The notes under the pieces were generated by a model that saw only the letters and a list, made by a program, of their open reading frames with translations, was not told the DNA's origin and ran no database searches. Below are positions 1 through 41,070 of a stretch of DNA of 41,070 bases, piece after piece. A program made the position numbers and the translations under genes. The number at the start of each line of letters is the position of its first letter. The stretch's first letter is position 1. This stretch comes from an uncultured bacterium (GTDB lineage Bacteria > Patescibacteriota > Minisyncoccia > Moranbacterales > GWC2-37-73), in contig CAIOVI010000048.1 of the NCBI GenBank assembly GCA_903861715.1, positions 1 to 41,070 on the forward strand, given 5' to 3'.

Positions 1-247
1 GGTATTAGCAAAACCTTTGCCAACTGTGCCAGCAATTGATCATCCTTGGAGAAAGTTTCAAATAGCTAAAAATTAACAAAAATGTCCAAAGCGGACATTT
101 TCATTTCCCTGAAATGCGGACATTTCTATTTCCTCTTTACATTTTATGAAAATTCGTTTGACTGGCTTGGAATTTTCTGATATTCTTAAATCTACGTCCT
201 TAGCGCTCAAATCAGCCAGGACGGTTAATTTTTTTTAGAAATACTCT

Positions 248-976
248 ATGTGTGATCCCTTACTATTTAGGGGGAAAAAACTGCTCAAATCAGCCAAGAA
301 GCAATTGAGCAGCGCAGCGAAATTAATCAAAAATCACAACCTTCTTTTTGTGGCTATCGGCATGATGTCCATTGGCGGACTAGCAACTGGCTGGAATTTT
401 CAGTCGACCTCAGTTGCCCAAGCGGCCAGCTTAAGTCAAGAAACAGCCCTTGAACAATTGGATTCACCACTGTTTGAGAAAAAAGCCATTTTTCCAGACG
501 TGGTTGAAAAAACAACAACACTGAGGGAGGTTTCCACGGTCCAGCCTCAAGTCAGTGAGTTTGAAAAAAGTTTACTTAGCATTGTTGGCGACACCCCGAT
601 TGCTGAAATGGTGCCGTTCATTGCCAAGCGTGACAATAAAGTGGCTGCCTTCTTGGTCGGCATCGCCAAAAAAGAAAGTAGTTTTGGCCTGGCTTCACCT
701 TCCAAGAATGGTAATGATTGCCACAATTATTGGGGCTATAAAGGAGTCGGCTCAAGGGGAGAAGTTGAGGGATATAGCTGTTTTGCCAGCGCGCAAGAAG
801 CGATTGAAACGGTGGGCGATCGCATTGAAACTTTGGTTGGCAACGATCGCAACACTCCAGCCAAAATGGTTGACACTTGGAAATGCGGTCGCAGTTGCGC
901 TGGTGATCCTGGAGCGCCAAGTTGGGTTTCAACTGTTGCGCTCTACTTTGATGAAATTGTGAAAAATGAAGGCTAA
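248..976 (+). CDS. Membrane-anchored glucosaminidase/lysozyme-like peptidoglycan hydrolase
   Basis: ORF with N-terminal hydrophobic segment and motif VAAFLVGIAKKESSFG...CHNYWGYKG typical of glucosaminidase/lysozyme-fold proteins; paralogous to 32644-33300. Confidence 0.7.
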   Translation: MCDPLLFRGKKLLKSAKKQLSSAAKLIKNHNLLFVAIGMMSIGGLATGWNFQSTSVAQAASLSQETALEQLDSPLFEKKAIFPDVVEKTTTLREVSTVQPQVSEFEKSLLSIVGDTPIAEMVPFIAKRDNKVAAFLVGIAKKESSFGLASPSKNGNDCHNYWGYKGVGSRGEVEGYSCFASAQEAIETVGDRIETLVGNDRNTPAKMVDTWKCGRSCAGDPGAPSWVSTVALYFDEIVKNEG

Positions 977-1030
977 ACGCCGATGCGAAACTACAAATGG
1001 TATTCGAATCTACGAACAGAATGTGCATAT

Positions 1031-1062
1031 AAAAAAATCCGCCGAGTTGGCGGATTTTTTTT
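1031..1062. terminator. Bidirectional rho-independent terminator
   Basis: AAAAAAATCCGCC-gagtt-GGCGGATTTTTTTT. Confidence 0.85.
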
Positions 1063-1117
1063 GATGCTTTATATCTGTCACTGCAAGAATTGACGGTCTA
1101 GGGCTAAACATGGCTCT

Positions 1118-1154
1118 GGATTGCCACGCCTGATTACAGGCTCGCAAAGACGAG
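1118..1154. repeat. Short palindromic repeat of the widespread CGTCNTTGCGAG...GGCAATCC type
   Basis: ggattgccacgcctgattacaggctcgcaaagacga; reverse complement TCGTCTTTGCGAGCCTG..CAGGCGTGGCAATCC. Confidence 0.55.
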
Positions 1155-1214
1155 ATATGCCGAAGAACAATTCTAATTCGTTAATCCGTTAATAAATATC
1201 TTATAATTTTTTAG

Positions 1215-2396
1215 CTATTGGATTTTTAGCTTCTCAACTTTCCCCAGAATCTCCTTAATCATTTTTGGAATATCAAGCGCTTTTTCGGCTTCGAGAACGT
1301 TGAGAAGTTTGGCCCTGGTTTCGGGTTTTTTGGGCATCAGACGAGTGCAACAATCATCGTGAGGAAGTTTTGAAAGGTCATAAGTCCCAATGGCTTTGGC
1401 GATGTTCATGATTTCTTCTTTGTCAGTGCCGATCAGCGGTCTGAAAATTGGCATGTCGCAGGCTTGGCTGACGGCAAAAATATTTTCCAAAGTTTGGGAG
1501 GCCACTTGGCCGATTGAATCGCCAGTCACCAAGGCCAGCGCTCTTTCTCGACTAGCTATTTCCTGGGCAACTTTCAGCATCAAGCGGCGATAAAGTATGA
1601 TGCGCAGCGACTCTGGGCAGCTGAGCATGATTTCTTTCTGAGCGTCGGCAAAGGGGACGGAATATAAAATTCCTGAAGATTGATATTTTTTCAAAACTTT
1701 GATCAGGTCAGTGACTTTTTCCAAACTTGCCTTTGAAGTGTAGGGCATGGAGTGAAAATGCACGAAGCGAGTGGTTACACCTCGGCGCAACACACTGAAA
1801 GCGGCCACAGGAGAATCAAAACCCCCGGACATCAAAACCAAAGCTCGGCCGCCCGTGCCAACTGGCAAGCCTCCCAAGCCCTTCTTTTTGTCCAGGGAAA
1901 CGAGGGCGTAGTCATTAATGATGGCCACAAAGCATTCGCAGTCAGGATTTTTGAGGTTGACTGCTTTTTGGCCAGCGAATTTTTCAAAAAGGTGTCCGCC
2001 GATTTCCCGCTCAATTTCTCCTGAATGCAAGGGAAATTCCTTTTTGGAACGCTGACAAGTGACGCGGAAAGTTTGAAACTCTTTATCTTTGATCAAATCC
2101 CAGCAAAAGGCTTTGATTTTTTCCAGGTCTTGCTCGAGACTGGTGGCAAAGGAATAATTCACGATTCCAAAAGTATGCAGGATGGCTTGCTCGACTTCTT
2201 CAATGTTTGCCAGGCCGTTCTTGTTGAGCTTGACCAAAATAGCGCCAGAAATTTTTTTCACAAATTCAAAACTGCTCGGCGCAAAAGCGTTGAGCTGACT
2301 TTTGATATTTTTGATGAGTTGCGCTTCAAAATAGTTGCGATTTTTCCCCTTGAGGGAAATTTCGCCATAGTGAATCAGGATGTGATCTGGCTGCAT
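1215..2396 (-). CDS. thiI: tRNA 4-thiouridine synthetase ThiI (no C-terminal rhodanese domain)
   Basis: N-terminal ILIHYGEISLKGKNR and PP-loop LMSGGFDSPVAA motif; full-length THUMP + PP-loop architecture. Confidence 0.93.
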   Translation of the reverse strand: MQPDHILIHYGEISLKGKNRNYFEAQLIKNIKSQLNAFAPSSFEFVKKISGAILVKLNKNGLANIEEVEQAILHTFGIVNYSFATSLEQDLEKIKAFCWDLIKDKEFQTFRVTCQRSKKEFPLHSGEIEREIGGHLFEKFAGQKAVNLKNPDCECFVAIINDYALVSLDKKKGLGGLPVGTGGRALVLMSGGFDSPVAAFSVLRRGVTTRFVHFHSMPYTSKASLEKVTDLIKVLKKYQSSGILYSVPFADAQKEIMLSCPESLRIILYRRLMLKVAQEIASRERALALVTGDSIGQVASQTLENIFAVSQACDMPIFRPLIGTDKEEIMNIAKAIGTYDLSKLPHDDCCTRLMPKKPETRAKLLNVLEAEKALDIPKMIKEILGKVEKLKIQ

Positions 2397-2456
2397 AAAA
2401 AATTTGACGTTAAAATGGGGTCATGTGTAAGTTAGGATTTTAGGAAACTAAGTAAA

Positions 2457-2575
2457 AAATTTTTACTTCGCTTGTTTACTTTTTAGGACACGCTCTTGGC
2501 CGAAAACAATGGCCAATCGCTCAGAATTCGCTGTCGCGCATAAGGCCCCCAAAGTAAACAAGCTCGTAAAAATTT
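2457..2575. repeat. 119-bp inverted-repeat (MITE-like) element
   Basis: AAATTTTTACTTCGCTTGTTTACTTT ... AAAGTAAACAAGCTCGTAAAAATTT imperfect terminal inverted repeats; inner TTGGCC-gaaaacaat-GGCCAA hairpin. Confidence 0.6.
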
Positions 2576-2718
2576 AGTGGTAGTTTTTGGTTTGAATTAT
2601 GAGTCGTGTAAAATCCTTGAAATATTAAAACCTTGTATGTTCGTAACGTATTGATAACACAAATGAAGTTAAAAGGAAAGAGCAAAGGGCTAAGTTTCGA
2701 AGCTACTTTCTCCTAACC

Positions 2719-2752
2719 TAAAAATCCCAGGGCAGAGCCTTGGGATTTTTAG
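2719..2752. terminator. Hairpin terminator
   Basis: AAAAATCCCA-gggcagagcc-TTGGGATTTTT. Confidence 0.55.
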
Positions 2753-3149
2753 AAAAATTGAAGTTCTTTGATAAGAAGCAATTCAAAAGTTGGGATGAAA
2801 GAGGTCAGTTGTTGCTGATTGAAATTGGAAAGTCGCCAGCGGCTGCAATTTCACGAGGAAATTGTCCGAAGACAACTTGTTGCTTTTCAACATTTCAAAC
2901 TTCATTCCAAAGCGCCAATGGGTTTGCTGCGCCTAGTTACCCAAATAGACCCAGCTCAGCTTTTTGAATTTTGCTTATAAATATCCAGAACTTAGATCAA
3001 AAAAGAACAATTCACCCCGCTTAAAAGCTTGATGATAAGTCAGTTTAACATGCGCTGACACTAAGGTCAAGAAGTGCGAATATCCAAGATAGCAAATTAT
3101 GCCTTAATGAAGCTATAAAACACTAAAAAAGAATTATTCGTCAAAAATG

Positions 3150-3178
3150 TTGACCATTTTGTTATTTCGTGCTATCCT
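3150..3178 (+). promoter_or_regulatory. Sigma70-like promoter; predicted leaderless transcript for the TrmB gene
   Basis: TTGACC-17 bp-TATCCT, with the ATG (3186) 7 nt after the -10 box. Confidence 0.6.
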
Positions 3179-3185
3179 GAAATAT

Positions 3186-3920
3186 ATGGAACGAATCAAA
3201 GCCCTCAAAAATCTTGGCCTTAACGACAAAGAAGCGCGTTGCTATCTGGCCCTGCTGCCGCTCAATCAGGCGACGGCCTATATGGTGGCCTTGCGAGCTG
3301 GCATCAAAAAACCCACGGCCTATGTGGTGCTGGAAACTTTGGTGAGCAAGGGTTTCGTTTTGAAGATGCCTAGCCAGGACAAAATCAAATATCTGGCCAA
3401 GTCGCCGAAAGAATGTTTGGCAACCGCCCACGAAAAAATCAAAGCCGCTCAGGAAGCTTTGCCAGAATTGATGGCTATGCAAAACAGTATTCTCGACAAA
3501 CCCAAAATCTATTTTTTTGAAGGTCGGGCAGGCTTGCATTTGATCGATGAAGACATTTTAAAAACGGCGGATGAAGTCATTTCTTTCACCACTCCGCGTT
3601 TTGTGATGACTGAGAATGAAAAAATGAGCAAAGAATACATCAAAAAAAGAGTCAAAGCTGGAGTCCGGGCCCGTGTCATTGGGCAAGCTTCACCCGAGGT
3701 GTTGGGCCTCAAAAGAAAGGACCAGGCTGAACTCAGGGAAACCAGAATCTTGCCAGCGGAACTTTTTTCTTCCGAAGTCGAAATGGGAGTTTGCGGCAAC
3801 AAAGTTTTTGCTTCCAACTACAAAAAAGAATTCGGACTTATTATTGAAGACAAAGACATCAGTTCTAGTCTGCGAAAAATTTTTGAACTGATTTGGAACG
3901 GGGAAAAGATAGTGGAATAA
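3186..3920 (+). CDS. TrmB-family transcriptional regulator (paralog 1)
   Basis: MERIKALKNLGLNDKEARCYLALLPLNQATAYMVALRAGIKKPTAYVVLETLVSKGFV winged-HTH typical of TrmB. Confidence 0.85.
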   Translation: MERIKALKNLGLNDKEARCYLALLPLNQATAYMVALRAGIKKPTAYVVLETLVSKGFVLKMPSQDKIKYLAKSPKECLATAHEKIKAAQEALPELMAMQNSILDKPKIYFFEGRAGLHLIDEDILKTADEVISFTTPRFVMTENEKMSKEYIKKRVKAGVRARVIGQASPEVLGLKRKDQAELRETRILPAELFSSEVEMGVCGNKVFASNYKKEFGLIIEDKDISSSLRKIFELIWNGEKIVE

Positions 3921-4028
3921 TTTTCTATGGTGGCCTTTTTAACGTTTCTGCTATATAATGCTTTTACCCTCACAGCCACTGAGCTGTGATTTGAAATTTT
4001 GGACTTTAACAAAAAAACAGAGGTATAA

Positions 4029-5493
4029 ATTGAAACAACAAAAGCTTTTATATATCCAGCCGCTTAATAGGCCTTGGGATGAATCCGAGACTAAAATTTT
4101 GCAAATTCCCAGAGCGATGTTTGAGGTGGGGTATCATATTCCTGCTCAGCATGAGATTTCTTTTCTCGACCTCAATCTGAGGACTAGGCAGAGACCTAAT
4201 TGGTCTGTTGAACAAATTTTGGCAGAAGTGCTGGAAAATTTTCAGCCGGACTTAATCCTGTTGTCTTTTCCAACCTATGCCCAAGGAGGGCAAGTTAAAA
4301 AAATTCTTCTTGCTGTCAAAGAGCTTAAGCCAAGGGTGAAAGTAATTTTGGGTGGCGGGGTTTTGAATTTGATTGGTGACGCTCCTCAAAAGCTTTGGTG
4401 CTGGCCAGTCGACGCTTGTTATTGGGGGAACGGTTTGCAACTTGCAGAGCTTGTGGAAGCTGTTTTAACAACCGAGTCAAGTTGTTTTCTGTTTCAGCCA
4501 GACCTGGAGAAAGAATTGAAAACAAAACTCTTGGATGGCTATAAGGCTGAAGATTTTTACACCAGCAAAGGACGTTTTGATTTCGATGGCTATTTGAAAG
4601 AAGCTCGCGAAGTTGAGCTGACTCCGATTGCTTTTGTGGAAATGGCTAGAAGTTGTGACAGTTTTTGCAACTATTGTGCTTTTGGGATTGAAGCTTCGCT
4701 TCGTCGCTGTCGAAAACCCGGCACAGTTTTGAAGGAAATTCGCTATTTGGCTGAGAAGGGAATTGATTATATCCTGATCATTGATCCAACTTTTGGCATG
4801 GCCAAAGGTGCAGCAGACTTCCTGTTGCGAGAATTAGCCGCTTTTCACCTGGAACATCCAGACGTGAAATTTGATGTCATCACTCGACCCGAGTATGTGA
4901 CGGAAGATTTTGTCAGAAATTTGAAAGCTGCTGGAATTGTGCGTTGCGGAGTTGGGATGGAAAGCATGAGTCAAGAAAGTCTTGATTCATTGGCGAAAAC
5001 TTCAAAGCCACAAATGGTCAGAAAGGCCGTCAGAAATTTGGCAGCGGTGGGGATTGAAACTAGGCTGTTTCACATGTTGCTACCAGGAAAATTCTCGCAA
5101 GAAACACTGGAGTTTTTGCTCCAACTTGCGCATGAAAATATTTCTTTCGTGGTGCAGAGTTCTTTTCTGCGCCCATTGCCGAATTCAAAATCGCAAGATC
5201 AGTTTTACACTCAAGATCGAACGGTTTTTGATCGCCAGCAGGACACACTGGAGCAATTGCTGGAATATCTGCTGATTAATTTGGCATTTTCTTCGATGGA
5301 TCTGGATTTTGAAGATAGTGAGTTGCGAGCTCTTATTGAGAAAACTTTCAAGGAGGGAAAAAATTTGAAAACACTTTTCTCTCAAAGCAGAGAAGGTGGA
5401 AAACTTGTGCTTAAAATCGGTGGATACGCATTCACCGAATCAGAAACGCACGCTCCCATGGAGCAGTGCATAACTAAAAAACAGAGGGGGTGA
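4029..5493 (+). CDS. B12-binding-domain radical SAM protein
   Basis: Cys motif CDSFCNYC (CX3CX2C) after an N-terminal cobalamin-binding-like domain (DLILLSFPTYAQGG..KVILGGGV); probable TTG start at 4029 within ORF 3958-5493. Confidence 0.8.
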
Positions 5494-5554
5494 TTGAGTT
5501 GAAAGGAACAAGGCAGGAATAGCTCCAATGTGAGTTGCGGCCTTAGTCCCCAGT

Positions 5555-5600
5555 AAGGTTTATGGAGGGAGGCGCGGTTTTGCCTCTCTCCATTTTTTAT
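5555..5600 (+). terminator. Strong rho-independent terminator
   Basis: ATGGAGGGAGGC-gcgg-ttttGCCTCTCTCCATTTTTT hairpin followed by U-tract. Confidence 0.75.
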
Positions 5601-5617
5601 TGCCTAAAAACTTGAAT

Positions 5618-5646
5618 TTGACACTCTCCAGAGTTTAAGGTATACT
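5618..5646 (+). promoter_or_regulatory. Sigma70-like promoter of the AAA ATPase gene
   Basis: TTGACA-17 bp-TATACT. Confidence 0.75.
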
Positions 5647-5681
5647 TTAAAAAGTTAAGGATAATACATAAAGTTTAAGGT

Positions 5682-6941
5682 ATGCTTGAAATTTATAAAA
5701 AACTGAAAAAATACAATTATTGGGCTGGAACTGGCGTTAAAACTGGTTTTTTGAGGGTGGATTATCAGAAAAAAATTGAGCCCTATCTTGGAAATTCTTT
5801 GATTAAAGTGCTAGTAGGTCAGCGGCGGGCCGGGAAGAGTTATGTGTTGCGTCAGCTGATCCATAGATTAATTCAGGATGGGGTAAAACCTGGGAATATT
5901 TTTTATCTCAACAAAGAATTAGTGGAGTTTGATGAGATTTCAAATTATAAGCAGCTTGCCAAGCTCATTGAATTTTACAGGCAAGAAATGAAGGTAAAAG
6001 GAAAAATCTTTATTTTGCTAGATGAAATTCAGGAAATTCAAGGTTGGGAGAAAATTGTCAATTCGCTTTCACAAAATCACAAGCAGCAGTCTGAGGTTTT
6101 TATTACAGGTTCAAATTCAACGATGCTTTCTTCGGAGTTGGCAACTTATTTGAGCGGGCGCTATGTTTCTTTCGAGGTGTTGCCATTTTCGTTCTCAGAA
6201 TATCTGGCTTGCAAAAAACTTGCCAGAAACAAAGAGAACTTTTTGGCTTATTTGAAAAGTGGCGGTTTGCCAGAATTGTTTCAACTTACTGGAGAAGAAA
6301 CGAAAATTCACTACGTTTCTTCCCTGAAGGACACGGTGATGCTCAAGGATATTGTGGGTAAATACAAGATTAAAGATTCGCAGCTTTTGGATAACGTTTT
6401 TAAATTTGTGACGGATAATATTGGCAATCTATTTTCTACTAATTCCATAGTCAGCTACCTCACGAGTCATAAAATTAAAACAAATCATGAAACTATTTCG
6501 AACTATGTTTCATATCTAACGCAAACGTATTTGATTCATTGCGTGGAGCGATATGATATCAAGGGTAAGGAGATTTTCTCAGCAAACAAGAAATATTATT
6601 TAAATGACTTGGCTTTTCGAAACTTTCTTTCTTCAGATTTTGATTATGGTCTGGGGAAACATTTGGAAAATGTGATCTATCTTCATTTTAGGCGACTTGG
6701 CTATAAGATTTATGTGGGTTCTATTGCGGGAGAGGAAATAGATTTCGTGGTGGAAAAAGACGGAGACAGAAAATATCTTCAAGTCGCTTATTCTTTGGCT
6801 GAGAAAAAAGTTGCCGACCGGGAATTTCGCGGACTGGAAAAAATTGGAGATTCATATGAAAAGCTGGTTGTCAGCCTGGACGATGTTTCCTTTGGCAATA
6901 AAAATGGCATTCGCCATGTGAGTGCGTGGAATTTTGTCTGA
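5682..6941 (+). CDS. AAA ATPase with C-terminal DUF4143-type nuclease-like domain
   Basis: Walker A VLVGQRRAGKSYVLRQL, Walker B KIFILLDEIQEI, C-terminal EEIDFVVEKDGDRKYLQVAYSL. Confidence 0.85.
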   Translation: MLEIYKKLKKYNYWAGTGVKTGFLRVDYQKKIEPYLGNSLIKVLVGQRRAGKSYVLRQLIHRLIQDGVKPGNIFYLNKELVEFDEISNYKQLAKLIEFYRQEMKVKGKIFILLDEIQEIQGWEKIVNSLSQNHKQQSEVFITGSNSTMLSSELATYLSGRYVSFEVLPFSFSEYLACKKLARNKENFLAYLKSGGLPELFQLTGEETKIHYVSSLKDTVMLKDIVGKYKIKDSQLLDNVFKFVTDNIGNLFSTNSIVSYLTSHKIKTNHETISNYVSYLTQTYLIHCVERYDIKGKEIFSANKKYYLNDLAFRNFLSSDFDYGLGKHLENVIYLHFRRLGYKIYVGSIAGEEIDFVVEKDGDRKYLQVAYSLAEKKVADREFRGLEKIGDSYEKLVVSLDDVSFGNKNGIRHVSAWNFV

Positions 6942-6966
6942 TTCAAAAAAAATGTCCCAGCTTGAA

Positions 6967-7350
6967 ATATGCTAATTCCCGCATATGCCAGGATTAGCAT
7001 ATTGTTTTTTAAAGCCCATATTTGATGGGCTTTTTGTTATAAAACCGAATTAACTTAATTACTGCTATATTTTTCTCGTGTCATACTGAACTTGTTTCAG
7101 TATCTACTCACTTTATTTCAGTCAGTTTGGTGCGTTAGAGATCCTGAAACAAGTTCAGGATGACATTTTATGATAGTATAGATTTAGTTAAGTTGTTATA
7201 AAACGTTACAATTATATGCATATGCATATAATTGTAACGCTTTTATTTTTTCATCGTTGCTTTTGGTGAATTTCAAACCCATTTAATTTTTGTCCAGACC
7301 CATATATTAATATATAGGTTTGAGCTGGATTATATTTTTGAAAATAAAAA
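6967..7350. repeat. Composite palindromic intergenic cassette, copy 1
   Basis: ATATGCTAAT..ATTAGCATAT inverted repeat, AAAGCCCAT..ATGGGCTTT terminator, 36-bp perfect palindrome, ACCCATATATTAATATATAGGTTT palindrome; same order as 9795-10040. Confidence 0.8.
7078..7167. repeat. Inverted repeat nested in cassette copy 1 (TGTCATNCTGAACTTGTTTCAG type)
   Basis: gtgtcatactgaacttgtttcagtatct ... agatcctgaaacaagttcaggatgacat; absent from copy 2. Confidence 0.75.
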
Positions 7351-7377
7351 AGCCAGAAACGTTTTAAGTTTCTGGCT
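7350..7377 (-). terminator. Terminator of the methyltransferase gene
   Basis: AGCCAGAAAC-gttttaa-GTTTCTGGCT flanked by A/T runs. Confidence 0.7.
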
Positions 7378-7399
7378 AGAAATAAAAATAAAATACGAC

Positions 7400-8194
7400 T
7401 TACTTAGTTGCTACCAGAATTATTCCAGGGAATTGATATTCCACAGTTTCATCTGGTTGCAATTTGATTCCCATTTTGTTTCGGATTGGCTTAGGGATAT
7501 CAAGAACATGCCTCTTCCATTTTTCCGAAGCTGTCTTGTTCATTTCCCCAGTTTTTTCATAGCGAAGGGTGCCAGAAAATCTCAGCTTCCTTTTGATATT
7601 CTTAAAGCCAGCCTTAGAAAGTTTTTCGCGGAGTTCTTTTTCGGTTGCAAAATGGCGTTCAGCTCGACCATCGTTCCAACCAGCCAACTGATCTTTGAAG
7701 TTTACAATCCCATTGTAGTAGGGTTGTAAACGCTTGATGGGGCAGTAAGAAATGAGAACAAAAAGACCGTCTTCTTTAAGCACCTTGTAGATTTGCCGCA
7801 GAGCTGGTAGTTGAGAACTTTCTTCGAGATCGTAAAGTCCATTGCGGAGAACTATCCGATCAAAAGAATTATTAAACGGCATCATAGTGATGTCCTCGCA
7901 CACCTTGATTTCAGCCTCGTCATCTTGAATTTGATCTAACATAGCTTGGGAAAAATCAAGAAAGCTCACTTTACTGTTGATGCCTTTTTCTTGTAGGTAC
8001 TTTTTAATGGCTAGGCCGACGATGCCAGTGCCACACATTAAGTCAAGAATACTTGGATTTTTTGGTAGTTTATCTAGTTTTGTAAGTCTTAGAATTTCAA
8101 GAAGAAGATCATCTCTCCTGAGTCCTGCGTATGCCTCGCTATTCCAAAACGGGGCAATTTTGTCGTAACGTTCCTTGAGGCGTGAGTTTGACAT
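7400..8194 (-). CDS. Class I SAM-dependent methyltransferase
   Basis: ILDLMCGTGIVGLAIKKYL motif I and VLKEDGLFVLISYCP. Confidence 0.8.
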   Translation of the reverse strand: MSNSRLKERYDKIAPFWNSEAYAGLRRDDLLLEILRLTKLDKLPKNPSILDLMCGTGIVGLAIKKYLQEKGINSKVSFLDFSQAMLDQIQDDEAEIKVCEDITMMPFNNSFDRIVLRNGLYDLEESSQLPALRQIYKVLKEDGLFVLISYCPIKRLQPYYNGIVNFKDQLAGWNDGRAERHFATEKELREKLSKAGFKNIKRKLRFSGTLRYEKTGEMNKTASEKWKRHVLDIPKPIRNKMGIKLQPDETVEYQFPGIILVATK

Positions 8195-8208
8195 AGTGGT
8201 GTTGGTTT

Positions 8209-8772
8209 TTATTTTAAGGGTTTAAAATTTCTGAAAACATTTTCTTGCAACCATCGTTTTGGACACTCAGGCAAGGTGAATGGATTCCAAACGTAAGAGT
8301 TGTTTTTTACTTCATCCAGGTGTGGCACCACAATCCTGTGCCCAAGATTAACAATTTCACTTAGCGGATAACAATTATTGCGATCACTGCTACGCGTGTC
8401 ACAGAGTTCAGCTGGAAGCTCTTTAATTTCAGTGCATCCTTTTGGCATAAAACCAATTACCAACTCGAAGTCTCTTAGCGGATCATAACCTATCGCAAAG
8501 AAGGACCCAAGATAGTTTATTTCTGTGCCATCCCCTTGTTTGATTAGAAAGGCTGGATATTTTTCAACAAATTCCTTGATCTCAGTTTTTGAGAGTACAA
8601 GTTTTTTTATTCTTTCTTTGAAATCATCCGCATAGGCTATGGGTGACCCAAATAAATATGACAATGTATGCGACTCTAATATTTGATATACGTCCACCGT
8701 TCTTTTTCCCAGTGGCAGGGGTCGCTCGTTTAGCAACCTTATAGCTATAAACTTACTGTATGTAGCAGTCAT
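8209..8772 (-). CDS. Hypothetical protein
   Basis: Intact ORF with strong SD (acGGAGGctgacATG). Confidence 0.6.
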   Translation of the reverse strand: MTATYSKFIAIRLLNERPLPLGKRTVDVYQILESHTLSYLFGSPIAYADDFKERIKKLVLSKTEIKEFVEKYPAFLIKQGDGTEINYLGSFFAIGYDPLRDFELVIGFMPKGCTEIKELPAELCDTRSSDRNNCYPLSEIVNLGHRIVVPHLDEVKNNSYVWNPFTLPECPKRWLQENVFRNFKPLK

Positions 8773-8773
8773 G

Positions 8774-8968
8774 TCAGCCTCCGTTTGTGATTTTTGGGTT
8801 TACTATTCTGTTGTTAAAGGAGTTGTATGCCATTGTTGACATAACGAGCAAGCATACACCTAAAAGAAAAACAGGCCAACAGTGGTGGACAAAGTAAAAA
8901 TTATATGCTAGAATATGTTTATAGTAGGCTAAAAAACAACTAAAAAGGACGACCAAAAGCGTCGACAA
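8774..8968 (-). CDS. Possible small hydrophobic protein coupled to the downstream gene
   Basis: 64-aa ORF; stop TGA lies 1 nt before the next ATG; hydrophobic composition; needs a TTG start. Confidence 0.3.
   Translation of the reverse strand: MSTLLVVLFSCFLAYYKHILAYNFYFVHHCWPVFLLGVCLLVMSTMAYNSFNNRIVNPKITNGG
8886..8914 (+). promoter_or_regulatory. Sigma70-like promoter of TrmB paralog 2
   Basis: TGGACA-17 bp-TAGAAT. Confidence 0.5.
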
Positions 8969-8980
8969 AATGTAAAAAAT

Positions 8981-9724
8981 ATGGAAAAAATAACCAAAAA
9001 TTTGGAAAAATTGGGCCTGGCAGGCAAGGAAATTGACGCCTATTTAGCCTTGCTAAAATTAAAGTCCGCCAGTGTGATTCAGCTGGCCAAGGCAACGAGT
9101 TTGAAAAGAACCACCGTGTATCACTGTTTGGAAAGTTTGATTGGCAAAAATCTGGCCACCACGGTCGTCAAAAATGACAAAAAACTTTATGTGGCCGAAG
9201 ACCCCAAGGAAGCGCTGGGCAATTTGTTGAAAGAAAAACAAGACACAGTGCAGGAAGTTGTGCCGGAGCTTAAAAATATTTTTGGGATTGGACTTTCTCA
9301 ACCGGAAATAAAAATCTATCGCAACGTGGCGGGCTTGCGAAAACTGTTTGAAGATTTGCTCAAAAGCCAGGAAAAGATTGATCGCTACTATTTGTCGGGA
9401 ACATTGTTGGAGGAGTTGCTGGGGGTTGAGTTCGTGGAAAACTTTGTCAAAAAGCGCATCAAGCTTGGCATCACCAGTTTGTCGTTGCGGGCTTTTGAAA
9501 AATATCATCCAGAGTGGGAGCAAGGCGAAACGCATTCTCAGCAAAATCGCAAAGTCAAGTTTTTGCCTGAAAAATATGTGGTGAGTCCCTATTTGGCGAT
9601 TTATGATGACAAGGTGGTAGTGATTTCTGGTCAAGAAAAAATGGGCTTCATCATCCAGTCGCCAGAATTTGCCCAAGCCCAGAAAACTATTTTTGACCTG
9701 CTTTGGGAAACGGTGGCGATGTAA
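8981..9724 (+). CDS. TrmB-family transcriptional regulator (paralog 2)
   Basis: MEKITKNLEKLGLAGKEIDAYLALLKLKSASVIQLAKATSLKRTTVYHCLESL. Confidence 0.85.
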   Translation: MEKITKNLEKLGLAGKEIDAYLALLKLKSASVIQLAKATSLKRTTVYHCLESLIGKNLATTVVKNDKKLYVAEDPKEALGNLLKEKQDTVQEVVPELKNIFGIGLSQPEIKIYRNVAGLRKLFEDLLKSQEKIDRYYLSGTLLEELLGVEFVENFVKKRIKLGITSLSLRAFEKYHPEWEQGETHSQQNRKVKFLPEKYVVSPYLAIYDDKVVVISGQEKMGFIIQSPEFAQAQKTIFDLLWETVAM

Positions 9725-9794
9725 TTTTCCTAGTGGCAGTTACTGAATGTATTCAGGAGCTTAGTTTCTTTTTATATTTTTTCAAAGTTTATCA

Positions 9795-10040
9795 ATATGC
9801 TAATTCCCGCATATGCCAGGATTAGCATATTGTTTTTTTAAAGCCCATATTTGCTGGGCTTTATTGCTGTCGAATGTTGCAAAGTTTAAGTGTTGCAAAA
9901 AAATGCATATGCATATAATTGTAACGCTTTTATTTTTTCATCATTGCTTTTGGTGAATTTAAAACCCATTTAAATTTTTGTCCAAACCCATATATTAATA
10001 TATAGGTTTGGGTTGGATTATATTTTTGAAAAATAAAAAA
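9795..10040. repeat. Composite palindromic intergenic cassette, copy 2
   Basis: Same ordered blocks as 6967-7350; left arm of the 36-bp palindrome lost; 30-nt CCAAACCCATATATTAATATATAGGTTTGG near-palindrome at 9982-10011. Confidence 0.8.
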
Positions 10041-10043
10041 AAG

Positions 10044-10077
10044 AAAGCAGGACGACGATTATTTGTCGACCTGCTTT
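10044..10077 (-). terminator. Terminator of hypothetical gene 10094-10591
   Basis: AAAGCAGG...CCTGCTTT hairpin. Confidence 0.6.
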
Positions 10078-10093
10078 ACTGCTTTTTCGGTTG

Positions 10094-10591
10094 TTAACCA
10101 GTGAGTTGGAGTTTCCCAGTAGAAGTAGTGAAATAAACATCATAGGTTTCGGATAATGCTGAATCAGGAAATCCAACTGAATCAGGAACTATCCTTCCCA
10201 TTGCTTCAAGGAAGGGTAAATGTTGAGGCACTATGTCGGTTTTATTGTAACTCCCATCTTTTAGATATTGAACATAGGGTTTTCTTTTTTGGTCATGCGG
10301 CCTCACTAGAACTATTTCAGTGCCAATTGGAAGTCTGAGCCGGAGGGTTGGAATTTTTCTATCCTCGAACTCTTGTTCATTAAGCAATGCTACTCCTGGA
10401 AGACTAACTTTGTTGATAGCTCTTGCTGCACTGCGAGGACTCATGAATCCTGTTGTCGTTATCAAAGCGAGAAGCCAGTTGTCGTAGTTCGGAGCGGGAT
10501 AATTGCGATAGGTTGTTCCATGATACAAGCCAGTTTTTCTAGCTGAAACAACTATTCTGCATACATTCGTTCTTGGCATTGTATTTTGCAT
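10094..10591 (-). CDS. Hypothetical protein
   Basis: ORF with SD (GGAGatgacaATG); no recognised domain. Confidence 0.55.
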   Translation of the reverse strand: MQNTMPRTNVCRIVVSARKTGLYHGTTYRNYPAPNYDNWLLALITTTGFMSPRSAARAINKVSLPGVALLNEQEFEDRKIPTLRLRLPIGTEIVLVRPHDQKRKPYVQYLKDGSYNKTDIVPQHLPFLEAMGRIVPDSVGFPDSALSETYDVYFTTSTGKLQLTG

Positions 10592-10739
10592 TGTCATCTC
10601 CGTTATTTAGTTGGCAAGAGTGCTATAAACATTTACTTTCATTTAATAGGAGGCTGATTCACTTGTCAATTGTTTCCATTGCTTAAAAACTTTATTTGCG
10701 GTATCTTATACGAGTTACATAATACCTAATATTAAAACA

Positions 10740-11801
10740 ATGAGTTTACAAATAGGAATCGTGGGATTGCCAAACGTGGGGAAAAGCACCCTTTTTAAAG
10801 CGCTGACCAAAAATCCAGTGGAAATTAGCAATTATCCGTTTTGCACTATTGAACCAAATGTGGGGGTGGTGAAGGTGCCGGATGAGCGACTTTTGAAACT
10901 CTCAGAAATGTCGCAGACCGAAAAAATTGTGCCGGCGGTGGTGGAATTTGTGGATATTGCCGGGATTGTGAAAGGCGCTTCGGAAGGCGAAGGTCTGGGC
11001 AACAAATTTTTGGCCAACATTCGAGAGGTTGATGCGATTGCGCAAGTGGTGCGGGTTTTTGAAAATTCCAACATTACGCATGTGCACAACGCTATCAACC
11101 CAGTTGGTGACATTGAAGTCATCAATTTGGAGCTGATTTTGGCCGATTTGGAAACTGCGACCAAAACGCAGTTTCGGATTGAAAAAGAAGCCAAAGGCAA
11201 CAAAAAAGGTGCGGACAAGCAAATGGAAGTCATTGGGAAAATCAAAGCGACTTTGGAAGCTGGCAAATTGGCCAACGAAACGCCAGGTTTGGCAGAAATT
11301 TTGAAAGAAGAATATGGCAAGTTGATTGTTAGGGAAATGTCGCTGCTGACCATGAAACCATTTTTGTATATTTTTAATGTGGCGGACGTGACTGAAAAAT
11401 TACTCCCCGAATTGGAAAGCAGAAAACACATCAAGCTCGATATTAAAATCGAAGAAGAGCTGATTGAAATGACGCAGGAGGAGAAAGTTGAAATGGGTTT
11501 GGTTTCACATATTGATGACTTGACCCAAGCGGCCTATGATTTGTTGGGTCTGCAAACTTTTTTGACGACGGGCAAAATTGAAACTCGCGCTTGGACCATC
11601 AAGAAAGGGGCGACGGCTCCGGAAGCTGGCGCAGCCATCCACACTGATTTTCAAGAAAAATTCATCCGCGCTGATGTCATTGCGTGGGACAAACTTTTGG
11701 AAATTGGATCTTGGGGCAAAGCCAAAGAACTGGGTGCCGTCAAAACCGTCGGCAGGGATTATGTGATGACTGACGGCGAAGTGGTCGAATTTAAGGTTTA
11801 A
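10740..11801 (+). CDS. ychF: Redox-regulated ATPase/GTPase YchF (OLA1 family)
   Basis: IGIVGLPNVGKSTLFKALTK; NYPFCTIEPNVGVV; C-terminal FIRADVIAWDKLLE...GRDYVMTDGEVVEFKV TGS domain. Confidence 0.95.
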   Translation: MSLQIGIVGLPNVGKSTLFKALTKNPVEISNYPFCTIEPNVGVVKVPDERLLKLSEMSQTEKIVPAVVEFVDIAGIVKGASEGEGLGNKFLANIREVDAIAQVVRVFENSNITHVHNAINPVGDIEVINLELILADLETATKTQFRIEKEAKGNKKGADKQMEVIGKIKATLEAGKLANETPGLAEILKEEYGKLIVREMSLLTMKPFLYIFNVADVTEKLLPELESRKHIKLDIKIEEELIEMTQEEKVEMGLVSHIDDLTQAAYDLLGLQTFLTTGKIETRAWTIKKGATAPEAGAAIHTDFQEKFIRADVIAWDKLLEIGSWGKAKELGAVKTVGRDYVMTDGEVVEFKV

Positions 11802-11885
11802 ATCATCTAAACATATAATCATTTAAACATATAATCATGTAAGCATTCAAACAAAAATACAAAATACAAAATACAAAATACAAGA

Positions 11886-11910
11886 TACCTGCTTATCGGA
11901 CAGGTAGGCA
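11886..11910. repeat. Short palindromic repeat (TGCCTGCCTN..GGTAGGCAGGTA family), reverse orientation
   Basis: tacctgcttatcggacaggtaggca; flanked by CAAGATAC on both sides. Confidence 0.65.
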
Positions 11911-11957
11911 AGATACAAGTAGCCCTTCGGGGTGCTTTTTTCTTTGGAAAAGGGTGC

Positions 11958-11986
11958 TTGACAGGATTGGGAAGGCTTAATATACT
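11958..11986 (+). promoter_or_regulatory. Sigma70-like promoter of the marR-efflux operon
   Basis: TTGACA-17 bp-TATACT. Confidence 0.75.
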
Positions 11987-12016
11987 TAGAACATCTAACA
12001 ATTAAGAAAACTAACT

Positions 12017-12427
12017 ATGTCTGATCGCCTTGAACAAATTATTTCGCTTATCTTCACGACTCGTCGGTTGCTGCATGAGCAAAAAACGCTGAAAGGCAAA
12101 AATTGTTCTGCTTTGCATTTGATCACTCTGAGCCTTGTAAAAGCCAAAAAACCGCTCATGAAAGAGTTGGCTGATCAACTTGGAATCACTCCGCCTTCAG
12201 CCACTTCCATCATCAACAAATTGACGCAAGATGAGTTGGTTTATCGACAGGTTGAGAAAACTGATCGCCGGATTGTGCGAATTTTGATTTCCAAGAAGGG
12301 TGAGCATTTTTTGCAGACGCACAAAAATTTGATGGCCGAAAAAATGCGGGCAAATTTGAAAAGACTTTCAATCGCTGAGCAGAAACAATTGGAGAAAATT
12401 TTGCAAAAAATTTCAGTTGAAAATTAA
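12017..12427 (+). CDS. MarR-family transcriptional regulator
   Basis: MKELADQLGITPPSATSIINKLTQDELVYRQVEKTDRRIVRILISKKG. Confidence 0.88.
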   Translation: MSDRLEQIISLIFTTRRLLHEQKTLKGKNCSALHLITLSLVKAKKPLMKELADQLGITPPSATSIINKLTQDELVYRQVEKTDRRIVRILISKKGEHFLQTHKNLMAEKMRANLKRLSIAEQKQLEKILQKISVEN

Positions 12428-12529
12428 GATTTGAATTTATATATATAAATAACGGGGTATTAAAACTAATCAATTTATTGCAATAAGTAGTTTCTCAAGA
12501 GGAGATTCAAATCTTATTTAACAGGGTAA

Positions 12530-13399
12530 ATGAACAAGAATACACGAAACATTAGTTTGGCGGTCATCTGCTTGGCTGGCGTAATCAGTCTCGGTTACAT
12601 TTGGAGTGTTTTTGGTTTGGAGCCGAAGGCACAAGATGCACCAACACTTTCAGCCAATGCTAATGGAAAAATTTTATTAGAGGGAAAAGTTGTGCCAGAA
12701 AAAATTGCTGATTTGGGTTTTTTGTTGCCAGCTGATCTCAAAACAATCAACAAGCAAGTTGGCGACCAAGTGAAGGCTGGCGAAGTTTTGGCCACCCAAG
12801 AAAGCGCTGATTTGCAAGCACAAGTAAGTTCTGCTCAGGCCAATTTAGCTGGGGCGCAGGCCGAACTGAACAAAACCAATCATGATTTGAAACAAGAAAA
12901 ACTGAAGGTGCATGGCCTTTCTGGTTATGCTCGCAAAGAGCAACAGGCGCAAGTTTCCAGTAATGAGGATAGTGTCCTGGTGCAAGAAAATGCGGTGGTG
13001 GCTGCTCAAAATAGTTTGTTGAGCGCCAAGGTGCAACTAGCAAAGACCATCTTGAAAGCACCTTTCGACGGCACCATCACTCGTCAGACGGGTGAAGTTG
13101 GGGAAATTGGTGGAGCTTCAGCTCCTGCGTTTTTAACAATTATTTCCAATGAACCACTGCAAAAAATCGAAGCTTTGGCCAGTGATTTGGATGTGTCTAA
13201 ACTTAAAATCAGTGATAGCGCTCAAGTTATTTTTGATGTATTGGGAACTCAAAAGACGATGGCAGCGAAAATTAGCGCCATTGATCCTGGCGCAACTGAC
13301 AGTCAAGGAAAGTCAACCTACAAAGTGACACTGCGGTTGGATGAGACTGATCCAGTAATCAAAACTGGCATGCATGCTAGCGTTGTGCTCGCTCAATAA
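12530..13399 (+). CDS. HlyD/RND-type periplasmic adaptor (membrane fusion protein)
   Basis: Signal anchor, lipoyl halves, coiled-coil, ILKAPFDGTITRQTGEVGEIG motif. Confidence 0.85.
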   Translation: MNKNTRNISLAVICLAGVISLGYIWSVFGLEPKAQDAPTLSANANGKILLEGKVVPEKIADLGFLLPADLKTINKQVGDQVKAGEVLATQESADLQAQVSSAQANLAGAQAELNKTNHDLKQEKLKVHGLSGYARKEQQAQVSSNEDSVLVQENAVVAAQNSLLSAKVQLAKTILKAPFDGTITRQTGEVGEIGGASAPAFLTIISNEPLQKIEALASDLDVSKLKISDSAQVIFDVLGTQKTMAAKISAIDPGATDSQGKSTYKVTLRLDETDPVIKTGMHASVVLAQ

Positions 13400-13439
13400 T
13401 TCAAAATAAATTTAATTTTTAGTAACTATATTAAGTTTT

Positions 13440-14084
13440 ATGGAAGACGAAAAAAATTCACTAGCGCAAAATAAAAGCACCAAATCAGCTGCCATTGTCG
13501 GAGGCGGATTATTGCTGGTTATTGTGATTATTGGGGGTTTTTACCTGCTGGTCACGCGTAATCAAATTTACACTGACAAGGCTGATATTGAAGCCCCGCT
13601 GATTGCAATTGCGCCGAGTCAAGGTGGAACTTTGCAAAAAATGCTGGTGACAAATGGTCAGCAGTTGGAAGCTAGCACGCCAGTGGCACAAGTGGCTGAT
13701 CAAATTTTGCGCAGTGATGACCAGCCAGCCTTGGTGGTTGAAGCTCAAAGCTTGGCAGGCAAAAGTGTTGGAGCTGGTGAAGCGGTTGTGAGCGTTATTC
13801 ATTCCAATGATTTGCGAGTGGTGGCGCATATTGATGAAGACAAGGGCCTCAGTGGCATCAGAGTCGGGCAATTGGTGACTTTCACGGTGGACACTTTTGC
13901 TGGCAAAAAATATACTGGCATCGTGGCTGAAATTAGTCAGACTTCTCGTCAATCAGGAGTGGTGTTTAACATTTCTGACCAGCGTGAAATTCGTCAGTTT
14001 GATGTGAAAATAAAATTTGATGTTCAAAAATACAGCGAACTCAAAAATGGCATGTCAGCGAAAGTAACAATCTTTAAAAACTAA
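13440..14084 (+). CDS. EmrA-like HlyD family protein lacking the coiled-coil hairpin
   Basis: IYTDKADIEAPLIAIAPSQGGTLQKMLVTNGQQLEASTPVAQVAD ... NGMSAKVTIFKN; no long helical hairpin between lipoyl halves. Confidence 0.7.
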   Translation: MEDEKNSLAQNKSTKSAAIVGGGLLLVIVIIGGFYLLVTRNQIYTDKADIEAPLIAIAPSQGGTLQKMLVTNGQQLEASTPVAQVADQILRSDDQPALVVEAQSLAGKSVGAGEAVVSVIHSNDLRVVAHIDEDKGLSGIRVGQLVTFTVDTFAGKKYTGIVAEISQTSRQSGVVFNISDQREIRQFDVKIKFDVQKYSELKNGMSAKVTIFKN

Positions 14085-14116
14085 AAAGCAAGGCTTCTGA
14101 GGACACAAGAAGCAAG

Positions 14117-14275
14117 GCGTAATAACCAAGAAACAAGGAACAATAATCAAACAAATCTCAAATTCCAAGATCCGAAAATACAAACTGTTTTAATATTTGA
14201 AAATTGATTATTGAATTTTGTTTGCCTGCCTGCCGGTAGGTAGGATGTTTGTCTCTTGGTTATTGTATCTTGGAT
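14117..14275. repeat. Inverted-repeat element with nested palindrome
   Basis: AATAACCAAGAAACAAGG ... CTCTTGGTTATTGTATCTTGG inverted; palindrome tgcctgcctgccggtaggtagga at 14223-14245. Confidence 0.6.
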
Positions 14276-14353
14276 GCTATCTTTTGTTTAGTGCTTTTAT
14301 CTCAGTGCTCATATCTTTTTTGTTCCGTTTTCTTGTTTATTGATTATTTTTTT

Positions 14354-15841
14354 ATGTTAAAAAAGTTTGTCACGGACGACAATTTGAAATGGTGGGTGCT
14401 TTTCACAGTGATTGTGGGAACTTTTTTGGGTCGGCTTGATCAGACGATTGTGAATTTAGCGCTGCCAAAAATCATCAGTGATTTTGGCATCACGGTTTCT
14501 TCAGCGGGCTGGATTGCCACCGCCTATATTTTGGCGAACGCCGTTTTTGTCCCAGTCTGGGGAAAATTGGGGGATGTTTATGGGCAGAAAAAAATCTATA
14601 TCATTGGTTTCAGTTTGTTTATTTTCGGTTCGATTTTGGCTGGCGTTGCTTGGAATTTGAGCTCCATGATTGGTTTTCGGGTGATTCAAGCTATTGCGGG
14701 CAGCGCTGATTATCCAACGGCGATGGCGATCATTGCTTATACATTTAAACCAGGAAAAGAACGGGCGCAAGCGCTTGGGCTTTGGTCTTCTTCTTTTGCA
14801 GCCGCTTCGGTTTTTGGGCCACTTCTCGGAGGACCGCTGATTGATAATTTTGGTTGGCGCAGTGTTTTCCTGATCAATTTGCCGATTGGAATTTTGGGAT
14901 TGTTGCTGGCGATGATTTTTGTCAGTGAAGGTGGCAGGCGTTTCAAAGAACACTCCTTCGATTGGTGGGGGGCTATTGCTCTTGGTGTGGCCTTGAGTTC
15001 TTTTGTGTTAGTGCTTGACAAAGGTTTGGAGTGGGGTTGGTTTTCTGCTAATAGTATGCTAGCTTATGCTGCGACACTAATCTTTGGTTTAATTTTCATC
15101 AAAATTGAACAAGGGCATCATGATGCAATTGTGGATTTGAAATTTTTCAAAAACAAAATTTTCGTTAACGTGCTGGCAAACAACTTTTTGGTTTTTATGA
15201 CCATGATGGGCAGTGTTTTCCTCATTCCAATTTTTGCGCAAACTTATCTTGGTTATGACGCAACGCAAACCGGGCTTTTATTTATCCCGATGGCCTTCAT
15301 GATTGTGCTGGCTGCTCCAATTGGAGGAAGTTTCTCTGGAAACATCCAACCGCGTTGGATAATTATGGCTAGCACGTTGGTTGCAGGTATTGGGCTTTTG
15401 ATGTTTTCTTCTTTGGATCCACGTTCTTCTGCACTGGCAATTATTATTCCACTTGGGGTGATGGCTTTTGGCATGGGTTTTGGCATGGCGCAGCGCACCA
15501 ACATCATCGCTTCGGCGGTGCCGCAAAATGAAATTGGAGCCGCTTCTTCAGTGCTGGCCTTGGCGCGCAATATTGCTGGTGCTTTTGGGATTGCTTTTTT
15601 TGGCACCATCTTGCAAAATGAAACCAAGAGCAAAGTTTTGGAAATCGGCAGAAATAGTTTGATCAATTCCCATAAATTAGTTGATTTTCAAATCGGAACT
15701 TCTTTGGTGATTTTGAAAGCTCAAATAGCTGCCTATGATCGAGTTTTTATGATTGCTGGCATCATTGCCATCATTGGCGCTTTTGGCGCTTATTGGATAA
15801 AAGTGGAAAAGGTTTCCACGGAGACGGTGCATGTGGAATAG
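14354..15841 (+). CDS. DHA2-family MFS drug transporter (EmrB/QacA type)
   Basis: LFTVIVGTFLGRLDQTIVNLALPKII; PLLGGPLIDNFGWRSVFLINLPIG motif; multiple TM segments. Confidence 0.9.
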   Translation: MLKKFVTDDNLKWWVLFTVIVGTFLGRLDQTIVNLALPKIISDFGITVSSAGWIATAYILANAVFVPVWGKLGDVYGQKKIYIIGFSLFIFGSILAGVAWNLSSMIGFRVIQAIAGSADYPTAMAIIAYTFKPGKERAQALGLWSSSFAAASVFGPLLGGPLIDNFGWRSVFLINLPIGILGLLLAMIFVSEGGRRFKEHSFDWWGAIALGVALSSFVLVLDKGLEWGWFSANSMLAYAATLIFGLIFIKIEQGHHDAIVDLKFFKNKIFVNVLANNFLVFMTMMGSVFLIPIFAQTYLGYDATQTGLLFIPMAFMIVLAAPIGGSFSGNIQPRWIIMASTLVAGIGLLMFSSLDPRSSALAIIIPLGVMAFGMGFGMAQRTNIIASAVPQNEIGAASSVLALARNIAGAFGIAFFGTILQNETKSKVLEIGRNSLINSHKLVDFQIGTSLVILKAQIAAYDRVFMIAGIIAIIGAFGAYWIKVEKVSTETVHVE

Positions 15842-15876
15842 TGGCCAATGAGAATCTACGAATTTTTGTATCCCGC

Positions 15877-15980
15877 AGTCCCCGCTAAAATACCAATCTT
15901 ATACGAATATACTAATAAATTCATTTTTTCTGAAAAACTCATTCGTATATTAGTAAGGGCTTAGTAGTTTAGTGGGGAGT
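15877..15980. repeat. 104-bp inverted-repeat element upstream of ECF sigma
   Basis: AGTCCCCGCTAAA ... TTTAGTGGGGAGT termini plus inner TATACGAAT/ATTCGTATA. Confidence 0.55.
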
Positions 15981-16014
15981 AAAATATATTTGCACACTTA
16001 GCGTATTAAAAGCT

Positions 16015-16605
16015 ATGACTATCTCAGATGAAAAATTGGTGGCAAATTTTTGTGGCGGTGACGAAAAAGCTTTGGAGAAGCTGATTGACCGCTATTTGAA
16101 ACCACTTTACAATTTCACGTTCCAGCTTGTCAGGGACGAAAATGTTGCGCAAGACCTGGTGCAGGAAGTTTTTGTGAAAGCTTGGAAACATTTGGATTCT
16201 TTTGATCAAAAAAGGAAATTTTCAACTTGGCTTTATGCGATTGCCAAAAACGCAGCTTATGACAACTTGAAAAAGAAAAAAGCTTTGCCATTTTCAACTT
16301 TTGAAAAGGCCGATGGCAGCAATTTTTTGGAAATTCTTGAAGATCAAAACTTTTCAAACTCAACGCAGCTTTGGCAACAGATGGACAACGCCCAAGATGC
16401 GGAGAAATTTTTGAACTCGCTTTCACCTGAAATGAAAACTATTTTTCTCTTGCACTTTCAGCAAGGTTTTTCCTTGGTCGAAATCGCCGAAATTCTCGGC
16501 GCCCCGACCAACACCCTCAAAAGTCAATTTCGTCGCACCCTTCTTTCTTTGCGAAATTTATCTTTTTTAAAAAATAAAACTTTAGCGAAAAATGTTTTGG
16601 AATAG
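16015..16605 (+). CDS. ECF-type RNA polymerase sigma factor
   Basis: DVAQDLVQEVFVKAWKHLDSFDQKRKFSTWLYAIAKNAAYDNLKKKK-type region 2 and FSLVEIAEILGAPTNTLKSQFRRTL region 4. Confidence 0.92.
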   Translation: MTISDEKLVANFCGGDEKALEKLIDRYLKPLYNFTFQLVRDENVAQDLVQEVFVKAWKHLDSFDQKRKFSTWLYAIAKNAAYDNLKKKKALPFSTFEKADGSNFLEILEDQNFSNSTQLWQQMDNAQDAEKFLNSLSPEMKTIFLLHFQQGFSLVEIAEILGAPTNTLKSQFRRTLLSLRNLSFLKNKTLAKNVLE

Positions 16606-16637
16606 AAATAAAAAAGAGTGTTATAAAAATCAAGGCA

Positions 16638-16677
16638 TAAAAAAACCGCACAAGCATGACCACCATGATTGTGCGGG
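16638..16677 (-). terminator. Terminator-like hairpin
   Basis: CCGCACAAGCATG..CATGATTGTGCGG after A-run (T-run on minus strand). Confidence 0.65.
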
Positions 16678-16695
16678 GGAAGTATTACCATTTTC

Positions 16696-17256
16696 TTATC
16701 GAATTCGGCGAACGGCTAGTAAGCTGTACCCGTAGCCAGCATTCCAACCGCCTCTCCAACGACGCAGTTCGAGAATGCGTTGTTTTTCAGACCACCATTT
16801 GTTATTGAATTTGAAGACTGGCGCATAACAACCTTCTTCAGGAAATTCGCACGAGGAGCCGAGAGCGACAATTTGAAACTCTCTCGGCTCAGAGTTAGCA
16901 GCTATTGCTGTGCTATAGGCAAGGAGTTGCTCCAGCGTCGCTGGTGACCAGCCAGTTTGTCTCATTTTTCTGATTGCCGATTCCGAGCATATGTTGTAAT
17001 TGAAGTGAAACACCCGCACTTCATATTTTTCAACATCCTTTTTGCTTCTCTTTACCTTCCTGGAAGCAATAAATTCATTCGAATTAATACTCGGGGCGAC
17101 CCAGTCATAGTCGCCTTTTTTAATTAATTCCTCAATCGACCGACTATGGTCGATTGTGATTCCCTTAGGCAGGCGGCTACGTAATCCGTAAAGAACTGTG
17201 CTTGTTAACATAGTCACAAGCGCAACCAGAATAACCACAAGTATGAAAATATACAT
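16696..17256 (-). CDS. Hypothetical membrane-anchored protein
   Basis: ORF with N-terminal TM (MYIFILVVILVALVTMLTSTVLYGL), SD ggagcaacgATG. Confidence 0.55.
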   Translation of the reverse strand: MYIFILVVILVALVTMLTSTVLYGLRSRLPKGITIDHSRSIEELIKKGDYDWVAPSINSNEFIASRKVKRSKKDVEKYEVRVFHFNYNICSESAIRKMRQTGWSPATLEQLLAYSTAIAANSEPREFQIVALGSSCEFPEEGCYAPVFKFNNKWWSEKQRILELRRWRGGWNAGYGYSLLAVRRIR

Positions 17257-17370
17257 CGTTGCTCCTTTTTTGTGTCCCATAACTACGACAAGTTAGTTAT
17301 AGGGCGATTGATTGTAAAAGATCTTTTTGTTAAGATAGGTTTATTTATCAATCTTTATCTATCTTAACAG

Positions 17371-17399
17371 TTGACTGTATCATAAAAAGGCGCTATAGT
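17371..17399 (+). promoter_or_regulatory. Sigma70-like promoter of TrmB paralog 3
   Basis: TTGACT-17 bp-TATAGT. Confidence 0.65.
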
Positions 17400-17445
17400 A
17401 AATAGTGTCGACGAAGTTCGTCAAAAGAATTATTAAAGAAAAAAT

Positions 17446-18276
17446 ATGCTAGACACTACTTTTGAAAAATTAGGCTTAAAAAGGGAACATTCGGACGTTT
17501 ACTTGGCTCTTTTGCAGGGCGGAATTATGCCTGTGGGAAAATTAGCCAAGGGACTAAAATTCCCTCGAACCACAATTTATGGCTTGCTTGATGATCTGGC
17601 AAAAACGGGTTTGGTGCTTCAAAATGAGCAAAATAATGTGAAACTTTGGCAAGCAATTGCGCCAGAAGGAATAAAAACGATTATTAATGAGCGTATCAAT
17701 GAATTGGAGAGCACTCGCAGTGGCTTTGAATCAATGCTTGAATCACTCAAGAAGAGTCAAAAAACAGATTTTGTGAGTCCAAAATTTCACTACTTTGAGG
17801 GAGCAGACGAAATGCAAATCATGTTTAGAGATGTGCTTTTGTATAATGATTTGCAAACTGAAGCTTGCTGGCCAATTCAAGATATGCTCAAGGTGATGGG
17901 AGAGGAATTTCTGAATGAATTTAATAAAAAAAGAATCAAGAGCAACATTGCGCTACGCGTTGTTTGGCCAAGAGACAAAACCGTGGATGTGGCAGAAGAT
18001 GTTTTTCTAGCACCCGGAAAAGAAGTTTTACGTCAAACTCGGCTGGCTCCAAAGGAAATGGATTTTTCGATGGGTTATTGGGCATATGCTGACAAGGTGA
18101 TGTTTCTGTCATCGCGCGCAGAAAATTTTGGTTTTATTGTGGAATCGCGAGAACTGCGGCAGCTCATTAAAACCCAATTTGAAATTTTGTGGAATGTTTC
18201 TGAAGAATTGCAAGCTGATCCGCAACTAGCCAGAAGTTTCGCCGAGGAAGCTGGGAAAAGATATAGCGAAGAATAA
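17446..18276 (+). CDS. TrmB-family transcriptional regulator (paralog 3)
   Basis: MLDTTFEKLGLKREHSDVYLALLQGGIMPVGKLAKGLKFPRTTIYGLLDDLAKTGLV. Confidence 0.85.
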   Translation: MLDTTFEKLGLKREHSDVYLALLQGGIMPVGKLAKGLKFPRTTIYGLLDDLAKTGLVLQNEQNNVKLWQAIAPEGIKTIINERINELESTRSGFESMLESLKKSQKTDFVSPKFHYFEGADEMQIMFRDVLLYNDLQTEACWPIQDMLKVMGEEFLNEFNKKRIKSNIALRVVWPRDKTVDVAEDVFLAPGKEVLRQTRLAPKEMDFSMGYWAYADKVMFLSSRAENFGFIVESRELRQLIKTQFEILWNVSEELQADPQLARSFAEEAGKRYSEE

Positions 18277-18323
18277 AAATTGAATCTGCACCCAGACCCT
18301 TTTCTGTCTCGTAATACAAGCAT

Positions 18324-18737
18324 ATGGACAGAAATTTTGATGAAATTATAAACAAGTTTTCCGAAATTGAACCGCCAAAAGGTCTGAAAGAGGCGATTTT
18401 TCAGCGAATTGAAAAAGAGCAGGTCAGGACTGCTCTTCGCAAGCAAAGATTTTTTCAATTTGGTTTGGCAATTTGTGGAATTTTCAGTTTTGCTGCATTG
18501 GCAATTTTCGGACGAGCAATTTTGGCTTCAGAATTTTTCAGTTTGGCGATGCTGGCTTTTTCAGATCTCAAAACCGTGCTGGCAATGTGGCAAGATTATG
18601 GATTTTCTTTACTGGAAACCTTGCCGACTGTTTCGATCGCTGCCACATTGCTACCGATTTTCACCTTTTTGTTGCTGCTCAGGCAATATGCGAAATTTCA
18701 GGAAGAAGGTTATGTCGGTTCAGTGTCTCTGACCTGA
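18324..18737 (+). CDS. Membrane protein, candidate anti-sigma factor
   Basis: Short cytosolic N-terminus (FSEIEPPKGLKEAIFQRIEKEQVR) then TM segments; C-terminal codons and stop lie in the left arm of an inverted repeat. Confidence 0.5.
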   Translation: MDRNFDEIINKFSEIEPPKGLKEAIFQRIEKEQVRTALRKQRFFQFGLAICGIFSFAALAIFGRAILASEFFSLAMLAFSDLKTVLAMWQDYGFSLLETLPTVSIAATLLPIFTFLLLLRQYAKFQEEGYVGSVSLT

Positions 18738-18806
18738 AACGGAAGGGTGCTGGGATTTTAGTTTTTGTAATCAAGAACAAAATAGTTCAAGTCAGAGACA
18801 TTGAAC
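18718..18806. repeat. 89-bp inverted-repeat element, family A copy 1
   Basis: GTTCAGTGTCTCTGACCTGAA ... TTCAAGTCAGAGACATTGAAC. Confidence 0.85.
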
Positions 18807-18848
18807 TAACAGATAATTATAACTATAGGACTTAGGCATTTTATGTCG

Positions 18849-18937
18849 GTTCAGTGTCTCTGACCTGAAACGAAAGGGCTCTGGAATTTTAGTTTTTGCA
18901 ATCAAGAACAGAGTAGTTCAAGTCAGAGACATTGAAC
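18849..18937. repeat. 89-bp inverted-repeat element, family A copy 2
   Basis: Same termini and length as 18718-18806, offset 131 bp. Confidence 0.85.
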
Positions 18938-18987
18938 TAATATATGATAGTGACGGTGATAGTAATTTCTTAGAAATCAAAAAACAT

Positions 18988-19503
18988 ATGACAGACATTC
19001 AAAAAATAACGCAGTCAACAATTTTCAAAACAATTGTAACTACTTTGGCAATTTTAATTGCCGGAGCAGTTATTTTTGCAATGGGCGTGCACGTGGGGGA
19101 GCGTCGCGCCAGATATTCTTATCAATGGGGCGCCAACTACGAAAGAAATTTTGTGGGCGGCCCTGATAGGATTATGAATGGAGGTCCCGAGAGATTTGAT
19201 TCTCAATTAGGTGGGCCTACTGGGCCAATGGGCATGGGTCGCAATTTCGCAGGTCAGGATTTCCGCAATGGGCATGGGCTTGCAGGCACAATCGTTTCGA
19301 TTGCTGATGGTAATATCATTATCAAGGATCCAAGTGGCAAAGAAAACACCGTGGCAGTTGGCGACAAGACTTTGATTAAAAATGGTCAGGCTGATTTGAA
19401 AATAACGGATCTCAAAAATGACGAAAGACTTGTGGTGATTGGCAAACCAGGCGATAATGGATTGGTGAGTGCTGATTTTATTCGAGTTTTTAACGTAAAA
19501 TAA
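18988..19503 (+). CDS. Membrane-anchored DUF5666-like protein
   Basis: N-terminal TM, Gly-rich linker, GTIVSIADGNIIIKDPSGKENTVAVGDKTLI. Confidence 0.6.
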   Translation: MTDIQKITQSTIFKTIVTTLAILIAGAVIFAMGVHVGERRARYSYQWGANYERNFVGGPDRIMNGGPERFDSQLGGPTGPMGMGRNFAGQDFRNGHGLAGTIVSIADGNIIIKDPSGKENTVAVGDKTLIKNGQADLKITDLKNDERLVVIGKPGDNGLVSADFIRVFNVK

Positions 19504-19574
19504 TCTAAGATATAAATAATATAACAAGCTGATATCCTACAAATTTACAAATCTTTTACAAATCTACAAATTCC

Positions 19575-19722
19575 GCTTGCTCCTCTCTTTAGAAAAGATA
19601 GTGAACGCGAGCAAACGCAGCGTTTACGAGAGATTTGAAAAACTTTCTTTATTTAGTTAGTCTTTCAAATCCCCCTAAATCCCCCTTTTCTAAAGGGGGA
19701 AAAGATGGCATTTGTAGATTTG
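19575..19722. repeat. Fold-back repeat (CCCCCTTTTCTAAAGGGGG type), copy 1
   Basis: TGCTCCTCTCTTTAGAAAAGAT ... CCCCCTTTTCTAAAGGGGGAAAAGATGGCA; homologous to 23272-23408. Confidence 0.6.
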
Positions 19723-19753
19723 TAGTAAATTCGTATATTTGTGGGGAGATATT

Positions 19754-20941
19754 ATGAAAAACTATTGGAAAAAACACAAAATTAAAATCGTAGTTGTGAC
19801 CTTGATTGCGGCTGCTGGCGGTTATTATTGGTATCAAAAAACTCATCAAACAAGCACCGCTGTGCAATATAAAACGGCAGTGGCTGCCAAGGGTTCTTTG
19901 GTTACTTCCGTTTCTGGCTCTGGCAACATGGTGGTTGATCAATTGGCAACTGTTGACCCGACCATCACTGGCACGGTTGCAAACTTGGCCGTCAACGTGG
20001 GGGACAAAGTTAAAAAGGGTGACACGCTCTTTACGATTGTCAATGATGCTCTTTCAGTCAGCAATGATCAATCAACCGCTTCACTGCAACAATCGAGAAA
20101 CTCTGTTGATTCAGCCACGCTAAGCATCAAGCAAGCCAAAGCTGACTATGACGCAGCCAAAAAAGATGACACTTCGACTTCAGATCAAAAAAAGATTTTG
20201 AAAGCCAAAATTGACATTGCCAAAAGTGGTTTGGTAGCTGCCCAAAAAAGTTACACAGCCACGCTGGCCAGCTATAATAACACCTTGGCTAACGGGGCTA
20301 AAAGAGCGGTGACAGCTCCAATCGATGGCACGGTCAGTGCAATTAATATCAAAAATGGAGATGACTTGAGCAGACTTTCTTCCAACAGCTCTAGTAGCGC
20401 TCCAATTATCATTGGCGATCTTGGCACGCTTCAGGCGCAAGTTTCAGTCAACGAGGTGGATATTCCAAATGTGGCGATTGGTCAAAAAGTGATGATGACT
20501 TTTTCAGCTATAAGTGGCTTGACTATCTCTGGCAAGATTGAAAAAATGGATGCGCTTGGCACACTGGCTCAGGGAGTGGTGACTTATAACGTGAAGGTTG
20601 GTTTGGATACGCTTGATTCTCGTATCAAGCCTAACATGAGTGTTTCTGCCAAGATTATCACGCAGGTCAAGCAAGATGTGATCACGGTGCCAAACAGCGC
20701 CCTCAAAACGCAAGGCAACGCTACAGTGGTGCAAGTTCTCCCTAGCGGAGCCAAAACTCCAGAAAGTCGCACGGTTGAACTTGGCTCAGCCAACAACACG
20801 GAAACTGAAATTGTCAGTGGCATCAATGTGGGTGACAATGTCGTCACTCAAACCATTGACCCAACTGCCAAAGCAACCACGACCACAACTTCAACCAACA
20901 GAGGTGGTGGCATGGGAATTTTGGGCGGCGGCAGGGGATAG
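19754..20941 (+). CDS. macA: MacA-type efflux periplasmic adaptor (HlyD family)
   Basis: Signal anchor, lipoyl domain, coiled-coil, KRAVTAPIDGTVSAINIKNGD; followed by MacB-type ATPase and permease. Confidence 0.82.
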   Translation: MKNYWKKHKIKIVVVTLIAAAGGYYWYQKTHQTSTAVQYKTAVAAKGSLVTSVSGSGNMVVDQLATVDPTITGTVANLAVNVGDKVKKGDTLFTIVNDALSVSNDQSTASLQQSRNSVDSATLSIKQAKADYDAAKKDDTSTSDQKKILKAKIDIAKSGLVAAQKSYTATLASYNNTLANGAKRAVTAPIDGTVSAINIKNGDDLSRLSSNSSSSAPIIIGDLGTLQAQVSVNEVDIPNVAIGQKVMMTFSAISGLTISGKIEKMDALGTLAQGVVTYNVKVGLDTLDSRIKPNMSVSAKIITQVKQDVITVPNSALKTQGNATVVQVLPSGAKTPESRTVELGSANNTETEIVSGINVGDNVVTQTIDPTAKATTTTTSTNRGGGMGILGGGRG

Positions 20942-21124
20942 TTTTGTAGTTGTGAAATTTCGCTCACATATGTTTTTCTTTTTATCCCAGTGAAAGTGTT
21001 TTCCAACTTTTGGACTTTTTGACACCAAGGTAAACCACTTTCAAGCGAAAAAAGAAAAAATATGTTCACTCAATTTTAAATAATTTTAGTAAAATTTATC
21101 TCGCCAGGAATTTATTTGTAGATT

Positions 21125-21149
21125 TGCCTGCCTGTCCGGTAGGCAGGTA
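21125..21149. repeat. Short palindromic repeat TGCCTGCCTGTCCGGTAGGCAGGTA
   Basis: 9-bp stem hairpin embedded in a TTTGTAGATTTG..AATTTGTATATTTG repeat. Confidence 0.75.
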
Positions 21150-21175
21150 ATTAATTTGTATATTTGCAGGGTTTT

Positions 21176-21853
21176 ATGATTGAATGCAAAGATTTGAAAA
21201 AAATTTATGTCAGTGGCGACGTGGAAACGGAGGCTCTGAAGGGAGTGACTTTCAGCATTGCTAAGGGCGAATTTGTGGCCATCATTGGGCCTTCTGGCAG
21301 CGGAAAATCGACGCTCATGCATATTTTGGGCGCCTTAGACACTCCAACTAGTGGCACTTATTTTCTGGATGGCAGAGAAGTTTCCAAATTGGATGACGAC
21401 CAACTTTCGGATTTGCGCCGCGAAAAAATTGGTTTTGTTTTTCAAGCTTTCAATTTGCTCCCGCGCACAACGGTGCTGCGCAATGTGATGTTGCCTTTGC
21501 TTTATTCCGAAACGAGCCAGCAAGAGCGAGAAGAAAGAGCCAGGCAGTGCTTGAAATATGCCGGGATGGAAGAAAGCAAATTTTACAATCTTTCCAATCA
21601 ACTTTCAGGTGGGCAGATGCAGCGAGTGGCGATTGCCAGGTCGCTGATCAACAATCCAGCCATCATTTTTGCTGATGAACCAACTGGCAATTTGGACACC
21701 AAAACCAGTCACGTGGTGATGGAAGCTTTTCAGGAGTTGCACAAAAAAGGGCACACGATTATTTTGATTACACACGAGCCTGAAATCGCCGAATTTGCCC
21801 AGCGAGTTATCACCATTAGGGACGGCGTGATTGAAAGCGATTTGAGGAAGTAA
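21176..21853 (+). CDS. ABC transporter ATP-binding protein (MacB/LolD type)
   Basis: Walker [11 protein letters not shown], signature [15 protein letters not shown], Walker [13 protein letters not shown]. Confidence 0.95.
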
Positions 21854-21996
21854 AGATAGTTTTATAAAGATTTATTGTTGATGACCTGCAAATATACAAA
21901 TCAAATACAAATCTACAAATAAATTTTCTTTAAATAATATTTGTAGATTTGTAGCAAATTTGTAGATTCGTGGGTGATTAAATTGATAAGAAAAAT

Positions 21997-23211
21997 ATGT
22001 TTAAAGATTTACTTCAGGAAACTTTTTGGTCACTTTCTTCTAATAAAGTTAGATCGGGTTTGACGATGCTCGGGATTGTGATTGGGATTGCTTCAGTCAT
22101 CACGATGGTTTCAATTGGTCAGGGAGCGCAAGCCTCGATTGCTAGCAGCATTCAGTCGATTGGTTCGAATTTGATCATTGTCAGACCAGGCGCTCAACGA
22201 ACGGCTGGAGTTAGCGGTGGGGCTGGCAGCAGCGCCACGCTCACGCTTGAAGATGCCAATGCGGTTAAAAGTGAAATTCAAAATGTGCAAGCTGTGGCGC
22301 CAGAAGATTCCAAACGCTCTCAGGTCACAGCCAAAGGCACCAACACCAACACTCAAATTGTGGGCACGCTGCCTGATTATGCGGTTGTCAGGAGTATTGC
22401 CATGGAAGCTGGCAGTTTCATCACTGATCAAGCCGTCAAAAGTTCAGCCAAAGTGGCAGTGCTTGGCTCAACGGCGCGGGATGATCTTTTCGGGGCGGGA
22501 GTTGATCCAACTGGTCAAACCATACGTATTAAAAATGTTGATTTTGATGTGATCGGGGTGACTGTGGCCAAGGGTGGCAGCGGCTTTACCAATCCTGATG
22601 ACAGCATCTACATTCCAATTTCCAGCGCTCAACATTACATCACCGGTGACACGTTCATTTCCACCATGAGTGTGCAGGCGGCGGATCAAAATTCAATGGT
22701 GGCGGTGCAGAATCAAATTTCTGATTTGTTGCTCAAGCGTCACAGCATCACCGATCCTTTGCAAGCCGATTTTAGCCTCACTAATCAAGCGGACATCATT
22801 GCCACTGCCTCGAGTGTAACCGGCACTTTCACTATGCTGCTGGCTTCCATTGCTGGGATTTCTCTTTTGGTTGGTGGCATTGGCATTATGAACATGATGC
22901 TGACAACGGTCACGGAAAGAACCAGAGAAATTGGCCTGCGCAAAGCAGTGGGAATCAAAAAGCTCTACATCAATTTGCAATTTCTGGCAGAAGCGGTGGC
23001 GCTGACTTTTTTGGGCGGTCTGGTTGGGGTATTGTTGGGCTGGGGAGCCTCTTGGGCGGTGACAAAATTTGCTTCTATGGCGACTCAAATTTCAACTTCT
23101 TCAATTTTGCTGGCTTTTGGCGTTTCAGCCGGAGTGGGAATTTTGTTTGGTTTTTATCCAGCCCGTCGAGCCGCCAATTTGAGTCCGATGGAAGCGCTGA
23201 GATACGAGTAG
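21997..23211 (+). CDS. ABC transporter permease (MacB/FtsX family)
   Basis: FWSLSSNKVRSGLTMLGIVIGIASVITMVSIGQGA ... GIGIMNMMLTTVTERTREIGLRKAVG. Confidence 0.93.
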   Translation: MFKDLLQETFWSLSSNKVRSGLTMLGIVIGIASVITMVSIGQGAQASIASSIQSIGSNLIIVRPGAQRTAGVSGGAGSSATLTLEDANAVKSEIQNVQAVAPEDSKRSQVTAKGTNTNTQIVGTLPDYAVVRSIAMEAGSFITDQAVKSSAKVAVLGSTARDDLFGAGVDPTGQTIRIKNVDFDVIGVTVAKGGSGFTNPDDSIYIPISSAQHYITGDTFISTMSVQAADQNSMVAVQNQISDLLLKRHSITDPLQADFSLTNQADIIATASSVTGTFTMLLASIAGISLLVGGIGIMNMMLTTVTERTREIGLRKAVGIKKLYINLQFLAEAVALTFLGGLVGVLLGWGASWAVTKFASMATQISTSSILLAFGVSAGVGILFGFYPARRAANLSPMEALRYE

Positions 23212-23271
23212 CGATTCGAATTTTACGAATGAACACTCGAATGTTACGAATGGAAATCCAAATGTTAAAAA

Positions 23272-23408
23272 TATTTTTCCTCCCTTTGGAAAAGGGAGGT
23301 TAGGAGGGATTCGAAAAGTTTTCTTTGTCTAATTTGGTCTTTCAAGTCCACCTCGCGAATGCTGCACGCGCTTGCATTCGCTACTTTTCTAAAGGAGGAA
23401 GAAAATTT
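23272..23408. repeat. Fold-back repeat, copy 2, with nested palindrome
   Basis: TTCCTCCCTTTGGAAAAG ... CTTTTCTAAAGGAGGAAGAAAAT; nested GCGAATGC-tgcacgcgctt-GCATTCGC. Confidence 0.65.
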
Positions 23409-23489
23409 CCTTTGTATGATTTGGAACTTTATTGGAAATTGGAAATTTGACATTGAGATTTAAAATTTTAATTTTATAAACAAAACATT

Positions 23490-23963
23490 ATGAAAAAACA
23501 AAATGTATTAATCGCAGTAGTTGTAGGTCTAGTTTTGTTGGGTGGAGCCTTTTATGGCGGCATGCAATATGGCGCAAAAAATGTTGCTAGTAAGATCCAA
23601 GCGGGCGGCAGAGGTTTTGCCGGCGCGATTGGTGGAGCTCAGCGGGCAGCTGGTCAAGGCGGACAACGAGGTGTTGGCATGCAAGGTGGTGCAGGTGCTA
23701 ATGGCGGCGCAGGTGATTTTACAGCCGGGGAAATAATTTCCAAAGATGACACTAGCGTCACAATTAAAACCAGAGATGGCGGCTCAAAAATAGTTTTCTT
23801 CTCCGACAAAACTTTGATTGACAAATCAGTGACTGGCGCAATTGCAGACCTGAGTGTTGGTCAGCAAATCACAGCCAATGGCAAGGCCAATCCTGATGGA
23901 AGTGTGATGGCGCAAAACCTTCAAATCAGACCAACTCAACCAACAATTCAACCAGTTCAATAA
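23490..23963 (+). CDS. Membrane-anchored DUF5666-like protein (paralog of 18988-19503)
   Basis: N-terminal TM, Gly-rich linker, GEIISKDDTSVTIKTRDGGSKIVFFSDKTLIDK. Confidence 0.6.
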   Translation: MKKQNVLIAVVVGLVLLGGAFYGGMQYGAKNVASKIQAGGRGFAGAIGGAQRAAGQGGQRGVGMQGGAGANGGAGDFTAGEIISKDDTSVTIKTRDGGSKIVFFSDKTLIDKSVTGAIADLSVGQQITANGKANPDGSVMAQNLQIRPTQPTIQPVQ

Positions 23964-23974
23964 CGAAAGATTAA

Positions 23975-24003
23975 AACCGCTGAAAATTTTCAGTGGTTTT
24001 TAT
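23975..24003. terminator. Rho-independent terminator
   Basis: AAAACCGCTGAAAATTTTCAGTGGTTTTT. Confidence 0.7.
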
Positions 24004-24085
24004 TAGGTAAAAGATAATTTCTGAATGCAAAAATAGCTTTTAGCGGAAAGTTGTGCTGCTTACGAATTGGCAATATAATAAACAA

Positions 24086-24694
24086 ATGGGCATAGATTTT
24101 AACAATTTTCAACAAGTCTTGAACTGGACAATCGCTAATGGCTATTGGTTGATGCTTTTGGCTATGTGCATTGAAGGTCCAACCATCACCACGGCAGGTG
24201 CCTTCGGGTCGGCGTTGGGTTATTTTAATCCCTGGATCATTTTTGCCCTTTCAATTTTGGGTGATGTCATCCCTGATTCGCTTTATTATTGGTTGGGGCG
24301 TTGGGGACGCTTGTCTTTGGCGACCAAAATCAGCAAAAGATTTGGCTTTACTCAGCAAAGAATTGAGGAACTGGAAAAACAAATTGAAATGCACGGAGGA
24401 AAAACGGTGGCGGTTTTAAAGTATACTCCAGTTTTAGCCACGCCAGGTTTAATGTTGGTTGGCGCCATGCGAATGAATTGGTGGAAATACATCAAAACGG
24501 TTTTGATTGTCACTTTTCAAAGAACGGCAGTCTTGATGATTCTGGGTTATTTTTTTGGTCGCACCTTTGACATTGGGAAATATCTCAAATACGGAGCAAT
24601 TGTCCCAATTGTAATTTTGCTAGCCTATGTTATGCTAATGTGGCTATACGGAAAATATTCAAAACTCATAGCAACCAAATTAAGCAGGTTATAA
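24086..24694 (+). CDS. DedA/VTT-domain membrane protein
   Basis: EGPTITTAGAFGSALGYFNPWIIFALSILGDVIPDSLYYWLGRWG. Confidence 0.85.
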   Translation: MGIDFNNFQQVLNWTIANGYWLMLLAMCIEGPTITTAGAFGSALGYFNPWIIFALSILGDVIPDSLYYWLGRWGRLSLATKISKRFGFTQQRIEELEKQIEMHGGKTVAVLKYTPVLATPGLMLVGAMRMNWWKYIKTVLIVTFQRTAVLMILGYFFGRTFDIGKYLKYGAIVPIVILLAYVMLMWLYGKYSKLIATKLSRL

Positions 24695-24725
24695 TTTAAA
24701 ATAATTTTAATAAGCTAACTTTCTT

Positions 24726-25475
24726 ATGAAACTAAGCATTGTCATTCCAGCTTATAACGAAGAAAAATACATTGCGCGTTGTTTGCAATCAGTGATCACG
24801 CAGATTGAAGCGCTGGCAAGCAGGCGTGATATTGAAATTATCGTGGTTAATAATGCCAGTGTTGACAGGACAGCGGAAATTGTCGGTCAGTTTGCGGGTG
24901 TATCGCTTGTAGCTGAGAGTCAGAGAGGGCTTGTGAGAGCTCGCCAAGCAGGCTTTGCAGCTTCGACAGGTGATTTGATTGCCAATGTGGATGCTGACAC
25001 CAAACTGCCGGCTGGTTGGGTCGAGAAAGTTTTTGTGGAATTTGAAAACAATGAAAAATTGGTAGCGCTCAGCGGACCATTTATTTATACTCATTCTTCA
25101 AAATGGTCAGCTGCGCTGGTTTGGTTTTGGTATCGAGTTGGGCAATTGACGCATTTTCTCAATCAATATATTTTAAAAAGAGGCGCCATGCTGCAAGGTG
25201 GAAATTTCATTTTGCGTCGCAGCGCTTTGGAAAAAATTGGTGGCTATGATACCTCGATTGATTTTTGGGGAGAAGACACCGACATTGCCACCAGAATCAG
25301 CAAGGTCGGAAGAGTCAAATTCACTTTCGATTTTCCAATCTACACTTCTGCCAGACGTTTCAAAAAAGATGGATTTCTGGTGGCGGCTTGGAAATATTTC
25401 ATCAACTATGTCTGGGTGCTCCTTTTCAGAAAACCCTTTTTGAAAGAATACGAAGAAATTGAGGAAGACGTTTAA
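24726..25475 (+). CDS. Family 2 glycosyltransferase
   Basis: MKLSIVIPAYNEEKYIARCLQSV..IEIIVVNNASVDRTAEI..NVDADTKLP. Confidence 0.92.
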   Translation: MKLSIVIPAYNEEKYIARCLQSVITQIEALASRRDIEIIVVNNASVDRTAEIVGQFAGVSLVAESQRGLVRARQAGFAASTGDLIANVDADTKLPAGWVEKVFVEFENNEKLVALSGPFIYTHSSKWSAALVWFWYRVGQLTHFLNQYILKRGAMLQGGNFILRRSALEKIGGYDTSIDFWGEDTDIATRISKVGRVKFTFDFPIYTSARRFKKDGFLVAAWKYFINYVWVLLFRKPFLKEYEEIEEDV

Positions 25476-25496
25476 AACTTTTTAGCCTAAAATAAT

Positions 25497-25667
25497 ATGG
25501 TTCCAAAATGGTTTCTTTGGTTTTTCATTTTTTTGGGTTCCTCTGTGGGTTCGTGCGTCCCATTGCTTTGGGGCGACAATCTCCTCTCATTTTCTTCAGT
25601 CATTTTCAGTGGAATTGGCGGCTTGCTTGGCATTTGGTTGGCCCTTAAAATTGGAAACTCGATGTAA
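25497..25667 (+). CDS. Small two-TM membrane protein (56 aa, below the supplied ORF cutoff)
   Basis: MVPKWFLWFFIFLGSSVGSCVPLLWGDNLLSFSSVIFSGIGGLLGIWLALKIGNSM*. Confidence 0.6.
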   Translation: MVPKWFLWFFIFLGSSVGSCVPLLWGDNLLSFSSVIFSGIGGLLGIWLALKIGNSM

Positions 25668-25824
25668 TTCCGAGCTTATATTGGCTTATGTGTTTGATTG
25701 AAAAATTACTTACAGTTGGCTTGCTTAGCAAGAAAGGCTTGGAGTAGACCAGGAAAAATTTTCTTAGCAAAGTGCTCATGCTCTAGGAATTTTTTTGAGC
25801 AAGCACATAGGCCCTCATAAAAAT

Positions 25825-27045
25825 ATGTTAACAGTGGAAAATCAACCAGGCAAAAATCAAGCAGCTCCTCTGGCTGATCGCATGCGTCCTCAAACTTTGG
25901 AGGACTTTTTTGGCCAGCAAGAGCTGGTGGGTGAAAATTCTTTTCTGCGCAAAGCGATTTTGGCTGATCAAGTTCCGTCTATGATCTTGTGGGGGCCGCC
26001 CGGCTCTGGCAAAACGACTCTGGCAGCTGTGATTGCCAAAGTGACCAAGGCTGACTTCATCAAAATCAGCGCAGTGACCAGTGGCATCAAAGAACTTCGC
26101 AAAACAATTTCCAAAGCTGAGGAAAATCAATGGCAGAAAAAGAAGACCATTTTGTTCGTGGATGAAATCCATCGTTGGAACAAAGCTCAACAAGATGCTT
26201 TGCTACCTCATGTGGAACGTGGGCTGATGACGCTCATTGGTGCGACCACTGAAAATCCCAGCTTTGAAGTCAACTCAGCGCTCGTTTCGCGCTCTCGAGT
26301 TTTTGTTTTGAGTAAATTGGAAACACCTGACTTGGAAAAAATTATCGAGAAAGCTTTGAGTGACAAGGAGAAAGGCTTGGGAGATGAAAAGATTGAAATT
26401 ACTCCTGAAATTATTAAAGAAGTTGCCTTGCTGTCCAATGGCGATGCTCGCATGGCGCTGAACACCTTGGAAGCAGCGACGAATCAAAGCAAAACAATCA
26501 CCAGGGAGTTGCTCAAGCAAATTATTCAAAAATCGCATCTTTATTATGACAAAGGCGGGGAAGAGCACTACAATATTATTTCCGCCTTGCACAAATCGAT
26601 GCGCGGCGGTGATAGCGATGCCAGTGTTTATTGGCTAGCCAGAATGATTGAAGGTGGGGAGCAGCCAACCTATATCGCTCGCAGACTTTTGCGTTTTGCT
26701 AGTGAGGATGTCGGCTTGGCGGACAATTTTGCGTTGGTGCTAGCAAACAATGTTTTTGATGCTTGTCATAAATTGGGCTATCCAGAATGCTCCGTGCACC
26801 TGGCGCAATTGGTAGTTTATTTGGCCAAAGCGCCCAAAAGTGTGAGCAGCTATTTTGCCTACAACAAAGCCAAAAAAGACGTGGAAGAATTTGGCAATCT
26901 TCCAGTGCCGATGCATATTCGCAATGCTCCAACCAAGCTCATGGAAAAACTTGGCTACGGCAAAGGCTACAAATACACCCCCGTTGAAGACAGCTCGGGG
27001 CAGGAATATTTACCCTCCAGTCTTCGAAATAAAAAATATCTTTAA
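25825..27045 (+). CDS. rarA: Replication-associated recombination protein RarA/MgsA (AAA+)
   Basis: PLADRMRPQTLEDFFGQQELVG; GPPGSGKTTLAAVIA; ILFVDEIHRWNKAQQDALLPHVE. Confidence 0.93.
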   Translation: MLTVENQPGKNQAAPLADRMRPQTLEDFFGQQELVGENSFLRKAILADQVPSMILWGPPGSGKTTLAAVIAKVTKADFIKISAVTSGIKELRKTISKAEENQWQKKKTILFVDEIHRWNKAQQDALLPHVERGLMTLIGATTENPSFEVNSALVSRSRVFVLSKLETPDLEKIIEKALSDKEKGLGDEKIEITPEIIKEVALLSNGDARMALNTLEAATNQSKTITRELLKQIIQKSHLYYDKGGEEHYNIISALHKSMRGGDSDASVYWLARMIEGGEQPTYIARRLLRFASEDVGLADNFALVLANNVFDACHKLGYPECSVHLAQLVVYLAKAPKSVSSYFAYNKAKKDVEEFGNLPVPMHIRNAPTKLMEKLGYGKGYKYTPVEDSSGQEYLPSSLRNKKYL

Positions 27046-27213
27046 ATCTTGTTAGGCGATGATATTTTTTTGATAAATTTATCTTTTTTAAAAAAGAAGC
27101 AGAGGGTTTACCCTCCAAATTGAAAAACAAAAAATATTTATAAACTATACTCCTTGAAGACTTTAATAACATTCTCACATTCTTGAGAATGTGAGAATGT
27201 TATTTATTATAGA

Positions 27214-27252
27214 ATTGAAAATTTTAGCTATCGCAATAATTTTCAACTCTTG
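27214..27252. repeat. Family B inverted repeat, empty form
   Basis: aattgaaaattttagctatcgc|aataattttcaactct; no nested palindrome. Confidence 0.75.
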
Positions 27253-27348
27253 CTCTTTAGATTTCTTGGTTATTCTACCATTCGACCATATATGGTAGAG
27301 GAGTTTTTTGGGGAGGCAGTCTTGGCGAAAATGGCAGAGTGGCTTGAG

Positions 27349-27377
27349 TTTGACTAAAATAGCTAGAGTGATATAAT
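27349..27377 (+). promoter_or_regulatory. Strong sigma70-like promoter
   Basis: TTGACT-17 bp-TATAAT upstream of the truncated RhuM gene. Confidence 0.7.
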
Positions 27378-27417
27378 AGCACTAGGAAATAATAAAAATA
27401 TTTAAAGTGCTAAAATT

Positions 27418-27702
27418 ATGAAACAGGAAGAGGAAAAATCACAAATTATTATTTATAAAACAGATGATGGAACGATTACTGTCGATACACTTATGAAAGA
27501 TGAAAGTCTTTGGCTTTCGCAAAAATCTATGGCACAGCTTTTCGATTGCAGTACCGATAATATTGGTCTTCATCTTAAAAACATCTTTAAGCAAAAGGAA
27601 TTGAAGGAAAAAGCAGTTACCGAGGATTTCTCGGTAACTGCCAGTGACGGAAAAATTTTCCAAAGACTGTCCTTGGAAAATTTTTCTCTAGAATTCGATT
27701 GA
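27418..27702 (+). pseudogene. N-terminal fragment of a RhuM-family protein
   Basis: IIIYKTDDGTITVDTLMKDESLWLSQKSMAQLFDCSTDNIGLHLKNIFKQKEL..VTEDFSVTASDGK then homology stops at hairpin 27650-27686. Confidence 0.8.
27650..27686. repeat. Perfect 14-bp-stem hairpin at the truncation point of RhuM
   Basis: GAAAAATTTTCCAA-agactgtcc-TTGGAAAATTTTTC. Confidence 0.8.
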
Positions 27703-27761
27703 TTTTGCTGGCTTTTGGTGGTATTTTTAGGGGAGGAAATATTTGTAACTAAAGATAAACT

Positions 27762-27917
27762 ATGAAACTACTATTAACATCAGCTGGACTTTCAAATGAG
27801 TTAATTTCAAGTTCATTGCTGAAGTTGGCTGAAAAATCCTTTTCTGGCTTAAGGGTTGCTTTCATTGCGAATGCCGCAGATAATTATGCCGATAAATGGT
27901 TTGTTGAAAATTTTTGA
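27762..27917 (+). pseudogene. N-terminal fragment of a peptidase E (S51)-like protein
   Basis: MKLLLTSAGLSNELISSSLLKLAEKSFSGLRVAFIANAADNYADKWFVENF* (51 aa only). Confidence 0.65.
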
Positions 27918-28016
27918 CTGATACTTAATTGGTAGATAAACTTAATAAAAGAAATATTGGAGTTGAGTTGTCCTAAAAAGTCGGACAACTGGAAGTTTGC
28001 TTAATACAAGAAAACT

Positions 28017-28745
28017 ATGAAAATTCTTAAGGAAATAATTGAAATATTATCAGAATTAAAAAGTCTCCAAAATGTTCAAGTCGACAAATTTTTGTTTCAA
28101 GAAAATTCTGATTCTTTTGGGCTTTCGATTGCGAATGAAACGTTAGTTGAAATAAAAGAAAAATCTATCTTAGTTGTTGGTAATGACGTTACGAAAAAAG
28201 TTTTTTCAATTCTTAGTTCAAATTCCTCAGATGTTATTGAAAATAATCAAATAAAAATCTTTTTTGCTGATTTAAAAGACTCCTTAATTAGAATAAATCA
28301 TCTTGGCATCAGCTATTCTTGTGTCAATATTGAAAAAGAAATAGTCGAAATAAAAAAGTCATTATTTGGAACGAGTTTTAAATTATACGAAGAACCCAAT
28401 GATTCTACCAATCAAAGATGGTTTTTTGTTGGAAACTTAGAAAATTGGGAAAACCCTCTTTTCGAAATCGTCCTAACTGAAAGCGAAGCCAAATTTTGCA
28501 CAAAGTGGATTCCTCATTTTCAAATTGATTTAGACACCAACTTGAGTATTAAAGAGTTAGAATCTTTGACGGATAAATATTTTAAAAATAATTTTTTTGA
28601 TTGGAAACTTGATATTCCAAATTATGGTGTTGTTATGGCTATGGGTGAGTTATCAAATATCAATGGGACAAAAATTTTTCTCGGACTCGGAACTAATATA
28701 CGCGGCACAAAAAAACACAGAGAGGAAATATTGAAATTAGTGTAA
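28017..28745 (+). CDS. Hypothetical protein
   Basis: Intact 242-aa ORF, no recognised domain. Confidence 0.55.
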   Translation: MKILKEIIEILSELKSLQNVQVDKFLFQENSDSFGLSIANETLVEIKEKSILVVGNDVTKKVFSILSSNSSDVIENNQIKIFFADLKDSLIRINHLGISYSCVNIEKEIVEIKKSLFGTSFKLYEEPNDSTNQRWFFVGNLENWENPLFEIVLTESEAKFCTKWIPHFQIDLDTNLSIKELESLTDKYFKNNFFDWKLDIPNYGVVMAMGELSNINGTKIFLGLGTNIRGTKKHREEILKLV

Positions 28746-28804
28746 AGCTTTTTAAACAGCAGTAATATAAACTAATGAAAGGTGTTAATTTTTTACAAAA
28801 AACT

Positions 28805-29407
28805 ATGAACAAAATCAAGGCAATTTTATTGGATGCGGATGGTTTGGTTTTCAAAAAGCAGCGCTATTTTAGTGAGATTTTTGCTGAGCAGTATGGCGTT
28901 TCGAAAGATTTGATTTTGCCATTTTTCAAAAACAATTTTAGGCAGTGCCAAGAAGGCACAGTTGATCTGAAAGAAGAATTGAAGCCATTTTTGCAGCAGT
29001 GGAATTGGGAAGGAACCGTTGAAAGTTTTCTTGAATTTTGGTTTTCATTTTGCGTGGTTGATAAAGATGTTTTGAAAGTCGTGCGGGAATTGAGAGAAAA
29101 AGGCTATAAATGCTATTTGGTGACCGATCAAGAAAAATATCGCGGAGAGTATATCAAAAAGAATTTGAAACTCGAAAATGAACTGGATGGATTTTTTTAT
29201 TCTTTCGAGCTTAAGTCTTCAAAATCAGAAAAAGAATTTTATGAGAAAATTTTGAAAGAGCTTAACCTCGCGCCGGAAGAAGTGATGTTTTTTGATGATG
29301 AAGATGAGAATGTCGAAATTGCCAGTGAGCTTGGAATTCAATCAATTCTCGTGAGCGGGGCAGAGGATTTTGAGAAAGCTGTTCAAGAAATTTTTTATAA
29401 GGATTAA
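28805..29407 (+). CDS. HAD-superfamily hydrolase
   Basis: KAILLDADGLVF, YLVTDQ, EVMFFDDEDENVEIASELGIQSILV. Confidence 0.85.
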   Translation: MNKIKAILLDADGLVFKKQRYFSEIFAEQYGVSKDLILPFFKNNFRQCQEGTVDLKEELKPFLQQWNWEGTVESFLEFWFSFCVVDKDVLKVVRELREKGYKCYLVTDQEKYRGEYIKKNLKLENELDGFFYSFELKSSKSEKEFYEKILKELNLAPEEVMFFDDEDENVEIASELGIQSILVSGAEDFEKAVQEIFYKD

Positions 29408-29456
29408 AGTATTGATTTGATTGAGATTGATTTGTATAAAAATTAGCAATAAAAAT

Positions 29457-30461
29457 ATGATTATAGGTATAATTGGAACTGGTTTTGGAAAAACAATTGC
29501 ACAAACCTTTCGAGCTGTCGACAAGAATTGCGGTATATTTTTGTGTGGCTCAAATAAAGATAAAACAAAGAAGATTGCTGCTGAAATCGGCGTTCAAGTC
29601 ATTGAAAAATGGCAGGATTTAATTCTGCGACCAGAGATTGATCTTGCGGTAATAGCTACTCCAAGCAGTTTACATAAAAAGATGTTTGAAGCAATCATTA
29701 AGCAAAACAAGCATATTTTACTTGAAAAGCCAGCAGCCACTACGGCTCAAGACATAAGAGATATGATTGCCTTAAGTAAAAATTATTCAAAAAATATTAT
29801 TGTCAACCATGAGGTAAGATTTAATCCTGTCGTTAGCTATATAAAAAATTGTATTGAAAATAATCTTCTTGGAGACATTATGACATTAAGGATTGGTGCT
29901 TATCTCAATTTGTTTTCAAATGAAAGTTATACCGGCACTTGGTATAATCGAAAAGAATCAGGGGGGGGTCAGCTTCTCGCCATTGGTGTTCATCAAATTG
30001 ATTTGGCGAGGTTTTTGCTTAATATGCCAAAAATAGAGAAAGGTGCTATTTTCACTTCGGTCTACGATGATCCTCGCTTTACAGAGTCTACTAATGCCGA
30101 ATCTCAATTTTCAGGCAATTTAATAACAGAGAAGGGAACCTGTGTTGAATTATTTAATGATTCTTATTGTTTTGGTGGTAAGGATTTTATTATCGAGGTC
30201 ATAGGTAGTAGGGGAATTATAAAATATAGCGACACACAAGGGTTGAGGGTGAGTTTTGCAAATGATCAACCGCTAGAAGAAATTCAATTGGAAGATTCCA
30301 TGCCTGATATTAAGATTGGAAATTCAATTTTAACAAAATCTTTAAAGTTTTTTGTAAAAGAATTAATTGAAATGATTGAAAAAAATAAAGCTAATGATAG
30401 ATTTTGCAGTCTTCAAGTTGCCGCTGATAACCTTGAAATTATTGAGAAGTATAAAGATTGA
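29457..30461 (+). CDS. Gfo/Idh/MocA-family NAD(P)-dependent oxidoreductase
   Basis: IIGIIGTGFGKTIAQTF; DLAVIATPSSLH; HILLEKPAATT; SGGGQLLAIGVHQIDLARFL. Confidence 0.9.
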   Translation: MIIGIIGTGFGKTIAQTFRAVDKNCGIFLCGSNKDKTKKIAAEIGVQVIEKWQDLILRPEIDLAVIATPSSLHKKMFEAIIKQNKHILLEKPAATTAQDIRDMIALSKNYSKNIIVNHEVRFNPVVSYIKNCIENNLLGDIMTLRIGAYLNLFSNESYTGTWYNRKESGGGQLLAIGVHQIDLARFLLNMPKIEKGAIFTSVYDDPRFTESTNAESQFSGNLITEKGTCVELFNDSYCFGGKDFIIEVIGSRGIIKYSDTQGLRVSFANDQPLEEIQLEDSMPDIKIGNSILTKSLKFFVKELIEMIEKNKANDRFCSLQVAADNLEIIEKYKD

Positions 30462-30584
30462 AGATCAAGGCTAAAACTGAAAATCCTCAGATGACCACTC
30501 CTAGAAAAGTTTTTAAGGCTTGTAAGCTCCCATTACAATATTTCAGTATCTTGTAATTTTTTCCATTCAACCATATAAGGTAGA

Positions 30585-30740
30585 TTTGAAATTTTTAGCT
30601 ATCGCCCGCCTGTCGCGATATGACATTTCGGGCAGGCAATAATTTTCAACTCTTTTAATTTTTTCACAGTAATCCAGCTAAAAACTTCATGAAAAAAGTA
30701 TTGCAAATTCTTGCATATGCGACTTTTTGCAATACTTTTC
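30585..30740. repeat. Family B inverted repeat with one nested palindrome, plus shared downstream hairpin segment
   Basis: ttgaaatttttagctatcgc[ccgcctgtcgcgatatgacatttcgggcaggc]aataattttcaactc; then about 90 bp essentially identical to 31185-31277. Confidence 0.8.
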
Positions 30741-30758
30741 ATCGAACGCTCTCGGTCG

Positions 30759-30853
30759 GTTCAGTGTCTCTGACTCGCCGGTCCGCCCTTGGAGGAAAAT
30801 GAAACAGTTCTAAATTTACAAGAATAATCAAGTTCAAGTCGGAGACCTTGAAC
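30759..30853. repeat. Family A inverted-repeat element, copy 3
   Basis: GTTCAGTGTCTCTGACTCG ... TTCAAGTCGGAGACCTTGAAC. Confidence 0.8.
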
Positions 30854-30931
30854 TGACAACTAACAAAAACCAACATTACATTCAAACGCATATGACTCAA
30901 ATTGCAATGTTTTCTGATGTTTAGTGAAAGG

Positions 30932-30961
30932 GAAATGAAATGAAATGAAATGAAATGAAAT
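30932..30961. repeat. Microsatellite (GAAAT)6
   Basis: gaaatgaaatgaaatgaaatgaaatgaaat. Confidence 0.9.
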
Positions 30962-31080
30962 AAGTCCATGGGAGCCACATAAGGACTTTTTTTATTTTCT
31001 CTACTATTTTTGCCCATAATGCTGCGTAAAAATATTTAGGGTGGTAGACATAGCGTTGCAGGCGGGCGACCATATGATGT

Positions 31081-31277
31081 AGAGTTGAAAATTTTAGCTA
31101 TCGCCCGCCTGCTTCGATAGGCGAAGCATTTCGGGCAGGCCCACATGTCACGATATGACATTTCGGGCAGGTAATAATCTTCAACTCTTTTAATTTTTTC
31201 ACAGTAATCCAGCTAAAAACTTCATGAAAAAAGTATTGCAAATTCTTGCATATGCGACTTTTTGCAATACTTTTTAA
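31081..31277. repeat. Family B inverted repeat with two nested palindromes, plus shared downstream hairpin segment
   Basis: gagttgaaaattttagctatcgc[ccgcctgcttcgataggcgaagcatttcgggcaggc][ccacatgtcacgatatgacatttcgggcaggt]aataatcttcaactc. Confidence 0.8.
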
Positions 31278-31307
31278 GGTTGGGAAGATTGCCACTCTTA
31301 GCCAAAT

Positions 31308-31336
31308 TTGACGTCTGTTTATGATAGTGATAGAAT
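31308..31336 (+). promoter_or_regulatory. Sigma70-like promoter of the YhcG pseudogene
   Basis: TTGACG-17 bp-TAGAAT. Confidence 0.6.
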
Positions 31337-31363
31337 ATCAGTATAAAAACTAAAAACAAGAAT

Positions 31364-32531
31364 ATGAACAAGGAAAAAACGAAAATAATTTCAAGCAAAA
31401 AAGATTATCATAATCTAGTTGTTGGGATTGGTGAAATTTTGGCACAAGGTAAGAAATTTGCTTTTCAAAAAGTAAACAGCGTTTTGACGGCAACTTATTG
31501 GCAAATTGGCAAGCAGATTGTGGAATTTCAACAAGGTGGGAAAAGACGGGCTGAATATGGCGAGGAAATTATCAAACAACTTTCGACCGATTTGACCAAG
31601 CAATTTGGCTAAGGTTTTTCTTATAGAAATTTACAGCAAATAAAGAAATTTTATCTTACTTTCTCAAAAGTGCAGACACTGTCTGCACAATCTTTTCCAC
31701 TTTCTTGGTCACACTATGTTCGTTTGATGAGTATTCCCAATATTGCTGAAAGAAAATTTTATGAAATCGAATGTGAAAAGAACAGTTGGTCACTGCGAGA
31801 ACTTTGTCGTCAGTTTGACAGCGCTCTTTTCGAAAGGCTGGCTTTAAGCAGGGATAAGCAAGAGGTAAAGAAACTTTCAGAAAAAGGACAGCTTGTTGAA
31901 AAGCCTCAGGATATTTTCAAAGAGCCATACGTTTTGGAATTTCTGGGTTTGGACGAAAATCAGCATTACTCAGAAAGTGAATTAGAGTCAGCCCTGATTA
32001 GCAATTTGGAGAAGTTTTTATTATCTAGCGAAGCGAGAGGAATGAAAGTACTCTTTCATTTCCGAGCGAGCGACGATAACAAAAGGTATTTTGCCTACGA
32101 GGCTTGCCTCGTGAGCCTGAAGGGTCCAGGGCTTGCCCTGGGGTATTAATACCCTTTTATTAGAGCTTGGAAAAGGTTTTACCTTTGTGGCAAGACAAAG
32201 GCGAATCACTAGCGGAGTGAAACATTTTTACATCGATTTGGTTTTTTATAACCGACTTTTGCAATGCTTTGTTTTGATTGATTTGAAAATTGGCGAGCTG
32301 AAACATCAGGATCTTGGGCAAATGCAGATGTATGTGAATTATTTTGATCGTGAAGTAAAAGAAAAAAATGAAAACAGCACGATCGGAATTGTTTTGTGCA
32401 AGGAAAATGACAAGTTTGTGGTGGAATATACTTTGCCTGAAAAAAGTAGCCAAATTTTCGCCAAACAATATCAACTCTATTTACCCAAAAAGGAAGAACT
32501 GCTGGCCCAAATCAAAAAAATGGCCGGTTGA
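31364..32531 (+). pseudogene. YhcG/DUF1016-family PD-(D/E)XK nuclease, inactivated by a nonsense codon and a palindromic insertion
   Basis: Continuous family-like sequence across three ORFs: LTKQFG*GFSYRNLQQIKKFY (TAA at 31610) and LEKFLL[insert]LELGKGFTFVARQRRI; same frame before the insert, +1 after it. Confidence 0.9.
32024..32154. mobile_element. 131-bp non-autonomous palindrome-cluster insertion with 8-bp TTTTATTA duplication
   Basis: TTTTATTA at 32016-32023 and 32155-32162; excision of 139 bp restores the YhcG frame. Confidence 0.85.
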
Positions 32532-32547
32532 TTTTGCGTAATTTTGG

Positions 32548-32576
32548 TTGACTTTTTCGTTTTTTGGGTGTATACT
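32548..32576 (+). promoter_or_regulatory. Sigma70-like promoter of glucosaminidase paralog 2
   Basis: TTGACT-17 bp-TATACT. Confidence 0.7.
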
Positions 32577-32605
32577 GGTAACATAGTCAAATAGATAGAG
32601 TAAAA

Positions 32606-32634
32606 ACGGGTGAAAGCCCGTTTTTGCTTTTTTT
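32606..32634 (+). terminator. Terminator-like hairpin between promoter and gene (attenuator candidate)
   Basis: AAAACGGG-tgaaa-GCCCGTTTTTGCTTTTTTT located between 32548-32576 promoter and ATG 32644. Confidence 0.55.
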
Positions 32635-32643
32635 GACCAAAAT

Positions 32644-33300
32644 ATGCGTAAATTCATCAAAAAACTGAATAAAAAATTCCTTAGATGGAATAAAAAAGCT
32701 AAAATCGGGGTTTTTACTTATGGTGACATTGACCCTGCCAAAGGCAAACAACTTTTGCTTGTTTTGGCCATAGTTTTTGCCGGCACCCTGGCTGTCTTTT
32801 CAACGTCGGGCTATTTTGATGATTCGAATGATAAAATAGTTCAAGTTTCAATTCCTCCTGTTCGCAGTCAATCCTCTTTTGAAAAACAAGCCAACAAGTT
32901 GGTGGCTGGCTATCCAATTGCTCAAATGACTCCCTACATCTTTTCCAAAGATCCCAAGGTGGCCGCTTTTATGATTGCGATTGCCAAGAAAGAAAGTGCT
33001 TGGGGCAAAAGGCATCCAGTTTTGGCTGGCAAAGATTGTTACAACTATTGGGGCTTCCGACTCAAGACGGATTCGATGGGCTCTGGTGGCCACACTTGTT
33101 TTGATTCTCCGCAGCAAGCTGTTGACGTGGTGGCAAGTCGCATTGATGAGTTGGTCAATCAGGAAAACATTGATTCACCAACCGAAATGATTGTTTGGAA
33201 GTGTGGTTATGGTTGTCAGGATGGGGCCAAAACGGCCGAAGAAAAAAAATGGGTTAGTGATGTGAATATTTATTACAGTAAGCTCGAGAATTATTTGTAA
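32644..33300 (+). CDS. Membrane-anchored glucosaminidase/lysozyme-like hydrolase (paralog of 248-976)
   Basis: KVAAFMIAIAKKESAWGKRHPVLAGKDCYNYWGFRL. Confidence 0.7.
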   Translation: MRKFIKKLNKKFLRWNKKAKIGVFTYGDIDPAKGKQLLLVLAIVFAGTLAVFSTSGYFDDSNDKIVQVSIPPVRSQSSFEKQANKLVAGYPIAQMTPYIFSKDPKVAAFMIAIAKKESAWGKRHPVLAGKDCYNYWGFRLKTDSMGSGGHTCFDSPQQAVDVVASRIDELVNQENIDSPTEMIVWKCGYGCQDGAKTAEEKKWVSDVNIYYSKLENYL

Positions 33301-33365
33301 AAATAGGATAGTTTAAATAGAAAAACCTGCCTCCTGGGAGGTGAGTAAAAACAAAAACAAAAAGA

Positions 33366-33396
33366 TGGTGCGCGCCAAAATTAGGCGGCGCCTTTT
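33366..33396 (+). terminator. Rho-independent terminator
   Basis: GGTGCGCGCC-aaaatta-GGCGGCGCCTTTTTT. Confidence 0.7.
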
Positions 33397-33500
33397 TTGT
33401 TGGTTTTTTGGAATTACACGCAATGATTCTGACCTTGACAGGAAAACATTTATCCTTTATGATGCCCAGTCAACTTCTAAAGACTAATAATCATAAAATT

Positions 33501-33776
33501 ATGAAGAAATTTTTGTTCGGGGTGCTTTTGGTGGTTTTACTAGCTAGTGCTGGCTTGGCTTTGGCTAGTGACAACACAAGTCAGACTCCTTTGGAGGAAT
33601 TGATGTTGGCGGTGGCTGATTTGAAAAGCCAAGTGGCTGTTTTGCGGGCCGAACTTAAGGCTGAAAAGGCCAAAGAAGTGCCACCTCAGCAAGCAGTGGT
33701 GACTAATTTTGCAGCCAAGGAAAATGTGGGAGTTTCGCACTCGGAACGCTACGCCATCAGCAATATCAATTTTTGA
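33501..33776 (+). CDS. Small secreted/anchored hypothetical protein with coiled-coil
   Basis: MKKFLFGVLLVVLLASAGLALA signal peptide then LEELMLAVADLKSQVAVLRAELKAEKAKE. Confidence 0.55.
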   Translation: MKKFLFGVLLVVLLASAGLALASDNTSQTPLEELMLAVADLKSQVAVLRAELKAEKAKEVPPQQAVVTNFAAKENVGVSHSERYAISNINF

Positions 33777-33863
33777 AAAATTTGAAAATCTTGAAATTCG
33801 AAAATCTCCCGCCTGGGAGATTTTTGCTTTCTTTATTTTTAAAGCTGACTTATAATTTGAAAT

Positions 33864-34457
33864 ATGGCAGAGCAAGCACTTCGAATTACTTTTGATTTTC
33901 TCAGGCATTATGGCTATTTTGCGATGTTGCCATTGATGATTGTGGAAGGAGCGGTGGCAACCGTGGGGGCGGCAGCCTTGGCGTCTTTGGGAATTTTTTC
34001 TTGGCCGATAGTTTTGTTTTTTTCAATCTTGGGTGATTTGATTGGCAATGTTATCTTATACGCAATCGGCTATCATTGGGGCATGGGCTTCGCGAGCGGA
34101 TGGGGAAGGCATTTTGGTTTGAGTGAAAAACGGATAATCAAAATGGAAAAATATTTCCAGAAAAATGGAGGCAAAACTCTTTTCGTGGTCAAATCGATGG
34201 CTGGGATTTATGTGTTGGCCTTCATCACGGCTGGCATTGTGAAAATGGATTTCAAAAAATTTTTCAAATATGCTTTATTGGGGGCGATTGTTTGGAGCAG
34301 TTTTTTGGTGGCGATGGGTTATTTTTATGGCCAGCTTTGGCAGAACATTCAAAATTATGTTAGCTGGACTGGTTTTGGCATTTTGCTTGTTATGCTTGGA
34401 GCTTTTGCGGGGCTTAGGTTTTTTGGCAAAAAGCAGTCTGAGGAATTGCCGCAATAG
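33864..34457 (+). CDS. DedA/VTT-domain membrane protein
   Basis: FLRHYGYFAMLPLMIVEGAVATVGAAALASLGIFSWPIVLFFSILGDLIGN. Confidence 0.85.
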   Translation: MAEQALRITFDFLRHYGYFAMLPLMIVEGAVATVGAAALASLGIFSWPIVLFFSILGDLIGNVILYAIGYHWGMGFASGWGRHFGLSEKRIIKMEKYFQKNGGKTLFVVKSMAGIYVLAFITAGIVKMDFKKFFKYALLGAIVWSSFLVAMGYFYGQLWQNIQNYVSWTGFGILLVMLGAFAGLRFFGKKQSEELPQ

Positions 34458-34634
34458 TTTTCGCTTTCAAGATTCACTAACTAGGTTTATAATTTAAAGA
34501 TGGAATCCAGTAGTGAGAATTCAAAGATTATATTTCGTAGCTGGTTTGTCATTATTGGATAAGTTTAAAAATAGTTTGCATTAATTTTTTTTAGATTTCT
34601 TTCGGGCATAGCCCATTTGAATTTCTGCTGCTGG

Positions 34635-35225
34635 ATGGAACACACAGGACAAATCATTTTTCAATTTCTCAAACACTACGGCTATTTTGCGATGTTGCCG
34701 TTGATGATTGTGGAAGGGCCGGTCGTGACCATTATTGCCGCCATGCTAGCTTCGCTGGGGGCTTTTGCGTGGCCGGTGGTGCTGTTTTTTTCGGTTCTGG
34801 GCGACCTGCTTGGCGACGTTCTGCTTTATGGTGCAGGACGCAAATGGGGCATGGGATTTGTGCACGGCCCGGGAAAATATTTGGGCATTAGTGAGGAATT
34901 GGTTTTGAAAATGGAAAAGTATTTTCAAAAACATGGCGGCAAAACAATTTTTGCGGTCAAATCGACCACTGGTCTTTGCTGGGCCACCTTTGCCACAGCT
35001 GGGATTGTGAAGATGGATTTCAGAAAGTTTCTGCAATATTCTTTGCTCGGCGGAATTGTTTGGAGCGGCTTTTTGGTGGCGATGGGCTATTTTTATGGCT
35101 ATCTTTGGCGATCCATCAAGCAATATCTCAGTTGGATTGGAGTGATCATTTTTGTGGTCGCCGCCCTTTCTTTTGTCGGCATCACGCTTTACAAGAAAAA
35201 ACAAGCAAAAGAATTTTTGAAGTAA
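34635..35225 (+). CDS. DedA/VTT-domain membrane protein, tandem paralog
   Basis: FLKHYGYFAMLPLMIVEGPVVTIIAAMLASLGAFAWPVVLFFSVLGDLLGD. Confidence 0.85.
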   Translation: MEHTGQIIFQFLKHYGYFAMLPLMIVEGPVVTIIAAMLASLGAFAWPVVLFFSVLGDLLGDVLLYGAGRKWGMGFVHGPGKYLGISEELVLKMEKYFQKHGGKTIFAVKSTTGLCWATFATAGIVKMDFRKFLQYSLLGGIVWSGFLVAMGYFYGYLWRSIKQYLSWIGVIIFVVAALSFVGITLYKKKQAKEFLK

Positions 35226-35248
35226 AAATGCTTCTTGGATATTTTTTA

Positions 35249-35276
35249 GGCCATCCTTTGTGGGGATGGCCTTTTT
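35249..35276 (+). terminator. Rho-independent terminator
   Basis: GGCCATCC-tttgtg-GGGATGGCCTTTTT. Confidence 0.75.
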
Positions 35277-35301
35277 CGGAGTTGATTTTCGCGTAAAGTA
35301 A

Positions 35302-36198
35302 TCAAGAAAGGCTTTCAATGAAAGTGCTAATGTGTTCCGCTGTAAGATCGCTTTTGAGCATTGTAGCATTGTGAAATACTCCGCGAAGATGATACCAGGA
35401 AGTATTTTTATGCGCCATTTTAAATCTCTCGCTATTACAAGGCTCCACAAAATCCCACTCGGCAGTTAGATAAGCAAGTTCAACGTCGAAGTGAATCTTA
35501 GAGAGATATTCCAAGGCGGAACCTTCGCAAAGCAAGTTAAGTTCACTTACTCTCTGCGGAAGCCTTTCTTTCGTGAATGGGCTTTTTTGCGCTGGCAGAT
35601 ATTTTTTTAGTTCCGCCCAAACAGGGTCTCCATGAAATGCAAGGCTATGAAGCAGGCCGTTGAACAAAAACTTAGCTGAGAGTTCAAAAGGCTTTCTTGC
35701 TTTGAAACCAACTGGGTTCAGAAACATCAAGCTTTTGACAAGTTCATCATGATTTTTGGCAAATTTTGCCAAAATAGCTGCGCCCATTGAATGACCAATC
35801 CAGTGAAGTTCTTTTCCTGGAAAAACTTGCTTGGCAAAAGCTGCTAACGTTTCACCGTGCCAGAAAAACTTCCATACGGAAGAATAGTAATAGATCTCAG
35901 GGTTTGGCGAATTCCCATAGCCTGGCAAAGAAAGCATGCAGACTTTGTAGCCAAGCTCAGCCAGATAATAAGCCAGCATTGAAACGCCAGTCCAACCCGA
36001 GCCGAAACCTGCCAGCAGGACAATAATTTCTTTGTCATAATCGTCGGTTGGGTTGTCGCTAATTATGCAGTATTTAACAGTAGCTCTTTCGTCCAAATTG
36101 CCGATCTGTAGTTCGATTGTCAGCTCCTTTTCCAGTTGAGGCCCAAAGATAGAAATGATGAAAGCCTTTTCACGAGTAGAAAGAATGTTTTTTTTCAT
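35302..36198 (-). CDS. Alpha/beta hydrolase
   Basis: IIVLLAGFGSGWTGVSMLAYYLAELGYKVCMLSLPGYG; nucleophile elbow WIGHSMGAAILAKFA. Confidence 0.85.
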   Translation of the reverse strand: MKKNILSTREKAFIISIFGPQLEKELTIELQIGNLDERATVKYCIISDNPTDDYDKEIIVLLAGFGSGWTGVSMLAYYLAELGYKVCMLSLPGYGNSPNPEIYYYSSVWKFFWHGETLAAFAKQVFPGKELHWIGHSMGAAILAKFAKNHDELVKSLMFLNPVGFKARKPFELSAKFLFNGLLHSLAFHGDPVWAELKKYLPAQKSPFTKERLPQRVSELNLLCEGSALEYLSKIHFDVELAYLTAEWDFVEPCNSERFKMAHKNTSWYHLRGVFHNATMLKSDLTAEHISTFIESLS

Positions 36199-36357
36199 TG
36201 CAAGCCCCTTTTTGTTTAGTTGACGTGAATTGAAAGCTTTTTTTATTCGGTTATTAAAGAATAAGGTAGTATATCGCAGGGAAAGAAAATGTCAACAGGA
36301 ATGGACTCTTTGGGTTGCAAAAAGAAACTAAAAAAGCTATAGTTGGGAGTATAAACT

Positions 36358-37248
36358 ATGGTTCAAGGAATTATAAAATTGGCGGAAAAGGCCATGGGAA
36401 AGGAAAAGGGAGTTCTCTCGGCTGACCCAAGGGTACTGTATAAACAAGAACGACAACTGATCAATCAGTCGTTTTTTTTCGCTGGCCCGTCTGCCGCCGA
36501 GGCAGGCCCGTCTGCCGCCGAGGCAGGCTCAAATGGGAAAGGAGTTTTGTTGGTGCATGGTTGGTCATCCACAGCTTATGAAGTTCGGCGGTTGGGAAAA
36601 TATCTGAATGAAAATGGTTACACGGTTTATGGTTTGATGCTTGCTGGTCACGGCACCGTGCCAAGGGATTTGGAAAATGTGAAAGCTGAGGATTGGATTG
36701 CTGATGTGGAGAAGGGTTATGCAAAACTGAAAACAACTTGCGACAAGGTGTATGTGGCAGGCACTTCCATTGGGGCAAGCATCGCATTGATTTTGGCGGA
36801 GCAAGAAAAAGAAATGGCTGGGCTGGTGCTGATGGCTACTCCGCACAAACTGCGCTTTGAAAAAATCGGCGTGGCTTTGGTGAAGCTAGTTCTGCTTTTT
36901 AATTCCAAACAATATCGCACCAAATTTTATCCACCGACTTTCGGAGCCTCTGACAGCATCACGCGCATGATTTCCTATCAGAGCTATCCAGTAGCTAGCG
37001 TGCTGGAAGTTTTCGAGTTGGTCAGGAGAGCGCGCAAAAATCTTGGCAGCATTTCGCAGCCATGTTTGCTGATGCAATCGACGCATGATCATATGGTGGC
37101 CAAGGATAGTATGGAAAAAATTTATGCCAAAATAAATTCCAAGCAAAAAAAGAAAATCTACATTCAGAAGGCTTATCACACTTTCATTCCTGACATCAAA
37201 AACGAGCACGTGTTTCGGGATATCTTGGAATTTCTTGATAGTAACTAG
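36358..37248 (+). CDS. Carboxylesterase-like alpha/beta hydrolase with repeat-encoded insertion
   Basis: GVLLVHGWSSTAYEVRRLGKYLNENGYTVYGLMLAGHGT; VAGTSIGASIAL. Confidence 0.85.
   Translation: MVQGIIKLAEKAMGKEKGVLSADPRVLYKQERQLINQSFFFAGPSAAEAGPSAAEAGSNGKGVLLVHGWSSTAYEVRRLGKYLNENGYTVYGLMLAGHGTVPRDLENVKAEDWIADVEKGYAKLKTTCDKVYVAGTSIGASIALILAEQEKEMAGLVLMATPHKLRFEKIGVALVKLVLLFNSKQYRTKFYPPTFGASDSITRMISYQSYPVASVLEVFELVRRARKNLGSISQPCLLMQSTHDHMVAKDSMEKIYAKINSKQKKKIYIQKAYHTFIPDIKNEHVFRDILEFLDSN
36484..36527. repeat. Two tandem 21-bp palindromic units in frame inside the hydrolase gene
   Basis: GGCCCGTCTGCCGCCGAGGCA x2 encoding (GPSAAEA)2. Confidence 0.9.
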
Positions 37249-37251
37249 GAA

Positions 37252-37493
37252 CCGATGCGAAACTACGAAACGTATACGAATCTACGAAATTAAAAAATAA
37301 GAATGAAGGGACAAACAAAAAAGGATTTGATTAACCGAAACGTAAAGTCCTAATGTTTAATTTCTGATGCCTAATGAAATCGATAGAAAAATTTATTTTA
37401 TTTGTAGCTTTGCCTGCCTCGACGGTAGGCGGGTAGCTAATTTGTATATTTGTAGGTTCGTAGATTCGTTTTAATTTCGTAGTTTCGTATCGG
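37252..37493. repeat. 242-bp intergenic inverted-repeat element with nested palindrome
   Basis: CCGATGCGAAACTACGAAACGTATACGAATCTACGAA ... TTCGTAGATTCGTTTTAATTTCGTAGTTTCGTATCGG; nested tgcctgcctcgacggtaggcgggta at 37411-37435. Confidence 0.8.
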
Positions 37494-37497
37494 CCTT

Positions 37498-38691
37498 ATG
37501 AATGTAGCAATCTTCACTAACAACTATCTGCCAAATCCCTACGGTGTCAGCGGGTCGATTGAAAGTTTTCGCAAGCAGCTGGAAGCATTGGGACACACGG
37601 TTTATGTTTTTGCGCCGAGTTTTAAAGGCTATGTGGATGAAAATAAGCGAGTTTTTAGATATCCGGCAATTGATTTGAAATTTAAAAACATCAGATTTCC
37701 AATCGCCATTTCTAATTCCTGCCTCGGCGGCAGACGGGCCTACCGTATTGGTAGGCTTTTGGAAAAATTGGAAATTGAGGTGATTCATGCGCAGCATCCA
37801 AACCTGCTGGGTTGGGAAGCTCGGCGTTGGGCCAAACGAAAAAACGTGCCCTTGATTTTCACTTGGCACACACTCTATGATCAATATGCTCATTTCGCGC
37901 CCATTATTCCTAGCAAATTAGCTGCTTGGTGGGCCATCGGCAATGCCAGAAAATATGCCAATCGAGCTGACCAAGTGATTGTGCCAACTGCTTCAGTGCA
38001 AAAAATCATCAGAGCCTGGGGAGTTTCTAACGAAAATCTGACGGTTGTTCCAACTGGCATCAATGAGAAACAATTTGAAAATTTTCACGGGTCGGAAATT
38101 CGTCAAAAATATGCAGTGGGTGAGGCTGAAATTTTGTTGGTGGTGATCACTCGATTTACAAAAGAAAAAAATTCCCAGTTTCTTTTTGAGGCAGTGGCAA
38201 AGGTGCTACAAAAAAACAAGCAAGTGAAATTTTTGGCAGGGGGCGACGGCGATTTGCTGGAAACGCTAAAGGATATCGCGGCCGAGAAAAATATTGCTGG
38301 GCAAGTTATTTTTGCCGGTTTTGTGCCCAATGAAATCAAAAAGGATTATTATGCGGCGGGAGACATTTTTGTTTTTGCTTCCAAATCTGAAACGCAAGGC
38401 ATGATTATTTCCGAAGCGATGTATGCAGGCTTGCCAGTGGTGGCAGTAGACGGCCCAGGAGTTCGGGATATGGTGACCAACCAAGTCACGGGCCTGCTGA
38501 CTGAGGAAAATGAAGCAGAATTTGCCGCTGCTGTTGAAAGATTGATCAAAGACAAGCAGCTCAGGCAGAAATTTGCTGAAAATGCTGGCAAAATTGCCAG
38601 ACAATTTTACACCGCCACCGTTTGCGCCCAAAAATTGCTGGCAGTCTATGAACAGGCTATAATGAGGAAGAAAGAAAAAGAAAGGCAATAG
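37498..38691 (+). CDS. Family 4 glycosyltransferase
   Basis: MNVAIFTNNYLPNPYGVSGSIESFRKQLEALGHTVYVFAP ... FVFASKSETQGMIISEAMYAGLPVVAVDGPG. Confidence 0.92.
   Translation: MNVAIFTNNYLPNPYGVSGSIESFRKQLEALGHTVYVFAPSFKGYVDENKRVFRYPAIDLKFKNIRFPIAISNSCLGGRRAYRIGRLLEKLEIEVIHAQHPNLLGWEARRWAKRKNVPLIFTWHTLYDQYAHFAPIIPSKLAAWWAIGNARKYANRADQVIVPTASVQKIIRAWGVSNENLTVVPTGINEKQFENFHGSEIRQKYAVGEAEILLVVITRFTKEKNSQFLFEAVAKVLQKNKQVKFLAGGDGDLLETLKDIAAEKNIAGQVIFAGFVPNEIKKDYYAAGDIFVFASKSETQGMIISEAMYAGLPVVAVDGPGVRDMVTNQVTGLLTEENEAEFAAAVERLIKDKQLRQKFAENAGKIARQFYTATVCAQKLLAVYEQAIMRKKEKERQ
37718..37756. repeat. Two adjacent palindromes inside the GT4 coding sequence
   Basis: CCTGCCTCGGCGGCAGACGGGCC (exact reverse complement of 36484-36506) followed by GCCTACC-gtatt-GGTAGGC. 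Confidence 0.85.
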
Positions 38692-38825
38692 GGTAGTAAT
38701 GGATAGTGAGCATGTTGAAAAATTTCTGGTAATCTATGTGCGTTTTTTAATAATAATATTTTATTTTTTGTGTATCCTTAGTGTGAATTTTTGTTTTATG
38801 CTATGTGGTATATGTTACGCTTTTT

Positions 38826-39401
38826 ATGTATGAAGTAAAAAAGTTTGAGCATTTGTTGGGCTTGGAAGGTTTTTCGGATGAACTCTTGAAAAATCATTTC
38901 ACGCTTTATGAAGGTTATGTTAAAAATGTTAATGGTTTAGTTGATTTGCTTACCACAAAAGAAGCAGGAACAGTTGAATATAGCGAACTTCAACGTCGGC
39001 TAGGTTGGGAATTTGATGGCATGAGACTCCATGAACTTTATTTTGAAAATCTAATGAAGGGTGGCAGTGAGCTCGATGTGAATTCAGATTTGGGAAAATT
39101 GATGATAAAACTGTATGGAAGTTTTGAGAATTGGAAAAAGAATTTTGTTTCCGTTGGGATGATGCGAGGAATTGGCTGGGTGGTTCTGTATTATGACCCT
39201 AATGCTAATGAACTATTTAATGTTTGGATTAATGAGCATGACACAGGACACCTAGTTGGATGCACTCCAATCTTAGTGCTGGACGTTTTCGAACACGCCT
39301 ACATGCTTCAATATGGTCTCAAAAAAGCTGACTACCTCGAAGCCTTCATGAAAAACATTTGCTTCCACGTCGCCAACGCCCGCTTTACTGCGGCGCAATA
39401 A
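38826..39401 (+). CDS. Fe/Mn superoxide dismutase
   Basis: NHFTLYEGYVKNVN, MRLHELYFENL, WINEHDTGHLVGCTPILVLDVFEHAYMLQYG. Confidence 0.88.
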   Translation: MYEVKKFEHLLGLEGFSDELLKNHFTLYEGYVKNVNGLVDLLTTKEAGTVEYSELQRRLGWEFDGMRLHELYFENLMKGGSELDVNSDLGKLMIKLYGSFENWKKNFVSVGMMRGIGWVVLYYDPNANELFNVWINEHDTGHLVGCTPILVLDVFEHAYMLQYGLKKADYLEAFMKNICFHVANARFTAAQ

Positions 39402-39426
39402 GATTTTTGCGAAAATAAAAAGAATA

Positions 39427-39454
39427 AAGGCTCATCACAAGAGATGAGCCTTTT
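39427..39454. terminator. Rho-independent terminator
   Basis: AAAGGCTCATC-acaaga-GATGAGCCTTTTT. Confidence 0.75.
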
Positions 39455-39477
39455 TGATTAAGGAATACAGAAGATTG

Positions 39478-40542
39478 CTAATTTTTAACTCTCCAGGCAG
39501 TTTCACCACCACCCAGGAAGACGGGAATTCCAGCAATCAGCTTTGGATTTTTTTCCGCTTCCTTGACGAGTGTGATTTTTTCTTTGCTTGGATCAAGGCC
39601 ATAAAACTCAGGACCAAAAATTGAAGCAAAATTTTCAAAATACTTCCGTTTGCCATGAGCATCGAAAAGTTCCGCATACTTTTGAAGTGAAATCGGATCC
39701 GAAAAAATGCCAGCGGCTGGTTTTTCTTTCCGAATCTTTGCTTCCAAAAGATGAGGTGCGCTGTCAGTGCCGAGGAAGAATCTTGGATCCCCACTAAACA
39801 TGGCCTCAATCACTGCTTCCCGATCTTTTGGATATTTGGCAATCGGTTTGCAATATAGCCTTGAATCAACAAATTTTCCTCTCCAGTTGATAACCATAGG
39901 GAAAGTAATCGATGCATGATGGATTGCCAGAGTCACGCCTATCCGATACTTACGAGGCAAATTTCTGATAAAATGAATCATTTGCCATGAGGATGCGTGC
40001 TCCACCATGATTTTGAGTTTTGGAAAATTTCTGAGCAGATATTGCAGGAAGAGGATGGCCTGTTCTTCTTGGTATCTCGGGTCAATTTTTTTCCCATTTG
40101 TATCAAATTCGACCTCAAAATGACAAGAAAAAACACAATCATTTTCAATCAGCAACTCAAAAAATTCTCGAAAAGCTGGCGTGTAGAAATCATAAAGTGA
40201 CAGGCCCGGAGATCCATTAGTCGAAAGACCTCCAGGGAGGAACTTGTAGACTCGAATGCCAAGTTTTTTGGCTGCTGGAAAAATAGTTTTGCGATTCGCA
40301 AGCAGGTTTTGAGTCACCATCAGAGGAACAATTGCCTTGAAGGAAGGCGCAATCTCTAGAATAGCTCCCTTGTAGGCCAGATTTTTTTCAATCGTGTCGA
40401 TGACTTCATCGCCTGGCAAATTTCCCATACAGACACCGCCAAAATAATGTTGGGCGGTGTAGGGCACAACATCTTTCATCATCTGACCGTTGCGAAAATG
40501 AACGTGGCCGTTAAACGGTTTGGTAATTTCGATTGTTTCCAT
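39478..40542 (-). CDS. pyrC: Dihydroorotase (PyrC type)
   Basis: ITKPFNGHVHFRNGQMMKDVVPYTAQHYFGGVCMGNL ... FFLGTDSAPHLLEAKIRKEKPAAGIFS; SD ttGGAGGAGataacaATG. Confidence 0.88.
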   Translation of the reverse strand: METIEITKPFNGHVHFRNGQMMKDVVPYTAQHYFGGVCMGNLPGDEVIDTIEKNLAYKGAILEIAPSFKAIVPLMVTQNLLANRKTIFPAAKKLGIRVYKFLPGGLSTNGSPGLSLYDFYTPAFREFFELLIENDCVFSCHFEVEFDTNGKKIDPRYQEEQAILFLQYLLRNFPKLKIMVEHASSWQMIHFIRNLPRKYRIGVTLAIHHASITFPMVINWRGKFVDSRLYCKPIAKYPKDREAVIEAMFSGDPRFFLGTDSAPHLLEAKIRKEKPAAGIFSDPISLQKYAELFDAHGKRKYFENFASIFGPEFYGLDPSKEKITLVKEAEKNPKLIAGIPVFLGGGETAWRVKN

Positions 40543-40544
40543 TG

Positions 40545-40946
40545 TTATCTCCTCCAAGAGATTGAGTTAGCTTGTTGAATGATTTTTTGAACGTTCCAAG
40601 GACGCAGAAATGCGACCGAACCAATTGCGATTGCGCTTGCGCCTGCTTCGCTCAAGCGAATAACATCGTCTGGGCAAAGAATGCCTCCGCCAGCTATTAT
40701 CGGCATTGTGATTCCATAGACGCGAGCTTCTTCCACCCATCTTTCCACAATTGGCAAGAGCGGTTTTCCAGAAAGACCCCCTGGCTGTTTGAAACCCCTC
40801 TTTATCAGAGGAGAAACATCGGAACCAAAAAGTTTTTTCCAATTGATCCACTCTGGCATTTCTCCAAAAGGAATTGTGTTTGAACAGGTGATTGAATCAA
40901 AGATATTTGCTGCTTGAATTTCTTTGATGGCTATGGTGGTTCCCTT
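40545..40946 (-). pseudogene. pyrD: C-terminal fragment of dihydroorotate dehydrogenase
   Basis: NIFDSITCSNTIPFGEMPEWINW..GGLSGKPLLPIVERWVEEARVYGITMPIIAGGGILCPDDVIRLSEAGASAIAIGSVAFLRPW; N-terminal half missing. Confidence 0.82.
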
Positions 40947-41000
40947 TGTCAACACAGCTAAATTAGAAAAAGTAGAGGGAAAATTTTTAAAAATTATTAG

Positions 41001-41070
41001 CTATTGAAAATGCACTTCCCTAGGGGTTGCGTATTCCAAAGATTGATGTCTGCGGGTATTATTGTAGAAA
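41001..41070 (-). CDS. IS3-family (IS150-like) transposase, C-terminal end only, runs off the window
   Basis: Minus-strand translation FYNNTRRHQSLEYATPREVHFQ*, a characteristic IS3-family OrfB C-terminus. Confidence 0.85.
   Translation of the reverse strand, partial: FYNNTRRHQSLEYATPREVHFQ

Follow-up and report, generated by a model that had tools for sequence, protein, structure and literature searches.

The alpha/beta-hydrolase gene of the window (the whole 41,070-nucleotide stretch of DNA that was analysed, contig C48 of a 1.28-Mb draft genome of an ultra-small patescibacterium, most likely of the Moranbacterales, surveyed by pattern searches and selected stretches) encodes 14 extra residues. 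These very probably derive from a 21-bp hairpin element, non-autonomous and spreading as DNA, that is present there twice. The unit has inserted at clean sites in four genes, its copy number varies among congeners, and it belongs to a dispersed family.

A preliminary description of this DNA had proposed that two perfect tandem copies of a 21-bp unit add 14 residues before the GVLLVHGW core of the hydrolase. This was confirmed by TRF, which returned a repeat at 36484-36528 with a period of 21, 2.1 copies, a 100% match, and the consensus GGCCCGTCTGCCGCCGAGGCA. The two units (36484-36525, followed by the GGC of a third) add GPSAAEAGPSAAEA in frame as residues 43-56, directly ahead of GVLLVHGW. 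The protein matches Hydrolase_4 in Pfam (E 4.9e-24). In the AlphaFold2 model, residues 45-54 have a pLDDT below 50 and lie between strands 39-41 and 61-66; in other words, the insert is predicted to sit in an unstructured loop. The unit had also been called GC-rich in an AT-rich genome; the window GC is 40.5%. The claim of a GTCTGCC/GGCAGGC hairpin stood in part. The unit is palindromic, but the hairpin of the coding variant is modest, with a 5-bp stem (CTGCC/GGCAG, -5.1 kcal/mol, z -1.8). Stems of 6-8 bp are predicted for intergenic variants.

Features of the window that carry, host, or resemble the 21-bp unit
Position	Strand	Feature	Basis
36358..37248	+	Alpha/beta-hydrolase gene, Hydrolase_4 / S33-like, 296 aa; carrier of two tandem units	ORF, Pfam, ortholog alignment
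36484..36504	+	Unit 1, GGCCCGTCTGCCGCCGAGGCA, codes GPSAAEA; hairpin register CCCGTCTGCCGCCGAGGCAGG at 36486-36506	Absent in orthologs
36505..36525	+	Unit 2, in tandem with unit 1 and identical to it; hairpin register at 36507-36527	Orthologs have 0, 1 or 4 units
37252..37493	.	Intergenic inverted repeat, imperfect; arms of 45 nt with 82% complementarity, separated by 152 nt; encloses the 37413 unit	
37413..37433	+	Intergenic unit CCTGCCTCGACGGTAGGCGGG between hydrolase and glycosyltransferase genes, within TTTG^TAG host repeat	
37498..38691	+	Glycosyltransferase family 4 gene beside the hydrolase; third unit in frame	ORF, Pfam, alignment
37718..37738	-	Unit 3, inverted, identical sequence, read CLGGRRA; empty site TATT^CCTACC in G015	Clean 21-bp insertion
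21127..21147	+	21-bp variant CCTGCCTGTCCGGTAGGCAGG, at ATTTG^TA of the host repeat type seen at 37413	
14225..14244	+	20-bp variant CCTGCCTGCCGGTAGGTAGG, intergenic	
19710..19745	+	Empty host repeat type 1 (ATTTGTAGATTTG^TAGTAAATT...), without unit	
21939..21974	+	Empty host repeat type 1, without unit	
980..1016	+	Empty host repeat type 2 (CCGATGCGAAACTACAAATGG...CGAATCTACGAA)	

Hydrolase matches were present in 45 of the 57 genomes searched, and the closest ones were aligned. The aligned orthologs from outside the genus contain no unit and read PFFF-xGxNGKGVLLVHGW without extra residues. Within the genus, copy numbers of the tandem (read from draft assemblies for all members) differ from species to species. 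G003 has no unit; G004 and G001 have one each (GPSAGEA and GPASAEA, respectively), and G005 has a single eroded one (GLSTGEK). The window's genome has two and G002 has four (GPATAEA GLSAAEA GLSAGEA GLSAGEA). The preliminary description had suggested aligning homologs and comparing unit copy number: the unit is missing from the orthologs of other genera and from G003, and congeners carry 0, 1, or 4 copies against 2 in the window's genome. Its point that a 21-bp length preserves the frame is likewise borne out, since the hydrolase ORF stays open and all ortholog lengths in the genus differ by 21-bp steps. Judging from the presence of the unit in every other congener, G003 appears to have lost it, although forks within the genus are weakly supported.

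A third identical unit, missing from the preliminary description, lies in the neighbouring glycosyltransferase (GT) gene. The same 23-mer occurs there inverted and in frame at 37718-37740, about 1.2 kb from the hydrolase copies, and these three copies are the sole matches within 2 mismatches genome-wide. The clean 21-bp GT insert occupies an identical site in the window's genome and in G003, and is absent from four of the five congeners (G001, G002, G004, and G005) and from other genera. Was this insert inherited from a shared ancestor? The GT tree speaks against shared ancestry, because G003 groups with G005, which has an empty site, and the window GT groups with G004, G001, and G002, which are empty too. 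The tree and the shared site thus point either to two insertions at one place or to several precise losses. G003 carries a further insert of 21 bp in its GT (ACPSERR), nearby at NEN^VFRY. At this same site G020, a member of a different family, carries a longer insert, ACPPLAAPSGVSGR.

Insertions of the unit were also found in argS and polA. The argS gene of G002 contains a 21-bp insert, W[PASSADG]V, that its sister G001 lacks, and G012 has two tandem units nearby. Likewise, polA of G002 reads SKL[PASTAGG]RME where that of G001 reads SKLRME. The polA linker of both sisters contains an apparent in-frame copy of an AT-rich host repeat (type 2, ~37 bp, CGATTCGAAACTACGAATGG...ACGAATCTACGAA), and the 21-bp unit is nested inside this host repeat in G002 alone. 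In other words, this is a nested insertion in a replication gene. Other in-frame repeats vary by species in a variable loop of argS: GAPSSGPMGHLLPEGE, from a CTTCTCCCGGAGGGAGAAG palindrome, in the window's genome (contig C30), CHSERSEES in G012, and CHPELVSGS in G005. Palindromic repeats in general appear to use this loop as a landing site. A literature search for the loop peptides CHPELVSGS and CHSERSEES found no paper.

The preliminary description had assigned the coding unit to the same family as the intergenic palindromes of the window, and rightly so. The intergenic unit at 37413-37433 shares 18 of its 21 bases, and those at 21127 and 14225 are looser relatives. This intergenic sequence, CCTGCCTCGACGGTAGGCGGG, is the commonest 21-bp form in the window's genome, where a 20-bp form, CCTGCCTGCCGGTAGGCAGG, is likewise common. 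With 3 mismatches allowed to the intergenic 21-bp form, the 1.28-Mb genome has about 31 copies, mostly intergenic, and none of the reversed pattern. Absence of the family from the genome, or the same peptide in homologs without DNA similarity, had been named as evidence against the proposal; these ~31 copies and the peptide comparison both speak for it.

Many copies lie inside other repeats. Among the copies of the AT-rich host repeat 1 that were read, 15 hold a unit and 6 are empty, with ATTTG^TAG as the common junction. Filled copies of host repeat 2 elsewhere have the unit at CTA^CGAAT, and the outer arms of the inverted element at 37252..37493 are the empty form of this repeat. Further host sites are an IS200-end-like palindrome and a CTCCCTCACCCTTGG^GAGAGGG repeat. 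Since many intergenic copies reside in one host repeat, host and unit may have spread together, as opposed to many separate insertions.

The window contains additional repeats of other kinds. Adjacent stretches at 33884-34384 and 34652-35152 (72-75% identical, spacing 768 bp) represent a DedA-like membrane protein gene duplicated in tandem, its family judged by the appearance of the sequence. A 108-nt direct repeat pair (91%) at 18710-18948 contains GTCGGTTCAGTGTCTCTGAC, which is found again at 30755-30774. Several AT-rich palindromic repeats of up to 87 nt at 6966-7351 and 9794-10039 are 88-98% identical and lie ~2.7-2.8 kb apart.

The unit is not confined to this genus. The exact pattern CCCGTCTGCCGNCGAGGCAGG was found in 47 stretches among ~85,000 species genomes. 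These come mainly from Patescibacteria, of which several lineages are represented, and from Bacteroidota/Chlorobi/Ignavibacteria, together with Elusimicrobia and one MAG titled Rhodospirillaceae; the unit is also present in a record titled strain Arenibacter algicola E3M18. In a phylum census, 24 of 380 genomes had unit matches, one of them with 22 copies, and control matches numbered 0. With two mismatches allowed, 62 copies occur in a Cyclobacteriaceae MAG; most are CCCGCCTGCCGGCGAGGCAGG, the form that dominates the phylum census too. Control patterns gave zero matches in every genome. The exact 21-mer was absent from IMG/VR, which was searched as a test of a viral vehicle, and a literature search for the literal unit sequence gave no match. 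One short GC-rich sequence in unrelated MAGs could raise the suspicion of a sequencing adapter or an assembly artefact. This explanation is hardly credible, because the copies have diverged with their hosts (for example, the differing units of G002), sit precisely in ortholog alignments with the frame kept, and come from many projects as well as from the Arenibacter algicola record.

Of 50 exact copies, 23 (about half) fall within ORFs that are 150 codons or longer. Around 20 of these 23 are read as PASxADG or xPSAxEA, just two of the six possible frames, as judged from peptides read by eye, and selection would filter which unit peptides stay. Is the repeat then a property of the protein? GPSAAEA could be a variable tandem repeat kept at the protein level as useful to the hydrolase; its copies are perfect and in frame, their number varies among species, and the preference for two frames shows selection on tolerated peptides. 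However, the same DNA is read elsewhere in other frames or on the other strand (CLGGRRA in the GT, PASSADG in argS), the copies in the window's own genome are mostly intergenic, and the hydrolase insert, which most orthologs lack, falls in a loop predicted to be disordered. A protein-level origin is therefore most improbable. Since several frames and both strands of the unit are translated, it is probably the DNA that spreads.

How does such a small element move? The unit would insert cleanly, with no target duplication beyond 1-3 ambiguous bases and often next to G or C; its targets would be intergenic repeats and, now and then, genes. Among 14 filled sites that were inspected, 13 showed a shift ambiguity of 0-3 bases and one of 6; a target duplication, if any, is therefore at most a few bases long. 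In 53 of 79 distinct contexts, with 29 expected, a base of the flank matches the opposite end of the unit, in most cases a G in front or a C behind. The length of 21 bp is divisible by 3 and most frames of the unit are open; inserted into a protein loop, the unit would therefore add seven tolerated residues and survive selection. Once a first unit is in place, replication slippage between neighbouring units or between their GGCAGG ends would alter the copy number (0, 1, 2, 4), and such slippage is the likely source of the tandem changes. The gain of a unit is attributed more tentatively to mobilisation in trans, a reading somewhat short of probable, its likeliest form being that a Y1/HUH-type transposase, or some host function resembling one, acts on single-stranded hairpin DNA.

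A search of 12 Y1-transposase loci (the single gene of the window's genome and 11 others) found no unit copies in the flanking DNA. Unit abundance and Y1 genes show a weak association (Fisher p 0.033, from hand counts that ignore relatedness). The sole IS200-type Y1 gene of the window's genome is a tnpA at 2833-3195 of the stretch C46:22500-28500. Its end hairpins are of the CCGAGGCTTGCCTCG / CCTCGCGGGCTTGCCCCGAGG type, unlike the unit. The unit was also considered as an IS200/IS605-derived MITE, a candidate rejected because it does not have end hairpins in common with the tnpA of its genome. Elsewhere in the genome, CCAGGGC-AAG-CCCTGG palindromes host 20-bp units, and by their sequence these palindromes look like MITE derivatives of the genome's own tnpA element.

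The main rival to mobilisation in trans is copying that needs no transposase, in which lagging-strand hairpins would prime template switching, the replication machinery would copy units to sites close by or of partial complementarity, and slippage would then produce tandems. Several observations are in line with it: three identical 23-mers lie within 1.3 kb with none elsewhere in the genome within 2 mismatches, host sites are often palindromes (for example, CCAGGGCAAG^CCCTGG and TGCTGAACTTG^TTTCAGCA), short G/C microhomology is over-represented at junctions, and no mover was linked to the unit among the Y1 loci examined. However, the insertions are very clean, span the full 21 bp (or 20 bp) and keep constant ends, and one master sequence recurs in distant phyla. 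Constant ends and a common master suggest a recognised element and not random template switching, which appears rather unlikely. Extending the reading of a recognised element further, the copies could represent a single 20-21-bp hairpin family, among the smallest mobile DNAs known, active across Patescibacteria and Bacteroidota/Chlorobi relatives and routinely placing 7-residue peptides into essential enzymes, ArgS and PolA among them. A mobilising function so far undescribed would recognise this family and maintain one 21-mer across phyla. This broader proposal is speculative and should be regarded as somewhat doubtful.

The pairs of filled and empty sites provide examples of mobile DNA that lengthens conserved proteins, including arginyl-tRNA synthetase and DNA polymerase I, by exactly seven residues, and these gains are seen in bacteria with very small genomes. 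Filled and empty sites among congeners also make the movement of hairpin repeats of less than 30 bp directly testable. Furthermore, the near identity of copies from distant phyla leads one to ask whether the unit spread horizontally or is served by a common recognising enzyme.

Which known system does the unit resemble? The preliminary description had likened it to Rickettsia palindromic elements (RPEs), which are ~150 bp long and inserted in frame in unrelated genes (PMC10969869). The likeness holds for palindromic, in-frame insertion into unrelated protein genes (hydrolase, GT, argS, and polA), here in a lineage unrelated to Rickettsia, but fails for size: filled and empty sites put the unit at 21 bp as opposed to about 100-150 bp, and it is not an RPE because of this length. 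REP/REPIN sequences are dispersed palindromes of 20-40 bp, mostly intergenic with some within genes (PMC3733652), and the unit resembles them in both length and dispersed copies. CGTC REPs have stems of 8-9 bp with AT in the first positions, loops of 4-5 nt, and short unpaired tails that mostly fit CCA. Membership in the RPEs or in another named REP family (GTAG or CGTC) might be argued from palindromic, dispersed copies in frame within unrelated genes, as in RPEs and intragenic REPs, and from a CGTC near one end of the coding variant. It is nevertheless very unlikely: besides the RPE length, the dominant forms CCCGCCTGCCGGCGAGGCAGG and CCTGCCTCGACGGTAGGCGGG lack the conserved unpaired GTAG/CGTC end tag, CGTC lies near an end in the coding subvariant only, and the CGTC REPs differ in stem, loop, and tail. 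In contrast to REP-RAYT systems, no Y1/RAYT-type gene flanked by the unit was present among the 12 loci.

A known palindromic coding repeat of 25 residues is similar in being tandem, patchy across phyla, and likely horizontally spread. However, it is a protein motif in ORFs without assigned functions, whereas the unit adds seven residues to conserved enzymes and its copies in the window's genome are mostly intergenic.

Small dispersed repeats (SDRs) of cyanobacteria are ~21-27 bp long, form hairpins, and are not known to have a mover. An SDR is a very small hairpin repeat cleanly present or absent at orthologous sites, and the unit is such a repeat. Cyanobacterial SDRs were described by Elhai et al. 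2008, as cited in PMC3116915 and PMC4390886; according to the latter, SDR5 is inserted between the third and fourth bases of HIP1. Both cases thus place a very short mobile repeat precisely in another short repeat, SDR5 in HIP1 and the unit at ATTTG^TAG. There are differences as well: the unit occurs in Patescibacteria and Bacteroidota as opposed to cyanobacteria, the same 21-mer is found in several phyla, and the unit is documented both to enter housekeeping protein genes and to change in tandem copy number. By its size, its precise insertion into other repeats, and its tandem behaviour, the unit appears nearer to cyanobacterial SDRs and REPs than to RPEs, and the best reading by analogy is that it works like the former two.
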